Below, piece after piece: positions 1 through 64,000 of a stretch of DNA of 64,000 nucleotides. Positions within the stretch are counted from its first letter, which is position 1. Every line of letters begins with the position of its first letter. A program made the position numbers and the translations under genes. The DNA is from Psychrobacillus sp. NEAU-3TGS. Its GTDB lineage: Bacteria; Bacillota; Bacilli; Bacillales_A; Planococcaceae. Where the stretch lies: the NCBI RefSeq assembly GCF_029955155.1, contig NZ_JAPNOZ010000012.1:310001-374000 (forward strand). Reading direction: 5' to 3'. The notes under the pieces are model-generated. The model did no database searches. It was not told the origin of the DNA and was given only the letters and a program-made list of their open reading frames with translations.

Positions 1-1
1 T

Positions 2-1497
2 GAAGAAACGAATGCAGTTAAAGAAAATGTCGTTAAAGAAAATGTAGAAGTGATTGCTCCTTCAGAAAACGATTTTACTCAGTTGATAAAAGATGCTACC
101 AATAATCCTGCTGATCTAATCATTAAATCCATTCCTCCCAATCTAACCCTTATATACATAAATAATTTAGTAAATGATCAAACGTTAAACGAGCATATTA
201 TAACTAATCTACAAAATAATTTTTTTGAAACACCGGAAGCCATTTGGCCTGCCCTTTCGATACCAGAGGTTAATATTTCTAATGAGTTAGAAGAAACAAT
301 CGCTTCACTAGTAAATGGAAGTGTTCTTATCTATGTGAATGGTTATTCAAAAGTGGTCTTGGCCCCTATCCTTAAACGAGAATCGCGGAGTTTATCAACG
401 CCTGAGAATGAATCACAAGTAATTGGAGCGCAGGTCGGGTTCAATGAAAGTCTTTCCACTAATATCTCTTTGGTTCGTCGCTATATTATAAGTCCCAATC
501 TATGTAATGAAGAGTTGAAAGTTGGTAAGCGTACACACACTTCCCTCTCTCTTTTATACATGAAGGGTATTGCTTCTGATCAAATGGTTAATACACTTCG
601 CCAAAGGATACAAGAAGTGGATGTGGATGCTTTACTAGATAGCGCCGTACTTCTGGAAATGATTGATGACAACACGCTTTCGCCTTTTCCACAAATGCTT
701 TTAACGGAAAGACCAGACAGGTTTTGTGATGGTCTTTTAATGGTAAATTGGGAGTCATAGTCGAAGGTAGTTCTCTGGCAATAGTTTGTCCTATAGCTTT
801 TGTGGAATTCTTTGAGAGTAGAGAAGATCAAAATTTACGATGGCAAGTAGCCACTTTTGCTCGCTTACTAAGATTTACTGCAATTTTTCTCTCTGTTTTT
901 CTAACACCTATCTATGTAGGGGCGCTTACATTTCATTATGAAGTAATACCCCAGGCCCTCTTAGTTCCATTGAGCGAATCGAGGGCGTTAGTCCCTTTCC
1001 CACCTGTATTTGAAGCATTACTCCTTGAGTTAATCATAGAATTGCTGAGAGAGGCTGGGGCGAGACTACCTACAAAGATCGGTCAAACAATTGGTATAGT
1101 AGGGGGTATAGTTATTGGAACAGCAGCCGTACAAGCAGGAATCACGAGTAATATTTTACTTATTTTTGTTGCTTTAAGTGCACTAGCTTCCTTTACAACA
1201 CCAAGTTATACGATGGGGAATGTCATCCGGCTAATACGTTTCCCTATCATTTTAATCGCTGGATTTTGGGGATTTTATGGAATAATGCTTGCTTTTTGTT
1301 TTCTACTCATCCATCTTTTACGTCAATCAAGCTTGGGAGCACCATATTTGTCTCCTTATTATCCACCAAGGTTGAAAGATATGCGGGATAGCATTATCAA
1401 ATTTCCCTTGCCATTTATAGCGAAAAGAGCGTCTATCACAAGACCGGCTGACCAAGAGAAATTCGATCCTGAACCCGTAAAACCGGAAAAAAGCTGA
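2..1497 (+). pseudogene. GerA-family spore germinant receptor A subunit, 5'-partial and frameshifted
   Basis: A subunit of a nutrient germinant receptor in the spore inner membrane. The frame is open to the left window edge, so the start lies upstream. The first part (to about base 738) is the soluble N-terminal domain, with the family motif RRYIISPNLC. The second part, one frame over, holds the membrane half with VPFPPVFEALLLELI-type sequence and a proline-rich tail. The upstream frame stops at 758-760. Restoring one A in the TTTTAA run at 735-741 gives DGLLNGKLGVIVEG, which matches EGRIAIIVDG in the intact paralogue at 19726-21330. So this is one gene with a one-base deletion, either real or a sequencing error. 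It is followed by gerB and gerC. The far N-terminus has a small VKEN/VKEN repeat. Confidence 0.9.
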
Positions 1498-1513
1498 ACT
1501 GAAGGTGGAATAA

Positions 1514-2635
1514 ATGAAGAGTTCAATACAAATTAACCCGAAAGATATGATTAATGCTTCTTTAGTTTTTTTTGTAGTTCATAGCGCTCAAGTCGGGGTT
1601 GGTATTCATGGGTTTCAGCGTGTTGTCTATCAAGATGCAGAAAAAGATGCCTGGATTTCTGTTCTTATTGCAGGTCTTGCCACTCATATCGTCGCTTTAT
1701 GTATGATTAAAACATTAGAAATATACGGTTCCAATGATCTTTATGGAATCCATCAAGAAGTTTACGGAAAATGGATTGGAAATTTCTTTAATGTTATTTA
1801 TATATTGTATTGTGGTATCGCATTTTTCTCCGTCTTGCGAAATTATATTGAAGTTATTCAGACATGGATTTTTCCCGGATTAGCTACGTGGTTTCTTTCT
1901 GCGACTTTAATAATAATTATTATATATGCATTTTCAGGAGGACTTCGGGTAATTGTTGGCGTTTCTTTTTTTAGTATTATGCTCGCTTTATGGATTATCC
2001 CAATGCTATTATTTCCTTTAAAATATGCATATATAGAGGCTCTTTACCCCATTTTAGAAGAGGATATAATTGCTATTTTAAAAGGCGCAAAATCGATGGC
2101 CTTTACGATTATTGGATTTGAAATAATTCAAATCATGTATCCTTTTGTAAAAGATAAAGAAAATGTGAAAAAGAATGTACATTTTAGCTTATTATTCACA
2201 ACAATCCTTTATCTAATTGTAATGCTCGTCTCTCTCACATATTATAGCGAAGGAAAGTTAGAGAAAACGATTTGGGCAACATTAACTTTATTCAGCTTTA
2301 TTAGTTTTCCTTTTATGGAACGATTTGAATTTGTCGCAATTTGTTTTTGGATGTTGATCATCCTACCGAATCTATGTCTTTATTTATGGGCTGCTTATCG
2401 CGGTGCACACAGAGTTATTAAAATTAGCGGAACAAAATTTGTTTGGATTTTTTCCCTGCTTGTATTTATAGCGACAATATTTGTCCAAAGTAGGTCCCAG
2501 ATAAATATGATTAATACCCAATTTGGAAATATAGCTTTTTATATAATCTTTGTCTATCCTATAATTTTACTGCTCATAGTGATGCTGAAAAAGAAATTTA
2601 CATCAAAGAAGGAGCAAAATAATGAGAAAGTTTAG
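1514..2635 (+). CDS. GerB-family spore germination permease
   Basis: B subunit of the germinant receptor, a member of the APC transporter superfamily thought to bind or conduct the germinant in the spore inner membrane. The 373-residue protein is almost wholly hydrophobic, with about ten membrane segments, and has the family length. The RBS GAAGGTGG lies just before the ATG, 16 bases after the gerA stop. Its end overlaps the start of gerC by 14 bases, so the three genes form one operon with the standard A-B-C order. The C-terminus is lysine-rich (KKKFTSKKEQ) and probably cytoplasmic. Unlike the second receptor operon in this window, there is only one B gene here. The germinant cannot be predicted. 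Confidence 0.92.
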   Translation: MKSSIQINPKDMINASLVFFVVHSAQVGVGIHGFQRVVYQDAEKDAWISVLIAGLATHIVALCMIKTLEIYGSNDLYGIHQEVYGKWIGNFFNVIYILYCGIAFFSVLRNYIEVIQTWIFPGLATWFLSATLIIIIIYAFSGGLRVIVGVSFFSIMLALWIIPMLLFPLKYAYIEALYPILEEDIIAILKGAKSMAFTIIGFEIIQIMYPFVKDKENVKKNVHFSLLFTTILYLIVMLVSLTYYSEGKLEKTIWATLTLFSFISFPFMERFEFVAICFWMLIILPNLCLYLWAAYRGAHRVIKISGTKFVWIFSLLVFIATIFVQSRSQINMINTQFGNIAFYIIFVYPIILLLIVMLKKKFTSKKEQNNEKV

Positions 2636-3746
2636 GATCTATTTTATTCTTCTTGTTCTAGTCAGCATTTTAGTCGGTTGTACAGAGACAAATATATTGG
2701 ATCGGGTAGGATTAACCACTTTAGTAGGCTATGATGTCGGGACAGAAGAAAAAATTTCCACAACTGCGGTTGTTAGAGAAATAAACCCTGAATTTCAAAG
2801 TAATGTTGAAGTGATTACAACGGAAAACGAAACAAGTAAAGGAAATAGAATGAAAGCCAATCGAAAGTTATCCAAAAAAATTACAGTCGGTCAGATGCGA
2901 GTCGTTTTGTTTGGCGAAGAAGTGGCAAAAGGTGACCTTCACTTTTACATAGACTCCCTCCTAGAAAATCCGTCTGTTAGTAATGGGCTGTATTTGGCAG
3001 TTGTAGAAGGAGAAACTTCCGAATTACTTCAACACGAATATAAAAATATAGATGATATTGGTCAACATATATATAGATTAATGGAACAAAATATTAAAAA
3101 TGAACACATGATTTCTTCTACCTTGCATGAAATTGCACACGATTACTATATGAAGGGCAAGGATATTGCGATGCCTATTATAAATAGAGATGAAGAATTC
3201 GTCGAATTGACCGGTGTTGCCTTATTTCATGAGGGCAAAATGGTAAGCGCGTTTCCAGTGGAAGATAGCTTTTATCTAAAAATCATGAGAGATAATTTTA
3301 AGGCAGGCATATTTGAAACTATCTTACAAAAAGAGGATATACCTCCCGCTTTGATGAAAGATACGATTACCGAAATGCCAGTAGCGTTTGATGCAATTCG
3401 CTCAAAAAGAACATTGAAATTAGTGGATCCGGCTACCCCCGAGTTTGACGTACAGTTAAAAATTAAAGCAAGACTATTAGAGGTACATCCTGACATAAAC
3501 ACAGGAGATCCAAAAGTGATCGAAGCACTTGAAAGTGCGGTAAGTAAGAATTTATCAAAAGAGCTAACAAGGATTGTTGCTCAATCCCAAAGCGTTCAAT
3601 CGGATATCTTTGGCTTTGGCGATAAATATAGAAGCTCGGTTAGAAACTCTGAGTTGACGAAAGATAAATGGCATGAAATGTATAAAAATATGAAGATAAA
3701 TGTAAAGGTTAAGTTTGAAATACTTAGAGATGGTGTTTTTGAGTAA
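2622..3746 (+). CDS. GerC-family germinant receptor lipoprotein
   Basis: C subunit of the germinant receptor, a lipoprotein anchored on the outer face of the spore inner membrane. The signal peptide ends in the lipobox LVGC with the lipidated Cys at residue 20, followed by the family-typical TNILDRVGLTTLVGYDVG segment. The protein is 374 residues, normal for GerC. The C-terminal KDKWHEMYKNMKINVKVKFE matches the conserved end of the family. The RBS AAGGAG precedes the ATG inside the 3' end of gerB. The stop codon sits in a short hairpin (3741-3757) that is shared with the stop codon of the convergent nucleoside hydrolase gene. No U-tract follows, so termination there would be inefficient. Confidence 0.92.
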   Translation: MRKFRIYFILLVLVSILVGCTETNILDRVGLTTLVGYDVGTEEKISTTAVVREINPEFQSNVEVITTENETSKGNRMKANRKLSKKITVGQMRVVLFGEEVAKGDLHFYIDSLLENPSVSNGLYLAVVEGETSELLQHEYKNIDDIGQHIYRLMEQNIKNEHMISSTLHEIAHDYYMKGKDIAMPIINRDEEFVELTGVALFHEGKMVSAFPVEDSFYLKIMRDNFKAGIFETILQKEDIPPALMKDTITEMPVAFDAIRSKRTLKLVDPATPEFDVQLKIKARLLEVHPDINTGDPKVIEALESAVSKNLSKELTRIVAQSQSVQSDIFGFGDKYRSSVRNSELTKDKWHEMYKNMKINVKVKFEILRDGVFE

Positions 3747-3751
3747 GCATA

Positions 3752-4711
3752 TTACTCACCATTAAGATGTTGACCAATCATGACCGATAAAAAATGTTGA
3801 AAGAATATATTATAATTTAAATCAAAAGCAATTCGATGCGTTTTATTTTTGTTTGTTTTTTGCGTATTGGAATGATGATTCTCCACAATGCTTTGCCCTC
3901 TCGCAGGACTTCCAAGGTCAAGTACTATACTGATGGGATATGATTTAAAGGTGAACATTTCAGGGTGCATTACCGCCATTAATGTTACAACATCATGGAC
4001 AGGTGCTCCTTGTAAAGAAGGATCACGTTCCTGATAAAAGTGAGTATAATATTCCATCAATGATTTAAGGATTTTAGTTTTCCCAAATTGGTTAACATAA
4101 TCTACCATGCCAGGTGTAACAATCGCCTTTTGTGTTGCATTTAACGGAATAATCGTGACATTATTTGCGTAAGTTAGCACAATATTCACAGCAATTGGAT
4201 CCCCATAAAAATTTGCTTCCGCAACGGTTGTTACATTTCCTGGTACACCAAAAGCTCCACCCATAATATAATACTCCTCTATATTATTCATCAATTCCCT
4301 ATAGAGAATAAACATTGTTGCTAAAGAAGTAAGTCTCCCAATATTGATGATTACTAAATCATTTTTGTAAGTCTCTATAATTTTCACTATTTCCAAAAAG
4401 TTTTCGAGTTCAAATTCTTGATCATCGTTGGGAATGATAGGTCCTAATCCATGTTCTCCATGGATCTCAGGATAAAAAGCTGGCTGTTCCCCTGTTAATG
4501 GCACTTCGGCCCCGTGAATGATAGGGATAAAATTAGGATAGTCAAATACCTTTGTTAAGTAATGAATATTAGAAACTGCATCCTCTCTTGATACATTCCC
4601 ATAATCGGCAACAATTCCTACAATCTCTACCTCTTTATTTAAGCTTGCATATATGAGCGCAACTGTATCATCAATGCCTATATCTCCAAATAATAATACC
4701 TTCTTTCCCAA
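3752..4711 (-). CDS. Inosine/uridine-preferring nucleoside hydrolase family protein
   Basis: Hydrolyses the N-glycosidic bond of ribonucleosides, giving base and ribose. The family Ca2+-binding signature near the N-terminus is present as DIGIDD (residues 10-15; usual form DPGIDD, so Pro is replaced by Ile), with an NIGRLTSLA segment, MGGAFGVPGNV and a C-terminal HDVVTLM region carrying the metal-binding Asp. The 319 residues match the family. The start is a TTG with RBS GAGGGA; no ATG fits better. The gene converges on gerC with only five bases between stop codons. In the B. cereus group nucleoside hydrolases occur on spores and degrade the germinant inosine; a link to the adjacent receptor here is only an inference. 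Confidence 0.88.
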   Translation of the reverse strand: MGKKVLLFGDIGIDDTVALIYASLNKEVEIVGIVADYGNVSREDAVSNIHYLTKVFDYPNFIPIIHGAEVPLTGEQPAFYPEIHGEHGLGPIIPNDDQEFELENFLEIVKIIETYKNDLVIINIGRLTSLATMFILYRELMNNIEEYYIMGGAFGVPGNVTTVAEANFYGDPIAVNIVLTYANNVTIIPLNATQKAIVTPGMVDYVNQFGKTKILKSLMEYYTHFYQERDPSLQGAPVHDVVTLMAVMHPEMFTFKSYPISIVLDLGSPARGQSIVENHHSNTQKTNKNKTHRIAFDLNYNIFFQHFLSVMIGQHLNGE

Positions 4712-4985
4712 GGAGATCCCTCGACTTTCTATTTTTCAAATTTATTTTAATATACTATGCGGTTGTAGTTTGTCTTTATTCTGTTTACTAACATGTATTT
4801 CATTTGCTGCTTAACGAAAATCATTTATTTATGTTTACATAATATAATTACAGTAATCTAATGTATCTTACTTCTCTGAATTTAAGGCGATTAAATTATC
4901 CGAAAACTCTTGCTTTACCCTTTTGCTAATGTAAAATATAAGAGAATGAAAAAATCCTCCAAACATTAGAAAAAGGAGTAAATGT

Positions 4986-5808
4986 ATGTTAACGAAAAAA
5001 ACAATTAGAAGATATAAATCAAACTTCAAAAAGAATGATGAAACACAATGATCACATCCAACTGAAGTTAAATTGGGAAATGCTTAGAAATCGTACATCC
5101 ACTCAATTAGACTTTTTTCAATATGAAAATGATGAGCTGGTAGCCTTTTTGGGGTTATATCCGTTCGGTTCGACTATAGAAGTATGTGGTATGGTGAAGC
5201 CTAATGAACGGCGAAAGGGATATTTCTCTAAACTATTTCAACAAGGGATGGCGATAGCCAAACAACCTCCATACAATAAAATTTTATTAAATGCGCCAAC
5301 AAGTTCTGCAGAAGCTAAGCTATTCTTAAAGACAATTGGAGCAAATTATGTATTCTCAGAGCATCAAATGAAGTGGAAAGAAAAATTTTTGGAAGAAGTT
5401 AATGGCTTTACCTTGCGGCTAGCAAATGAAAAGGATTTAGAAATGCGTGTTCAGTTGGATGTTGAAGCATTTGGTTTAACGAAAGAAGATGCACACGCGA
5501 TGGAAAGCAGAATCAATGGAGATAGTGATAATGCGATGTACATGATTGATGTGAATGAAGAAACGATCGGAAAAATTCGAGTAAAAAAAGAAAATGGAGA
5601 AGCATGGATCTATGGTTTTGCCATTCTACCTACCCATCAAGGAAAAGGTATTGGCCGGAAAGTAATACAAAAAGTAGTGAAAGATCAGTCATCATCTGGT
5701 CACTCTGTACATCTTGAAGTAGAGACAACTAATGCAAATGCACTTAAGCTGTATGAATCGGTCGGTTTCATTGTCATACATGCCCAAGATTACTATAGTT
5801 ATAATTGA
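4986..5808 (+). CDS. GNAT acetyltransferase, two-domain, with a frameshift after codon 5
   Basis: Protein with an acetyl-CoA binding motif in its C-terminal GNAT domain (QGKGIGRKV, about residue 215) and a related N-terminal half with NERRKGYFSKLF, so probably a tandem GNAT. The substrate is unknown. A strong RBS (AAGGAG, 4973-4978) stands seven bases before the ATG at 4986, but that frame stops at 5049-5051. Removing one A from the A7 run at 4995-5001 gives MLTKKQLEDINQTSKRM, which flows into the long frame. The intended start is therefore 4986, and the ATG at 5035, which has no good RBS, is only the first one left in frame. This may be a sequencing indel. A terminator follows the gene. Confidence 0.78.
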
Positions 5809-5820
5809 TTAATAATTTTT

Positions 5821-5861
5821 ACCCTGCTGATAATCGTTTAGATTAACAAGCAGGGTTTTTC
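5821..5861 (+). terminator. Rho-independent terminator after the GNAT gene
   Basis: Arms ACCCTGCT (5821-5828) and AGCAGGGT (5849-5856) are perfect complements, followed by a T-run on the plus strand. It ends the acetyltransferase transcript. There is no matching T-run on the minus strand. Confidence 0.85.
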
Positions 5862-5873
5862 AGATAAATAATT

Positions 5874-6422
5874 TTACATTTCTTCTTTCCAATCCTTCAT
5901 TAACATTCCATAAACTACATGGTCAACATAATGATCATACAACCACTCTGCTTGACGAATGCACCCTTCTTCTGTGAAACCTAGTCTTTCAGGGATTGCT
6001 CGACTTTTTTTGTTTTCGACGGCAGCACGAATTTCTACCCTGTTTAATTTTAAGTCGTTTAGTGCGTAATTGACAAAGGCTTTAACCGATTTAGTCATTA
6101 ATCCTAAACCAACATACTCATCTCCAAGCCAGTAACCAATACTAGTTGATTTATTGCTCCAGTTAATTTGATGAAAACCGAGAACGCCAGCGAGCTTTCC
6201 ATCATACCAAATACCTGCCTGCACTCCATTATTTTCACTAAATTGTTTCATCGTTGACTGGATAAAGTTTTGTGTATCAGCAACAGACTTGGTGAAATCG
6301 ATGAATGGCAGCCATTCTCTCAAGCTGTCTTTTGAGCCAATCGTTAAATCGAACAAATGTTCAGCATCCCGTAATTCGAGCATTTTCAAGTATGTATTTT
6401 CATCTAATTTGTATGTAAACAT
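5874..6422 (-). CDS. RimJ/RimL-type GNAT N-acetyltransferase
   Basis: Acetyl-CoA-dependent N-acetyltransferase of the RimJ/RimL group (YdaF-like), which modifies N-terminal or side-chain amines of proteins or small molecules. The 182-residue protein shows the RimL signature: REWLPFID near residue 40, a SIGYWLGDEYVGLGLMTKSV acetyl-CoA loop and LNRVEIRAAVENKKSRAIPERLGF in the C-terminal half. The start at 6422 is chosen because AGGAGG (complement of 6429-6434) lies directly upstream; the frame continues eight codons further but without an RBS. A perfect 11-bp inverted repeat sits just upstream (6439-6463). The physiological substrate cannot be told from sequence. Confidence 0.9.
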   Translation of the reverse strand: MFTYKLDENTYLKMLELRDAEHLFDLTIGSKDSLREWLPFIDFTKSVADTQNFIQSTMKQFSENNGVQAGIWYDGKLAGVLGFHQINWSNKSTSIGYWLGDEYVGLGLMTKSVKAFVNYALNDLKLNRVEIRAAVENKKSRAIPERLGFTEEGCIRQAEWLYDHYVDHVVYGMLMKDWKEEM

Positions 6423-6438
6423 AAAAAACCTCCTATTA

Positions 6439-6463
6439 GTTAACATAATAAAATTATGTTAAC
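6439..6463. promoter_or_regulatory. Perfect 11-bp inverted repeat, candidate operator
   Basis: Arms GTTAACATAAT (6439-6449) and its exact complement (6453-6463) are separated by three A's. The repeat lies 17 bases upstream of the acetyltransferase start and overlaps where its mRNA begins or its promoter ends. The short spacer and symmetry look like a dimeric repressor site rather than a terminator. The regulator is unknown. Confidence 0.5.
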
Positions 6464-6782
6464 CTATTTGTTGGAACTTTGAAAAATAGCTAGAAACCTA
6501 GCGCTATCTAGCATTGGAAACCATTATCTGTGCAATACTAACGAGTCGATTAATAAATAGAACGAATGTTCCGTACTCCGTAAATTAAGCATTCTCTTGT
6601 TGTTCATTACCAGTAATCTAACTGCGGCTCCGGTATCTTTTCTATTAAGAAATTAAGAGATTAATCTAAAATAATTCGTTAAAAGACTACTCAGTGAAAT
6701 AGCATCCAATATCGTTAAATTGTAACATTATTTTAAATATTAATATAGTTTATTTTTATTTAGTTAATATAATACTATTATT
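6464..6782. other. AT-rich intergenic region without recognised features
   Basis: About 320 bases between the acetyltransferase operator and the end of the recombinase gene. I see no ORF with an RBS, no strong hairpin with a T-run and no repeat. Confidence 0.5.
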
Positions 6783-7727
6783 TTAACCTAATTGGTTAAA
6801 TGGATTGTTTTCAATCACTTGTTGTATTTCTTTATCTTCCACATGTGTATAAATTTGTGTCGTGGAAACACTAGTATGGCCAAGTATATGCTGCAAGCTC
6901 CGGATATCCGCTCCATTTTTGTACATAATCGTCGCAGATGTATGTCTAAGCTTATGTGGGGTTAGTTTCTCTTTGTTCAAACCAGAATCTGCATTTATTT
7001 GTTTCACAATCTTAGCGACTGTTTGACGAGTTAACCTCGTCCCTTTTTGTGATAAAAATAAGGCTTCGTTGGTATTAGCCCCTTGTATGTATTTGCGTTC
7101 CTTTAACATATAAACTTCAAGCGATTGGATACACACATTGTTTAAGAAAACTGTTCGTTCCTTATCTCCCTTCCCTATTACATACAACACTCTATCCTGA
7201 ATCGAATTTAGATTTAAGCTACATAGCTCCGAGACACGGAGTCCTAAGTTCAAAAAGAACATAATCATCGCGTAATTACGATAGTAATGATTACTTCTTT
7301 TAATGCCTTTTATAAAAATTTCCGCATCTTCTTGGTTCATATAAATTGGTTTTTTCTTCCCGATTTTAGGTGTTTCCAACTCGTCTGCAACATTTTCTTC
7401 TATTAATCTCCTTTTCCCTTTTAGATATTTGAAGAATGATTTAATCGTTGCAGCTTTTCGTGCTCTCGTGGCCGCACTATTTCCTCGCTGTACTTCACAG
7501 AATTCCAAAAATAAGTATATGTCTTCCAATGATATTTCACGTATAAAATCGATAGATATATCTTTTAAATCTATCTCCTCCATTTTGGAAGGATCTATGT
7601 CATTTTCCATCGCTTTTAGAAATCGCAAAAACAATGTGATATCGTATTCATACTCTTTACGTGTTCGTATAGATTTTCCTTTTATTGTCGTTAAATATAC
7701 TAAAAAATCCTTTAATATTTTCGGCAT
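6783..7727 (-). CDS. XerC/XerD-like tyrosine recombinase/integrase
   Basis: DNA strand-exchange enzyme of the phage integrase family. The 314-residue protein has an N-terminal SAM-like core-binding domain (about 1-115) and a C-terminal catalytic domain with the full active-site set: Arg in GLRVSEL (about 164), Lys in GKGDKER, PHKLRH (His 258, Arg 261), His in HILGH (284) and the nucleophile Tyr in TTQIYTH (293). The ATG at 7727 has an AGGTGG RBS; an in-frame TTG further up lacks one. No phage or transposon genes flank it, so it looks like a free-standing chromosomal Xer-type recombinase. A perfect palindrome with 16-bp arms lies about 35 bases upstream of the start. Its target site is unknown; it is too short to be assigned as XerS. 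Confidence 0.9.
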   Translation of the reverse strand: MPKILKDFLVYLTTIKGKSIRTRKEYEYDITLFLRFLKAMENDIDPSKMEEIDLKDISIDFIREISLEDIYLFLEFCEVQRGNSAATRARKAATIKSFFKYLKGKRRLIEENVADELETPKIGKKKPIYMNQEDAEIFIKGIKRSNHYYRNYAMIMFFLNLGLRVSELCSLNLNSIQDRVLYVIGKGDKERTVFLNNVCIQSLEVYMLKERKYIQGANTNEALFLSQKGTRLTRQTVAKIVKQINADSGLNKEKLTPHKLRHTSATIMYKNGADIRSLQHILGHTSVSTTQIYTHVEDKEIQQVIENNPFNQLG

Positions 7728-7761
7728 TTGCTCCACCTCTCTACCTCCTATTTTATCACAA

Positions 7762-7797
7762 AATAAGGTTCCCAAATATGAATTTGGGAACCTTATT
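7762..7797. repeat. Perfect 16-bp-arm palindrome in the recombinase leader
   Basis: Left arm AATAAGGTTCCCAAAT (7762-7777), loop ATGA, and an exactly complementary right arm (7782-7797). On the minus strand it precedes the recombinase by about 35 bases and is followed by only a short T-run (TTTTGTG). It may be an attenuator, an autoregulatory site or the recombination target of the adjacent enzyme. Confidence 0.7.
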
Positions 7798-7805
7798 GGA
7801 ATTTA

Positions 7806-8132
7806 AGTAGATTTTCATAAAAAAATTCCCTTCCCATCAATCTTACTAATAATAAATGGTATAAATTAGGGATGCTTCAAATTCGCTCTTAGAGGCGTTT
7901 ATCTTTTTATTTGTGTGTAATTGTAGGTAAACGGCTTTAAAATTAACGTGTTGAAAGTAATTGAAGGACAAGGACGATTTATAGCTACTTTAAAAATGAA
8001 GACATTATATTCAATTCATTGGAACTCGCGGATAGGAACTTCGCTCATTTGAGCTACGATCCTTTCGTACTTACTGAGTAATATCTATTTTTATAGTGCC
8101 ACTTCACTTAATTGAAATATCTATAAAATACT
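7806..8132. other. Intergenic region without recognised genes
   Basis: Upstream of the recombinase palindrome. No ORF with an RBS was found; it contains only a weak GCTCA/TGAGC dyad near 8050. Promoters for the recombinase presumably lie at its left end. Confidence 0.45.
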
Positions 8133-8182
8133 GAATACACAAAAAGACCGAACAGTACATCTACCGGTCTTTTTATGTATTC
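8133..8182. terminator. Strong hairpin, probably a bidirectional terminator
   Basis: Arms 8133-8150 and 8165-8182 pair at 17 of 18 positions; the core is AAAAAGACCG / CGGTCTTTTT with A- and T-runs on both flanks. It lies downstream of the amidohydrolase gene on the minus strand and probably ends that transcript. Confidence 0.8.
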
Positions 8183-8325
8183 AGCCATTACTTTTTGAAT
8201 TATGTGGCTATATCCATTAAATTATTTGATTCTTTTGTATCAATCATTCCACACCTGCATTAATAACTTGGCGGCCCTCAACTTGTTAGCTCCTCATCTG
8301 CAATTCTGGATTTTCGGTGCATATT

Positions 8326-9927
8326 TTAAATAGAAGGAACTCCTTCTTTGAGATACACTAATTCTCCTTTCAAAAAGGTTGCTTCGACAGATATTTTATC
8401 AATTTCATCAAGAGATACTTCTAATATATCTTTGTTTAACACAATAAAGTCTGCACGATAACCTTCTTTTAACTGGCCAACATTTGGGAGGCGAGTAATG
8501 TATTGAGCACCTCTTGTATAGAGTTCAATTGCAGTTTCGACATCAATTTTTTCCGTATCACCTGTATTCGTACCATCATAAGCAACACGTGTTACAGCAG
8601 ATTTGATACCAACAAAAGGATTTACTGGATCTGCCCATGCAGTGGCGGGAGCATCTGAGGAAAACGCTACTGGAATACCCGAATTTAACATTGTTTTAAC
8701 TGGATAGGTTGTTTTGGTTCGATCAGAACCTAAATTATTCAGATAACTTTCAATCTCTGCATATAAAAAAATAGGTTGCGGAACAAAAGCGATACCCATT
8801 TCTGCCGCACGATCAATAGCCTGCATTGTAGGCATAGCGGCGTGTTCGATACGAATGGACGGACCATCTTGAAGCCAAGCTTCTTTCCCATAAAATGTGT
8901 TCACGATTAAATCAATCGCCTGTTCGCCCATTGCATGGATCACCAATTGCACACCATGTTTTTTGGCATACTCAGCCGCTTCTAACAGTTCATTTTCTGA
9001 AGTAGTTGAAATACCGTAGTTATCTTCATCACCTAGAAATGGTGGACTGACCCAAGCTGTTCTTCCAGATACACTTCCATCTGCGAATAGTTTCACTCCA
9101 CCAATATGAATAGGATTTTTCCGATCGGTGTTTTCTTCGTTTAAAATAGGATTCATTTTTAAATCATGCCACATATAATATAAAACAACATTTTGTGTTA
9201 AACCTTTATCTCTTGCTAGTGTATATATATCTACATAATCCATCGGTTTATGGCTAGCCATAAGATCTGTGATTGCAGTAATACCGTGTGCATATAAAGA
9301 TTTTGTCAGCTCAGCAAGTCGAGAAGCATTCTCTTCTATGGAAAGCTGTGGCATTTTATTTAACAATATTAATCTAGCACTTTCTCGTAATATACCAGTT
9401 GGTTCACCATTCTTATCTCGGTCAATTTTTCCCCCAGCAGGGTCAGGTGTATCTTTACTAATACCAGCAATTGAAAGTGCTTTACTATTCACAGAAATGA
9501 TATGCCCACATGTACGGGTAACGACAATTGGCTTGTCTTTAGAAACTTTATCTAAATCTTGTCGGTTTGGTGCCCGTCCCTCTTTCAGCTTACCTTCGTC
9601 ATAACCCCAACCTTCAATCCATTCTTCCTCAATCATTGTTCTTAACTCACGGATCATGTCCTCTACGGAATAGACTAACGGAGGAGTACATGCAATTTGT
9701 TAAGAAAAATTAGCAAGTAATAGGGGATGCATATGTGCATCAATAATTCCCGGTAGCACTCGGCGCCCCTTTAAATCAATTACTACGTCTTCAAAGTCTT
9801 GTATTTCCTCTTGGTTACCTATCCATTCAATATTACCATTTTGAATAATCATCGCATTCGCATATTTTTTTTCAATATTAGATGTAAAAATTTTACCATT
9901 AATAAACATTACTTTTGTCATTTCCAT
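8326..9927 (-). pseudogene. YtcJ-like amidohydrolase, interrupted by one in-frame TAA
   Basis: Metal-dependent hydrolase of the amidohydrolase-3 (YtcJ) group, which acts on C-N bonds of unknown substrates. The N-terminal part has the beta-sandwich and the metal ligand motif DAHMHP (about residue 65). The rest has GGVKLFADGSVSGRTAW, the His-bearing VIHAMGEQAID and RIEHA, the catalytic Asp in AFSSDAPA, and the C-terminal ADFIVLNKD. An in-frame TAA (9700-9702, codon 76) splits it, yet both sides are in the same frame and read as a normal family member (PLLLANFS-stop-QIACTPPL). It is thus a nonsense change rather than a frameshift. The ATG at 9927 has an AAGGAG RBS. It is co-directional with brnQ, with which it probably forms an operon. 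Confidence 0.85.
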
Positions 9928-9958
9928 GATGTAAGTCTCCTTTATTTTTCTAGTTAGA

Positions 9959-11281
9959 TTATTCAACCTCTACAGAATGAAGTGTATCTGCAGGGTTATT
10001 TTTTGGACCAATAATTATATAAAGAATACTACCAACAATAAATCCGACAATTGCCGGTACTAACCAACTAAAACCATCTGAGCTTAAAGGTAGTTTTGCA
10101 ATAATGTCAGTCAAAAAAGGAATCGTTAATCCTAATGAGGCTATAGTTTCAAATAGACTTACGATAAACGTTAATAAAATAGCTCCTTGGTAAGATCCTG
10201 GATTTGGAACGAAATGACGGAAAGTTCCTAAAATCACTAATACAATTGACACTGGATATAATGCTGTAAAGATTGGAATTGCATAAGTGACAATAGCTCC
10301 AACGCCAGCAGAACCTATTCCCATACCAACAATACAGACAACAGCAACCCATATACGATAGCTTAGTTTGTTTTTCGTTAAGTCATTCAAGAAATCAGCG
10401 ATTACCGTAATTACTCCGATGGCGGAAGTTAAACACGCTAATGCAATTGCTACTGCTAGAGCAATAGAACCAAAATTCCCAAGTGATAATTCTATTAAGT
10501 TGGATACTAAAGCAGTGTCTTCAATACCAGCTTGGAAAAAACCACTACCTGAAGCTCCAAGAAATAATAACCCCCCATAAATAACTAATAACCCTAAACC
10601 AGCGATAAGCGTTCCGGTTATCGCCATCGTACGGGCTTGCCTTCCTTTATACCCAAAAGCAACTATTGCAGCTATAAAGATAGGTGCGCAAAAAATTCCA
10701 GTTACGACATCCCCAGTTTGATAAGCACTTATAAAAGCATTGGAGAAAGCATTATTTATTTCTGTAACAACTGGTACACCGATTGGATCAAAAATACCTT
10801 TTCCCACAATAAGCAAAAGTGCAATAACTAACACAGGTGTGAGAATTTTACCTATTTTATCTATAACATTAGATTTATCCATAGCAAAATAAAAACAAAT
10901 GGCAAAAAACACAATAATCGTGACTAGAGAGGGAACCTTCGGAAACAGCTGGTGGACCCCTAACTCATGCGTTGTTGCAGACATACGTGGAATAGTCACG
11001 AACATTCCAATACCAACCATTAATAATAAATTAAACACTTTATAAAACCATGGACTAATCGGTCTAGTTAAATCTTCAAATTTTCCCCCTGCATTTAAAA
11101 TGGCAACGACTGCTAAAAGTGGTAAAACAATTCCTGTGATACAAAATCCTATTAATGCGAACACCCATTCAGTACCGGAAACATTTCCAATTGACGGTGG
11201 GAATATTAAATTACCAGCACCAAAAAATATCGCAAATAATGCGAATCCCACTATCATGCTATGTTGAATAGACTTTTTCAT
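9959..11281 (-). CDS. brnQ: Branched-chain amino acid:cation symporter BrnQ
   Basis: Imports leucine, isoleucine and valine with Na+ or H+ (LIVCS family). The 440-residue protein has about twelve membrane segments and the family hallmark near the N-terminus, FALFAIFFGAGNLIFPPSIG, then a GKILTPVLVIALLLIVGKG segment. The RBS GAGGGG precedes the ATG. The coding sequence is intact although both flanking genes of the presumed module (the amidohydrolase downstream and the PAS/AAA+ regulator upstream, all on the minus strand) carry in-frame stop codons. The layout suggests uptake of a branched-chain-related compound coupled to hydrolysis, which is an inference only. A hairpin at 11332-11366 lies about 50 bases upstream. 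Confidence 0.93.
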   Translation of the reverse strand: MKKSIQHSMIVGFALFAIFFGAGNLIFPPSIGNVSGTEWVFALIGFCITGIVLPLLAVVAILNAGGKFEDLTRPISPWFYKVFNLLLMVGIGMFVTIPRMSATTHELGVHQLFPKVPSLVTIIVFFAICFYFAMDKSNVIDKIGKILTPVLVIALLLIVGKGIFDPIGVPVVTEINNAFSNAFISAYQTGDVVTGIFCAPIFIAAIVAFGYKGRQARTMAITGTLIAGLGLLVIYGGLLFLGASGSGFFQAGIEDTALVSNLIELSLGNFGSIALAVAIALACLTSAIGVITVIADFLNDLTKNKLSYRIWVAVVCIVGMGIGSAGVGAIVTYAIPIFTALYPVSIVLVILGTFRHFVPNPGSYQGAILLTFIVSLFETIASLGLTIPFLTDIIAKLPLSSDGFSWLVPAIVGFIVGSILYIIIGPKNNPADTLHSVEVE

Positions 11282-11331
11282 TCCATTTCCCCTCTTCTCT
11301 TTCTAACCCCATTGAAAACCCTTACAAAATA

Positions 11332-11366
11332 ATTGACTTTCTAAGCATCTAATTGTAGAAGTCAAT
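11332..11366. promoter_or_regulatory. Inverted repeat upstream of brnQ
   Basis: ATTGACTT (11332-11339) pairs with AAGTCAAT (11359-11366), with a further CTA/TAG pair inside. It may be the weak terminator of the upstream regulator gene or an operator for brnQ. A second dyad, GGTAAAAATATTTTTACC (11445-11462), overlaps the regulator's stop codon. I found no convincing -24/-12 (sigma-54) promoter here. Confidence 0.35.
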
Positions 11367-11457
11367 GTTTTAATTTTCTAATAGTTGATTTTATCTTAAT
11401 CAATAATGTCCAATAAAAAAAGGAGGTAAATTTTTCACCCCTTTGGTAAAAATATTT

Positions 11458-12822
11458 TTACCTCAATTCATATTTTTCCATTTTATATTTTAATAATTGT
11501 TTTGATATTCCTAATCTTCTAGCGGTTTCTGCAAGTTTTCCTCCAGTCTTACTTAGCTCTATCACAATAAGGCTTTTTTCATATTCCTCCACTTTATCCT
11601 TTAGGTTAAAGCTATCTTCGGAAATAGTTATTTTCTCCAATACACTGGAGTAGTTTCTTATTTTTGCTGGAATATCATATAAGTGTATCTCTTTTGAGTT
11701 AGCATTATTATACGCGGTTTCTATTGCATTCTTAAGTTCTCTTACATTGCCCGGCCAATTATATTGTTGAAAAGCCATTAATACTTGATCATCCAATTTT
11801 TCAATTTTGATTTGCATATGACGATTATAAAATTCGATAAAATAATGAGTAAGTGCAGTAATATCCTCCTTCCGGTCAGATAATGGTGGCAAATCTAATT
11901 GAAAGACACTTAATCGGTAATACAAATCTTCTCGTAATAGTTTTTCTCTCATTAATTTTTCAGGATTTTCGTTGGTAGCTGCTATTACACGTATATTCAA
12001 GTGAATATCCTGTTTTCCACCTACACGTCGGATTAGTTTGTCCTCAATTACTTTTAATAATTTTGCTTGGAGCTTAATATCTAAAGCACTAATTTCATCT
12101 AGAAAGATTGTTCCTCCGTTTGCTTGCTCTAAGATACCGAGTATATCAGGTGTGGAGGTTAATGGATCTTTCTCCGTTCCAAACAGTATATGTTCTATGT
12201 AAGTGGGAGGAATTTCACCACAATTTATCGGGATAAATGGTTGAGTATATCTTCTACTTAAATTATGAATGGACTGTGCAATAATTTCTTTTCCGGTTCC
12301 TGTTTCGCCATTTATCAGGATAGTCGAATCGGTACTAGAGACCTTGCGTACTTTATTCTTTATTTCTTCCATCACACTACTCTGTGAAATTAAATTGTCA
12401 ATTGTATAAATGGTATTATTTTTTCTATACATTTTATGACTTGCAAATTGATCAAGTAATTGTATATCTTCTCTCTGGTAGTAGTGCTTTTATAATTCAA
12501 TAGCTCCTACTATAGAAGTTCCATTATGAATAGGAAAAGTAGAGCTTCTTGAAGTATATGTGAAGCCATTATTGGATGTTAGTTCTTGCTCTGCATTCCA
12601 TAACGGTTTACCAGTTCTTAATACAGTCATTAAAGTACTATCCTCTATCGATAAGTTTTTATAAAAGGATGTCACACTTTTTCTTAAAAACTCTTCGGGT
12701 TTGAGACCTAGATGCTTTAAAATATGCAAATCAGCTAAATCATAAAAAATTGTAATGCCATTTGCATCTACAACTAACACATTGTCATAATCAGATAAAT
12801 GATTTAGTTCTGTAAAACTCAT
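11458..12822 (-). pseudogene. RocR-like PAS/AAA+/Fis regulator, interrupted by one in-frame TAA
   Basis: Enhancer-binding-type transcription regulator: an N-terminal PAS domain (1-110), an AAA+ ATPase domain with Walker A GETGTGKE and Walker B GTIFLDEIS, and a C-terminal Fis-type HTH (LAETARRLGISKQLLKYKM). One TAA (12490-12492, codon 111) separates the PAS part from the rest; both are in the same frame, and VGAIEL-stop-KHYYQREDIQLL reads like the normal family linker. The GAFTGA loop that contacts sigma-54 is not conserved: after LFGTEK the sequence is DPLTSTP. The regulator is therefore doubly unusual, broken and without a proper sigma-54 contact. It lies upstream of brnQ and the amidohydrolase, its likely targets. 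The ATG at 12822 has an AGGATGG RBS. Confidence 0.82.
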
Positions 12823-12853
12823 TTATTTGTCCATCCTTTCAATTGCTAAACCC

Positions 12854-13774
12854 TCAACTATCCAATTTATCAAGATCCCTTAATTCTTCAAACCACTTTG
12901 CACATCTAAATGAATTTTCCCAATTCGGATCATTGTCTTCTAAGCCCCAACAAGCGTATAACATGGACATGGCGACAGCTGCTTTTAGGAGTCGATCATT
13001 ATCTAATTGCATTTCCTCGCTAAGTAAGGTAACTCTCTGCTTTAATAATTGTTTTGGATTGAATGTATTTATTAACTGATTTGTTAAAAATGAAACAAAA
13101 TCAAAATAAGGATCTCCAATTACTCCCTTCGGATCAATAGCTGTCCATCCATATTCATCCGAGAATAATATATTCTCGTGATGCAAATCGCCATGTAAAA
13201 GCTCGATTCCTTCGGAAGAATTAGTAATTTCGTGAGCATAATTTTTTGCAAGTTGAATGTTTTCCGTAGAAATAGGTCCTTCGTTCATTGGATAAACTTC
13301 TAAGTAACGGTCGAAAGCCTGCATCCAATCCTCAACCGTTGGATGATTTGCGTTTGTTTCAACCTTTCTCCGTATGTCAGTCCAAACCTTTACAAAATGC
13401 TTAATAGCAAGTCTTTCTTCAACTCCAACAAGCATAGTACCAGGCAGTAAATGTTCTAGAAGCATTACACCATCTGTCGAATCCATTTTTAATAGTTGAA
13501 CACAGCCTTCACCATCATACGTCTGAAGTGTACGAATCTCATTTTCAAAATCATAATTTGGCACACCAAGCTTCAAAATTGCTCGGTTTCCATATTCATC
13601 TTTAACTTTTAGCACATAATTATACGATAAGTTTTCTACTGGGCCTTTGGATTGAAGATTCCATTTTTCAAGATACGTTTGAACAATAGAGTCCAATTCA
13701 CTTAGCCATTCTTTTCCTACATTTCCAAAAGCACCAGTTACTTTTTGTACAAACTCATTTGGATAATTTATCAT
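12854..13774 (-). CDS. APH(6)/hydroxyurea-type phosphotransferase
   Basis: Kinase of the aminoglycoside 6-phosphotransferase/hydroxyurea phosphotransferase family, which phosphorylates small hydroxylated compounds such as streptomycin in known members. The 306-residue protein has the kinase-like catalytic motif LLHGDLHHENIL (about residue 195) and the metal-binding AIDPKGVIGDPYFD (about 218) that is specific to this family, with an N-lobe Lys in AILKLG. It is intact and sits alone, 31 bases upstream of the regulator gene on the same strand. Whether it confers resistance cannot be judged; many chromosomal homologues have unknown substrates. No mobile element is nearby. Confidence 0.87.
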   Translation of the reverse strand: MINYPNEFVQKVTGAFGNVGKEWLSELDSIVQTYLEKWNLQSKGPVENLSYNYVLKVKDEYGNRAILKLGVPNYDFENEIRTLQTYDGEGCVQLLKMDSTDGVMLLEHLLPGTMLVGVEERLAIKHFVKVWTDIRRKVETNANHPTVEDWMQAFDRYLEVYPMNEGPISTENIQLAKNYAHEITNSSEGIELLHGDLHHENILFSDEYGWTAIDPKGVIGDPYFDFVSFLTNQLINTFNPKQLLKQRVTLLSEEMQLDNDRLLKAAVAMSMLYACWGLEDNDPNWENSFRCAKWFEELRDLDKLDS

Positions 13775-14013
13775 CTAATAGACACACCTCTACATTCTTC
13801 AATAGTAAAATTCCCCTTAAATATGCTCTTCATATTATTTCATTATCGTACACGTTTTAACTCCTATCAATATATTTATATTCTAAGTCTATTAAGTTTT
13901 CTCAATACCACCCTTTACCCTCAAAAAATATTTTGTTTTGTTTGGAACAATGTTAAACTGATACGATGAATAAAAACAAATGTAATGGAAAGATAGATGA
14001 GGTGAACAATTTA

Positions 14014-15470
14014 GTGTTAGAAAAAATAAAGAAAGAATGGTTTTCCAATGTGAGAGCCGACATATTATCTGGAGCTGTAGTAGCGTTGGCACTCATTCCA
14101 GAAGCAATTGCTTTCTCTATTATTGCTGGTGTTGATCCGATGGTTGGATTATACGCTTCATTCCTAATAGCCGTTACGATTGATTCGTTGGAGGAAGACC
14201 TGCTATGATTTCAGCAGCTACAGGTGCAATGGCTCTATTGATGGTTCCACTTGTAAAAGAGTATGGACATGATTATTTACTAGCAGCGACTGTTTTAACA
14301 GGTGTTATTCAAATCCTATTTGGTGTTTTTAATATAGCAAAACTCATGAAGTTTATTCCTCGAGCTGTTATGATTGGCTTTGTTAACGCATTGGCCATCT
14401 TAGTTTTCTTAGCCCAAGTTCCACATATTCTAGGAGAGTCCACTGTGACATATGTTTTTGTAGGGATTACATTAGTCATCGTGTACGTGCTTCCCAGATT
14501 TGTACAATCCATACCTGCCCCGCTTATTGCGATCATTGTTCTTACGGCGGTTACTTTGTACGCTGGAATTGATATGAAAGTGGTCGGTGACCTAGGAGGA
14601 ATCACGAAATCCTTACCGGAATTTTTTATCCCTAACATACCTTTCAATTTTGAAACACTTGCTATTGTATTCCCCTACTCCATTGCTCTAGCAATTGTCG
14701 GTTTATTAGAATCCTTACTAACCGCATCTATAGTGGATGATATGACAGGGACTGATAGTAATAAGAATAAAGAAGCAAAAGGACAAGGTATTGCCAATAT
14801 CGTTACTGGTTTCTTTGGAGGAATGGCTGGATGTGCAATGATTGGTCAATCGGTGATTAATGTTAAATCAGGTGGGCGTGGAAGACTTTCTACGTTCGTT
14901 GCAGGTTTGTTTTTAATGTTTTTAATCCTTGTTTTAGGAGATTTAGTAGTACAAATTCCAATGCCAGTTCTTGTAGGTATTATGATAATGGTTTGTATTG
15001 GTACTTTCGACTGGTCGTCTTTTACTTACTTACGTAAAGCTCCTCGCACGGATGCAATTGTGATGCTTGCAACTGTCATAATCGTTGTAGCTACACATGA
15101 TTTATCCAAAGGGGTTATAGCAGGAGTTATCTTAAGTGCAATCTTTTTTGTAGCTAAGATAGCGAAAATTAGAGTGACGGAAAACCATATGAATGAACAC
15201 GCCCATTTTGTGATTGAAGGTCAATTATTTTTCGCTTCTGTAGAGGATTTTGTCGATGCATTTAACTACTCCATAGAAAGCACTAATGTTATTATCGACT
15301 TTAGACAATCGCATGTTTGGGATGATTCTGCTGTTGGTGCAATAGATAAAGTCGTTAATAAATATAATGAGAACAAAAACATTGTAACCATTAAAGGACT
15401 AGACTCTTCTAGTGAAAAATTAGTTGAAAAACTTACTATTCACAATAAATCGTTTGTGATTTCCGATTAA
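14014..15470 (+). pseudogene. SulP-family anion permease with STAS domain, frameshifted
   Basis: Secondary transporter of the SulP family (sulfate, bicarbonate or other anions), with about ten to twelve membrane segments and a C-terminal STAS domain (from about residue 380; VIIDFRQSHVWDDSAVGAID). The N-terminal family motif [12 protein letters not shown] is clear. The frame breaks at 14182-14184: restoring one base gives [20 protein letters not shown], the conserved family sequence, in place of an early stop. The GTG start at 14014 has GAGGTG upstream; an ATG at 13966 in the same frame has no RBS. With the frame repaired the protein has about 485 residues, normal for bacterial SulP. A universal stress protein follows 21 bases later, an arrangement common for this permease. 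Confidence 0.87.
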
Positions 15471-15491
15471 CTCTTTTTGGAGGTGCTCAAA

Positions 15492-15910
15492 ATGTATGAA
15501 AAAATTTTGTTAGCAGTTGATGGTTCTGAAAACTCGCTTCGTGCAGCCGCAGAAGCTATAAAAATAGCTTCTATGAATGCTGAATGTACAGTAGATGTCG
15601 TATATGTAGTGGACTTCTCCAAGTCAAAGAATGAGATATTGCACACGCAAGGAAGGGAAGAACTCGATTTTTCACGTCGTCAAAAATTATTCCCTGTACA
15701 AGAGCTGTTACAGGTGAAAAATATTCCATACACAACTACCATTTACGAGGTGAACCAGGTCCAACTATTATTAAGTACGCAAATGAACATGCTTTTGAAT
15801 TAGTCGTTATCGGTTCGAGAGGCTTAAATGGATTGCAAGAAATGGTACTTGGAAGCGTGAGTCATAAAGTAGTCAAAAGAGTTAACTGTCCTGTATTAAT
15901 AGTTAAATAA
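15492..15910 (+). pseudogene. Universal stress protein (UspA family), frameshifted
   Basis: Small cytoplasmic nucleotide-binding stress protein. The start is MYEKILLAVDGSENSLRAA, and after repair of the frame the ATP-binding G-x2-G-x9-G-S/T motif follows: VVIGSRGLNGLQEMVLGSVSHKV, then CPVLIVK. The frame is broken at 15749-15751, where one G is missing (GAGG-TGAACC should read GAGGGTGAACC); the uncorrected frame stops at 15803. The ATG at 15492 has the RBS GGAGGTG. It is the second gene of the SulP operon and is followed by a terminator. The repaired length is about 140 residues, the family norm. Confidence 0.88.
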
Positions 15911-15922
15911 GTACAAAAATGT

Positions 15923-15953
15923 ACCCTGCCTATATTAAACGGCAGGGTTTTTT
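15923..15953 (+). terminator. Rho-independent terminator of the SulP-Usp operon
   Basis: ACCCTGCC and GGCAGGGT arms around TATATTAAAC, followed by TTTTTT on the plus strand. The minus-strand germination operon ends 12 bases further on. Confidence 0.88.
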
Positions 15954-15965
15954 AATCAAAAATAT

Positions 15966-17096
15966 TTAGTTACGATGCTTTCGTAACTTTTGTAATTGTT
16001 TTTTTCGTATAGCATATACAACTACCATTAAGAGAGGTAAAAGAAGACAAATCGTTAATGAAAAGTAAATATCAATAGTAGTGTCATAAACACTTTGCTC
16101 TAAATTGTTAGGAAAAATCACGAGTGATAAGATGACGACAATCATACCTAATGGGTATGTTAGTGGACGATAATCTTTCAATTGAAACATTTGAGCCAAA
16201 CCAAATACAGCTGCATAAAAATAAATAACCATCTTAAAATAGAGACAAATTATCCAAAGGGCAGCCATCATTGCCTCTATGCGGGTTACAAAATTTCCAA
16301 TGTTTATCTTTTTGGCGAGTTCATAACTCGGAAACATCTGTAAAGCTGTCATATCACTACCCAATACTAAAATACACAAGATGGTGATAATCGTGACAAT
16401 TAGTCCACCAATTAAATTTCCGATTAAAAAGTGTTTCTTAGCAGAGCTAGGTCGGTTAATAAAGGCTGGAAAAATCATTAACAAACTAATAGTATTCAAA
16501 GATGATACAACAATCAATGGTAGCGATGACTGAAAGATTTTATTTATATCTATCTCCAAAACAGGCTGGATGTTTTTAAATTCAACTTCTGGGGCGATAA
16601 AAACCACCAATATAAAAAAGAGTATAAAGAAAATGGCGATAAAGATTTCTGCAGAACGTGCAATAGTTTCGAGCCCAAGTCGAATTGCCATAACTAATAT
16701 GATAGCAAAAAGAATATTAGTAGCTGCCATTGGCGTATTTGGCATTACATGGATCGTCAGGAATGAACCAGAATAATACAAAAGTATTGCAGTATATAAA
16801 AAAGTCATGAAGATAAATAAGAGAGAAAAGATGTTACCTATCCATTTTCCAAAAAGCGTTTTATTCACTTGAATATAAGTAAGATTTGGGAACCAGAGTC
16901 CTATTTTCGTGAATAGCCATACAATCAATAGTCCAATCCCCATACCAAGAATTGCGGCAATCCAAGCGTCTTGTTTCGCGTTGGCAGCTAAAGCAGATGG
17001 TATTACTAAGATGCTAGTACCGATCGTAAATAATATAACTAAAACTAGAAATTGGTACGAATTTATTTTAACGGTTGGCAACATATATATCTTCAC
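15966..17096 (-). CDS. GerB-family germination permease, second tandem copy
   Basis: B subunit of a germinant receptor, a ten-helix APC-superfamily membrane protein of 376 residues. It is the last gene of the operon gerA-gerC-D-gerB-gerB and is strongly similar along its whole length to the preceding gene at 17134-18249 (for example IGTSILVIPSALA versus VGTSILIVPSALA, RLGLETIARSAEIFI in both, and DYRPLTYPLGMIVV in both). The pair clearly arose by tandem duplication. Differences cluster in the loops, such as the PVLEIDINKIFQSS region, which would fit divergence in germinant recognition. The C-terminus is basic. Two B subunits for one A/C set is a known but minority arrangement. Confidence 0.9.
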   Translation of the reverse strand: MKIYMLPTVKINSYQFLVLVILFTIGTSILVIPSALAANAKQDAWIAAILGMGIGLLIVWLFTKIGLWFPNLTYIQVNKTLFGKWIGNIFSLLFIFMTFLYTAILLYYSGSFLTIHVMPNTPMAATNILFAIILVMAIRLGLETIARSAEIFIAIFFILFFILVVFIAPEVEFKNIQPVLEIDINKIFQSSLPLIVVSSLNTISLLMIFPAFINRPSSAKKHFLIGNLIGGLIVTIITILCILVLGSDMTALQMFPSYELAKKINIGNFVTRIEAMMAALWIICLYFKMVIYFYAAVFGLAQMFQLKDYRPLTYPLGMIVVILSLVIFPNNLEQSVYDTTIDIYFSLTICLLLPLLMVVVYAIRKKQLQKLRKHRN

Positions 17097-17133
17097 CTCA
17101 CTTCTAGTCCATATATATCTAAATTATATTAAT

Positions 17134-18249
17134 TTAAGCGTAATCAAGATTTTTTTTCAATTGTTTTTTTCGTATAGCGTATACAATTACCATTAAGAGA
17201 GGTAAAAGAAGGCCAATCGTTAAGGCAAAATAGATATTTATAGTCGAATCAAATTTTTGTTGTTCCATAACGTTAGGAAAAATCACGAGCGAAAAGACAA
17301 CGACAATCATCCCTAACGGATACGTTAAAGGTCGATAATCTTTTAAATTTAAAATTTGTGCTAACCCATAAACCGAGGAATAAAAATATATAACCATCTT
17401 AAAATAAAGACAAATAATCCAAAGTGCAGCCATCAGTGCCTCTACTCGGTTTATAAAATTCCCAATGTTTATCATTTTGGCCAAACCATATCCAGGAAAC
17501 TCCTGTCTTGCGGTTATATCAGCACCTAATACGAAAATACACAAAAATGTGAGGATAATGATGACTAGTCCCCCTATTAAATTTCCAAATAAAAAAAATT
17601 TCTTAGCAGATTTAGGTTGGTTAATAAATGCTGGGTAAATCATCAATAAACTAACAGCATAGACGGAAGAGATAACGATCAAAGATAACGATGACTCGGC
17701 AATACTATTTATATCTGCCTCAAATACTGGTTGTATGTTTTCGAATTTGATTTCAGGTGCAATAAAAACCACTAATATAATAAAGAGTAGGAAGAAAACG
17801 CCGATAAAGATTTCTGCAGAACGAGCAATGGTCTCTAGTCCAAGACGAACTGCCATTACCAATATAATCGCCATCAATATATTAGTGGCTCCCATTGGAG
17901 TATTTGGCATTACATGGGTTGTAAGGAATGAACCAGAGTAATATAAGAGTATTGCAGTAGATAAAAGAGTCATGGAGATAAATAAGAAAGATAAGATGTT
18001 ACCTATCCATTTACCAAAAAGCATTTCATTCATCTGAACAAAGGTAAGGTTAGGAAACCAAAGACCTATTTTCGTGAATAGCCATACAATCGATAGTCCA
18101 ATCACAGTACCAATTATTGCGGCAATCCAAGCGTCTTGCTTCGCAACTGTGGCTAAAGCTGATGGAACAATTAAGATGCTCGTACCAACCGTAAATAAGA
18201 TTACTAAAACTAGAAATTGGTACGAATTTATTTTAACGTTTTGCATCAT
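17134..18249 (-). CDS. GerB-family germination permease, first tandem copy
   Basis: B subunit of the germinant receptor, 371 residues, about ten membrane segments, APC superfamily. It stands 37 bases upstream of its near-duplicate (15966-17096) and 34 bases downstream of the small D-subunit gene. It has the same conserved landmarks as its twin: INSYQFLVLVILFTVGTSIL at the N-terminus, YFKMVIYFYSSVYGLAQ in the C-terminal third and a basic tail. Being intact and in the normal position after gerC and D, it is probably the ancestral copy. Confidence 0.9.
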   Translation of the reverse strand: MMQNVKINSYQFLVLVILFTVGTSILIVPSALATVAKQDAWIAAIIGTVIGLSIVWLFTKIGLWFPNLTFVQMNEMLFGKWIGNILSFLFISMTLLSTAILLYYSGSFLTTHVMPNTPMGATNILMAIILVMAVRLGLETIARSAEIFIGVFFLLFIILVVFIAPEIKFENIQPVFEADINSIAESSLSLIVISSVYAVSLLMIYPAFINQPKSAKKFFLFGNLIGGLVIIILTFLCIFVLGADITARQEFPGYGLAKMINIGNFINRVEALMAALWIICLYFKMVIYFYSSVYGLAQILNLKDYRPLTYPLGMIVVVFSLVIFPNVMEQQKFDSTINIYFALTIGLLLPLLMVIVYAIRKKQLKKNLDYA

Positions 18250-18283
18250 CTAATATCTAACCTCACCTTACGTTCAAATTCAC

Positions 18284-18508
18284 CTAACGAGTTATTGCAT
18301 CATGTAATGGCTTATAAATGAAAGTTAAAAGATCAATTGGATTGGGAATAGCACTTCCAAAACTATACGCGATACTTAGCCCAACTCCAATAGCAAGAAG
18401 AATCGAAAACACAATCAACTCTTTTTTATGCTTTTTTTCCAAGAGTGATGGAACTTCAATAAATAAAATAACGGCAGCCACTAGAAGTATTCCTGCGCTT
18501 TTCAGCAT
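18284..18508 (-). CDS. Small two-helix germinant receptor D subunit
   Basis: A 74-residue membrane protein with two hydrophobic helices (about 4-22 and 31-52) joined by a short charged loop (LLEKKHKKEL). Its size, two-helix plan and place between gerC and gerB match the D subunits described for several Bacillus germinant receptor operons, which modulate receptor function. It follows gerC by only six bases. There is no signal-peptide cleavage site. The assignment rests on context and topology more than on motif identity. Confidence 0.75.
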   Translation of the reverse strand: MLKSAGILLVAAVILFIEVPSLLEKKHKKELIVFSILLAIGVGLSIAYSFGSAIPNPIDLLTFIYKPLHDAITR

Positions 18509-18514
18509 TATTAG

Positions 18515-19702
18515 CTAGTCCTTTCTTTTTACTACTACAGAATTATTCACTGTACCAGTTTTCAGAATTTTAACATCCACTTTAACATTCGCTGCCAAAT
18601 CAGTAAAATGCTGATTCCACTGTTTTTTCATCGTTTTCCATTCTTTCGGATTTGATCGATGAATAGCATTACCAAATCCAAAAATGTCTGTCTCATATTT
18701 TTCTTGGACGCTGATAATAGAATGGTTAATCGTCTCTTCCACTGCTTTTTCGTAAGCTTTTTCTAGTATTTTAATTGATTCAGGTTTAGTAAGATCGATT
18801 CGACATTCTACCGCACCTACATTTGCCTCTATATTAACTTGGAGATCCACTTCCGGACTTCCATTTTTAACAATACCTTTCACTTTTGTTTTGAAATGAA
18901 GAACCTCTATATCGGCTTTTCCACCTTCAGGGCATGAAACTGTCCCTACCGTATTTTTCACTTGATTTACGATGCCATTATAGCCTCTACTTTCATCTTC
19001 TGTTAACCAACCAACTAATTTATCTTCTTTAAACACCGCTAAATCATCAAGTTTAATACTTGTAGCTGGAGTGATTGTTTCCACATTTTGTTTGCTTGAT
19101 CCTATTTCTGAATTACCTGTCACTAGAATCCCCGTTAACACTGCTTCTTTTCCATCACTTCGCAGATCTGTTATGAGCTGATCTAATGTAACTCCTACTG
19201 TAGCTGCCCAGTTTTCTTCTGACACTTTAAGTGTGCTAAACATTTTATTGGCTGGTATGGTTTCTAACGGAGTTTGAACGTTCAAAATTTGTTCTGCTGT
19301 AGCGTCTCTAGCTACAGCAACGTAGAAATCCGATCGTAATTCCCAATCCCTTGATATCAAATCTAAAGGATCTCCAATTCCTTCTTTGGCTAATGATTCA
19401 CTTATTATAAGCATCCGAAGATGTCCAGGATATATTTTTCTAGACATGCCCTTTGTCATTTTTCTAATAGCTTCATACACTGTTTCTCCTCGCCCTTTAA
19501 TAAGGGTTACTGGAGTAGCTCCCGTACCACCTTTCATAGAGACTTCTGATGGTACTACGACTTGAGCTGAAACTAAGTATTCGTCATCTGATTTATCAAT
19601 TCCTATCGCCAGCGTTATACCTAGCTCGTTTAATTCCCTTCGATTCCAACAACCCGTAAGAAAGATGCTAAGAATCAGTAATATGAAGATGCCTTTTTTC
19701 AT
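18515..19702 (-). CDS. GerC-family germinant receptor lipoprotein
   Basis: C subunit of the second germinant receptor. The signal peptide ends in lipobox LTGC with Cys 18, followed by WNRRELNELGITLAIGID, the hallmark of GerC proteins. At 395 residues it has the normal length, and the C-terminal KEWKTMKKQWNQHFTDLAAN segment matches the family. It comes after gerA (24 bases) and before the D-subunit gene. It is only distantly related to the GerC at 2622-3746, so the two receptors are not recent duplicates. Confidence 0.93.
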   Translation of the reverse strand: MKKGIFILLILSIFLTGCWNRRELNELGITLAIGIDKSDDEYLVSAQVVVPSEVSMKGGTGATPVTLIKGRGETVYEAIRKMTKGMSRKIYPGHLRMLIISESLAKEGIGDPLDLISRDWELRSDFYVAVARDATAEQILNVQTPLETIPANKMFSTLKVSEENWAATVGVTLDQLITDLRSDGKEAVLTGILVTGNSEIGSSKQNVETITPATSIKLDDLAVFKEDKLVGWLTEDESRGYNGIVNQVKNTVGTVSCPEGGKADIEVLHFKTKVKGIVKNGSPEVDLQVNIEANVGAVECRIDLTKPESIKILEKAYEKAVEETINHSIISVQEKYETDIFGFGNAIHRSNPKEWKTMKKQWNQHFTDLAANVKVDVKILKTGTVNNSVVVKRKD

Positions 19703-19725
19703 TGACTAATCCTCCTAACTATCTT

Positions 19726-21330
19726 TCATTGGTCTTTTTCTGGCCCTGGCTTTGCAGAAGCTGGATTTTGCTGTTTCTTTATATTTTCTTGACTAATTAA
19801 AGGAGTCCGAGTAAACATTTTCCATATAGGTAAACGAATAAATGTATCCTTTTGACCGGAAATATTGAACGGTGCTATTGGGTACATGTATGGAATGCCG
19901 TACGAACGTAGACTACATAAATGCAAAATGAGCGCAATTAAACCAACTGTGATTCCAAATAATCCAAACGAAGCAGCGAGCCCCATAAATACAAAACGCA
20001 AAATTCTGACTGACATCGCCATGTCGTAAGTAGGGGAAACAAAACTAGCAATAGCTGTTATAGACACAACGATTACCATCGCAGCAGAAATCATACCTGC
20101 TTCTACTGCTGCCGTTCCAATTACAAACGCGCCTACAATTGACATGGCTGAACCGATAGCCCTTGGCATTCTTAAACCAGCTTCACGCAAAATTTCAAAG
20201 GTGATTTCCATTATAAGCGCTTCAATAAATGCTGGGAACGGGACACCCTCTCGTTGGGCGGCCAGGTTAATAAGGAGTGCAGTCGGTATCATTTCATGAT
20301 GAAAAGTAGTAGCCGCAATAAATAAAGCAGGAGCAAGTAATGCAATCCCAAACGAAAAAAATCGAAGGATTCGTACAAGACTAGTAAAGTCTGCTCGTTG
20401 ATAATAGTCTTCTGAAGATTGAAAGAATTCAACGAATAAGGCTGGAACTGTTAACACAAATGGTGTACCATCGACTATTATAGCTATTCTACCTTCCAAT
20501 ATGGCTGCAGCTACTACATCAGGCCGTTCCGAATTATAAACAGTTGGAAAAGTTGTCATTTGAGAATCTTGAATCAATTCCTCAATATTGCCACTTTCGA
20601 GTATTCCATCGATGTCAATGCGATCTAGTCGCAAACGAAGTTCTTCCACTATATCGTCATTTGCGATGCCTTTAATATACATTACCGCAATATTCGTTTT
20701 CGTTCGCTTTCCAATATCTCTGCTTTCCATCCAGAGATTCGGATCTTTTATTTTCCTTCGTATCAAAGCGGTATTTATACGCATATTTTCGGAGAATGCT
20801 TCCCTGGGACCTCTGATTACTGTCTGGGTCGTACTTTCTGTAACTCCACGTTCAGCCCAACGCTTATTACCAAGGGTCATTCCTTCTGAGTAACCATCGA
20901 TCAAAAGTATGACATTCCCTGATAATAGGGTAGTAAATAACATATCAAAATCGGTCACATCTCTTATTTCTCCTACGGTCAGTGCAAAATCTTTTATAGT
21001 GTCCAGAAGCTTAGGATTTGGAGTAAGCTCGCTCTCTAACTCCGTTTCTTTAATTTCTAGCATTAATGATTCCATTATGAATTTTTGAATAGAAGGAGCA
21101 TCGCTTAAGCCGTCCGTATACATTATTCCTGCTTTAAGGGTCCCTTTATTTCCGATTCGTATCTCTCGAATTACAATATCAGTACTTTCACCTAGCGTAG
21201 CTTTTACGATTTTGATATTAGCTTGAAGACTAGTTTTTAAAGTTTGTTTTTCCTTGTGCTCCTTTACTGGATTCTTGGAAGGAGTTGGAGGTTCTAGCTG
21301 ATTATTATTTTTCTCATAAAAAAATCCCAT
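19726..21330 (-). CDS. GerA-family germinant receptor A subunit
   Basis: A subunit of the second germinant receptor, 534 residues and intact. Residues 1-50 form a charged, proline-containing cytoplasmic tail. About 50-290 form the soluble germinant-sensing domain with IRRKIKDPNLWMESRDIGKRT and YIKGIAN. After that come about five membrane segments with the diagnostic REGVPFPAFIEALIMEITFE, and the C-terminal LRSYGIPYMYPIAPF motif. It is the first gene of the operon gerA-gerC-D-gerB-gerB on the minus strand. It also serves as the in-window reference for the broken gerA at the left end. Confidence 0.95.
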   Translation of the reverse strand: MGFFYEKNNNQLEPPTPSKNPVKEHKEKQTLKTSLQANIKIVKATLGESTDIVIREIRIGNKGTLKAGIMYTDGLSDAPSIQKFIMESLMLEIKETELESELTPNPKLLDTIKDFALTVGEIRDVTDFDMLFTTLLSGNVILLIDGYSEGMTLGNKRWAERGVTESTTQTVIRGPREAFSENMRINTALIRRKIKDPNLWMESRDIGKRTKTNIAVMYIKGIANDDIVEELRLRLDRIDIDGILESGNIEELIQDSQMTTFPTVYNSERPDVVAAAILEGRIAIIVDGTPFVLTVPALFVEFFQSSEDYYQRADFTSLVRILRFFSFGIALLAPALFIAATTFHHEMIPTALLINLAAQREGVPFPAFIEALIMEITFEILREAGLRMPRAIGSAMSIVGAFVIGTAAVEAGMISAAMVIVVSITAIASFVSPTYDMAMSVRILRFVFMGLAASFGLFGITVGLIALILHLCSLRSYGIPYMYPIAPFNISGQKDTFIRLPIWKMFTRTPLISQENIKKQQNPASAKPGPEKDQ

Positions 21331-21430
21331 AGTATCCCTCTTTTACTGTAAATAGTTATGTATGTAATATGTACCTATAAAGTTTATCCAATATTATGAG
21401 AAAATATCCTTTTCATTTTCATATAGAAAT

Positions 21431-21471
21431 AAAAAAAGTCGATATACCTATATAGGAATATCGACTTTTTT
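21431..21471. terminator. Rho-independent terminator after yitT-like gene
   Basis: AAAAAAGTCGATAT and ATATCGACTTTTTT arms around a 12-base loop, with T-runs on both strands. It separates the end of the YitT gene from the promoter of the germination operon, both on the minus strand. Confidence 0.88.
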
Positions 21472-21486
21472 AAAATAATAATTTAC

Positions 21487-22293
21487 TTAGTTTTTGGCAA
21501 ATTCACCCACGACTTCAACTGTCTCAAAAATATTAATAAATGCTTTTTCATCGTGCTTACGAACGATTTGCTTAATCTGCATTGTTTCATAACGAGTAAC
21601 AACCATCATTAAAATCTGCTTTTTTTCTAAAGTAAAACCACCATACCCATCTGTAATCGTCACCCCACGATAGATAGAGCTAAGTAGTTCTTTCCTTATT
21701 TTTTCTCCGGAAGTTGTAACGATTTGCATCGTCAGCTTCTCGTGATTCGTATAAATTGTATCCACCATTTTACCGGTCAAGTAAATAGATAACAATGTAT
21801 ATAATGCGATTTCCCAGTTAAATACTGCTCCTGAAATGAGTACGATGAGGCCATTCATACCTGTTAATAGTAAACCGACACGTATATTGCTTCTTCGGGA
21901 AATAATCATTGCAATAATATCCATTCCACCTGAAGTACCTGAATATTTTAGAATTATCCCAATCCCAATTCCGCCTATTATACCACCGAATATGGAAGAG
22001 AGTAATACATTATCGGTGATCGATTGAGCTGGTAGGAAGTATAAAAAAATGGATAAAGAGATTACACAAACGAGTGTATTCAACGTAATTTTTTTCCCAA
22101 GCTTGAAATAACCTAATACAAGTAAAGGTAAATTAAGAATGAAGTTCAGTAACCCAGTATCAAAGGGAGTGATTAATCCAAGTAAAATGGCTATCCCACT
22201 TACCCCACTACTTAGTATTTCATGAGGCACTAAAAAGAAATTAAATGCAAATGCGATAATTAGAGAGCCCACAATGACTATTAAATTTTTCAT
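21487..22293 (-). CDS. YitT family membrane protein (DUF161/DUF2179)
   Basis: Integral membrane protein of unknown function. An N-terminal half of about five helices contains SGVSGIAILLG and GTSGGMDIIAMIISRR, the hallmark of the YitT family. A C-terminal soluble DUF2179 domain (from about 200) has YRGVTITDGYGGFTLEKKQILMMVVTR. The start at 22293 is chosen for its GGAGGGG RBS; the frame extends 37 codons further but runs through a terminator-like hairpin (22321-22347), so that part is not coding. The length of 268 residues fits the family. It is a single gene between two terminators. Confidence 0.9.
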   Translation of the reverse strand: MKNLIVIVGSLIIAFAFNFFLVPHEILSSGVSGIAILLGLITPFDTGLLNFILNLPLLVLGYFKLGKKITLNTLVCVISLSIFLYFLPAQSITDNVLLSSIFGGIIGGIGIGIILKYSGTSGGMDIIAMIISRRSNIRVGLLLTGMNGLIVLISGAVFNWEIALYTLLSIYLTGKMVDTIYTNHEKLTMQIVTTSGEKIRKELLSSIYRGVTITDGYGGFTLEKKQILMMVVTRYETMQIKQIVRKHDEKAFINIFETVEVVGEFAKN

Positions 22294-22320
22294 TTTATTA
22301 TGTTCCCCTCCAAGTCGATG

Positions 22321-22347
22321 AAAAAAACTCGCCCAATTAGGACGAGT
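22321..22347 (-). terminator. Terminator-like hairpin upstream of the yitT-like gene
   Basis: On the minus strand ACTCGTCC pairs with GGGCGAGT (one G-T pair) around TAATT, then a run of seven T's. It probably ends the DUF4097 gene transcript, though it could attenuate the gene that follows. Confidence 0.65.
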
Positions 22348-22452
22348 CTTACTTGTAAATACAAGAGTATTCTCTTCTAAATGATATAACAATAAATTTA
22401 ACAAAGAAAACCATGCAAGTCAATTATTGTTGTTCTAAAGTAATTTATATTG

Positions 22453-23246
22453 CTATTTTACAGTTATCATACCGTTATCAGTTGTTAAATTGATCAAATT
22501 TTTCCCGTTACCAAACGTCGTTTGCTCTGCAGATTTACCAAAAATGCTTACTCTACCATTGTCTGTTTTAGCAAGTATCGTCGCATTAGTCGGCTCCAGA
22601 CCAGACTGAATGCTAATAAGACCATTATTCGTTTCTAACGTTATTTTTCGATCCAAGTTGTTTGTAATTAATGAAATTTGGCCATTATCTGTTTCTGCAT
22701 TGATAGTGCCTTCTACATTGTTAAGGGCAATTTTCCCATTATCGGTTTGAACCCGTACATTTTCGCTAGCAACATCTTGAAGATCTATTCTTCCGTTATC
22801 AGATTCCAGATTCACTTCTGAAACTTGCATATTTTTTATGATTATTTGTCCATTATCAATTTCTGTTTTAATTTCTTTATATTCCTTTTCAGGTACTTGA
22901 ATAGTAATTTTATTGTTTAATGAAGAAAATCCAATTTGGATAAACTGCCAGCCTTTTTCTTTTAATTCGACATTTAATGTATCACCGTTAACATCCGCAC
23001 TTAATGATAGTTCAATTTTTTCTTCATCTTACCTGAAAATGATACCATCGTTTTATTTTCTTTAGATGGTAATAATTCTACTGCTGCATTGTCTGCTAAA
23101 ACTTCAATCTTGGAAAAATCAGTTTCTTCTATGACAATTTCATCTGATTTTTTTACGAAAGTATCTGTGACATTTAAGATAATATTTATAGCTGCTCCAG
23201 CTAATAACACAAATATACCAATAATTGCAATCTTTTTTAAACTCAT
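22453..23246 (-). pseudogene. DUF4097-type putative adhesin with DNG repeats, frameshifted
   Basis: Membrane-anchored extracellular protein with one N-terminal helix (about 4-22) and a C-terminal beta-helix-like domain. The domain has about seven repeats of roughly 17 residues, each with the core (S/T)DNG(R/K/Q)I, such as ESDNGRIDL, QTDNGKIAL and ETDNGQISL. The frame breaks in the T6 run at 23016-23021 (plus strand). One more base gives KMKKKIELSLSADVNGDTLN and joins the two halves without any other stop. Members of this family often sit near PspC or anti-sigma genes and may sense envelope stress; the function is not established. The start could also be the ATG at 23261, which has an AAAGGA RBS. 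Confidence 0.78.
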
Positions 23247-23518
23247 TTTGTCAGCTCCCATTTCATATTTCCTTTATACATCTTATTATATAGTGTATGG
23301 AAAATATTCAAATGGTCTGGAGCAGTGACTTTCTCTAAGTCTTGAGGCGTATTACTACTACAAAGGATGTAAGAGCATTTTTTCTGTCAAAGTAACAGCG
23401 GTACCCTTCAAGCTCAAGGTTGGGCTATGTTTGTTACTGGTGAAATGAAAATTGTAAAACAATTAACGTTGCATAGGTTATTCCCTACATTAATGCGTCA
23501 TTCACCTTTCTGATTCCA

Positions 23519-24097
23519 TTATCCAATTTGTGTTTCTAGTAAATTAGTTTTTTCATTTAAGAGCTCGGTATATGTAGCTAGCTCCTCTTTGCTGGTTGTT
23601 TTTATGTATATAGGTTCTCCAAAAATAATTGTAGCCTTTTTCATTTTCCTTAACTCTTTTAATGTCCTAGGACCAACATATAATGCAGGAATGATTGGGG
23701 CCTTCGATAAATTACCAATTGTTACGGCACCTCTTTTTAAAGGTGCTCCTTCTGATGCTCTAGTGCCACTGGGGAATATGCCAACTACTTCACCAGATCT
23801 TAAAAGCTTTACTGGTTGCTTAATACTGCTAGGAGATGGGTTTTCCCTGTCGACAGGAAAAGCATTTATGCTTCGTAGAAACCGCCCAATCAGTTTGTTT
23901 TCAAAAAGCTCTTTCTTTGCCATAAAATGAATCGGCTCTGGTACACACATTCCTAATATGACAATTTCTAACCAGCCTCTATGCGTACAAGTGACGATAT
24001 ACCCGCCATCCTTTGGCAAAAAATGCTCGTTTTTCATTTCTACTTTTCCAAATGAACGTACCACCAGTTTTGCAACCGATAATGTAAAATTATACAT
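23519..24097 (-). CDS. PlsC-like lysophospholipid acyltransferase
   Basis: 1-acyl-sn-glycerol-3-phosphate acyltransferase family protein, acting at the cytoplasmic membrane in phospholipid synthesis or remodelling. The four acyltransferase blocks are recognisable but two are altered: block I is HRGWLE instead of HX4D, and block III is FPSGTR instead of FPEGTR. Block II is AFPVDRENPS and block IV PIIPALYVG. At 192 residues it is compact. The ATG at 24097 has an AAAGG RBS. It stands alone. The active-site changes (Asp to Glu, Glu to Ser) suggest a specialised acyltransferase or a different acceptor rather than the main PlsC. Confidence 0.82.
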   Translation of the reverse strand: MYNFTLSVAKLVVRSFGKVEMKNEHFLPKDGGYIVTCTHRGWLEIVILGMCVPEPIHFMAKKELFENKLIGRFLRSINAFPVDRENPSPSSIKQPVKLLRSGEVVGIFPSGTRASEGAPLKRGAVTIGNLSKAPIIPALYVGPRTLKELRKMKKATIIFGEPIYIKTTSKEELATYTELLNEKTNLLETQIG

Positions 24098-24162
24098 AGA
24101 CATCACCTTTTATTATCTAGTTTTAGTATCTAGTACTAATTATAGTGTGAAAGTAATAAAAA

Positions 24163-24187
24163 TACCAGACCTAGAAAAGGCCTGGTA
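24163..24187 (-). terminator. Terminator of the CynX-like transporter gene
   Basis: On the minus strand, TACCAGGCC and GGTCTGGTA arms (one mismatch) around TTTTCTA, then ATTTTTATT. It lies 18 bases past the transporter stop codon. Confidence 0.75.
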
Positions 24188-24204
24188 TAGTTATTTACTT
24201 CAAC

Positions 24205-25449
24205 TTATTGAGCAGAACCTATATATCGATCTTTTGCAGCCGCAAGGCCAAAGAAAAAGAGCAGTAGAGAAGCTCCAACCAATAACAAAAGTGGAGTAGT
24301 CCAGCTATTCGTAATGTCATGTAGAAAACCGAACAGCGTTGGTCCAATAGCAGCAAGAAAATAACCGACCGATTGCGCCATACCGGACAATTCTGCAGCT
24401 TCATGTGGGTTCTTAGTACGTAAGCCGAAAAACATCATGGCTAAACCAAAAGCAAATCCTCCGCCGATTCCTAAAAGAATTATCCATAAAACAATCAAAT
24501 TCAGGCTCCCATAAAGTAATCCAAGTGTGCCACTTAACAGTAAAATTGTCATCAAGACAACTAATGAACGTTGACTTGATATACGATCAGCGATAACCGG
24601 AATAATAAAGGTAAACGGAAGTAAAGCTAACTGCATAGTCGAAAGTAACCAGCCAGATTGATCCGAACTTATCCCTTGTTCTTTTAGAATTTCAGGTAGC
24701 CATGCGATCAGTACATAAAATATCAGAGATTGTAGACCCATAAACAACGTTACCTGCCATGCTAGTATCGAACCCCATAAATTAACATTCTTGGTAGCAG
24801 TTTGAGTATGAGCAACTGATCTTTGAACATGGCGATGCTTCATTTGCGGTAACCAAAACAATATGGATACGAAGCTTAAAATCCCCCAAACCCCTAAGGC
24901 TCCCTGCCATCCGAATCCTAAGCCAAGTGCAATTGGAACACTAATACCAGAAGCGATTGCCCCACATAAGTTCATCGAAATTGAATAAACACCTGTCATC
25001 ATACCCATTCGTTTCGGAAATTCTCGCTTTATAAGGCTCGGTAGTAGTACATTACAAATAGAAATGGCGAATCCGAGTATAGCGGTTCCAATATATATAT
25101 TAGCCATCCCTGATAAAGAACGTAAAATAATACCGATAGTGAGGAAGATGACAGAAATCAGAATGATTAGTTCAACCCCGAATTTACGACCTAATTTAGG
25201 TACAAAAGGCGAAAAAAATGCAAAAGCGAGTAATGGTAATGTGGTAATCATTCCAGCTACTGTATTCGATAAATGCATATTATCTCTTATGAGACCTACT
25301 AGAGGACCGACCGAGGTTAAAGGTGCTCGTAGGTTAGCTGCAATAAAAATAATTCCTAAAATAATTAGCAAAAGGGCTGATTGTTTTCTAATTATAGAAG
25401 GAGACTTTGTATCTTGATCTTGACTAAATTGATTGTGTAAACTCATCAT
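24205..25449 (-). CDS. CynX/NimT-type MFS transporter
   Basis: Twelve-helix major facilitator of the cyanate/nitroimidazole (CynX/NimT) group, similar to YycB of B. subtilis. The N-terminal helix carries the group signature FIAANLRAPLTSVGPLVG, followed by a shortened motif A at the 2-3 loop (PKLGRKFG). The two halves of six helices are split by a hydrophilic loop at about 205-225. The start has a GGAGGAAGC RBS with two consecutive ATGs. The transported compound is unknown. An XRE-cupin regulator lies upstream on the same strand, beyond a strong terminator, and might control it. Confidence 0.88.
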   Translation of the reverse strand: MMSLHNQFSQDQDTKSPSIIRKQSALLLIILGIIFIAANLRAPLTSVGPLVGLIRDNMHLSNTVAGMITTLPLLAFAFFSPFVPKLGRKFGVELIILISVIFLTIGIILRSLSGMANIYIGTAILGFAISICNVLLPSLIKREFPKRMGMMTGVYSISMNLCGAIASGISVPIALGLGFGWQGALGVWGILSFVSILFWLPQMKHRHVQRSVAHTQTATKNVNLWGSILAWQVTLFMGLQSLIFYVLIAWLPEILKEQGISSDQSGWLLSTMQLALLPFTFIIPVIADRISSQRSLVVLMTILLLSGTLGLLYGSLNLIVLWIILLGIGGGFAFGLAMMFFGLRTKNPHEAAELSGMAQSVGYFLAAIGPTLFGFLHDITNSWTTPLLLLVGASLLLFFFGLAAAKDRYIGSAQ

Positions 25450-25645
25450 GCTTCCTCCTTCAAATACATCTAATCAGCTGATTCATTGATTAGTGTAAAC
25501 TTCTTTTGAAATTTCCTCTTATACTGTAGAATTATATTTTTTCATCTACATATATTATACTATATCTTTTATTCATTATTGTAAACTATAATAAACCTAA
25601 TTTATGAGATTTATTCTACTCAACTTTTCAAAAGAATAATAGTTT

Positions 25646-25700
25646 ACACAAAATAACCCTTAATCATCACTCATAAAGATGATTAAGGGTTATTTTGTGT
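25646..25700. terminator. Very long perfect hairpin, bidirectional terminator
   Basis: Two perfectly complementary 23-base arms (25646-25668 and 25678-25700) around a 9-base loop; the core is AACCCTTAATCATC. The AAAATAA/TTATTTT flanks give T-rich tails on both strands. It ends the XRE-cupin transcript 20 bases after its stop. Confidence 0.88.
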
Positions 25701-25720
25701 ATTTAGCGGGTGATACGAAG

Positions 25721-26284
25721 TTAAATCCCATACTTCAACACAATATGTAGAACGACCACATCATTAGAATTGTTTGTATAGGAATGTATACTATCTGCGC
25801 GAAAACTAATAGAATCATACTCATTCAATTCATAGGATTCCTCATTCACGCTAATTGTAATTTTTCCCGACATCACTGTAACAATTTCAGTCGTATTCTG
25901 GTGGTGTTTTTCTGGATGGTAGGTGCTGTTCGGTTGTAAGTAAGTACGACACATCTCAATTTCATTACTGGCATTTTGAAAGATAGGCTCCATTATCCAA
26001 GTTTTCAAATCCCCAGCGATCCTCAGCCCTTGACCTGCCCTGGATACATTGACATTGCTTTCTCTTGCAAACAATGCCATAAGAGGTATCGACAAACCTT
26101 TTGAAATTTTCCACAACATACCAAGTGTTGGATTTGTTTCCCCACGTTCGATATTTCCAAGGGTTAATTTGCTCACGCCTGTTAATTCCGATAAATCTTC
26201 GAGGCTCAATTGCTTTTCTTTACGAATTTTTTTTAGAGCATTCCCAACTTGTAAGACAACTTGCTTTGGATCTTCTGCCTCCAC
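25721..26284 (-). CDS. XRE-type HTH regulator with C-terminal cupin domain
   Basis: Cytoplasmic transcription regulator. An N-terminal XRE helix-turn-helix (about 10-68; SLEDLSELTGVSKLTLGNIERGETNPT) is joined to a C-terminal cupin (about 105-185; HPEKHHQNTTEIVTVMSGKI and ADSIHSYTN), which presumably binds a small ligand or metal. The 187-residue size is typical of this class (PuuR/SinR-cupin type). The start is GTG with a strong GGGGGG RBS. Such regulators often control a neighbouring transporter, here possibly the CynX-like MFS gene downstream. Confidence 0.9.
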   Translation of the reverse strand: MEAEDPKQVVLQVGNALKKIRKEKQLSLEDLSELTGVSKLTLGNIERGETNPTLGMLWKISKGLSIPLMALFARESNVNVSRAGQGLRIAGDLKTWIMEPIFQNASNEIEMCRTYLQPNSTYHPEKHHQNTTEIVTVMSGKITISVNEESYELNEYDSISFRADSIHSYTNNSNDVVVLHIVLKYGI

Positions 26285-26398
26285 TTTTATCCCCCCTTAT
26301 GATAATTACGAATCGTTTAGTTTAATACCTAATGAAAATTATACGGATTGAAAGATAGAAATGCCAGCCCCAAAAAGGACTGGCAGGGATAACGGATA

Positions 26399-26717
26399 TT
26401 TATCCCGCATTAACGTGCAGCAAGACTCCCCCTTCTAGATGTAAGAAAAGCGAAAAGAAAAGTGGGAGATCAACTGCTTGCATGCGCCCGATGAAATGAT
26501 CCCAGACTAAGTACGCAACATCGTGTTGCTCCTGCGCAAAGCTCGTCGCAAAATAAAAGAGCGTTTGCAACGTCTGTGTGACCCACATCGTGTGGGACAC
26601 AACTAACAATCAGTGGGGGATGACGGGGGACTAAAAGCGCGACGTCCATGTCGCAACGTCCCCACTAGCACGTCCTGTGCGTCGAAAAACCCCCACTGAT
26701 AGAAGTTTCACTTTATA
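26399..26717 (-). repeat. Structured intergenic repeat, enlarged copy C
   Basis: On the minus strand this begins TATAAAGTGAAACTTC and ends GTTAATGCGGGATAAA, the same ends as the copies at 28143-28298 and 48301-48457. It keeps the first stem (ATCAGTGGGGG / CCCCCACTGAT), the TGTTAGTT linker, the CAGTTGATCTCCCACTT segment and the conserved loop CTTTTCGCTTTTCTT. It is twice as long because two insertions add several small hairpins, for example CCCACA-CGA-TGTGGG, GCAACA-CGA-TGTTGC and GCGAC-ATGGAC-GTCGC. The only ORF inside (26400-26609) follows these repeats and is not credible. A 9-bp inverted repeat AGAAGTTTC overlaps its end (26701-26730). Confidence 0.8.
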
Positions 26718-26862
26718 CCAAGAAACTTCTCTACTAGTAACCCATTTCCAATCAACAGCAATAATGCACACGGAGTGGCTATAAATCTCTGTAGAATCTC
26801 GATACTAATGATTAGCCTCGATAAAATAGACTGCTCACAATTGGATAAAGTAAGCAGTCTGT

Positions 26863-27358
26863 TCATTTGTTATACCATTTCGGAACAAGTAACCTAAAAT
26901 CTTCGAACTGATCTAATGTAAAACGAGTGTACTTTTGAAACTTATCTCTTTGTTTCGTTGCAACTTCATGACCCCATACTTCAGCAGAAACAATATGAAT
27001 CGCTGCATACAAACGATGTAGTTTCCAAAAAGAAAGAGGAATTGGTTGATGGTCATGATAACCGTCTAATACCCCTTTGGAATAGGCTGTACTAATAGGC
27101 ACATTAAAGTATTCCATTTTGTAAAACTCATTAATTGGATCTGCATAGGTAATTTTTTGCATATCAATCAAACCAGTAAATCGGTCTTCTTCTACTAATA
27201 TATTCCCTGGGTGAAAATCATAATGCTGAACGCAGCTAGGTTGAAATGCGAAGTAAATAGGTATGGTCAACGCACCATTTCTCATCATCTGAAAACCCTT
27301 CTTCGATGAATTGCAAAATAGTACACTTATTTAAAAATGGTATATTCGGCTTTTCCAT
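26863..27358 (-). pseudogene. Aminoglycoside phosphotransferase-like gene with internal deletion
   Basis: Remnant of a kinase-like phosphotransferase. The N-terminal piece (MEKPNIPFLNKCTILQF..., about 40 residues, RBS GGGGGAG before the ATG at 27358) runs into a stop at 27236-27238. The C-terminal piece, in another frame, has the catalytic QHYDFHPGNIL and the metal-binding LIDMQKITYADP. The middle of the kinase fold, roughly 80-100 residues, is missing at the junction (about 27236-27245). This is therefore a true deletion and not a single-base error. It is unrelated in sequence to the intact kinase at 12854-13774. Confidence 0.75.
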
Positions 27359-27517
27359 TAGTCTCCCCCTATTTCTTTTACTATAAAGTTGTAGAATATC
27401 TAATAACAAGAATTTCACTTTACATTATTTCCAGACATTTCACAATGTATTTTTTCCATACAAAAAAGCCGACCCGTTATTCAAAGAAATAACAGATTGA
27501 CCTTCTAAGCTATTTTT

Positions 27518-27892
27518 TTAACGAGCTGATCGAACGTTCTGTAGTACATTGATAGCGAGCATTATCACACTAAAGACTACAAGCACTCCACCGATTGCTG
27601 TAAATACAGTTGCTATTGCTGCTCCGTTTAAAATGAGGACGGTAAGTGCAATCATCATTAATGGAAGGCCGATATTGGCACTCCAAAAATGAAGCCCGGC
27701 ATATACGTTGCTACTTGTACTTGGAAATAAATAATAAACAAACCCAGCAAATGCGAAAGATGCCCAACCAATCAGATTGACATGTACATGCACACCTTTC
27801 AACGCATAATCGTGCGCCATCGACATGTACAGACCTAACAGAACCCCAATCACAAAATAAACAACCGAAATTTTGATAAAGCGGATAGCCAT
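27518..27892 (-). CDS. Four-helix membrane protein related to heme-copper oxidase subunit I
   Basis: A 124-residue protein with four membrane helices. GVHVHVNLIGWASFAFAGFVYYLFP and GLHFWSANIGLPLMM resemble segments of cytochrome c oxidase/NO reductase subunit I, with conserved histidines, but the protein is far too short for a full oxidase. Such short homologues are common in Bacillales, usually annotated as cytochrome c oxidase-like, with no proven function. The ATG at 27892 has an AAGGGG RBS; the frame runs 38 codons further upstream without an RBS. Confidence 0.75.
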   Translation of the reverse strand: MAIRFIKISVVYFVIGVLLGLYMSMAHDYALKGVHVHVNLIGWASFAFAGFVYYLFPSTSSNVYAGLHFWSANIGLPLMMIALTVLILNGAAIATVFTAIGGVLVVFSVIMLAINVLQNVRSAR

Positions 27893-28142
27893 GCCTACTT
27901 TCCCCTTTCTCATAATAGAATAATTAGTTCTATATATTCTATTTACAAAGGAAATGGAGTATGCTAGGTCTGTAAAATAATGGGGTTGTCCGTCCTGTTT
28001 CGACAAAGGATATATACTCTTATAGAGCTTGCTTAAGAAAATTCAATTAATAGTTGAACGAGTATAGTATGCGGTAAATATTTTTCTCTTGTGTTAACAG
28101 ATTATTATATTAAAGGTAAATCACTCTCTTGCATAGAATGTA

Positions 28143-28298
28143 TATAAAGTGAAACTTCAATCAGTGGGGGGGTTCTTCATCCCCACTGATTGTTAGTTAA
28201 ACCAATCGGGCTTTTATGGGCAGTTGATCTCCCACTTATCTTTTCGCTTTTCTTCAATCTTGAAGTGGGAGTCTTACTGCCCGTTAATGCAGGATAAA
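28143..28298 (+). repeat. Structured intergenic repeat, copy A
   Basis: About 156 bases. Stem 1: AATCAGTGGGG (28159-28169) with CCCCACTGATT (28181-28191). Linker TGTTAGTTAAACCAATCGGGC. Stem 2: GGGCAGT (28218-28224) with ACTGCCC (28276-28282), and CTCCCACTT (28229-28237) with AAGTGGGAG (28263-28271), closing a loop that holds TTTTCGCTTTTCTT. It ends 13 bases before a small-protein gene. Other copies are at 48301-48457 and, enlarged and inverted, at 26399-26717. The size and hairpin plan recall the bcr1 repeats of the B. cereus group, but I cannot confirm identity. Confidence 0.85.
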
Positions 28299-28311
28299 AG
28301 GAGGGCGTAAT

Positions 28312-28527
28312 ATGAGTTATATGAGTATAGTTTTTGCTGTCACCTATTTGTTTTTATTCTTATTTGTATGCTATAAGTTGTTGAAAACGAAACGAATTCC
28401 ATCCAATCGATACACACCTTTTGACGACTTGATGACCGGCACGAAAACAGATATCAAACAAGAAAAAAGTATTCAAGATACGAAACACGAAACGGCATAC
28501 GAAGAAAAAACATTAAAAAAACCATAA
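28312..28527 (+). CDS. Small one-helix membrane protein, DUF3951-like
   Basis: A 71-residue protein with one N-terminal membrane helix (about 4-23) and a hydrophilic, highly charged C-terminal half. The segment NRYTPFDDLMTG after the helix resembles the short DUF3951 family of Bacillus membrane proteins; function unknown. The RBS AAAGGAGGGCG is very strong and the start is clear. It directly follows structured repeat A, which may lie in its 5' leader. Convergent with the GNAT gene, six bases apart. Confidence 0.72.
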   Translation: MSYMSIVFAVTYLFLFLFVCYKLLKTKRIPSNRYTPFDDLMTGTKTDIKQEKSIQDTKHETAYEEKTLKKP

Positions 28528-28532
28528 ATGCC

Positions 28533-29399
28533 TTATTCCTTTGCTTGATAATAAATTAGCTCATGTATTTCCTTAAATCCTGCAGCTTTATATAAGCGGT
28601 TGGCTTTATCATTCTCTTTTGCAACACAAAGAGAAATTTCTTCGATTTTTTTGAAAGAAAAAAAATAGGACAAAGCGGCTCGGATGAGTAATGTGCCAAT
28701 TCCTTGTTTTTGGTAGTCAGCTGCTACAGCAATATATTCAATCGATCCTTCTTTATGCTCGGGATTCGCTTCGACATAAACGTATCCTTTAATCCTTCCT
28801 TCTTTGTCATTTATGACTAATAACTGATTATGATCACTTAATCGATCAATTATTTCTGATGCGCTATAATATGTATTTGGAAAAGTAGCCTCATGAAGGC
28901 TCATAAATGAATCTTTATATGCTAAATCATAGGATTCTATCTGCGCCAAATCAACTTCCCCTAAGTCGTTGCGGAAAGCTTTCAATAATAGATGATTTCC
29001 TTTATTTATAGCATTTTTATGTATCGCAAACTGTTGAACGAACTCATTTTTTATATTTACGAAAAATGAAAATTCATTTACTTCGCTAGTTAATAATGCA
29101 TTCGCTTTTTTCCACAACCTATCAGCAAGTTGATAATCTCTTCCATTTTTAATAAAAGGTCCCCATACTTCTGCACTTTTGCTTTCCTTATCTATATCCA
29201 ACCCCAATGCACCTATCAGCTTTTCCTCGTCATAAGCAACTACAAAAGTTTTAGAGATATCTGCATGATACAACGTATGGGCAATCTCCTCTTTCGTTTC
29301 CCCACAATAACCGATATGACTTTCCGGAACTGTATTCATTTCTTCTAAAAAAAGGGAGAGCTTTTCAATGGCTTTGAGGGGACATATTCTAATATTCAT
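28533..29399 (-). CDS. Tandem GNAT-domain N-acetyltransferase
   Basis: A 288-residue protein with two GNAT folds. The C-terminal one (about 145-285) has a good acetyl-CoA motif (AADYQKQGIGTLLIRAAL) and ENDKANRLYKAAGF. The N-terminal one is degenerate (VVAYDEEKLIGALGLDID). The substrate is unknown. It is intact and single. Confidence 0.87.
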   Translation of the reverse strand: MNIRICPLKAIEKLSLFLEEMNTVPESHIGYCGETKEEIAHTLYHADISKTFVVAYDEEKLIGALGLDIDKESKSAEVWGPFIKNGRDYQLADRLWKKANALLTSEVNEFSFFVNIKNEFVQQFAIHKNAINKGNHLLLKAFRNDLGEVDLAQIESYDLAYKDSFMSLHEATFPNTYYSASEIIDRLSDHNQLLVINDKEGRIKGYVYVEANPEHKEGSIEYIAVAADYQKQGIGTLLIRAALSYFFSFKKIEEISLCVAKENDKANRLYKAAGFKEIHELIYYQAKE

Positions 29400-29503
29400 C
29401 CTTTACAAACCTCATTTCATAAACGTTTTTGGTATTGAAAATAATAGATGAAGGAAACAATATGATACAATCAAGATAAAATACATTAATAGAGGTGGAC
29501 CAT

Positions 29504-29797
29504 ATGTGCCGCAATATAAAGACACTTTTTAACTTTGAGCCAGTCGCAACAGATGATGAGATTTATGCAGCTTCCCTTCAATATGTTCGTAAAGTTTCCG
29601 GATTTAATAAGCCTTCGAAAGTCAATGAAGAAAGTTTTCATAAAGCAGTGGAGGAAGTGTCTATTATTACGAGAAATTTGCTAGACTCCCTACAGACGAG
29701 CGCAGAACCACGGGATCGAGAGATAGAAGCAGAACAAGCACGACTGAGAAATGCAAAGAGATTTGGAACCGGAGAAGTTTCATCATCTACTAAGTAA
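29504..29797 (+). CDS. DUF2277 family protein
   Basis: A 97-residue cytoplasmic protein of the conserved DUF2277 family, recognised by its opening MCRNIKTLFNFEPVATDDEI and the later QYVRKVSGFNKPS. The function is unknown. The ATG at 29504 has a GAGGTGG RBS five bases upstream; a GTG three codons earlier lies in the RBS itself. The C-terminus is charged (EAEQARLRNAKRFG), a DUF2277 trait. A terminator follows. Confidence 0.88.
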   Translation: MCRNIKTLFNFEPVATDDEIYAASLQYVRKVSGFNKPSKVNEESFHKAVEEVSIITRNLLDSLQTSAEPRDREIEAEQARLRNAKRFGTGEVSSSTK

Positions 29798-29803
29798 TAT
29801 GTA

Positions 29804-29836
29804 AGAGCTGCCCAACTGGGTCTAGCTCTCTTTTTA
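29804..29836 (+). terminator. Terminator of the DUF2277 gene
   Basis: AGAGCT (29804-29809) pairs with AGCTCT (29824-29829), with an inner CCCA/TGGG pairing, followed by TTTTT. Confidence 0.8.
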
Positions 29837-29837
29837 T

Positions 29838-30323
29838 TTATTCCCAGACGTTATTCAATTTATCGGAATAGAAACGAATTGCTTTTTGGTAATTCAAAAT
29901 ATCCTTATCGTTGGTTGTATCTAATAGGCATTTTAATAATAATTCCATCGCATGATGATGTTCGTTTAAATTATATAGCGTCATCGCGTAGAATACCTGG
30001 ATTGAACTGTTGGTGGGAAAAAGATTGATTCCTTTTAATAAAACATCTTTAGATTTCTCATAATCACCTAATGCTCTATATGTGCTTCCTAATCCTAGTA
30101 GCGCCCCTTGTAGATCATTCTCGGCTAAACCTAATTCAATGGCATTTTCATAGTAAGTTATTGCTTCAGATTCTTTGCCTAATACATCGAAACTCCAAGC
30201 ACATTGGTAATTAAGGACTGCATCATTTGGCCATTTTTCTACCATTCGTAAAAGTAACGCATTCGATTCTTCAAACTTCCCATCATTTCTTAAATCTATT
30301 GCATGAGTCAATCCACCGGTCAT
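29838..30323 (-). CDS. Tetratricopeptide repeat protein
   Basis: A 161-residue soluble protein built of four to five TPR helices pairs (for example LNYQCAWSFDVLGKESEAITYYENAI and LLGLGSTYRALGDYEKSKDVL), a protein-protein interaction scaffold of the short TPR family common in Bacillus. The start at 30323 has a classic AGGAGG RBS. It has no HTH domain and so is not a Rap/RRNPP regulator. Function unknown. Confidence 0.85.
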   Translation of the reverse strand: MTGGLTHAIDLRNDGKFEESNALLLRMVEKWPNDAVLNYQCAWSFDVLGKESEAITYYENAIELGLAENDLQGALLGLGSTYRALGDYEKSKDVLLKGINLFPTNSSIQVFYAMTLYNLNEHHHAMELLLKCLLDTTNDKDILNYQKAIRFYSDKLNNVWE

Positions 30324-30409
30324 CCGAATCCTCCTCTTTTCACTTGCATTTTTTCTGATTAAGTACGTAGAATGTGCTTCATCTCTAAGCATTGCACACA
30401 TGCAAATAT

Positions 30410-30438
30410 AGCCACACAATTACAAGCAAAGTGTGGCT
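30410..30438 (-). terminator. Hairpin after the nitronate monooxygenase gene
   Basis: AGCCACAC and GTGTGGCT form a perfect 8-bp stem between the end of the monooxygenase gene and the TPR gene. The T-tail on the minus strand is poor (ATATTTG), so termination is likely but not certain. Confidence 0.5.
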
Positions 30439-30471
30439 GTTCATGATATTAAGGCTAATCTAGTATCCTAT

Positions 30472-31446
30472 TCAAATCTTCCCAACTGCATTAAGACTAA
30501 TCAGTCTATCTCTTGCCTCTAAATATTCCTTATCCAGTTTGTCTACGAATTTTGCTGCACTAGTTATTTCATGGATAGAGCCAACACCTTGGCCGCTCCC
30601 CCAAATATCCTTCCATGCCTTTGCGGACGTTTCACCAAAATTCATCTTAGATGGATCACTTTCCGGAAGATTGTCAGGGTCTAATCCTGCCGCTTTAATA
30701 GAAGACTTTAGATAATTTCCATGTACACCTGTGAAAAGACTGCTATACACAATATCATCAGAGGTTGCTTCAACAATTGCTTGCTTATAGCTTTCAGATG
30801 CACGAGCTTCATCTGTTGCAATGAACGGCGAGCCAATATAGGCGAAATCGGCACCCATTGCTTGAGCAGCGAGGATAGAACTTCCTGAAGCAATCGAACC
30901 CGATAAAGCAAGTGGACCATCGAACCACTGTCGGATTTCTTGGATTAAAGCAAAAGGACTCTTCACTCCAGCATGACCACCAGCTCCTGCAGCAACTGCA
31001 ATTATCCCGTCTGCTCCTTTGTCGATTGCCTTGTGCGCGAACGTATTATTAATCACGTCGTGAAGAGCAATTCCTCCATAGCTATGTGTAGCTGCGAATA
31101 TCTCTTCACGAGCGCCTAAAGATGAAATAATGATGGGAACCTTATACTTCACACATAATTCCATATCATGTTCTAAGCGGTCATTCGACTTGTGAACAAT
31201 TTGATTGATTGCGAACGGCGCAGCTGGACGATCAGGATTTTTCGCGTTATAAGCTGCTAATTCCTCTGTAATTTCTGCCAACCATTCATCCAGCAAGGAA
31301 GCGGGTCTCGCATTAAGGGCGGGCATTGATCCAACAATCCCTGCCTTACATTGCTCGATCACTAGCTTTGGGTTACTAATAATAAACAGTGGTGCTCCGA
31401 TTACAGGGAGACGTAGGTTCTGAAGTACTGACGGCATTTTTGACAT
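30472..31446 (-). CDS. Nitronate monooxygenase family flavoprotein
   Basis: FMN-dependent TIM-barrel enzyme that oxidises nitronates (2-nitropropane dioxygenase family), detoxifying propionate-3-nitronate and similar compounds. The 324-residue protein shows the N-terminal LRLPVIGAPLFIISNP, the FMN phosphate-binding segments GADGIIAVAAGAGGHAG and ALSGSIASG, and MGADFAYIGSPFIAT. The start at 31446 is taken because GGAGGAAC lies before it; an ATG five codons upstream belongs to the RBS. The C-terminal FGETSAKAWKDIWGSGQGVG is also typical. Monocistronic. Confidence 0.92.
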   Translation of the reverse strand: MSKMPSVLQNLRLPVIGAPLFIISNPKLVIEQCKAGIVGSMPALNARPASLLDEWLAEITEELAAYNAKNPDRPAAPFAINQIVHKSNDRLEHDMELCVKYKVPIIISSLGAREEIFAATHSYGGIALHDVINNTFAHKAIDKGADGIIAVAAGAGGHAGVKSPFALIQEIRQWFDGPLALSGSIASGSSILAAQAMGADFAYIGSPFIATDEARASESYKQAIVEATSDDIVYSSLFTGVHGNYLKSSIKAAGLDPDNLPESDPSKMNFGETSAKAWKDIWGSGQGVGSIHEITSAAKFVDKLDKEYLEARDRLISLNAVGKI

Positions 31447-31600
31447 TTGTTGTTCCTCCATTCAATAAACACTCTTATTTAATTGCTTCATAAATATTCT
31501 ATCATCATTGGTTTTAATTTTCAGATTAATAGGAATATAACATACTTAGGATGACTTGCATACCAGTAATTTAGGAAGCACAGGACGCACTAAAACAACA

Positions 31601-31633
31601 AAAAGGCCCTTTGACTTTATATCAAAGGACCAT
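31601..31633 (-). terminator. Terminator of the trp operon
   Basis: On the minus strand GGTCCTTTGA pairs with TCAAAGGGCC (one mismatch) around TATAAAG, then TTTTTG. It overlaps the end of the gap five bases after the trpA stop. Confidence 0.85.
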
Positions 31634-31637
31634 TTCT

Positions 31638-32417
31638 TTAGTTCAATACTTTCTTCTTAGATGCAGCAACTAGTTCACGGATTTTCTCCAACTCTTTCTG
31701 ATGAAACCCCTCCACAATCGCACTTCCAACAATAACTCCATCTACCAAAGCTCCAACCGATTTTACTTGTTCAGGAGTCGAAATTCCGAACCCGGCAAGC
31801 ACTGGAACTGAACTTATTTTTTTCAACTGATTCAAGTGCTTTTCTAAATAATCATCAAATCCATCACGAACGCCCGTAATCCCATTTACAGTGACTGCAT
31901 AAATAAAACCTTCTCCAACAGCAACAATCTTTTCGATACGGTCCGGTGGGCTAGTTAGCGAAACAAGTGGGACAAGCGATACGTCAGTTTCTTGAAATGC
32001 ATCTTTTAGCATTTCGTTTTCTTCCAATGGTACGTCTGGTACGATCAACCCATAAACGCCACATTTCGCACAAGCTTGTGCAAATGCATCGATGCCATAG
32101 CTTAAGATAGGGTTGATATATGTCATAATAACTAACGGAATCTTCACCTCATCTCGAATTCCTGTTAATTCATCTAAAATAGTTCGCAATGTGACTCCGT
32201 TCCGCAGTGCTCGTTCCCCAGCTCGTTGAATCGTCGGACCATCTGCCACTGGATCAGAAAACGGGATACCAACCTCGATTGCGGTAGCCCCTGCTTCTTG
32301 TAGGAATAAAATTTGCTCTGTTAACGAACCGTCTCCCCCCATGATATAAGGGATAAACGCTTTTTCTCCTTCATTTAAACGTTTTTGTATTGCTTTTGTT
32401 AATGTTGTTTTAGTCAT
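31638..32417 (-). CDS. trpA: Tryptophan synthase alpha chain
   Basis: Cleaves indole-3-glycerol phosphate to indole and glyceraldehyde 3-phosphate, passing indole to TrpB in the alpha2-beta2 complex. The 259-residue TIM barrel has the catalytic Glu in [16 protein letters not shown] and the Asp further on, plus [15 protein letters not shown] and [12 protein letters not shown]. The ATG at 32417 has a GGAGGTG RBS and overlaps the trpB stop by eight bases, so translation is coupled. Last gene of the operon, intact. Confidence 0.96.
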
Positions 32418-33603
32418 TTTGAGCACCTCCAAGCGCTTCGCGAACGGTATGTACATCTTTATCCCCACGGCCTGATAAACAAATAACAACAATTTCGTCT
32501 TCCTGCATTGTTTTAGCCAAGCCTGCCGCATAGTGAATAGCATGTGCGCTTTCTAAAGCTGGAATAATTCCTTCTGTTCTTGCAAGCAATTGTAGTCCTT
32601 CAAGCGCCTCATTGTCAGTTACAGAAGTAAATGTTGCTCGACCTATATCATGCAAATAAGAATGCTCCGGTCCAACAGCGGGATAATCAAGTCCAGCAGA
32701 AATCGAATGTGCTTCTTGGATCAATCCATCGTCGTCTTGTAACACATACATATACGCCCCGTGCAATACGCCTTCTTTTCCACCAGCAATTGCTGCAGCA
32801 TGCTTTCCTGTTTCAATTCCACTTCCTGCAGCTTCTACACCATATAATGCAACCTTTTCATCTTCAATAAAAGGATGGAACATACCGATTGAGTTACTGC
32901 CGCCACCAACACATGCTACAACCGCATCTGGTAAACATCCTTCTTTTTCTATTAGTTGTTTTCTTGTTTCCACTCCAATAACACGTTGGAAATCCCGCAC
33001 AATTTTCGGAAATGGATGTGGTCCAAGCGCAGAACCAAGTATATAATGCGTGTCTTCTACATTTGACACCCAGTAGCGGAGCGCTTCATTGACAGCATCC
33101 TTAAGTGTTGCTGAACCTTGATCGACTGACACGACTTTTGCACCGAGAAGCTCCATTCGGAATACGTTTAGCTCCTGTCTACGAACATCTTCTTTCCCCA
33201 TAAACACGACACATTCCATATCAAATAAGGCGCAAACCGTTGCAGTAGCCACCCCGTGCTGACCTGCGCCAGTTTCTGCTACTATTTTCTTTTTCCCCAT
33301 CCGTTTTGCAAGCAAAGCCTGCCCGATCGTGTTATTAATCTTATGTGCTCCCGTATGGTTTAAATCTTCTCGCTTTAAATAGATTTTTGCTCCACCAACT
33401 TGGCGAGTTAAACGTTCCGCAAAATAAAGTGGGGTTTCACGCCCAACATAATCCTTTAAGTAATAATTTACTTCTTCTATAAAAGCGGGATCTATTCTAG
33501 CATCCTCATAAGCTGTTTCTAATTCTATCAATGCCGTCATTAATGTTTCTGGAACGAATTGTCCCCCGAATCGTCCATATCTACTCGATGTTGTTTGTAC
33601 CAT
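32410..33603 (-). CDS. trpB: Tryptophan synthase beta chain
   Basis: PLP enzyme condensing indole with serine to tryptophan. The 397-residue protein has the PLP-lysine motif [14 protein letters not shown], the AETGAGQHG carboxylate-binding loop and the phosphate loop [15 protein letters not shown]. It starts [15 protein letters not shown] like all TrpB1 proteins. The ATG at 33603 follows GAGGAG within the last bases of trpF; six more codons upstream would place the start inside that RBS. Intact. Confidence 0.96.
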
Positions 33604-33607
33604 TAGC

Positions 33608-34210
33608 TCATCTCTCCTCATCTTTTGCCGCTTGAATAAACGAACGAATCAATAGCTCATCTTTTCTACCATGTTTTTCTACTCCACTGGATACGTCCAC
33701 CATATATGGCTTTACTCGCTGTATAGCCTCCGCTACATTTTCTACATTTAGCCCACCAGCTAATATCACTTTTACTTGTGGAACTTCATGTCCTTGCATT
33801 AGCTGCCAATCAAATGTGATCCCACTTCCAGCTTGCGGTGCATCAAATAGAAAGAAGTCCGTTTCATACTGCTTTGCACGTTCGACATCTTCTTCAGTTC
33901 GAATTGATAAAGCTTTAATAGAAGGATAATTAGTTGATTGAACAAAATCTGCACTTTCATTGCCATGAAATTGAATAAGATCTAAAGGTACTTCATGATA
34001 AGCCTTTTCAAGTTCTTCTTTTGTTGGATTTACAAAAACACCAACTTTCAATACAGTAGAAGGAATGTCTTTCGCGAGTTCTCGCGCTTTTTCTACCGTA
34101 ATTTGCCGCTTACTAGGAGCAAAAACAAAACCAATTGCATCTGTCCCTGCTTCAACCGCAGCTGTGACATGTTCCTTTTCCATTAATCCACAAATTTTCA
34201 CTTTCGTCAT
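33608..34210 (-). CDS. trpF: Phosphoribosylanthranilate isomerase
   Basis: Catalyses the Amadori rearrangement of phosphoribosylanthranilate in tryptophan synthesis. The 200-residue TIM barrel opens with KICGL carrying the catalytic Cys 7, has the catalytic Asp in [16 protein letters not shown], and [12 protein letters not shown] and VDVSSGVE as phosphate-binding loops. It overlaps the end of trpC by four bases (ATGA type) and is immediately followed by trpB. Intact. Confidence 0.95.
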
Positions 34211-35000
34211 TTCAGAATGCCCCCTAGCTCCACTTGTAAGGAACGAAGTGCACTTTCAACATCGCCGCTACGCATCAGCGACTCACCCACAAGTACGGCG
34301 CGAGCACCTGCTTTTGCAACACGTTCTGCGTCCTCTGTGTTCCAAATACCACTTTCGCTTATGAGTACTCGCTCCTCATGGAACGGGAAAATCGATGCAA
34401 TTTCTTCTGTCCGTTTTAAATTGACGTCAAACGTTCGTAAGTCTCGGTTATTTACACCGATTATTTTTGCACCTAACTGTAGGGCACGATCTAATTCCTC
34501 TGCATCATGCACTTCGACGAGTACTTCTAGGCCTAGATTAGTTGCATATTCATAAAGCTCCATAAGCTCCTTTGTATTCAGTGCTGCCACAATTAAAAGA
34601 ATGACAGAAGCTCCAGCATTTTTTGCATAATCAATTTGCACAGGATGGATAATAAAATCTTTGCATAATAAAGGAATTGGTACTGTTCGCGCGACATTTG
34701 CTAAATCTTCAAAGGATCCTTAAAAAAGGGAGTATCCGTCAAAACAGAAATACAAGCAGCCCCTGCCTCGTAATAGGCTTTTGCTTGTGACTCAGGATTT
34801 ACGCTTTCTGCTATTATCCCTTTAGAAGGAGATGCACGCTTTATTTCAGAAATCACCTGCAAATGCTCGCTTCGGTATAATCGATCAAATAAAGAAGGAC
34901 GTTCCACTCCACTTTCTACCATCGAAGGTTGTTCTTCTAGCAAGAGCTCAATTTGTTTCTTTTTCTCGACTAGTATCTTGTCTAAAATGGTTGCCATCAT
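34207..35000 (-). pseudogene. trpC: Indole-3-glycerol phosphate synthase, frameshifted
   Basis: Converts carboxyphenylaminodeoxyribulose phosphate to indole-3-glycerol phosphate. The N-terminal part has the catalytic Lys in [13 protein letters not shown] and [10 protein letters not shown]; the C-terminal part, in a different frame, has the remaining loops (VGVNNRDLRTF-type, VLISESGI, AVLVGESLM). One A is missing next to 34720-34721: adding it gives [15 protein letters not shown] and a continuous 264-residue protein. As written, the first frame ends at 34701-34703. The gene overlaps trpD and trpF, so position and size are normal. A single-base indel in a short homopolymer suggests a sequencing error as much as a true mutation. 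Confidence 0.92.
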
Positions 35001-36026
35001 ACTACCTCCTGTTTGCGTGCGTTATTGCTGAAGTCGATCACCGATTCTAATTTTGCAAGTGCTTTGCCAGACAAAATACTATCCGCTGCGAGTTTTACCC
35101 CTTCTTGAATCGTACCTACCATTGCATTTGCATATAATCCAACCCCGGCATTAAATATCACTGTGTCAAAAAATGGACTGCGTTCTCCATGCAATACCGA
35201 ACGCATGATTTTCGCATTTTCAAACGCATCCCCACCCCGGATTGCTGTCACTGGAGCAGCTCTAAGCCCAACATCCTCTGGTGTTAAAGTAAAAGGAATT
35301 AAATCCCCTTTATCTACTAGTACAAAAGAGTTTTTTCCCGCTAGAGATGCTTCATCCATACCTAGCGCTCCGCAAACAACGATTGCTCGTTCTCTTCCAA
35401 GCATTTGCAAAACAGTTGCATACTCCATCGTAAAGTCCGGTCGATTAATACCTGTATATTGAGTTCCAAGTTCAATTGGATTAGTTAGAGGGCCGATCAA
35501 ATTAAAGATAGTCGGCTTCCCAATTTGTTGTCTCACTTGCCCGATTCGCTTTAACTTAGGATGAACGCTTGGTGCATAAAGAAAAGTAAGCCCTTCTCGT
35601 GCAAGTAAATCCATCGACGCTTCCGAAGAGATAGTAGTATCTATTCCTAATGCTTCTAATACGTCCGAGCTACCTGCCGCACTTGAAATTTTCCGATTCC
35701 CATGTTTTGCAACAGATGCTCCTGCTCCTGCTAATACAAAAGCCGAAGTCGTACTGATGTTGAAGCTTTTTAAGCCGTCTCCTCCGGTACCACAGTTATC
35801 CATGTAGTTTCCTGCTGGTTCATTCAATTTGACCGCAAACGACTTCATAACAGTGGCAAGTGCTGCCACTTCATTGGCTGTTTCTCCTTTTTTGGATAGG
35901 GCGATTAGAAAATCAGCAATGGTTTGTAACTCTGTCGCTTCATCAAACATTAAGCGGGACGCTTCTACCATTTCTTCATATTGCAAGTGTTCATTTTTTC
36001 TCTACTTTTTCAATAAAATCTCTCAT
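34997..36026 (-). pseudogene. trpD: Anthranilate phosphoribosyltransferase, frameshifted near the start
   Basis: Transfers phosphoribose from PRPP to anthranilate. The PRPP-binding motif DNCGTGGDGLKSFNIST, the KHGNRKISSAAGSSDVLEALG segment and IFNLIGPLTNP are all present. The proper start is the ATG at 36026 (RBS AGAGGAG), but its frame hits a stop after eleven codons. Removing one base from the T6 run at 35994-35999 (plus strand) gives MRDFIEKVEKNEHLQYEEMVEASRLMF and joins the long frame, making a protein of about 342 residues, the family norm. Otherwise translation could only begin at the ATG of 35986, which lacks an RBS. It is the first gene of the operon. Confidence 0.88.
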
Positions 36027-36069
36027 CTCGGCTCTCTCCTCTGCTTAACTCAACTTCACTTTTTTGAAA

Positions 36070-36330
36070 TAAAAAAAAGTCCTCTTCAAAGGAATCCAGA
36101 AAGAATTCCTTTGAAGAGGACGGTGTTGACCGCGTTGCCACCTCTTGTTGGAGCGTCACCACTCCCACTTTAATTCCTGTAACGTAGGAAACACGTCTAT
36201 CCCTAAAACGAATGTTCGCTCTTAAGATAGCTCTCATAAGCCCATTCACACCTGTTACAAATCAGTTCTCACCAACCACTGACTCTCTAAATTGCGCACA
36301 AATGCTACTCTTCTTATTCAAATAATTTCT
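36070..36330 (-). promoter_or_regulatory. T-box leader (tRNA-Trp) of the trp operon
   Basis: On the minus strand the conserved T-box element reads AGGTGGCAACGCGG (complement of 36130-36143). It is followed by a terminator with arms 36079-36097 and 36103-36121 and a T-run. Stem I starts around 36300 (AGAGAGTC...) and contains the specifier loop GTGAATGGGCTTATGAG, where TGG is the tryptophan codon. Uncharged tRNA-Trp would stabilise the antiterminator and switch the operon on. The mRNA leader is about 390 bases long. The ORF 36010-36249 lies in this RNA and is not a gene. Confidence 0.93.
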
Positions 36331-36423
36331 CCGCTATTCTCATCTAATCTCAGCTCAACTGTTCTTTGGGCGATCTCGCTCCCGACATCTTCTACCCGTA
36401 TCCGAACATTTAAGTTACTGTCT

Positions 36424-36452
36424 ATGATAGTAGTAATACTTTTAATTGTCAA
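36424..36452 (-). promoter_or_regulatory. Sigma-A promoter of the trp operon
   Basis: TTGACA (complement of 36447-36452), a 17-base spacer and TATCAT (complement of 36424-36429), about 100 bases ahead of T-box stem I. Confidence 0.75.
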
Positions 36453-36642
36453 ACTATTTTTCCCTGTTATATTTTGTTAGTGGTTTATAATGTTATTTCA
36501 TCAATTATTTCTATATATTCGTCTTTTTTTATTTTGCCGAGCAATCCAAGCGTTTGCTGCAAATAAATAGTCAAATAGTTTGCAGTTATTCAGTGAATAG
36601 CAAATAATAGATTATATACCCAACTAGAAAGAAGTGAATTGA

Positions 36643-37347
36643 ATGAAAAGAACCCTTGTAATAAGTGATATTCACGGAGAATTAGAAAAATTCGAACAGT
36701 TACTTCACCAAGTAGAATACAATCCAGATAATGACCAATTAATCTTATTAGGAGATTACATTGACCGTGGTCCAAATGCTAAGGGTGTTATTGCAAAAGT
36801 GATTAGTTTACAAAAAGCTGGAGCTCAGGTACTGAAGGGTAATCATGAAGATATGATGGTAAAAGCGTTAACGACCGATGTTGAAAAGTCTTGGAACCAT
36901 TGGGTAAAGCTAGGCGGTGGAGATAAAACGTTATTTAGCTATGGCTTTTCCGAGAATGACTTTACTGTAAATGCGGAAAACTTTCGTAAACCAATATTAC
37001 AATCAGATGTATTACAGCAACATTTAGAATTTGTACAAGGCTTAAAAAATTACATAGAAACTCCCGACTACATTTTTGTCCATGCAGGTGTGCACCCAAC
37101 GTCATCTCTTTCTGAGACAAATCCGCATATTTTATTGTGGATTCGGGATGAATTTCATAAAGGCTATGTCGGAGAAAAGACTGTCATATTCGGGCATACA
37201 GAAACAAGCCTACTTCATGAGGAAAAAGAAAATTACAGTGTGTATTTCGGAAACAATCGGATCATCGGTATTGATGGTGGAGCGGTATATGGTGGTCAAT
37301 TGAATTGTCTAGAATTGCCTAGTCAAAAAGTGTATTCGGTGAAATAA
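36643..37347 (+). CDS. Calcineurin-like metallophosphoesterase (PrpE/PPP type)
   Basis: Metal-dependent phosphatase of the bacterial PPP group, which includes serine/threonine protein phosphatases and diadenosine tetraphosphatases (PrpE). The 234-residue protein carries the full two-metal site: SDIHGE (9-14), LLGDYIDRGP (about 35-44) and KGNHEDM (about 66), with the later His in FVHAGVHP and IFGHT. The RBS GAAAGAAGTG precedes the ATG. Monocistronic and convergent with ileS. Confidence 0.87.
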   Translation: MKRTLVISDIHGELEKFEQLLHQVEYNPDNDQLILLGDYIDRGPNAKGVIAKVISLQKAGAQVLKGNHEDMMVKALTTDVEKSWNHWVKLGGGDKTLFSYGFSENDFTVNAENFRKPILQSDVLQQHLEFVQGLKNYIETPDYIFVHAGVHPTSSLSETNPHILLWIRDEFHKGYVGEKTVIFGHTETSLLHEEKENYSVYFGNNRIIGIDGGAVYGGQLNCLELPSQKVYSVK

Positions 37348-37451
37348 GAAAAGAAACAAGGGCAAGCTTTGCATACAATCTGCCTTGCTTACCTTTGTTC
37401 CTAAATCTTTCATAATATTTATCTGTACTACTATCTCATTTGAAAATTACC

Positions 37452-40400
37452 TTAACGTACTGAGGATAATTGCAATAAAATCGTATATCCTGCTACTTGT
37501 ATTTCTGTTCCTTCACTTATGTCCTCTTTTATCAGTAAATGACGCATTAACAAATTTTGTTGCAGCATTTGCTTATATTTTTCACATACAGTCTGAAGTT
37601 CTTTATCTGCTTTTACTGTTATATCAACACGTAAATCAATAGGAAGGTTCAATTGTTTCCTATACGCTTGTATTGCTCGGATTAGTTCGCGAGCCATTCC
37701 TTCTTGTAAAAGTTCTTTGGTTAAAGAAATATTTAAAGTAACGGTGTACACTCCATTTGATGCGGAAGCATATCCATCCCTCGCTATTTTTTCAATCTGA
37801 ACATCCTCTATTGCTATATTAGTTTCTTCGCGTTCTATGAAGCCGACTTGCATGAATTGTTGTATTTGTGTTTCACTTAATGATTGGAGCCATGCATTAA
37901 TCGAATTCGATTGTTTGCCAAACTTTGCTCCAGCTTTTTTGAAATCGAGTTTTACTTTGGTAGAAACAAATTTCCCTTCATTGTCTATCAACTCAAATTG
38001 CTTAATATTTAACTCATCTTTTATAATGTCTTCGTATAAGTTCCAGTTAATATCATTATTTAAACTCATAAGCGAGAGGCCACCTAATGGTTGTTTTACT
38101 TTTAAGGAAGTACTATTTCTTACACTTCTTCCTAACTCAACTACTTGCTGGACAGCAGCCATTTCTTTTTCTAGCTTTTCGTTTACTAATCGTTCGTCAG
38201 CTTTAGGAAAATTGGATAAATGAACACTTTCACCCGTCAAATTCATATACACATCTTCCGCCACAAAAGGAGTTAATGGTGCTAACAATTGGCTAGTTTT
38301 GGTTAATACTTCGTTTAGCGTTTTATATGCAGCTGCCTTTTCTGGGTTCATGCCACTAGACCAAAACCTTTCTCTTGATCGTCTTACATACCAATTGCTT
38401 ACTTGTTCTAACAAATTAGCTATTTCTCTTGCAGCATTTGTAAATTGATAATCGTCTAAACTAGTTCTTACCACTTTAATCGTGCTATGCAAACGGGATA
38501 ATATCCATTCGTCCAACTTATTTTTCTTCATATTAACTTCCGCTTTAGGGTTGTAATTATCTAAATCCGTATATAAGGAATAAAAACTAAACACATTATC
38601 CAACGTATCGATCAGTTTAGATTTCGCTTCTTGAACGATGCGCTCTGAAAAACGTTTAGTATTCCAAGGGGCACTGTCTACTAATAAAGACCAGCGTAAT
38701 GCATCTGCTCCATACTTTTGGATTAACTCTACCGGGTCCAATGCATTTCCTTTACTCTTAGACATTTTTTGCCCGTTTTCATCCAAAATATGACCCGTCG
38801 ATAGTACGCGTTTATAAGGTGCTTTTCCTGTAAATAAAGTGGATACCGCAAGCAAACTATAAAACCACCCACGCGTTTGGTCAATTCCTTCTATTACTAT
38901 ATCCGCTGGAAATTGTTTTTCAAATAACTCTTTATTTTCAAATGGAAAATGATATTGGGCAAATGGCATAGAACCACTATCAAACCAAACATCAATGACT
39001 TCAGGCGTTCTGAACATCGTCCCACCACAATTGGAACATAGAAGCTTTACTTGATCGACATAAGGTTTATGCAGTTCGATATCTTCTAAAAGATCAAGCG
39101 AAAGCCGCTTTAATTCTTGTATACTTTTTGGTGCATATTCATGATTACACGCTTCACATTCCCAAATGTTAAGCGGGGTTCCCCAATAACGTTTTCTGCT
39201 AATATTCCAATCAACCATTTGCTCTAAAAAATTGCCGAATCTTCCATGCTTTATATGTTCCGGATACCAAGTGACTCCTTCATTGTTATGAATGAACTGA
39301 TCTTTCAAGGCAGTTGTTTGGATAAACCAGCTTTCATTTGCATAATACAGAAGGGGTGAATCGCAACGCCAGCAATGGGGGTAACTATGTTCATACTTTT
39401 CTTTGCTGAAAAGTAAACCTTGAGTAGCTAGGTAACGAACAATATCTACATCGCAATCCTTGACAAAACGACCTTCAAAACCAACCACGTCCTGCGTATA
39501 CTTTCCTTTTTCGTCTACTACGTTGACAAAAGATAGTCCATTTTCTTTTACTACTTTGTAGTCATCTTCCCCATAAGCAGGTGCAATATGAACAATCCCC
39601 GTTCCACTCTCTGCGGAAACATAATCAGCAGTCACTACTTTATGTCCGTTTTCTACATTTACAAAATCAAATAATGGTGTATACGGAATATCTTTTAATT
39701 CCTCGCCAAGATGGAAAGAGAGTATTTCATGTTCCTCCTTTAATACCGAGTTTGCCAATGCTTCTGCTACGATGAAGATGTCTTGCCCTTGTTTCGCACG
39801 AACATATTTTAAGGATGGATGAACTGCTAGCGCTACATTTGCAGGTAAAGTCCAAGGCGTTGTCGTCCATCCGAGAAAGTATTCATTATCCCGATCCCTT
39901 AACTTAAATTTTGCTGTAGCTGATAAATCTTTTACCATCTTATACCCTTGTGACACTTCATGCGAACTGAGAGAAGTTTGACAGCTAGGACAGTACGGAG
40001 ATACTCGATGCCCTTTTTGGAGCAATCCTCTTTCGTGAATAGTACCTAGTATATTCCATTCACTTTCTATATAAGCATTGCTTAACGTCAAATACGGATC
40101 ATCCATATCTACCCAATAACCAAGACTTTCAGTAAACTCTCTCCATTGTTTTTCATAAACAAAAACACTTTCTTTACATTTTTCAATGAATGCCTCTACT
40201 CCATACTTTTCAATATCGCTTTTACCGGAAATCTCTAATTGCTTTTCGACTCCGAGCTCGACCGGTAAACCATGTGTATCCCAACCAGCTTTACGCACTA
40301 CTTGATGTCCAGTCATGGTTTTATATCTTGCAACGACATCTTTGATCGTACGTCCTAATGCATGACCAACGTGCGGCAAGCCATTGGCAGTGGGTGGACC

Positions 40401-40526
40401 TTCATAAAACACGAAAGAAGGACTCCCCTCTCTTTTTTCCACGGATTTTTGAAAGATTTCATTTTGCTGCCAGTGTCGTCGAACGCGTTCTTCTCGCTTT
40501 AAAACAGCTTCTTTTTCCTTCCCCAT
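37452..40526 (-). CDS. ileS: Isoleucyl-tRNA synthetase, type 2 (eukaryote-like)
   Basis: Charges tRNA-Ile with isoleucine. The 1024-residue class I enzyme has the HIGH motif as [17 protein letters not shown] (about 40-60) and [12 protein letters not shown] (about 590). The sequence [18 protein letters not shown], the length and the internal zinc-like pair CEACNHEY / [27 protein letters not shown] place it in the IleS2 clade and not with the ~920-residue bacterial IleS1. IleS2 enzymes are typically insensitive to mupirocin. Such enzymes are sometimes a second copy beside IleS1; the window cannot show whether that is so here. The RBS AGGAG precedes the ATG, behind a T-box. The gene is intact. 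Confidence 0.95.
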
Positions 40527-40561
40527 TTGGTATCACTCCTAATTTTATTAAATAAAACATA

Positions 40562-40835
40562 CAAAAAACCCGTCCCTGTAAAAAGGGACGGGTTTAACCG
40601 CGATACCACCCTAATTCTATTGCAACATTTAAGTTCTGCAATAGCACTTAGCCACGTACGATCATACGCGTTCTTTTTAACGGTAGACACCCGGTCTCAC
40701 TTACTTAATTCAGCTCGACTTCTCAGAGAGGATTTTCATACATGAACGGAACACCGGATTTCAGCATACACCGGCTCTCTTTGGAACAGTTTCATCTACT
40801 ACTTTTTCTCATCAACGAATTTGTATGGTTTTATT
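40562..40835 (-). promoter_or_regulatory. T-box leader (tRNA-Ile) of ileS
   Basis: On the minus strand the T-box reads AGGGTGGTATCGCGG (complement of 40598-40612). The terminator follows: AAACCCGTCCCT / AGGGACGGGTTT (40566-40595) with a T-run. Upstream is a stem I with AGAGAGCCGG and a loop GAAAATCCTCTCTGAGA, where ATC is the isoleucine codon. Uncharged tRNA-Ile would induce ileS. Confidence 0.92.
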
Positions 40836-40843
40836 ATTGAAGA

Positions 40844-40872
40844 ATTTAACATAAGTCTAAATCGTTTGTCAA
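40844..40872 (-). promoter_or_regulatory. Sigma-A promoter of ileS
   Basis: TTGACA (complement of 40867-40872), 17 bases, TTAAAT (complement of 40844-40849), just upstream of the T-box leader. Confidence 0.75.
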
Positions 40873-40885
40873 CTTAGTATATGTT

Positions 40886-41438
40886 TTATTTTTTGTTTTG
40901 ATAGTAAATTAGAAAATCCGTCCATTGATCATTTTCTAAGGAAAATTGTTCTCGTTTACATTCTAGGGAATATCCCGCTTTCTCGGCTAATTTTTTCGAA
41001 GGTTCATTGTCTATGTTAATATGCATTTCAATCCGATGAAAATTTAGTTCAGTGAAGAAAACTTTAGATGCTGCTTTTACACTTTCTACACCATATCCTT
41101 TTTTCCAAAACTGATTATGGATCGAATACCCCAACATTGCCCACTGATAATCCATTCTCAGAATAGTGATGAGCTCTACTTTTCCCACATTAGCCCCATC
41201 TTCTTTTCTAAATACTCCTAAAATATATCATTCATCTTGGCAGCTGCTGGTGAAATCCTTCAATCCACTGGTTAAACCAATCTTTTGTGAAATTTGACAT
41301 ATCAGTATATCCATCGTCGTATTTGTATTGTGAAGGTAAACGATTGTTAAACTCCTCAAACCAGTTAGAGTAATCTTCTTTTTGGAATGGCCTTATAATT
41401 AGTCTTTCGGTTTCTATGTATATATTTGTTTTTTCCAT
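40886..41438 (-). pseudogene. RimJ/RimL-type GNAT acetyltransferase, broken
   Basis: Family signatures are clear on both sides of the break: the N-terminal IETERLIIRPFQKEDY, then in another frame LGYSIHNQFWKKGYGVESV (acetyl-CoA loop) and LNFHRIEMHINIDNEPSKKLAEKAGY. The first frame ends with HQQLPR at 41232. Deleting one C restores the frame as HQQLQDE, but that frame then has a TGA at 41228-41230 before YILGVFRKEDG. So at least two changes are needed to repair it, and this is more likely a genuine pseudogene than a simple read error. With both repaired, the protein would have about 184 residues. It lies just upstream of the ileS promoter. Confidence 0.8.
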
Positions 41439-41510
41439 GTATTACCCTCCCATTTAAAAGAAACATAATATTTATTTACTTCTAAAATATCATACTACTC
41501 AATTAAGCAC

Positions 41511-41541
41511 TTGATTCTTACGTTACGTTAGGTTTTATAAT
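41511..41541 (+). promoter_or_regulatory. MerR-type promoter with 19-bp spacer and operator dyad
   Basis: TTGATT (41511-41516) and TATAAT (41536-41541) are 19 bases apart, the stretched spacing typical of promoters activated by MerR proteins. The spacer holds the dyad CTTACGTTACGTTAG (41517-41531; CT-n-ACGT-n-ACGT-n-AG). It lies 30 bases before the merR-family gene, so autoregulation is likely. Confidence 0.78.
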
Positions 41542-41571
41542 GAGGATAGGAACAAGAAATGAGGGATAATT

Positions 41572-42324
41572 TTGTATTCGATTGGAAATTTAGCAAAATT
41601 GAGCAACTCCACTGTAAGGACCCTTCGCTATTACGATGAAATAGGCCTATTAACTCCTTCTCAATTAAGTGAAGGCGGGCATCGATACTACGAGGAACAG
41701 GACGTCATCAAACTGCAGTATATAAAGATATTGAAGGAAATAGGATTTAGTCTAATAACAATAAGAGAAATGTTAGAACATCAGCATTTAAGCCATAAAG
41801 ATGCACTTACTATGCAATTAAAAGTATTAGAAATAGAGAAAGAACGTATCGAGGAACGATCTCGCTCTATTCGGTACTTACTTCAATTAAGTGAGTTTGA
41901 GGAACTTGCAAATTGGAAGGAAGTCTTCGATCGAATTCCTATGAACTCCTCTTCTACCACTACGGAAGTGTATGAGCATATTTGGAAGTACTATTTTTCA
42001 AAAGAGGAAGTTCAATTGTTTAAGGATTTACCTAAGATTGGAGACAATGACGAAACCATACAGGTCTATATTTCCTTAATAAATGATATTAGACAGAATC
42101 TCCATATCGATTTTACAAGTTCAAAAGCACAAGATTTGGCAAGCAGATGGATAGAATTACTCGAAAAAGACTTTAAAGGAAATTTTAAACTTGCTGAAAA
42201 AGTTTGGAATAAGCAAAAAGAAGTGAAAGATGGTCTTGGTTTTTATCAATTTGATCCGGCTATTGTAGAGTTTATAGAAAAGGCAATTGCCCATTACTTT
42301 ACGGTAAATGCCATTGGACAATAG
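41572..42324 (+). CDS. MerR-family transcriptional regulator
   Basis: Dimeric activator-type regulator. The N-terminal winged HTH (1-70) has YSIGNLAKLSNSTVRTLRYYDEIGLL and the wing GGHRYYEEQD. A dimerisation coiled coil follows (about 75-110), then a C-terminal ~140-residue domain similar to TipAS-like effector domains (WELLEKDF-type helices). The start is TTG with GAGGG upstream; no ATG fits. It is intact, 250 residues. The last 17 bases overlap the start of the membrane protein gene, so the two are cotranscribed from the 19-bp-spacer promoter. The ligand is unknown. Confidence 0.9.
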   Translation: MYSIGNLAKLSNSTVRTLRYYDEIGLLTPSQLSEGGHRYYEEQDVIKLQYIKILKEIGFSLITIREMLEHQHLSHKDALTMQLKVLEIEKERIEERSRSIRYLLQLSEFEELANWKEVFDRIPMNSSSTTTEVYEHIWKYYFSKEEVQLFKDLPKIGDNDETIQVYISLINDIRQNLHIDFTSSKAQDLASRWIELLEKDFKGNFKLAEKVWNKQKEVKDGLGFYQFDPAIVEFIEKAIAHYFTVNAIGQ

Positions 42325-42985
42325 GTTGAAAATAAATTATATCTTAGTAGAGTTAATTGTATATTTAGGACTACCTTATTTCATTTGGTCCCATGGGAGA
42401 AGTTTTATCGGTGATTATTATGCGATGTTATTATCTACAATTCCTGCAATCGTTTACACTATTTATCGTTTTATGAAGGACCGTCAATTTAATTTGGTTG
42501 GGGTTTTCATTATTTCTTCTCTTTTATTTAGTTCCCTGCTTGATTTACTTGCTGGATCTGCTATTCAGATGCTTTGGAATTCTGTCTTTCTAAGCTATGG
42601 ATATACTTTAATTTTTATTATTTCCATGATGATAAAAAAACCGCTTGCAATATATCTTGCAGTAGAATTCATGCACCTGCAAGGATATCCGCGAGAAAAA
42701 AGTAAAAAGCTATATTTTATAAAGGAGAATGTGAAACTATTTCAGTTGGTTACTGCCATTTTTGTTATTCGTGGGCTTGTTATGAACACCATTATGGTCT
42801 GGCTAATTATTAATCATGGTGCAGATGCGTTTATGCATTTAATAATCATTAGAAAAGCATTAGGTTTAGTATTTTCAGTTCTAATATTTATCGCGTTTTT
42901 ATTTGCTGGGAATAAAGCAATGCAAGTAATGAAGGAAACAGACAGGGACTGGACAAAGCCTGTACAAACTGTTGAAGCAGAATGA
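42308..42985 (+). CDS. VC0807-like integral membrane protein
   Basis: A 225-residue membrane protein with six or so helices and the FVIRGLVMNTIMVWLI / FMHLIIIRKALGLVFS segments seen in the VC0807/intracellular-septation-like family of small multi-helix proteins. Function unknown. The ATG at 42308 overlaps the end of the MerR gene, indicating translational coupling; no separate RBS is obvious. Being the only other gene of the MerR operon, it may export or respond to the MerR ligand (inference). Confidence 0.72.
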   Translation: MPLDNRLKINYILVELIVYLGLPYFIWSHGRSFIGDYYAMLLSTIPAIVYTIYRFMKDRQFNLVGVFIISSLLFSSLLDLLAGSAIQMLWNSVFLSYGYTLIFIISMMIKKPLAIYLAVEFMHLQGYPREKSKKLYFIKENVKLFQLVTAIFVIRGLVMNTIMVWLIINHGADAFMHLIIIRKALGLVFSVLIFIAFLFAGNKAMQVMKETDRDWTKPVQTVEAE

Positions 42986-42990
42986 ATATA

Positions 42991-43040
42991 AAAAAGTACC
43001 AGGTTCAAAAACAATTCAGAATTAAATGAGAACCTGGCAC
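42991..43040 (-). terminator. Terminator of the UvrA-like gene
   Basis: On the minus strand GTGCCAGGTTC pairs with GAACCTGGTAC (one mismatch) around a 23-base loop, followed by TTTTTTA. The plus-strand MerR operon ends at the same place but gains no good T-run. Confidence 0.72.
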
Positions 43041-43058
43041 CCAAACGAAAACGAAAAT

Positions 43059-46000
43059 TTAACTATTTTGCTCTAAGCATTGATAAACGGCCATCATATC
43101 TCGCTTATTTAATTCACGAATACGATGGAAGATCGGAATATCTGCGACTGCTTTTGTATATAAGTCAGCAGCAACGACGTCCCTTACTTTTCCAGTGAGC
43201 CAAGTTGCGACAGGGGTGCCTTCGACCACTTCCTGAAGTCCTTCCTCATTGATGCCGCTTGCCTTACAGCTTACGCATGGTATCGTTAATTTAAATACGC
43301 CATCATGGAGGTTTTCTTCTGTGATGGCTTTCTTCCCTTTACAAAATGGACAGGGGTGGCTTTTTTTAATTTTATTAATTTGGGTAACTAATTTTTTATA
43401 ACCAAATGCTTCATACACATACGTCAGTTTCTTGTATTTTCCATTGGTGAAATACTTATCTATGATTGTTTCTCTTGTTTCATTAATGGTAGGAAAATCG
43501 CAGATGGTCACTTGGTTATGTTTACTGATCGATTCGATATTTTCTTTAATTGTGTCCCAGAATGGCAAGACATTTTGTAAAACTATCTCATAGCCTGTAA
43601 AACTTGCTAGCTCAAGCTCTAGTATTTTCAACGCGACTTGTGTTTCCCTAGGAAGCAATGAGACGTCTTCCGTTAATGTTGTATCCCCGCCAACTATAGT
43701 TTTCAACTTTTCTAGTTCTGGTAAGTTCCCTACTGTTTTTATCACTTGATCCAGTGGCTGCTGAATAATCTCTCGGATATCCGTGTCACCAAATGGGAGT
43801 TTTTTATGATGGTTTAACACGGTGCCATGACAAATCGGACAGGTGATTTTTTCTTTAGAATCTTTCATTTGCTCTTTAATCATTGATTTTGAAATGACCA
43901 TATACATGCCAAGAATCGTATTAAAACCTACCCACGTTCTACGCGCCTTGCCTTTCTTGTCATAAAAAGACTTTTCAAAATACCCATACCAAAACGTATG
44001 CTTTTCATCCTCCGACATTTCATTGTAGCTTTTTGTCAGATCATGACCGAGCTCATTTTTTAATTCTTCAAATATAAATTCTAACTTAGCGTATTGATAA
44101 TATTTTAATACTTCCATGACTTCCGGATATAATAATCCATCCCAAAATGGAACATTTTTGTCCTGTATCACAAGCTCTTTATCAAATATTTCAATCACTA
44201 GACGTCCCGAGCAAGATGGGCAATGATTGTCCGTAGTAAAGAAATCAAAGCTTTTCGTATCTTTATTCGTCGGATGCGATGCCACGATATGATTGATCAG
44301 ACCGCCAATTTCGTAAAGAAAACTATATTGGCTATATAAATGTCTTTCAAGGTCAATAGCAATGACAGGCGCTATTTTATTGGATTCGTATTCACTATAA
44401 ATTAAACGAGCCATGGAGGATAAGCTTTTTAAAATACCACCCTTATAGATATTTTCTGCGGTTTTAAAATAATCGATAGGCTGCTCTTCCAAATAATGAA
44501 TACCAGTTTGTTGCTTTAGTTTGGAAGAAATAGATGATGGAGTAGTGACCTCCGCTCGATTATGATGTCTATAATAATCATCATGACTAACAACTTCTAG
44601 ATGCTTCACAGGTGCAAGTTGTCTTTTACCAAAATCAACGATAAAATCAGCGTTCTCCATCATATAATCATTATGCTCAATCATCAATATAGAGACCGAT
44701 TCATCTTGTAAAATTTCCCTGACACTATCAATGAATTGGTTTAAAATATTTTGAGATAATCCTTTTGATGGCTCGTCAAATATAAAAAGTGTATGAGGAT
44801 TTCTCGAGTTAGCAAACAGCTCCGAAACTAAATGTACACATTGAAATTCTCCAGTAGATAAGGTTTGTGTTTTTCTATTTAAAGTCAAATAACCGAGGCC
44901 CAGCTTGATCAGTAAGCTTAATCGTTTATAGGCGATATCTTCACTTGGCAATTCATCAATAATATCTTCAATTGAACGCTCGAAAATATCATCCATATGC
45001 TCCTGGTATTTGGTGAGTTTCTTTTTTATATCTAGAAAAGTGGCCACAGTTGACCGACTTGTAATCGATTGGTTTCGATCTTGGCCTACCATTACTAGCT
45101 TATCTTTTGGATATCGATTCATAAAATCTTTAGCTATACACTCATTCACTAGAGTAGATTTTCCGCATCCCGACTCCCCTGTAAAGGTTACCAGTCTATT
45201 TTTCGGTATTTGAATCTCCGCTATTTGAATATTACGGCAGTATAAATCATGAAATTGATAGTAATCTGTCGGTTCTTCTGTATTTCTTTTTATATGGACA
45301 GGTTTTGGACGTGGTGATTCTTCTACAATTTTGCCACCATACTTACCACTGCCTGGACCAAAGAACAATTGCTCATCTGTTAAATCAAGCACTGTGTCAG
45401 AATGATCAATGAGCCAAATTTGATTCTTATAGCCGAGTTGTGTGATCTCTTCTAAAATTTTTTGTAATGTTTGGTGGTCGAGACCCACGGATATTTCATC
45501 AATTACAATAACCGTATTTTCACTTGTGGCCATAAATTCAGCCAAGTAAAGACGTGTTAATTCTCCACCTGACAATGTACCCATAATTCGATTTAACGTT
45601 AAATACCCAATATTCATATTAATAATGTTTTGAAGAATATTTTGCTTTCCTTCGCTTATATTTAAAACTTCTGCTTGTGAAAGAATGGACTCAATACTTA
45701 GGTTGTTGATATCGGAAATATTATGTAATTTATCGAATAATTCCGTTGTATATTGGAGGACTTCATCGTTATATCGTGTGCCATTACATGCTGGGCATTC
45801 GACGTTTTTGGTATTACCGCGTCCTTTACATTTTGGACACCAGCCTAATTCATTATTGAACGAAAACACTTCTGGAGAAAGATTAAATTTTTTGGCAAGA
45901 CACTCGCGAACTTCTGTAAAGACGCCTGTATGTGTGCCAATAGTTGAACGTGGATTGGAAGAAATAGAGGATCTCCCGAGAAAAAGTACTAATGGCATTT

Positions 46001-46229
46001 CCTCCATCTTAATAGCGCTGAAATTGGTTTCCATAATGTTGGGAAACAAATATTGATATTCAGCTTTTGGTAATAGGGAAACGAGACGCTTTTTAGATTC
46101 TTCCCCTACGGTTTGACAAAATGTTGTTTTACCAGAGCCAGACAAACCTGCAATTCCTAACGATTTATCTGTTGGTAATACTGCATCTAACCTATTTATA
46201 TTGTTCGCAATTAGTTGATTTACTTTCAT
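43059..46229 (-). CDS. UvrA-like ABC ATPase with long zinc-ribbon C-terminal extension
   Basis: A 1056-residue protein. The first half is UvrA-like: Walker A GLSGSGKTT (about 28-36), paired zinc cysteines CPKC and CPAC (131-148), ABC signature LSGGE (about 219), Walker B VIVIDEIS, then a second Walker A GESGCGKST (351-359), signature LSTGE (457) and Walker B LFIFDEPS. The core ends near residue 560, short for UvrA. The remaining ~490 residues are not UvrA sequence and carry further CxxC pairs (CPSC near 670, CPIC, CPFC and CVSC). It is not the excision repair UvrA itself, as the DNA-binding insertions are much reduced. It may act on DNA or ribosomes, or give drug self-protection like UvrA2/DrrC; unknown. 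The ATG at 46229 has a GAGGAG RBS. Single gene. Confidence 0.78.
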   Translation of the reverse strand: MKVNQLIANNINRLDAVLPTDKSLGIAGLSGSGKTTFCQTVGEESKKRLVSLLPKAEYQYLFPNIMETNFSAIKMEEMPLVLFLGRSSISSNPRSTIGTHTGVFTEVRECLAKKFNLSPEVFSFNNELGWCPKCKGRGNTKNVECPACNGTRYNDEVLQYTTELFDKLHNISDINNLSIESILSQAEVLNISEGKQNILQNIINMNIGYLTLNRIMGTLSGGELTRLYLAEFMATSENTVIVIDEISVGLDHQTLQKILEEITQLGYKNQIWLIDHSDTVLDLTDEQLFFGPGSGKYGGKIVEESPRPKPVHIKRNTEEPTDYYQFHDLYCRNIQIAEIQIPKNRLVTFTGESGCGKSTLVNECIAKDFMNRYPKDKLVMVGQDRNQSITSRSTVATFLDIKKKLTKYQEHMDDIFERSIEDIIDELPSEDIAYKRLSLLIKLGLGYLTLNRKTQTLSTGEFQCVHLVSELFANSRNPHTLFIFDEPSKGLSQNILNQFIDSVREILQDESVSILMIEHNDYMMENADFIVDFGKRQLAPVKHLEVVSHDDYYRHHNRAEVTTPSSISSKLKQQTGIHYLEEQPIDYFKTAENIYKGGILKSLSSMARLIYSEYESNKIAPVIAIDLERHLYSQYSFLYEIGGLINHIVASHPTNKDTKSFDFFTTDNHCPSCSGRLVIEIFDKELVIQDKNVPFWDGLLYPEVMEVLKYYQYAKLEFIFEELKNELGHDLTKSYNEMSEDEKHTFWYGYFEKSFYDKKGKARRTWVGFNTILGMYMVISKSMIKEQMKDSKEKITCPICHGTVLNHHKKLPFGDTDIREIIQQPLDQVIKTVGNLPELEKLKTIVGGDTTLTEDVSLLPRETQVALKILELELASFTGYEIVLQNVLPFWDTIKENIESISKHNQVTICDFPTINETRETIIDKYFTNGKYKKLTYVYEAFGYKKLVTQINKIKKSHPCPFCKGKKAITEENLHDGVFKLTIPCVSCKASGINEEGLQEVVEGTPVATWLTGKVRDVVAADLYTKAVADIPIFHRIRELNKRDMMAVYQCLEQNS

Positions 46230-46463
46230 AGTTTTCTCCTCTCTATTCGCTAAATTTAGTGTTGCCAAGCTAATAATATTTCAATTCAAAAAGCTGAAAA
46301 ATAAGAAGAGCGCCTTTCTTGTTTCAGAAATGCGCCCTTATAAACATTAATAAGGGCACAATTTTTACTGCAGAATAGACCCCTTATTTTGAAGAATGGT
46401 TTATATATATAACCATTAAGAAAATCTAAATGGTTGGTATTATAAAGGATGATGATAATATTG

Positions 46464-47204
46464 TTACTGTTCTGTTAACACTTTTTCGAGCTTTTCGCCC
46501 ATTTGCATCCAACTATATTTAGCTCCCTCGATTGCTCCCTGACGAGCTTTTGTTTCTTCACTGAAGCCAGTTTGATCGAAATGTAGATGAGTAGTACCAT
46601 CCGAATTTTTTGTCAAAGTCCATGTAACAGTAGTACTTTCTCCAGCACTTTCCCATGTATACGAAAGCAAATTTGGCTCATCCACTACTAATACTTCGCT
46701 ATTTACGATTCCATCCCACCATTCATTTGGCTCAGCTCGGAATTGAAATTTATGTCCAACAACAGGTTTGAAGTCATTTTTCCATATCCACTTTGCAAGT
46801 GTCTCCGAATCTGTTAAGGCGTTCCACACTTGTTCATTTGAACTTGTAAATTGAAAATCTAATGATACATCTGGTTTCATGTTTTGTTCCTCCAATAATA
46901 GATTTAGTTTAACCATTCTTTCTTTCCAAAAGCCTTCATAAAAAGATACCCAATCCTGAATTTCCCTTAAGGGAGCTGCATTAAGTCGATACCTCGTTTC
47001 TCTTCCAACCTTCCGAGCAATAACTAGATTCGCGTCTTTAAGAATAGTTAAATGCTTAGAAACGGCAGTACGACCCATTTCAAAATGAATCGTTATTTCA
47101 TATAGAGGTAATTCTTCAACATTTGCTAACATTTGAAGTATTTTTCGTCTTGTTGGATCAGCGACAGCTTCATAAACGTCCCGCGATTGACTTTTTTCGT
47201 CCAT
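46464..47204 (-). CDS. ArsR-type HTH / SRPBCC (AHSA1) fusion regulator
   Basis: An N-terminal ArsR winged HTH (about 1-85; VADPTRRKILQMLAN and GRTAVSKHLTILKDANLV) is fused to a C-terminal SRPBCC/AHSA1 ligand-binding domain (about 110-245; SNEQVWNALTDSETLAKW, GHKFQFRAEP, WEGAVNSE-type WWDGIVNSEVLVV, LLSYTW). It probably represses its own promoter and releases on binding a hydrophobic ligand; the ligand is unknown. The ATG at 47204 has a GGGAGGG RBS. No metal-binding cysteines typical of ArsR/SmtB sensors are seen. Monocistronic. Confidence 0.88.
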   Translation of the reverse strand: MDEKSQSRDVYEAVADPTRRKILQMLANVEELPLYEITIHFEMGRTAVSKHLTILKDANLVIARKVGRETRYRLNAAPLREIQDWVSFYEGFWKERMVKLNLLLEEQNMKPDVSLDFQFTSSNEQVWNALTDSETLAKWIWKNDFKPVVGHKFQFRAEPNEWWDGIVNSEVLVVDEPNLLSYTWESAGESTTVTWTLTKNSDGTTHLHFDQTGFSEETKARQGAIEGAKYSWMQMGEKLEKVLTEQ

Positions 47205-47265
47205 TATCCCTCCCACCTTTTTATAATTATTACCTGTAATGTCACTGATTACTCATCTTATTAAC

Positions 47266-47326
47266 ATAATAGGACACCTTTTGTTGTCTTAAAAAGATTA
47301 TAGGACACCAAATAGTGACATGTCAA
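47266..47326 (-). promoter_or_regulatory. Promoter with repeated GGTGTCCTAT element, candidate autorepressor site
   Basis: On the minus strand, TTGACA (complement of 47321-47326), an 18-base spacer and TATAAT (complement of 47297-47302). The -10 lies in GGTGTCCTATAAT, and a second copy, GGTGTCCTATTAT (complement of 47266-47278), follows 31 bases on, three helical turns. This is a likely operator for the ArsR-SRPBCC protein. Confidence 0.62.
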
Positions 47327-47420
47327 GTTACATCATTATTTCATTGCCTTGTCCTCTAAATTATGCGAATACAACATTCAACTCACTATGTTATGTCTTT
47401 ATTGCTTTTCTTAGCCAATA

Positions 47421-47457
47421 AAAAAAGCTCCCTTATACAATAATTGTAAAAGGGAGC
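47421..47457 (-). terminator. Terminator of the FMN reductase gene
   Basis: On the minus strand GCTCCCTTTTACAA pairs with TTGTATAAGGGAGC (one mismatch), then TTTTTT. It lies eight bases past the reductase stop. Confidence 0.88.
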
Positions 47458-47464
47458 AAGTTTA

Positions 47465-48007
47465 TTATACGTATTGTTTCATCCACTCTTGGAAGTTTCC
47501 GATTACTACATCTAAGAATTTGATTGTCGCTTCGTCTGTCAAATTACCTTCCACGTCAAATTTCTCGTGTGCAGCGCCAACATATACTTCGTTCATTGGT
47601 AATAGTGGTGAATTTAAGCCACTTGCGAATAAAATATCACGTAAGTGCATTTGTGCTTTTACTGTTCCTAAAACGCCCATAGAAGCACCCATAATGATAG
47701 ATGGCTTGCCGTTCATCACTTTGTCCACACGGCTCAACCAGTCAATAGCATTCCCAAGCACACCTGGAATAGATGAATTGTATTCAGGTGTTACCCAAAG
47801 TACTGCATCAGCCTCTTTTACTTTAGCTTTGAAATCAAGGACAGCTTGTGGTGCCTCTAATTCGATATCTTGGTCATACATTGGCAAATCACGTAAGCTT
47901 AATATTTCAAGCTCTAATTGATCTGCATAACGCTTTTGTACATGCTGTGCTAATTTTAAATTGAATGATTCTTTTCGAATACTACCGACGATTGCTACTA
48001 CTTTCAC
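47465..48007 (-). CDS. NADPH-dependent FMN reductase
   Basis: Flavodoxin-fold oxidoreductase (YhdA/azoreductase type) that transfers electrons from NADPH to FMN, quinones or azo compounds. The 180-residue protein opens with VVAIVGSIRKESFN, which binds the FMN phosphate, then WVTPEYNSSIPGVLGNAIDWLSR and the flavin loop IIMGASMGVLGT. The start is GTG at 48007 with a GGAGGAAAC RBS; the frame extends 11 codons upstream without one. A short dyad, ATAAACA/TGTTTAT, lies 73 bases upstream and may be its operator. Monocistronic. Confidence 0.93.
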   Translation of the reverse strand: MKVVAIVGSIRKESFNLKLAQHVQKRYADQLELEILSLRDLPMYDQDIELEAPQAVLDFKAKVKEADAVLWVTPEYNSSIPGVLGNAIDWLSRVDKVMNGKPSIIMGASMGVLGTVKAQMHLRDILFASGLNSPLLPMNEVYVGAAHEKFDVEGNLTDEATIKFLDVVIGNFQEWMKQYV

Positions 48008-48079
48008 GATTGTTTCCTCCTGGTGTCTATTTGAAGACAAATTAGTATAATATCGTTGCTTTATTTGACTTAATAAAAT

Positions 48080-48096
48080 ATAAACAACATGTTTAT
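48080..48096. promoter_or_regulatory. 7-bp inverted repeat upstream of the FMN reductase, candidate operator
   Basis: ATAAACA and TGTTTAT separated by ACA, in the promoter region of the reductase. The short spacer fits a winged-helix repressor such as a MarR or HxlR protein; none is encoded nearby. Confidence 0.4.
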
Positions 48097-48300
48097 TTTA
48101 TACTATGTCTCTTCATTTCAAAAATTATTTGCTCAATAAAGAAAGAAGTTGTCTCATACATAACTTTTTCAATTATCATGAATCCTTAAAAACTGTTTAT
48201 TCTGTAATTAGGTATTTCCTTTAAATTTGATTAAATACATTAATTTTACTAAAAAAATACTCACCAGCTTAATTAGAGCTGACGAGTATTTGACAACATA

Positions 48301-48457
48301 TTATAAAGGGAAACTTCAATCATCGGGGGGGTTCTTCAACACCCAATGATTGTTAGTTAAACCAATCGGGCGCATGCCAGCAGTTGATCTCCCTCTTATC
48401 TTTTCGCTTTTCTTACACCTTGAAGTGGGAGTCTTACTGCTTGTTAATGCGGGATTA
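48301..48457 (+). repeat. Structured intergenic repeat, copy B
   Basis: Same plan as copy A at 28143. Stem 1 is AATCAT-C-GGGG with CCC-A-ATGATT, where the sixth pair has changed from G-C to T-A (a compensatory change). The linker is TGTTAGTTAAACCAATCGGGC. Stem 2 is AGCAGT / ACTGCT plus CTCCC / GGGAG, with a G-C pair replaced by A-T. The loop keeps CTTTTCGCTTTTCTT. It ends ten bases beyond the stop of the secreted peptide gene and may act as its 3' structure. Bases 48108-48300 hold nothing else that I recognise. Confidence 0.82.
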
Positions 48458-48466
48458 ACTTAAACT

Positions 48467-48601
48467 TTATAAAAAGGAAGTGTGATCGATAGATGTAGGT
48501 CTAGGAACTTCGTCTTCTGCAAGATTAAAAGCGGATGTTGTAAAACTCAATGACAAGATCAAGGCGAAAGATAACCATATAAATACGTTTTTCTTTTTCA
48601 C
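48467..48601 (-). CDS. Putative quorum-sensing pro-peptide (Phr/NprX/PapR-like)
   Basis: A 44-residue secreted peptide, too short for usual gene calling. It starts at a GTG immediately after the stop codon of the HTH-TPR regulator, with the RBS GGGAGG eight bases ahead, inside the regulator's last codons. Residues 2-5 are KKKN, 6-23 form a hydrophobic signal helix, and a signal-peptidase-like TSA site precedes the exported part (FNLAEDEVPRPTSIDHTSFL, 25-44). This is the layout of RRNPP pro-peptides (PapR, NprX, Phr), whose last 5-10 residues are the signal. The mature form cannot be fixed; the C-terminal SIDHTSFL or a part of it is a guess. Alternative: a short secreted peptide of other function. 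Confidence 0.7.
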   Translation of the reverse strand: MKKKNVFIWLSFALILSLSFTTSAFNLAEDEVPRPTSIDHTSFL

Positions 48602-49909
48602 TTATAAATCCTCCCAATTCGTTATAAAATTTTGTTTGTATAGCATTTGAATAGCTTGCTGATAATATAAATCGGCTGCTTTAAACTTACTTTCTTTAAA
48701 GTAATAATTCGCTAGTAGAATGGAATACTTTTGAACATGCCGGTCGTCATGAATCAGTTTAAAATAGTCAATCCCTCTCTTTAATACCACTTCCAGATCA
48801 TCTATAGAAGAGTAACATGCTCTATAGATGTCTAAATGACAATAATAGGATCGATTTTCTATACTGAATTTATTCTCCAAGTTCTCGATGACCTCAAAGC
48901 CTTTCTTACACCAACTAAGGACCTCCATATGGTTATTTTGCTTAGAATATTCCTTGATAATGGAAAGTATAGATATTAAGTATCCTTCCGCATTATCATT
49001 TTCTTCTTTACTTTTCAAACTTAGCTTATAATACTCAATTGCCTTCTCTTGATTTGATTGGACTGCATATAATGAACCTATGTTTTGATAAATCATCCCT
49101 TCATAATGTGCAACTTTATAGTCTATCACCAGCTTTTTGGCTAGATTATAATTTTTCTCTGCTTCCACGTATCTTCTCATTTTTTTATGTGCTACCCCCA
49201 TAACGATGTAGCTATCAATAGCTCTTTCGAATAGGAGATTATCTTTATAGTAGCCTAACGATTTTGAAGCATGATTAATGGTGTTAAAAAATTGATTGCA
49301 TTTAAAATAAATCAAGCTGAGTACATTGTGAAAATCTGCTATTTCCCACTCTTCATTGGATACATTATTTACAAACTTCACGGAGCTCTCTAACCTGTTT
49401 AACGCTTTATAATAGTCGCCATTTAAGTAATAATACAGACCTATATTTAAATTCCCTAAAAATCTTTGTTTCTCATCAAAATCATTTTCTGATTTTATGA
49501 TCACATCAAATACGGATTGTAAAACCTCTGTCTTTTCGTTCAATATCAACATTAATCGAAACATATACAGGTTGTAAGTATAGAAATTTTTTAGTTGCAA
49601 AAAGTAACTATTTCCAATAGAGTACTTCTCCAGTATTTCTCTAATCCATTTCTTATCCCTCTGCATGATCGCTCTCTTATATTGCTCATAAAAAGCTTCA
49701 ATGAACTTCTTTTCCTCTTCGCTTGGTAATTTTTCTATTTCCAGGTTTAGCCTTTTCAGCAGGGAAGTGATCACTTCCTCGCTTGGAACAGTAGAATTAT
49801 TCTCGATCTTACTGAGATAGGAAGTAGAACAGATCCCTTTTGCCAATACTGACTGTTTGATTTGTTGGTTTAATCTCTCTTGCTTGATGGTATAACCTAT
49901 ACTACTCAT
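48602..49909 (-). CDS. HTH-TPR regulator of the RRNPP quorum-sensing family
   Basis: Cytoplasmic transcription regulator. An N-terminal XRE-type HTH (about 1-65; IGYTIKQERLNQQIKQSVLA, STSYLSKIENNSTVPSEE) is followed by about 370 residues of TPR helices with typical AHKKMRRYVEAEKNYNLAKK and IGSLYAVQSNQEKAIEYYKL repeats. That is the architecture of NprR, PlcR and AimR, which bind imported short peptides. At 435 residues it is close to NprR. The ATG at 49909 has a GGGGTGGGG RBS. A small secreted peptide gene follows with no gap, as in the plcR-papR and nprR-nprX pairs. Its targets are unknown; the divergent sigma operon at 50415 is the obvious candidate. Confidence 0.85.
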   Translation of the reverse strand: MSSIGYTIKQERLNQQIKQSVLAKGICSTSYLSKIENNSTVPSEEVITSLLKRLNLEIEKLPSEEEKKFIEAFYEQYKRAIMQRDKKWIREILEKYSIGNSYFLQLKNFYTYNLYMFRLMLILNEKTEVLQSVFDVIIKSENDFDEKQRFLGNLNIGLYYYLNGDYYKALNRLESSVKFVNNVSNEEWEIADFHNVLSLIYFKCNQFFNTINHASKSLGYYKDNLLFERAIDSYIVMGVAHKKMRRYVEAEKNYNLAKKLVIDYKVAHYEGMIYQNIGSLYAVQSNQEKAIEYYKLSLKSKEENDNAEGYLISILSIIKEYSKQNNHMEVLSWCKKGFEVIENLENKFSIENRSYYCHLDIYRACYSSIDDLEVVLKRGIDYFKLIHDDRHVQKYSILLANYYFKESKFKAADLYYQQAIQMLYKQNFITNWEDL

Positions 49910-50414
49910 TTTCCCCACCCCTTTACACTTAGTACATATATTAGTTCTTTATGAAGAGTAAGAAACCTTTAACAATCGCTCGACCTATTACGACAATAAG
50001 CATAGAAAAGGGTTCAGTGCGGTGATGAACAAGTTTAATATATAGATATGTCTGCCATCCAAAAATATTATATAATATTAAAATTTCCTTCTTTTACGAA
50101 ATTGAAAGAGTTTCAAGAAAAATAAATATAAGTAATAAATGATATTTCCCAACTTATTTTTGTTCTAAAAACGGGTATTTTTTAGTAATATTTAGGAAAG
50201 AACAATTACTTTTTACTAAATATTAATTCATCTTCATTATACCACATAGAGCAGAAAGTCCTGACAAAATTAAAAAAATTTTCAGAAAAAAAGGTTGTTA
50301 ATAACAAAATAAAATCCCCTTTATAGGACAAGATATATCTTACCCGGGAGACAACACATTATTTTTCACACGCCAAATCAGAACAAAGATTCTAATTTGT
50401 GAAGGAGTGACAAA
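49910..50414. promoter_or_regulatory. Divergent control region between the HTH-TPR regulator and the sigma operon
   Basis: 505 bases without genes. It contains several symmetric elements: TAATATTTAG (50186-50195) with its complement (50216-50225), TTGTTA-a-TAACAA (50295-50307), AAGATATATCTT (50330-50341) and CAAATcaGAA...TTCtaATTTG (50374-50399), the last directly before the RBS of the sigma gene. I could not name a convincing -35/-10 pair. These are candidate sites for the HTH-TPR regulator or for the sigma factor itself. Confidence 0.45.
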
Positions 50415-50927
50415 ATGGGTTCCGAAAAAAAGAAAATAATACAAGAATTTTTAAAATGTCCTTACAACAAAACCTTATTTGAAGAGTTCCAAACTACAAA
50501 CTCAGAAGAAACAAAACAAAAAATTGATGTGAAATTTAAAAAGTATTATCAAAACTACAGAATTCTATCCTATCTTATTAAAGTTTTGCATTATGAGAGT
50601 AAGCATTTTGATCATAAATTACGCACATATAAGCATAGGTACCAATTAATCCTTACAAATGATTTAGAAACTCCAATTTTTTTCGAGAAATCATATTCCG
50701 ATTCAATTGATTCTTCGAAAGACATTGAAGACCATATATCTAACGAAAAATTATTTACTTGTTTTAAAACACTTACGACTAGACAAAAAGAAATACTGTC
50801 ACTTGTTTATGTAAGGCAAATGACAGATAAAGAGATTGCTCAATATTTAGGGATTACTCAACAAGCTGTCTCTAAGACAAGGAAAAATGTTATAAAAAAA
50901 ATTAGAAAGGGGATTACTCATGATTGA
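50415..50927 (+). CDS. Sigma-70 family protein with region 4 (SigO/UviA-like)
   Basis: A 170-residue RNA polymerase sigma-like protein. The C-terminal third is a clear region 4 HTH (about 112-166; LTTRQKEILSLVYVRQMTDKEIAQYLGITQQAVSKTRKNV), which reads the -35 element. The N-terminal part has no recognisable region 2, so it may not bind core and the -10 box alone. This matches SigO (YvrI) of B. subtilis, which needs the separate region-2-like protein RsoA; a candidate for that partner is encoded two genes downstream. UviA-type bacteriocin sigma factors are an alternative. The RBS GAAGGAG precedes the ATG. The stop overlaps the next start. Confidence 0.78.
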   Translation: MGSEKKKIIQEFLKCPYNKTLFEEFQTTNSEETKQKIDVKFKKYYQNYRILSYLIKVLHYESKHFDHKLRTYKHRYQLILTNDLETPIFFEKSYSDSIDSSKDIEDHISNEKLFTCFKTLTTRQKEILSLVYVRQMTDKEIAQYLGITQQAVSKTRKNVIKKIRKGITHD

Positions 50928-51093
50928 TGCAGGGAACATTGTACCTTTAATCGGCAACTTTGGCTTTCCAATTGTAGTATCTATTTACTTGTTACACCGT
51001 TTTGAAAATAAAATAGAATCGCTTGAAAATGCCATCCACAACATTGAGAATGTAGTTAATAGTCGTATGGATAAAAGAAAAGGAGGTGAATAA
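50920..51093 (+). CDS. YvrJ-like one-helix membrane peptide
   Basis: A 57-residue protein, below usual ORF cut-offs. The ATG overlaps the end of the sigma gene (ATGATTGA), with AAAGGGG seven bases upstream. Residues 5-25 (GNIVPLIGNFGFPIVVSIYL) form a membrane helix, and 28-47 form a charged coiled coil (ENKIESLENAIHNIENVV). The IGNFGFPIVVSIYLL core is that of the YvrJ family, which resembles BhlA/UviB holin-like peptides. In B. subtilis yvrJ lies in the sigO-rsoA locus, as here. The stop is followed immediately by the next ATG. Its function in that system is not known. Confidence 0.75.
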   Translation: MIDAGNIVPLIGNFGFPIVVSIYLLHRFENKIESLENAIHNIENVVNSRMDKRKGGE

Positions 51094-51318
51094 ATGGACG
51101 AAACGGACATTCTCGCAATTTTAAAACAGCTAGAGCCCAAAATGCAAAGTGTTTTATTTCAAACAAGCAATGATTACAGAGAAGACTTAGAACAAGATCT
51201 AAAAGAACGTATGATTAAAATTATAAAAAATAATATCAACCTTGAAGTCCCAGGTTTTTTTGACTTCATAGGAGAAGAACAGCTGCAAGACTATTCTGGA
51301 ATGCTAACGAGGTGCTGA
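51094..51318 (+). CDS. Small sigma region-2-like protein, candidate RsoA-type partner
   Basis: A 74-residue soluble protein with no membrane helix. The sequence LEPKMQSVLFQTSNDYREDLEQDLKERMIKII has the pattern of sigma region 2.1 (an EDLxQ helix), and VPGFFDFI follows. RsoA (YvrHa) of B. subtilis is a 79-residue region-2 fragment that works with SigO; size, gene order and pattern agree. The assignment is an inference, since I cannot align it here. The RBS AAGGAGGTG overlaps the 3' end of the YvrJ-like gene, and the start directly follows its stop. A terminator lies 85 bases downstream. Confidence 0.6.
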   Translation: MDETDILAILKQLEPKMQSVLFQTSNDYREDLEQDLKERMIKIIKNNINLEVPGFFDFIGEEQLQDYSGMLTRC

Positions 51319-51402
51319 AAAAATTTTAGATTTACTATTTATTAAGTTGACTAGATCACTAGCACGAAAATTTGTCTCAAGTGCTACCCCCATTCGCAGA
51401 TG

Positions 51403-51455
51403 AACTGCACCACAGTTGTTAGTATAGACTAACGATTGATGGTGCAGTTTTTAGT
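51403..51455 (+). terminator. Terminator of the split sigma operon
   Basis: AACTGCACCA (51403-51412) pairs with TGGTGCAGTT (51440-51449), with an inner GTTAGT/ACTAAC stem, followed by TTTTTA on the plus strand. Confidence 0.85.
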
Positions 51456-51470
51456 ATCTCTATATATATT

Positions 51471-52127
51471 TCATAAACGGCTTTGAATAGTAAATTCGTT
51501 AAGTATGTGGTTAAAGTGTTTGATTTCTTTTATTATTCGATTGGGTTGCGTGATAAAGTCAGCGGTTTGATAATCTTCCAGCCACTGTACTCCAATTGTT
51601 AATAGACCTGCGGAGACCCCAGCTGCTATATCTGCTTCGCTATCTCCCACGAACATCGCATCCTCTTTGTTTACGTCGAGTAATGATAATGCTTTTATTA
51701 TCCCTTCTGGATGTGGTTTAGGATTGATGACATCATCACCTGTAATAATAACATCAAACAGACCGTCCATTTGTAGTGCTTTTAAGGAGATTTCTAGACT
51801 TCTTCTTGCTTTACCAGTGACTATACCAAGCTTATGTCCATTTTCTTTAATAGATCTCAATAATTCGTCCATCTCATTATTGGGCTCCACTAGAAGTAAA
51901 TGTTTTTCTAAATACTTTTCGTAATACAATTCAATGGCTTGTTCTTTGTTGGGATGAACAAGGTTCTCTCTGATAATACCTGTTTCTGACGGCCCGAACA
52001 TCGCTCGTATATCTTCTGGTGAGAGATTTTTATCATCAAATTCCTTAAATACACTTTGAAAGGAATAATAACAAATAGGTAAAGTATTAGCTAGAGTACC
52101 GTCAAAATCAAAAATGATTGCTTTCAT
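51471..52127 (-). CDS. HAD-superfamily hydrolase (subfamily IA, PpaX/Gph-like)
   Basis: Phosphatase of the haloacid dehalogenase superfamily; candidates are phosphoglycolate or pyrophosphate, but the substrate is not determinable. The 218-residue protein has the nucleophile motif IFDFDGTLANT (6-16), motif II IVTGKARRS, the motif III Lys in NPKPHPE, and motif IV FVGDSEADIAAGVSAG. A C1-type cap (about 15-85) is present. Intact and monocistronic; it is convergent with the sigma operon. Confidence 0.9.
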   Translation of the reverse strand: MKAIIFDFDGTLANTLPICYYSFQSVFKEFDDKNLSPEDIRAMFGPSETGIIRENLVHPNKEQAIELYYEKYLEKHLLLVEPNNEMDELLRSIKENGHKLGIVTGKARRSLEISLKALQMDGLFDVIITGDDVINPKPHPEGIIKALSLLDVNKEDAMFVGDSEADIAAGVSAGLLTIGVQWLEDYQTADFITQPNRIIKEIKHFNHILNEFTIQSRL

Positions 52128-52368
52128 TTTCTTGCCTCCTAAAATAGTATCACTTCACATCATTTTACCAAATATTCATAATTTAATATATACAATTCCT
52201 CCTCTATAAGCATACATGCGAGTTCTTGCTTTGGGAGCTTTTTTGATAACTAGAAAAGTTTTTCTGCATTTACATGCGTGTAGGCCCTTATCATTACATT
52301 AAATTCACCGAAATACGTGCTTTTACATATGGTAGAACGATACATGTGAATGAGGAGGATTATAATAA

Positions 52369-52602
52369 TTGGTTAACCCTATGCAGATGCAGCGTATTAC
52401 TATTGAACAAGCAATGCAAGTCGCAAGACGTCAAGTCCCAGGGCAAGTTATCCATGTAGATTTAGATATGGAAAACGGACTTTTAGTGTATGAAGTATTC
52501 ATTTCGACCGCTCAAGGCAGAGTATATCAAGTGGATGTCAATGCAAAAACAGGGGTAATAGTAGATATTGATCAGGAAAGTAGCACGTTTTTTAATAGAT
52601 AA
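52369..52602 (+). CDS. PepSY-domain protein
   Basis: A 77-residue protein that is almost wholly one PepSY domain: ITIEQAMQVARRQVPGQVIHVDLDMENGLLVYEVFI and VYQVDVNAKTGVIVDID. PepSY domains are thought to inhibit peptidases or sense ligands. There is no signal peptide or membrane helix, so it is probably cytoplasmic, or its real start is misjudged. The TTG at 52369 has a GAGGAGG RBS ten bases upstream; the first ATG is four codons further in. A terminator follows. Confidence 0.78.
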   Translation: MVNPMQMQRITIEQAMQVARRQVPGQVIHVDLDMENGLLVYEVFISTAQGRVYQVDVNAKTGVIVDIDQESSTFFNR

Positions 52603-52610
52603 TTTTGTAA

Positions 52611-52651
52611 AAAAATAATCCATTAGCATTTCACCTAATGGATTACTTTTT
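52611..52651. terminator. Terminator between convergent PepSY and racemase-family genes
   Basis: AATCCATTAG (52617-52626) pairs with CTAATGGATT (52635-52644), flanked by AAAAA and TTTTTT. It overlaps the stop codon of the minus-strand gene. Confidence 0.85.
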
Positions 52652-53302
52652 TGTGGTATGTAATAGATTAACTATGGTCGAGCTCAATGTATCTAATGGA
52701 TTAATAATTGTTTTCGAGATCTCGCGTTCAAGCTGTTTGGAGGCATTCACCATTGATAGTTGGGCAACGGAGATTTCTTTTTTTCCATCATCTATAATTT
52801 TACGTATGTAGCTAGAAATCATTTGGTTGTAGACTTCATTTAACCCCTGCATCAATAATTCAAAGGTTCCTTCAATCACCATAACCTCTATATTTAAGCT
52901 TTTTTGCTTTGTCTCCGCATAATCTTTCAGTCTTTTCATCGTACCCTCTACTGTATTCGGGTTAGATAGGATTACTTGAGGTTTGTCCATTTGACAAATT
53001 GCATCAAAATAAGGTTCGTCTATTTTAATAATAGGAATGGAGCAAGAAAGATCCTCTTCGTTTAATAACGCAATATAGTTTGTACAAGTAATAAGGATAG
53101 CATCGACATTGCAACTTGCTATCCATTCAATTTGTTCTTTTACTTTCTTCCTGGCCTTCAATTGGGAAAAGCTATGATCGTGTGTCACTCTATTCATAAG
53201 CCCAGGATCCACAAAATGCATTAATTCAATTTTAAAATGTGCTAAAGCACTTTCTATATAATCAATATTCGAATGATGCGCGTGCAAGCATGCTAATTTC
53301 AT
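52643..53302 (-). CDS. Asp/Glu racemase superfamily protein
   Basis: A 219-residue soluble protein with the fold pattern of the Asp/Glu/hydantoin racemase superfamily: a cysteine in AILITCTNYIALL (about residue 73) and a second region VAQLSMVNASKQL, where many members have the second cysteine but here Ser/Met occur. The missing second catalytic Cys suggests it may not be a classical racemase. Substrate unknown. It stands alone. Confidence 0.72.
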   Translation of the reverse strand: MKLACLHAHHSNIDYIESALAHFKIELMHFVDPGLMNRVTHDHSFSQLKARKKVKEQIEWIASCNVDAILITCTNYIALLNEEDLSCSIPIIKIDEPYFDAICQMDKPQVILSNPNTVEGTMKRLKDYAETKQKSLNIEVMVIEGTFELLMQGLNEVYNQMISSYIRKIIDDGKKEISVAQLSMVNASKQLEREISKTIINPLDTLSSTIVNLLHTTKK

Positions 53303-53395
53303 GTTATCTTTCCCTCTTCTTTCTTAATAGCAATGATAAAAAATATTCTTTCTTACTTATCTATACTACTTTAAAATAGCTTTGCTCCAGTTCAG

Positions 53396-54037
53396 CTAGA
53401 ACCAAGCTTCTTTCATTTTTTTCAATTTAGGAAGAGGAAGTCTTTTTTCCTCGATATGGCTTTCGCTTTCCTCATAGTTATCACTGTCATAGACATGTTT
53501 TTTATAATTAAAAGTACTATTTTTATTGACTTTCACAGATATTATTTCTTCGTTTTCCTTTAAATTTCCAATAATCGGAGTAAGCTTGTTATCCTTTATA
53601 TTTAGTTCATATAGTTTCCCACCAGTCGTTACTGACCCGTATGCGTAACCTATAATGACAAACAAACGATTTTTATCAATCCATTCAATATATTTGGGTG
53701 TATATTGACTTAGATCATTATCTTTTAACTGATAAATAGTTGTTGCCTTTGTTTTTAAATTTTCTAGAACTAGGACTGCTTCTCCTTCCTCTGTTGCAAA
53801 TTCTCCTCTTCCATCAATGGTCGCTTGTTGCAAACTATCTGATGACTTTTTCCATCCTGAATGAAAGCTGGCTTCATAATTTTTTTCTACCTTTGCGTCA
53901 AATTGTGTTGGGATATTTTCTATACCCTTACCTAAAACAGTAGGCGTAAAAAAATACTAAAAAGAAAGAAAACCAATAAAGGCAATAATCGTTATATTTC
54001 TTATTTTTTGCTTCAGCTGTTGCATAGTTTCGTTCAT
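53396..54037 (-). pseudogene. DUF4652-like membrane-anchored protein with an in-frame TAG
   Basis: The C-terminal 145 residues resemble DUF4652 domains: LSQYTPKYIEWIDKNRLFVIIGYAYG, GGKLYELNIKDNKLTPI and KKHVYDSDNYEES. Reading upstream in the same frame leads to an ATG at 54037 (MNETMQQLKQKI) followed by a membrane helix, interrupted at codon 27 by TAG (53957-53959) in the helix (GFLSF-stop-YFFTP). The original protein would have about 213 residues with a signal anchor. It may be a nonsense mutation or a base-call error. Function unknown; such proteins are probably extracytoplasmic in Bacillus. Confidence 0.72.
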
Positions 54038-54099
54038 AAATAAGTACCCCCGCTCATTTCATTTACGCAATTTTCAAGGTTAATACCGTTTATTTTATC

Positions 54100-54684
54100 T
54101 TATAAGACAGTGTTTGATAGACTCAATTCATCTTTTTTCGTTCTACTAACTTGCACAAGACTTTTCTTGTTAAAAGTGAGTTTATATATGTCTGGCATTG
54201 CAAGCTGCTCCCAAAAATGAACGTCATATTGCTGATCAAAATAATTCATGATTAATACTTGTATGTTGCCGTGTGTTCCGATAACAATATTTTGACCTTT
54301 AAACCTATCTAAAACTTGGAGAGTTGCCTCTACTCCTCGTTTTTGAGCAATATAATTAGACTCTCCTCCCTCCAACGAAAAATCAAAATCTGTCCATACT
54401 TTAGAAATGGCTTTGTCAAAATCCGCTATAGGATGTTCGGAAAGTAAACGTTCGCGGAAACCATCGATTAATTCTATTTCTTTTCCAATATATTCTGCGA
54501 TTCCTTCCACCGTTTGAATGGCTCTTTTATAAAGACTGGAAATGACAAGATTGATATCCAACTCTTTCAAGAGATTGGTCGTTAGTTTTGCATCCTCTAT
54601 GCCGCGATCTGACAGCGGTCTATTCAGCTCGTCAGGTGAGTAAGTAGAATGTGCATGGCGTACGAAATATAAGTTTGTTATCAT
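54100..54684 (-). CDS. Histidine phosphatase family protein
   Basis: Phosphoglycerate mutase-like phosphatase using a phospho-histidine intermediate. The 194-residue protein opens with LYFVRHAHSTYSPDE (the RHG motif as RHA), has NRPLSDRGIEDA, the SLYKRAIQT arginine site, LEGGESNYIAQKR, and the second catalytic His in VIGTHGN. Substrate unknown. The ATG at 54684 has an AGGAG RBS; ten more codons upstream lack one. Monocistronic. Confidence 0.9.
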   Translation of the reverse strand: MITNLYFVRHAHSTYSPDELNRPLSDRGIEDAKLTTNLLKELDINLVISSLYKRAIQTVEGIAEYIGKEIELIDGFRERLLSEHPIADFDKAISKVWTDFDFSLEGGESNYIAQKRGVEATLQVLDRFKGQNIVIGTHGNIQVLIMNYFDQQYDVHFWEQLAMPDIYKLTFNKKSLVQVSRTKKDELSLSNTVL

Positions 54685-54968
54685 AATCTTTTTGCTCCTA
54701 TTTTTTATTCTCATTCATAGTTATTCTTTTACTTCTCGATTTATACCTTTTCCTTTTATACTAATTTCTTGTTATCCTTATGAATATTCGTCATTAAAGA
54801 TATTTTATCCTTCTATTTAACTAATATCAGCTTCAAAATATGAAACAGTTATCATGATATTTTCCTGTTTATCTTCAGAGAAACATATGATTCTAATTCC
54901 TATCACTTTAGTTCGTATTACTGGTAAGATAATAGAGAATATTCTAATAAGGAGTTGTGATTACGATT

Positions 54969-55901
54969 ATGGTAGCTAAAGTAGAGATTGGTAAGACGGG
55001 TCTATTCGTAAATCCAGTAGGGCTTGGTACAAATGCAGTAGGAGGGCATAATCTTTTTCCCAATTTAAACGATGAGACTGGAAAGGAGATTGTTCGCACA
55101 GCAATTAATAATGGAATCGACTTTTTGGATACAGCTTTCATCTATGGTAAAGGAAGATCAGAAGAGTTAATTGGAGAAGTATTAAAAGAAAGTAAGATCC
55201 GTCACGACATTGTTATAGCTTCAAAAGGCGGCCATAAATTGGAAAATGACCAAGTTCTAATAGACAACTCTCCTAAGTTTTTGAGAGAAACAGTCGAAAA
55301 TAGCTTGCGTAGCCTGCAAACAGATTATATTGATTTATTTTATATACATTACCCAGATGAAAACACGCCAAAAGCAGAAGCTATTGGGGCACTTCACCGT
55401 TTAAAAGAAGAAGGAAAAATACGTGCCATTGGTGTATCGAACTTTACTTTGGAGCAATTAAAAGAAGGTAACCAAGATGGCTATATTGATGTTCTTCAAT
55501 CGGGTTACAATCTATTAAAACGTGATGCAGAAAATGATTTTCTACCGTATACAAAGGAGTATACTATTTCTTTTATACCTTATTTCCCACTAGCTTCTGG
55601 TTTACTAACAGGGAAGTTTGATAAAAATAGCACATTTGAAGATGGCCGTTCAAAAAATCCATTATTCCAAGGAGAAGTATTTGTTCGCAACTTAGAAAAA
55701 GTAGAACTATTGCGTCAAATAGCTAATGATAAAGATGCCGAGGTTTCAAATATTGTGCTTGCCTGGTATTTATCTCAACAGGGTATCGATGTAATCATAC
55801 CTGGAGCTAAAAAACCGGAGCAAGTTTTAGCTAATATCAAAACATTAGAAGTGCAGCTAACACCTACTGAGGTTGCAGAAATTGATCATATTTTTAGATA
55901 A
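54969..55901 (+). CDS. Aldo/keto reductase
   Basis: NADPH-dependent oxidoreductase with a (beta/alpha)8 fold, reducing aldehydes or ketones. The 310-residue protein has the catalytic tetrad: Asp and Tyr in FLDTAFIYGKGRSE, Lys in IASKGG, and His in FYIHYPDE. The cofactor loop VIIPGAKKPEQV lies near the C-terminus. The start is uncertain: ATG at 54969 is 14 bases after AAGGAG, GTG at 54957 only two. Most similar to the YajO/IolS-type group; the substrate is unknown. Monocistronic, ending at a strong terminator. Confidence 0.9.
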   Translation: MVAKVEIGKTGLFVNPVGLGTNAVGGHNLFPNLNDETGKEIVRTAINNGIDFLDTAFIYGKGRSEELIGEVLKESKIRHDIVIASKGGHKLENDQVLIDNSPKFLRETVENSLRSLQTDYIDLFYIHYPDENTPKAEAIGALHRLKEEGKIRAIGVSNFTLEQLKEGNQDGYIDVLQSGYNLLKRDAENDFLPYTKEYTISFIPYFPLASGLLTGKFDKNSTFEDGRSKNPLFQGEVFVRNLEKVELLRQIANDKDAEVSNIVLAWYLSQQGIDVIIPGAKKPEQVLANIKTLEVQLTPTEVAEIDHIFR

Positions 55902-55902
55902 A

Positions 55903-55933
55903 CAAAACACAGAGCGAACGCTCTGTGTTTTTT
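55903..55933. terminator. Bidirectional terminator between aldo/keto reductase and metA
   Basis: AAAACACAGAGCG pairs with CGCTCTGTGTTTT around an AA loop, with A- and T-tracts on both sides; it serves both convergent genes. Confidence 0.9.
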
Positions 55934-56840
55934 ATTCCCATTCAAAAGGTGTTGCTTGGTATACGTAATAATTCAACCAGTTCGAAAATAGTAAATGTGT
56001 ATGAGAACGCCATGTATTTAATGGTTCGTTTTCCGGGTCGTCATTAGGGAAATAATTAGCAGGCACATCCATATCAATACCTTTAGATAGGTCGCGGTTA
56101 TATTCATCCGCCAAAGTGGTCGCATCATATTCTAAATGACCGGTAACCATAATTTGTTTTGCATCGTTCGAAATAACAAGAAATACACCTGATTCATCAG
56201 AGATAGAAAGTAAATTTAGCTCTGGATGTTTTTTTATGTCATCATAAGAAACAGAGGTAAAGCGAGATACTGGTGCGTTAAAAACATCATTAAATCCCCG
56301 TACTAAGTCTACTGTTAAATCGGATAAACGATGAGCAAACACTCCAAAACATTTCTTTGGTAATTCGTATTTTCCGATTCCAAAGTGATGATATAAAGCT
56401 GCTTGTGCCCCCCAGCAAATATTTAATACAGACGTCACATTCGTTGTTGTCCAATCCATTATTCTGACCATCTCTTCCCAGTAATTTACGTCTTCAAATG
56501 CTAAATGCTCAATGGGAGCTCCTGTTATAATCATCCCATCATATTTGCGATGCTTGATATCCTCAAACGTTGTGTAAAACGTATTTAAGTGGGTTTTACT
56601 AACATTTTTCGATTCATGTGTAGCCATATGCATAAACTCAATATTCACTTGCAATGGTGTGTTCCCTAATAATCTTAAAAGCTGCAATTCTGTTCTTTCT
56701 TTCTCGGGCATTAAATTTAATATAATAATATTTAATGGACGTATATCCTGTGCTACCGCACGCTCCTCATCCATCACAAATATTTTTTCTTTTTTAAGTA
56801 ATTCTGTTGCTGGCAACTGTTTTGGTACATTAATCGGCAT
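55932..56840 (-). CDS. metA: Homoserine O-acyltransferase MetA
   Basis: First committed step of methionine synthesis: transfers an acetyl (in Bacilli) or succinyl group to homoserine. The 302-residue protein has [20 protein letters not shown], the nucleophile Cys in [11 protein letters not shown] (about 142), the His in VTGHLEYD (about 235), and CFGVFAHR. In this family acetyl versus succinyl use depends on one active-site residue, so acetyltransferase is the likely but unproven activity. It sits behind a SAM-I riboswitch. The RBS AGGAAG precedes the ATG. Monocistronic and intact. Confidence 0.95.
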
Positions 56841-56867
56841 TGTCTTCCTCGTCCTTTCTATGTAACA

Positions 56868-57032
56868 TAAAAAAACCTCTTTTCTTATGGATAAGAAAAG
56901 AGGGTGTATTAATAGCTCTCAGTTCTTATCTCTCAAGACAAAAAATCTTGTAGGAGTTAGCACCTTTCTGACAATATCAGAGGTTGCTGAAGCTTCACAG
57001 GGCCATATCCCTCTGCTTCTCTTGATAAGAAT
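56868..57032 (-). promoter_or_regulatory. SAM-I (S-box) riboswitch of metA
   Basis: On the minus strand the S-box core is complete: CTTATCAAGAGAAG, AGAGGGATATGGCCC, TGAAGCTTCAGCAACC, AAGGTGCTAACTCC and the closing GAGAGATAAG (aptamer about 56922-57032). A terminator follows, CCTCTTTTCTTAT / ATAAGAAAAGAGG (56876-56903), with a T-run. SAM binding would stop transcription before metA. Confidence 0.97.
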
Positions 57033-57062
57033 ATTAATTTGTTGGTTTATGTAATCTAGTAA

Positions 57063-57091
57063 ATACTACCATGAGCCAAATATTTATGCAA
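57063..57091 (-). promoter_or_regulatory. Probable sigma-A promoter of metA
   Basis: TTGCAT (complement of 57086-57091), a 17-base spacer and TAGTAT (complement of 57063-57068), about 25 bases ahead of the riboswitch. Confidence 0.6.
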
Positions 57092-57236
57092 CATTTGAAA
57101 TTAATAAAAAGATCATAGTAAAAGATATTCTAGTAGAGAGGTCTTTATTCATGCTTTTCATTCAATTTAAGAACAAGCTTGTTTGAATAGAGTTTTCATA
57201 CTTTTTGAAAAATATCAGATATAGTTTGATTTCACA

Positions 57237-57276
57237 AAACCCTTTCGAATAGAGCATTCTCCATTCGAAAGGGTTT
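57237..57276. terminator. Terminator of the chemotaxis receptor gene
   Basis: AACCCTTTCGAAT pairs with ATTCGAAAGGGTT around AGAGCATTCTCC, twelve bases past the receptor stop on the minus strand. Confidence 0.82.
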
Positions 57277-57287
57277 ACTAATTGATT

Positions 57288-59294
57288 TTAGACTTTAAAG
57301 CGATTTACCGCCTCTGTTAATTTCTCACTTAGTTCTGTTAGTGTCTCTGAAGATTCTGCTACAGATTGGATCGCGCGAAGTTGTTCATCAGACGATGCAC
57401 TTACTTCTTCACAAGCAGCTGCCGTTTGCTGAGAAGTTGCTGCCATCAGTTGAATCGTTTCCACTACTTGTTCTTTATACTTGGAAACCTGTTCAATTTC
57501 CTCGGATACTTCATCAATGGAAGTTTGCATATTCGCCATTAGAGCTGAGATTTCTTCAAAAGTAATTTGTGTATCTGTTACAACCGTGCCCTGAGCTTGG
57601 AATGTCTCTCTTGTTTCGTTCATCTGCTTGCTAACTAAAACGGATTCTTGCTGTAGCTCAGTTATTGTCTTTTTGACTTCATCAGTAGCTCTTGCAGATT
57701 GCTCTGCCAGTTTTCTTACTTCCTCTGCAACTACCGCAAAACCTTTTCCATGTTCGCCAGCTCTTGCTGCTTCGATACTAGCATTTAAAGCAAGTAAATT
57801 TGTTTGCGCAGAAATTTCCATAATCGTTTCCATGACCCCTCCGATTGCTTTTACTTTGCTTTCTAAAGTGCCAACAACGTCGGACATAGATTTTAAATTG
57901 GATTCCCAATTAAGAAAGGATGATTTCAATTCACGCATTTGACTTTGACCGTTAGTGTTCATCTCGTTTGCTTTCGTTGCAATGTCTGTCATAGCGATTG
58001 ATTTTGCATTGATTAAGTTTATTTGTTCGCTTAAGTGTGCAGAGCTATTTGTTACTTCTTCTGCATCTTCCGCAGATTTTGAGGCACCCTCTGCAATTTC
58101 AGTTACCGCTATTGCAACTTGTTCTGCAGATGCGTTTGTTTCTTCTGCTACCGCACTTAAACTCTCTGAGTTAGCTTGCACATTTGTCGCAGAATGTTTT
58201 ACCACTTCGATAATATTGTGCATGCTTTCCGTCATTTTATTGAAGTTATTAGCCAATTGACCTATTTCATCTTTCGATTTGACTGTTGCGTGTACGGTTA
58301 AATCTCCAGCTGCAACTGCATCCATTAATTTTTTTAGTTCATCGATTGGTTTAACGATACGAGAAATCGTGATGAAAAGGACGATACATAATACAAACAA
58401 CAGAATAAAAGAAATAACAATAATGATATTACGGATATCTGAAGCTGTTTTTTGTATATTATTTTCATCATATACGACCCCTAACTTCCAATCAAGACCG
58501 GGAATCGATGAATAAACAGTGACATAAGATATCCCTTCTGCTTTATCATGCACAATTCCATTTTCGTTTCCACTTGTTAGCATTTCACTTACATATGCGT
58601 AATTTGTAAGGTCTTCTCCAAACATCGTTGGATGTACAATTGCCGTACCGTCCTTCTCTACAATTACTGGGTATCCATTAAAGCTTAATTCATTTGATGA
58701 TACCGTATCTGTAAGTTGCGCCAATAGAATATCCATCCCAACAACGCCGATTACTTTGCCATTTGCAAGGACAGCTTTTGAACCAGTTATTGCATACTCG
58801 CCAGTTGCCGAATCGACATATGGTTTTGACCAATGTACACGGTTAGTTTCCGTCAATGCTGATTTGTACCAATCCCTTACTGTAGGATCGAAATCTGACC
58901 CAAGATCTACTTCAGGAAATATCTCCAATTGCTTGTTGGGCAATGCGTAATATACAGACGAAGTTGCATCAAATAACGAGGAAAACTCTTTGAATTTAGC
59001 GTCTAATTCTGTTTTTAATTGAGAAGCTGTAGCTTGATCAGGCGTGGATCTTTCATCCCTATAATCGAGAGCCTCCCGTGTGGAGGATAATTGCATAAGC
59101 CCTTTTTCATATGCACTTAAATAGTTGGAAATAGATAATGACATTTCGGAAACCAACACTTGACTTTGTTCTATTAAGCTCTCTTCTGTCTTTTTATTGA
59201 CAGTATATGTACTCATTAGATTTAAAATAATTAGCCCGACAGCTATAAGCACTGCTACAGTGCCGATTATTTTCCATTTTATTGACTTTTTCAT
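57288..59294 (-). CDS. Methyl-accepting chemotaxis protein with dCache sensor
   Basis: Transmembrane chemoreceptor. Residues 5-27 form the first membrane helix. About 30-285 form a periplasm-side double Cache domain ([35 protein letters not shown]), usually sensing amino acids or organic acids. The second helix lies at about 290-312, then a HAMP domain ([21 protein letters not shown]) and the long signalling coiled coil with the hairpin tip [22 protein letters not shown], which contacts CheA and CheW. The 668-residue length is normal. The ATG at 59294 is preceded by a modest RBS (GAGAAGA). Monocistronic; ligand unknown. Confidence 0.93.
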
Positions 59295-59520
59295 ATAACA
59301 TCTTCTCTCTTCTATTAGTGTAGTAAAATCAAACATACTATCTATCTATCCTACTAACAATAGACTTTATACCTACTTAAGAATAATAATTTTGTAGAAC
59401 GGAATAGAATTGTTAGATTTATTTGATTATACCTCAATTAATTGACAGAGATTACCTTATATTAATTAAAGCATCTTTAACCTCTTTCCAGCTTTTCATA
59501 TATATTTCCCATTCTATTTT

Positions 59521-59549
59521 AAAACGCGGGGATAGAAATTCATCCCCGC
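59521..59549 (-). terminator. Terminator of the ABC-F gene
   Basis: GCGGGGAT (complement of 59542-59549) pairs with ATCCCCGC (complement of 59526-59533) around a short loop, then TTTT on the minus strand. Confidence 0.75.
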
Positions 59550-59587
59550 AAATTATTGTTCAAGTTACTTAATAATTACAATACCAA

Positions 59588-61455
59588 TTAATCTTCTAAT
59601 TCCATCCATTGCTCCATTAATTCCTCTAAAAGCTGAGTCTGGTCCTTTCTAGTGGCCAATAATTGCTCATAACGGTCCCAGTCATTTTCCATCTCTATTT
59701 GCATTGTAATTGAATTGATTTCCACTTCTAAGGCAGCAATTGTCTCTTCAATGGGATGCTCTTTTTTTATCATTGTTTGTTTAGGCTTGGATGCTTCTTT
59801 TAATTCCACTTGGTCTAATTTGGGTTGTTTTGCTTGTAATTCCTCCCACTTAGCACGTGCCCATTCATATGGGCCTTCAAAAGTGGATAATTGTCCTTGG
59901 TCTAACCATGCAGTTCTAGGAAATAGCTTATTTAAAAAGTATCGATCGTGTGAAACAGCAAGTATCGTCCCTTGGAAGTCTTCTAGTGCATCTTCTAATA
60001 CTTCTCTTGAGTCAATATCTAGGTGATTCGTCGGTTCGTCTAGCATTAACATATTGATGTCCTGATGCATTAACTGTGCAAGGCGTAAACGCATTCGTTC
60101 TCCGCCACTTAGATCACCTATTCGTTTAAATACATCCGGCCCATAAAACATAAACTTCGCTAGTATATGGCGTGCATCTCCTTCAAATACATTTACTTCA
60201 CTCCGAAACACATCAATGAGACGTGCTTTAGGATCTATTATATGGAAATGCTGCGACAAATAGCCTACTCGAACGTTACTACCAAGACGCGCAATCCCTT
60301 TATCTATGGGTATTTCTCCGCGTAGTAAGTTTAATATGGTCGATTTTCCAGTGCCGTTACGTCCAACAATTGCTAATCTGTCTTTCCAGTACACATGAAG
60401 ATTAGAAGATGAAGTAACTTTTTTTCATCAAATGATTTGCACACTTCTTCCATGACAACCACTTCTTTTCCGCTCCGAGGGGCAGCTTCAAAAGTCAAAT
60501 CCATCTTTTTTGGATCGATGAGCGGTTTTCTAATCTTTTCCATCCGCTCTAAAGCTCTTTCCATATTTCGAGCTTGACGATGTAAACCCGGATTTGGAGG
60601 AATGGCTTCATTTGCCCATTGTCTTAATCGTTTAATAGCCTCTCTCATTTTCTTTATCTTTTTTTGTTGTTCTTCATATGCTTGAAACTCACGCGTGAGT
60701 CGTTCTTCTTTTTCGATACTAAAGAAAGAATAGTTTCCATGATAGAGCGTTAGTTCGCCATCTTCTAAATCAGCCACTTTTGTTACAACCTGATCTAAAA
60801 AATATCGATCATGCGAAACAATTACAACAGTTCCAGCATAATTCACTAAATATTCCTCTAGCCACTCTACTGCAAATATATCTAAATGATTGGTAGGCTC
60901 ATCTAGTAACAACAGGTCCGGTTTGGTTAACAAAAGCTTGCCTAGCATAATTTTTGTTTGCTCCCCACCGCTTAAATTTGAAAAAGGTTGCGAAACAAAG
61001 TTGGATAACTGTAGCCCTTGAATCACTTTTTCAAGCTCTGATTCCATTAAATATCCACCATTGTTTGTAAACTCTTCTTGCACATCTCCGTATGTTTGCA
61101 GTAATTTTTCCATATCTTCGGGATTTGAAGTAGACAACTTAACCTCAAGCTCTTTCATCTTCTCTTGCATTACGTTTAAAGACTGAAACGCACTATTCAA
61201 CACATCATAACCCGTAATTTCATCAGAAAATGTAGGGATTTGGGCCAAATAACCAATCTGCGTTCCTTTTTTATAATGAATACTTCCTTTGTCCGCAGCT
61301 TCTAATCGGGCAATTAACTTGAATAAGGTTGTCTTCCCGGCACCGTTTCGTCCAACTATTCCAAGTCTATCTCCAGTCTTTATAGAAAGAGACAGGTTTT
61401 CAAAAATTATATTTCCTCCAAGCATTTTGCTTATTTCTTGTATTGTACATATCAT
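59588..61455 (-). pseudogene. ABC-F ATPase, frameshifted in the middle
   Basis: Ribosome-associated ABC-F protein with two ATPase domains and no membrane part. Domain 1: GRNGAGKTT, LSGGEQTK, LLLLDEPTNHLD. A ~80-residue charged linker follows (EEQQKKIKKMREAIKRL...). Domain 2: GRNGTGKST, LSGGERMR, MLDEPTNHLD, then a C-terminal coiled coil. The two domains are in different frames. One more A in the run at 60419-60425 (plus strand T7) turns the stop-bound frame into DEKKVTSSSNLHVYWKDRLAIVG. Repaired length is about 622 residues. ABC-F proteins either give resistance to ribosome antibiotics or aid translation. The leader peptide and attenuator upstream suggest antibiotic-inducible control. The ATG at 61455 has an AAGGAAG RBS. 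Confidence 0.88.
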
Positions 61456-61511
61456 TTTATTCGCTTCCTTTTCCATTAGATTAAATCCAGCTGGAAGCAT
61501 CTTTTTTCCAT

Positions 61512-61541
61512 AAAAAAAAGACTGCTAAAAAGCAGTCTTTT
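61512..61541 (-). promoter_or_regulatory. Attenuator hairpin in the ABC-F leader
   Basis: On the minus strand AAAAGACTGCT pairs with AGCAGTCTTTT around TTTT, followed by a run of T's, 55 bases before the ABC-F start and 32 bases after the leader ORF. It should terminate transcription unless the leader is rearranged. Confidence 0.78.
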
Positions 61542-61572
61542 CCAAACTTATGGTTCAGAAAGAATGACTTTA

Positions 61573-61704
61573 TCAGCTGTGAAATTCATTCAATTTGCTA
61601 AAAATGGGCAGACTTATCCCGTTGTCAGCAATTTCATGAGTAATCGCACAAGATGTGGATAAAAATTCCAATATAAATCTATGTGCGTTCACAGCGTTTT
61701 TCAT
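61573..61704 (-). CDS. Leader peptide of the ABC-F gene (candidate uORF)
   Basis: A 43-codon ORF, below normal gene-calling size, with an excellent RBS (GGAGGTGAAGGAAG) before its ATG. It begins MKNAVNAHRF and ends LPIFSKLNEFHS. It has no signal peptide or known domain. It ends 32 bases before the attenuator hairpin, the usual arrangement for ribosome-stalling control of antibiotic-inducible ABC-F genes such as vmlR: a stalled ribosome would prevent the terminator from forming. That it is translated and that it stalls is an inference. Confidence 0.62.
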   Translation of the reverse strand: MKNAVNAHRFILEFLSTSCAITHEIADNGISLPIFSKLNEFHS

Positions 61705-61755
61705 TCTTCCTTCACCTCCGTTCCATATAGTTAAATTTATATTATCATCATTATT

Positions 61756-61998
61756 CTAATAATTCAATGGATTATTTTTGGGTTTTTCAAAAGTCGGATC
61801 GTTCATATCATCACCAGTGTCTGGGATACCAAGATCATTTTCTTCATTAACTTCTTCATTTCCAGTGTTTGGCAGATTTTGCTCTTGGCTGTCCATCTGT
61901 GTTTCAGGATTTGCAGGATCATTTGAATCACGATTGGACCCACACGCAGATAGCATAATCAATGAAACAAGTAAAACGGTTGAAATTCTTTTGTTCAT
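61756..61998 (-). CDS. Small acidic lipoprotein
   Basis: An 80-residue lipoprotein: signal peptide with lipobox LSAC (Cys 19), then a low-complexity acidic region rich in N, D, E and P (GSNRDSNDPANPETQMDSQE, NTGNEEVNEEND). It has no known domain. The RBS AGGAGG precedes the ATG. It may be a wall- or spore-associated lipoprotein; function unknown. It probably has its own transcript. Confidence 0.75.
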   Translation of the reverse strand: MNKRISTVLLVSLIMLSACGSNRDSNDPANPETQMDSQEQNLPNTGNEEVNEENDLGIPDTGDDMNDPTFEKPKNNPLNY

Positions 61999-62128
61999 TT
62001 ATTTTCCTCCTACTTTTTCATTAGATTGCACTAATGTAACAGCTTTATACAGAAAAATACTATCGATACAAACGAAAAATAATAGCTGACGCACATATCA
62101 TATATTTTATAATTCCCTTTAAAACAAG

Positions 62129-62156
62129 AAAAACCCCAGTACAATTACTGGAGTTT
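62129..62156 (-). terminator. Terminator after the arrestin-like gene
   Basis: On the minus strand AACTCCAGT pairs with ACTGGGGTT (with a G-T pair) around AATTGT, then TTTTCTTG. Confidence 0.7.
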
Positions 62157-62165
62157 CCATTTTTC

Positions 62166-62561
62166 TTATTCTTCTATGTCAAAATAAATTTCATCTTCAT
62201 CACTGAATTCTTTGCCATTTTCAAATAAAACAGTCGTTCGTAAAATTAATTTAGATACTTCCTCTACTCCATCAGGTATCCATCTTTCATCCGGCATAAT
62301 TTCAAATGGGATCATTTGCATTTCTTTGGAAGCAACCGAACCAACTAGTTCAATTGAATGTTTGGAGATGATTTTGGAAACTAGCTCGTTTCTTACTTTA
62401 AAAACCTCCAGTTTAATATTCTCTATCGATTCATCATCATGTACACCTTCAATATAAATGGTACCTGAAAGATTGATACCGTGTTCAATATAAGGATGGT
62501 CTACCACCGTATCAATTTTAATTGATTGTACTTTTATAGATGATTCAAACTTCTTTGCCAT
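62166..62561 (-). CDS. Arrestin-like beta-sandwich protein, distantly Spo0M-like
   Basis: A 131-residue soluble protein of alternating beta strands. VQSIKIDTVVDHPYIEHGINLSGTIYIEGVHDDESIENIKLEVF has the pattern of the N-terminal arrestin-like domain of Spo0M (a G-x-x-v-x-G turn and an I-x-x-I-x-L strand), followed by MQMIPFEIMPDERWIP. It is half the length of Spo0M, so the relation is uncertain. The start at 62561 has an AAGGTGG RBS; the gene overlaps the end of the AI-2E permease gene, so the two are probably cotranscribed. Function unknown. Confidence 0.65.
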   Translation of the reverse strand: MAKKFESSIKVQSIKIDTVVDHPYIEHGINLSGTIYIEGVHDDESIENIKLEVFKVRNELVSKIISKHSIELVGSVASKEMQMIPFEIMPDERWIPDGVEEVSKLILRTTVLFENGKEFSDEDEIYFDIEE

Positions 62562-62566
62562 TACTC

Positions 62567-63772
62567 TCAATCCACCTTGTTATTTGTATGCTCATATTGA
62601 TTTTCCAAATTCGGTTCATATCTATTATAACGTTTTTTGAATAAAGTATAAAAATGAGCAACAATCACTTTTAATATTGCATACCCTGGAATCCCAAGAA
62701 TAACACCTGGAACTCCAAATAACGCTCCGGAAGTAATTAATACGAAAATAATTGTAATTGGATGCACATGAAGGGATTTACCCATAATTTGTGGGGAGAT
62801 GAATTTTCCTTCCACTAACTGAACGACCGTCCACACGATAGCAAGCTTCACTAACATAAGCGGATCCGAAGATACAAGCGCAATGATAACAGCCGGTGTA
62901 ATTGCAATAACTGGACCTAAATAAGGTACTACGCTCGTAACCATAGCAATCACGCCAAGAAGCAATGCATATTCCATGCCAATAATTGTGAAGCCAATAA
63001 ATATCATAAATCCAATACAGATGGACACTAGAATTTGGCCTTGTATATAAGCACTGATCTGGTTATCAATACTTCTGAAGACAGAGTGAAAATCCTCACG
63101 CATACGAGGTGGAAAAACTCTTATTACAAACTTAGGTAATTCTTCTCCATCTTTTAATAAATAAAACAGAATAAATGGAACCAAAATAATCGATAAAACG
63201 AAGCTTGTTACCGCTCCTAATACAGATGTGATTCCCGTTGCGATACTAGAAATTGCATTTTGAAACAACTCTCCCACTTCTGCAGGTACGTTTTTCAACA
63301 CTTGCATTGCTTCTTTCTCAATTTCTAAATAATAGTCTGCAACAAAAGAAGTTCTTAAAAAGCTGTCTAAAGAGTTCAATAGTTGTATCAAGTAAACCGG
63401 TAATTCCTCAACCAACCTAGTAGACTGCGACTTTAAAAATGGGACAACTAAAAATACCAGTAGCGTGATTAATCCAATCAATGCTAGGAAAATGATTAAT
63501 ATACCCCACACTCTAGGTATTTTTATCTTCTCAATCAGTCTCAAAATTGGTCTTAATAAATAATATGCAATAACAGCTAGAATTACTGGTAAAACTACAT
63601 TTCCTAGGAATATAGTTAATGGACTAAAGATAAATGATACTTCCCCGTATACCATAATAATCAGTCCGATTAATAATATTAGGATAAATGTAAAGAACGT
63701 ATTACGTCCTCCTAAAAATTTTATGTACCTTGTGGAAAAAAAAGAAGGTTTTTCAGGCTCCACTTTTATCAA
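62567..63772 (-). CDS. AI-2E family permease (YtvI/YueF-like)
   Basis: A 401-residue membrane protein of the AI-2E (TqsA/PerM) family, with about eight helices in the typical 3+5 pattern and a central amphipathic region (about 120-200). Family signatures are VVPYLGPVIAITPAVIIAL near residue 285, VQLVEGKFISPQIMGKSLHVHP, and SGALFGVPGVILGIPGYAIL. In B. subtilis members are Na+/H+ antiporter-like or of unknown role; transport of autoinducer-2 is not implied. Intact; first gene of a two-gene unit. Confidence 0.9.
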   Translation of the reverse strand: MIKVEPEKPSFFSTRYIKFLGGRNTFFTFILILLIGLIIMVYGEVSFIFSPLTIFLGNVVLPVILAVIAYYLLRPILRLIEKIKIPRVWGILIIFLALIGLITLLVFLVVPFLKSQSTRLVEELPVYLIQLLNSLDSFLRTSFVADYYLEIEKEAMQVLKNVPAEVGELFQNAISSIATGITSVLGAVTSFVLSIILVPFILFYLLKDGEELPKFVIRVFPPRMREDFHSVFRSIDNQISAYIQGQILVSICIGFMIFIGFTIIGMEYALLLGVIAMVTSVVPYLGPVIAITPAVIIALVSSDPLMLVKLAIVWTVVQLVEGKFISPQIMGKSLHVHPITIIFVLITSGALFGVPGVILGIPGYAILKVIVAHFYTLFKKRYNRYEPNLENQYEHTNNKVD

Positions 63773-63836
63773 ACACCCTTTCCTATATAATATATTTTAC
63801 GGACGAATGAAAAGATTGGCAAATGTTTAAGCATTA

Positions 63837-64000
63837 TTATTTTTCCAAAAAGTTATCTATCGCTTCTTTATTTTTATCAGTGTTGATTTCTAGAACGGAT
63901 CCGGCATGCTTATAGCTAGAAAAAGTGTAAGTTCCTTCTACTGGTATCGTTAATTTCTCTATTTCAAGTTTTCCACTAATGAGAGCATCTATTATCCGTT
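63837..64000 (-). CDS. C-terminal end of an unidentified protein (partial)
   Basis: The reading frame enters from the right window edge and ends in TAA at 63837-63839. The last 53 residues include IEKLTIPVEGTYTFSSYKHAGSVLEI and end KEAIDNFLEK. I recognise no family from this piece. It is on the same strand as the AI-2E gene, 65 bases upstream. Confidence 0.5.
   Translation of the reverse strand, partial: RIIDALISGKLEIEKLTIPVEGTYTFSSYKHAGSVLEINTDKNKEAIDNFLEK

Follow-up and report, generated by a model that had tools for sequence, protein, structure and literature searches.

The 64,000-nucleotide stretch of DNA from the soil bacterium Psychrobacillus analyzed here, called the window below, probably carries an NprR-type RRNPP quorum-sensing pair, composed of a receptor and a propeptide, that would control its own operon and the operon transcribed divergently from it. 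According to a more specific reading, for which we see about even chances, the NprR-like receptor and its pheromone of the PRPTS type act throughout the genus as a switch dedicated to the divergent SigO/RsoA-type split sigma factor with its holin-like YvrJ protein, one clade being reduced to YvrJ alone. The first-pass annotation had described an HTH-TPR regulator followed by a small ORF and had interpreted them as an RRNPP-type pair. Both ORFs are present and, as had not been specified, both lie on the minus strand (Table 1). The interpretation as a pair is supported by the presence of the small ORF in 18 of 18 orthologous loci, by selection on a core within its product, and by the peptide-receptor fold of the regulator.

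Table 1. Features of the receptor-propeptide locus and the divergent operon; positions refer to the window.
Feature	Position	Strand	Basis
Terminator-like hairpin plus T run, downstream of the propeptide gene	48255..48291	minus	one found, shuffles mean 1.0, weak
Propeptide gene, 44 aa	48467..48601	minus	N-terminal KKK, then a hydrophobic helix, an acidic linker (EDE), the PRPTS core, and a short tail
PRPTS codons, proposed core of the mature pheromone	48491..48505	minus	conservation, pN/pS 0.15, homologous unit repeated in locus L020
HTH-TPR receptor/regulator, NprR/Rap-like	48602..49909	minus	435 aa from ATG
Shine-Dalgarno sequence GGGAGGA of the propeptide gene	48609..48615	minus	within the regulator C-terminal WEDL codons
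Divergent intergenic region, proposed control region	49910..50414		conserved blocks in alignments
TTAGTA half-site near the regulator start	49929..49934	plus	TTAGTA/TACTAA excess in 17 regions
Conserved block TTTCCCAACTTAT-N2-TT-N-TTCTAAAAA, candidate operator or promoter	50145..50171	plus	intergenic conservation
Sigma-70-family protein with region 4, SigO-like, 170 aa	50415..50927	plus	Sigma70_r4, TIGR02937
YvrJ family protein, 57 aa, holin-like PHROG match	50920..51093	plus	PF12841 2e-18, phrog_4898 2.3e-7
RsoA-like protein, 74 aa	51094..51318	plus	NF041489 E 9.8e-8, about 32-33 bits, curated cut-off 100

The regulator resembles NprR and Rap receptors

The regulator was found in 18 of 19 Psychrobacillus genomes, the orthologs (L001-L018) showing 60-100% identity. 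The nearest named locus is that of Psychrobacillus lasiicapitis, with 97% identity over the regulator. An in-frame GTG at 49918 would extend the protein to 438 aa. Matches above cut-off were obtained with the profiles HTH_3, TPR_12, TPR_1, and TPR_2, and the protein, with its 435 aa and TPRs, lies inside the receptor range of RRNPP_detector, given in the accessible text as 250-500 aa with TPRs (PMC10075063). Scans of a defence library gave HTH matches alone for the regulator.

The NprR/PlcR/AimR architecture initially proposed can be narrowed down. NprR and Rap are the fold and profile matches of the regulator, whereas PlcR and AimR match less well, and membership in either of the latter two groups was therefore rejected. 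In a structure comparison, residues 64-424 align with residues 67-418 of NprR, whose subfamily is built from an HTH, a 3-helix bundle, and 9 TPRs, and Rap structures are among the closest fold matches; this comparison (VIA-align) comprises the best 50 entries, and a family absent from those 50 is not thereby excluded. The best single-sequence PDB match is Rap3T (2.8e-9), and NprR was not seen among the 60 listed of 66 matches of this kind (E up to 1). Asn276 corresponds to the anchor Asn in both NprR and RapH and is invariant in all 38 sequences of alignment A1, which were chosen from 120 listed of 197 matches. The regulator thus combines the TPR superhelix with the conserved peptide-anchoring Asn by which RNPP/RRNPPA receptors are recognized.

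The closeness of the Rap structures and the fact that NprR has both activities (PMC4970707) lead to the question of whether the regulator is Rap-like and mainly binds Spo0F or another response regulator, DNA binding being secondary. The outcome for the Spo0F-contact positions depends on the alignment used. With RapH as the reference, similar residues occupy three of the four positions, with F58 placed on F117 (F in 33/38), E137 on E189 (38/38), and Y175 on F227 (F in 31/38); at the remaining position, Q47 is matched by L106 (Q in 4/38). In the NprR alignment, a similar residue is found at none of the four, as D107, Y118, E188, and Y223 fall on Q105, M116, I190, and L225, none of which is conserved as such. 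Moreover, the regulator has an intact HTH with 13 positions that do not vary in alignment A1. We consider a primarily Rap-like function rather improbable and favor a DNA-binding peptide receptor.

A probable propeptide gene follows the receptor gene in all orthologous loci

The GTG start codon of the small ORF directly follows the TAA stop codon of the regulator gene, and the ORF has its own RBS, as described earlier (Table 1). The expectation that related genomes would have a small ORF at the same place was borne out: in each of the 18 orthologous loci a gap of 0 or 1 nt separates it from the stop codon of the regulator gene, and it is preceded by the same Shine-Dalgarno sequence, the start codon being ATG, GTG, or TTG. 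Calculated over all pairs of the 18 orthologs, pN/pS was 0.51 in frame, and reading the two alternative frames gave 1.04 and 1.28. A chance ORF was rejected because position and Shine-Dalgarno sequence are shared by 18/18 orthologs and because of the lower in-frame pN/pS.

Size and position of the 44-aa propeptide, whose gene adjoins the receptor stop codon, lie within the propeptide limits of RRNPP_detector (length 10-100 aa, distance from the receptor gene -60 to 400 bp); according to the accessible text, the signature of this program also asks for a SEC signal in the propeptide by SignalP (PMC10075063). By composition, the propeptide has a KKK start followed by a hydrophobic stretch. The TSA cleavage-like site pointed out in the first-pass annotation did not prove to be a general feature, being present among the 18 orthologs only in the window and its closest relative, and a conserved signal-peptidase cleavage site was not found among the 18 ortholog propeptides.

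A protein search with the small ORF yielded four matches of 44-45 aa, none of which is marked NCBI. A source is given for three of them, every time the single collection 'lgn', and some gene caller therefore did find the propeptide gene. The statement that the ORF is too short for standard gene calling thus holds only in part. To call the gene overlooked is nevertheless fair, since the sourced matches come from this one collection; the gene seems to be mostly unannotated. An Rfam scan of positions 46000-53500 gave no match.

The Shine-Dalgarno sequence within the last receptor codons tracks the propeptide

The Shine-Dalgarno sequence of the propeptide gene requires GAG as Glu codon of the WEDL motif. 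This codon was compared in the 72 of 84 loci with a matching C-terminus. GAG was present in 50/50 loci with a detected propeptide, and the full GGAGG in 49/50; the loci without a detected propeptide had GAA (12), CAA (7), or GAG (3). Two loci required attention, as L058 does have a propeptide with an upstream start and L023 has an early in-frame stop. The corrected counts are 51 GAG with propeptide and, without propeptide, 12 GAA, 7 CAA, and 2 GAG; in one of the CAA loci, L076, the downstream sequence ends after 105 nt, which is too short to reveal a propeptide. As a baseline, these regulators use GAG for 853 of their 3220 Glu codons (L031 and L032, duplicates of the L005/L002 loci, were dropped from the counts and kept in this baseline). 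GAG thus tracks the presence of a propeptide, which argues that the Shine-Dalgarno sequence is retained in loci that have a peptide to translate. On the tree, the loci without propeptide are L023 and two clades (7 and 13 rows), so that the counts go back to a small number of independent events.

The paralog receptor gene of L023 has kept the Shine-Dalgarno sequence, and the propeptide ORF is cut by the early stop. In one related genus, seven tandem receptor pairs were observed. A propeptide was not detected for their upstream copies (L051, L052, L053, L055, L056, L060, L061), 6/7 of which have GAA in place of GAG at the Shine-Dalgarno sequence, and these copies are candidate eavesdropper receptors.

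PRPTS as proposed core of the pheromone

The first reading had envisaged a variable tail at a conserved locus. The ORF is kept in 18/18 orthologs, but the tail is not simply variable, as it contains a P-R-x-T core that is invariant in all 18. In PRPTS, the first P, the R, the T, and the preceding E-x-E are invariant in 18/18 orthologs, the second P and the S in 16/18, and the five codons have a pN/pS of 0.15 (18 orthologs, all pairs). In L020, which belongs to the Psychrobacillus paralog receptor group, the propeptide has 96 aa and contains five tandem DKP[DE]ITS units, with the helix not being repeated; that stretch is therefore the unit that matters. Tandem pheromones are known in RRNPPA systems, as stated in the accessible text of two studies (PMC9765709, PMC11343458).

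Cores of this type are also found in two further receptor groups: KP[KEDS]IT in 11/12 members of the paralog receptor group (L020-L030, L068), L023 being broken, and P[RK]IT in 7/7 of L034-L040, which come from a second genus of the family. Differing cores (PRPVI, PRPIV, PGPKS) are seen in the remaining loci of that second genus. The pattern P[RKEDS][PILV][TV], which was written after inspecting the peptides, is present in 41 of 52 distinct adjacent propeptides, many of them from close relatives, compared to a mean of 1.3 and a maximum of 6 in 500 tail shuffles; 11/52 do not contain it. When the tree is read by eye, the propeptide cores group with the receptor clades; the tree label 'nopep' is also carried by L067, L078, L079, and L085, whose propeptide candidate is further off. 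Near more distant receptors, in L067 and L085, propeptide-like ORFs with repeats were noticed (four PLDEVP[ED]IA, three IPIHPPIG). The paralog receptors L022, L026, L020, and L024 sit between ABC-exporter-like ORFs (by eye, four loci).

Some of the data would also suit a small membrane protein, e.g., a toxin or a receptor partner, that is co-expressed with the HTH-TPR regulator and is not a pheromone precursor. The helix half of the small protein is constrained about like the whole tail (pN/pS 0.52 vs. 0.48) and in one clade more strongly (0.17 vs. 0.57), the orthologs share no signal-peptidase site, and AF2 modeled the peptide alone (43 residues, first left out, no alignment) as one long helix, residues 3-30, with a low-confidence tail. 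Over all 18 orthologs, however, the PRPTS core is the most constrained stretch tested, and it is the core unit, not the helix, that is repeated five times in L020. As the cores also group with the receptor clades and the receptor fold is that of peptide receptors, we regard a membrane protein as highly improbable and the product of the small ORF as a probable pheromone precursor.

The divergent operon is the likeliest target

The assignments within the divergent operon differ in strength. YvrJ reaches 66.1 bits with PF12841 (cut-off 29.5). The sigma protein matches Sigma70_r4, but its TIGR02937 match spans residues 36-165. The RsoA-like match stays under the cut-off of 100 in the genome search, too. 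A second sigma/RsoA-like pair was found in the same genome (G000:C13:148480-149308), with an RsoA match of 46 bits that is stronger than that in the window. A search with the sigma protein gave 20 matches, the six named ones being from Psychrobacillus (5) and Bacillus sp. FJAT-22090 (1); the locus of the latter falls within the same genus group as the Psychrobacillus loci.

In 18/18 regulator-bearing Psychrobacillus genomes, yvrJ divergently adjoins the regulator gene. The sigma-yvrJ-RsoA-like triple is present there in the same order in 11/18 genomes and yvrJ alone in seven, three of which (G001, G014, G016) hold a more distant triple elsewhere. For Psychrobacillus loci with 18 kb context, yvrJ lies beside the regulator gene in 16/16 and the sigma and RsoA-like genes in 9/16. 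In G004, the sole genome of 19 without the regulator, neither yvrJ nor an RsoA-like gene was matched at E 0.001, and the sigma matches were weak and generic (E 1e-6 and 2e-4). Beside 14 regulators from outside the genus (L033-L046) and 12 paralog regulators (L019-L030) with usable flanks, the yvrJ operon was not found; the small upstream flanks of L047-L086 carry no information on yvrJ. The link between regulator and yvrJ is confined to the genus.

Conserved blocks became visible when the intergenic regions of 10 sigma-type and 7 yvrJ-only loci were aligned. TTTCCCAA is present in 15/17 regions, with 16 occurrences compared to a mean of 0.8 and a maximum of 4 in 100 shuffles. When up to 3 mismatches were allowed, the main block of the window was not found a second time in the genome (control 0). 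TTAGTA/TACTAA occurs 46 times in the 17 regions (mean 11.8, maximum 23 in 100 shuffles), and in the 7 yvrJ-only loci the palindrome GAATTAGTA-N3-TACTAATTC is located at the TTAGTA site. The commonest 8-mers reach 15/17 regions compared to at most 13 in 50 shuffles, and the commonest 7-mers do not exceed the shuffled regions in frequency (17 vs. up to 17). As the loci are related, shuffles overstate the significance of these differences. A sigma-70 promoter scan remained at chance level (11 found, shuffles 11.6), and a possible autoregulated sigma promoter pattern was uninformative (3 matches vs. 1 in the control). The intergenic conservation and the genome-unique block suggest, at the level of sequence, that the regulator is local and dedicated.

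Instead, the pair could be a genuine RRNPP system with targets elsewhere, for which the sigma/yvrJ operon is just a passive neighbor. The restriction of the yvrJ association to one genus and the 505-bp gap between the start codons are compatible with such a situation, and the closest species keeps most of the tested neighbors as well (15/16 in L087). The yvrJ gene was found in 16/16 genus loci with 18-kb context, and in 6/16 it is the only survivor of the 16 neighbor ORFs tested. This, the joint absence of regulator, yvrJ, and RsoA-like gene from G004, and the conserved intergenic blocks with the main one unique in the genome argue against a passive neighbor, which we judge to be possible, though on the unlikely side. 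We infer that the divergent sigma/yvrJ operon is the likeliest target of the signal.

Other neighboring genes were rejected as conserved targets. An FMN reductase gene is located beside the regulator gene in 2/16 loci. The ArsR-AHSA1 and UvrA-like genes lie on the same side as the FMN reductase gene in these 2/16 loci; in 2 additional loci they are found on the opposite side at a distance of 5-8 kb. In the window, the former of these (46464-47216, minus strand) encodes an ArsR-type HTH fused to an AHSA1 domain; next to it, a 1069-aa protein, UvrA-like by eye, is encoded at 43059-46268 (minus strand).

Proposed mechanism and significance

We infer the following sequence of events. One mRNA would carry receptor and propeptide, the latter being translated from the Shine-Dalgarno sequence within the last receptor codons. 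The N-terminal helix would export the propeptide, which would be cleaved outside the cell. A short peptide around PRPTS(I) would then be re-imported, probably via an Opp permease; the genome contains 16 matches to SBP_bac_5 (Opp-type binding protein). Inside the cell, it would bind to the TPR superhelix on its concave side, close to Asn276, and alter DNA binding of the receptor at the divergent intergenic region. By analogy with NprR, the peptide is expected to switch DNA binding on. In this way the receptor could control both the operon that encodes it and, in the opposite direction, the yvrJ or sigma-yvrJ-RsoA-like operon.

RRNPP or NprR together with Psychrobacillus was not found in the openly licensed PMC papers searched, and the accessible text of such papers linked RsoA and quorum sensing only for pneumococcal competence and dormant B. 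subtilis. With RRNPP_detector, 21 new candidate subfamilies were reported, and none of five related taxon names was found in the accessible main text (PMC10075063). The Psychrobacillus pair may already be listed in the data set of this program, and the sigma/yvrJ link may be the part that is new.

The pair would represent a new receptor-pheromone lineage in Psychrobacillus with a core that can be synthesized at once (candidate forms PRPTS, VPRPTSI, PRPTSIDHTSFL). The 52 distinct adjacent propeptides with several core families, together with the propeptide-less receptors, are a data set for the co-change of pheromones and receptors. Should the divergent operon prove to be the target, density sensing would be coupled to a split sigma factor, and the role of YvrJ could be tested by peptide addition. 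An RRNPP system would then act via a two-subunit sigma factor, and the YvrJ family would be placed under a known signal.

Comparison with known systems

PlcR-PapR and AimR-AimP resemble the pair in having an HTH-TPR receptor with a small propeptide gene nearby. The likeness to NprR-NprX of the Bacillus cereus group goes further and includes the HTH with a Rap/NprR-like helical and TPR domain, the conserved Asn, a propeptide with a hydrophobic start, and a proline-containing core. Mature NprX is given as SKPDIVG in the accessible text (PMC5641580), and a [KR]-P or P-[KR] core is therefore shared in outline. SKPDIVG itself was not encountered, the cores being PRPTS in the window, KPDITS/KPKITS in the paralog group, and PRPIVG in L048. 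In our alignment, the NprX-contact residues W167, H201, N306, and D309 of NprR fall on Y166, K203, G309, and I312, so that the peptide contacts must differ from those in NprR. Further differences are the identity of about 18% over the aligned structure and the divergent sigma/yvrJ operon beside the Psychrobacillus pair.

Rap-Phr systems likewise have short Arg-containing pheromones, as in phage Rap3T (SRGHTS) and the Rap of phi105 (ERPVGT), and tandem pheromones are known there. Unlike the regulator, Rap proteins have no HTH, and D194 of RapF, which anchors the Phr Arg, falls on a variable Lys (K243) in our alignment.

With respect to the divergent operon, the accessible text describes a B. 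subtilis sigma factor that is divided between SigO (region 4) and RsoA (region 2) and transcribes oxdC-yvrL, yvrJ, and its own operon (PMC8103513). A sigma-region-4 protein, an RsoA-like protein, and YvrJ are thus found in one gene group in both cases, but here the order is sigma-yvrJ-RsoA, the group lies beside an RRNPP pair, and the RsoA match is below the curated cut-off. Induction of an alternative sigma factor by an RRNPP receptor has a precedent in streptococcal ComRS, which is reported to act on sigma-X. ComR belongs to a different receptor subfamily, and sigma-X is a one-piece sigma factor.
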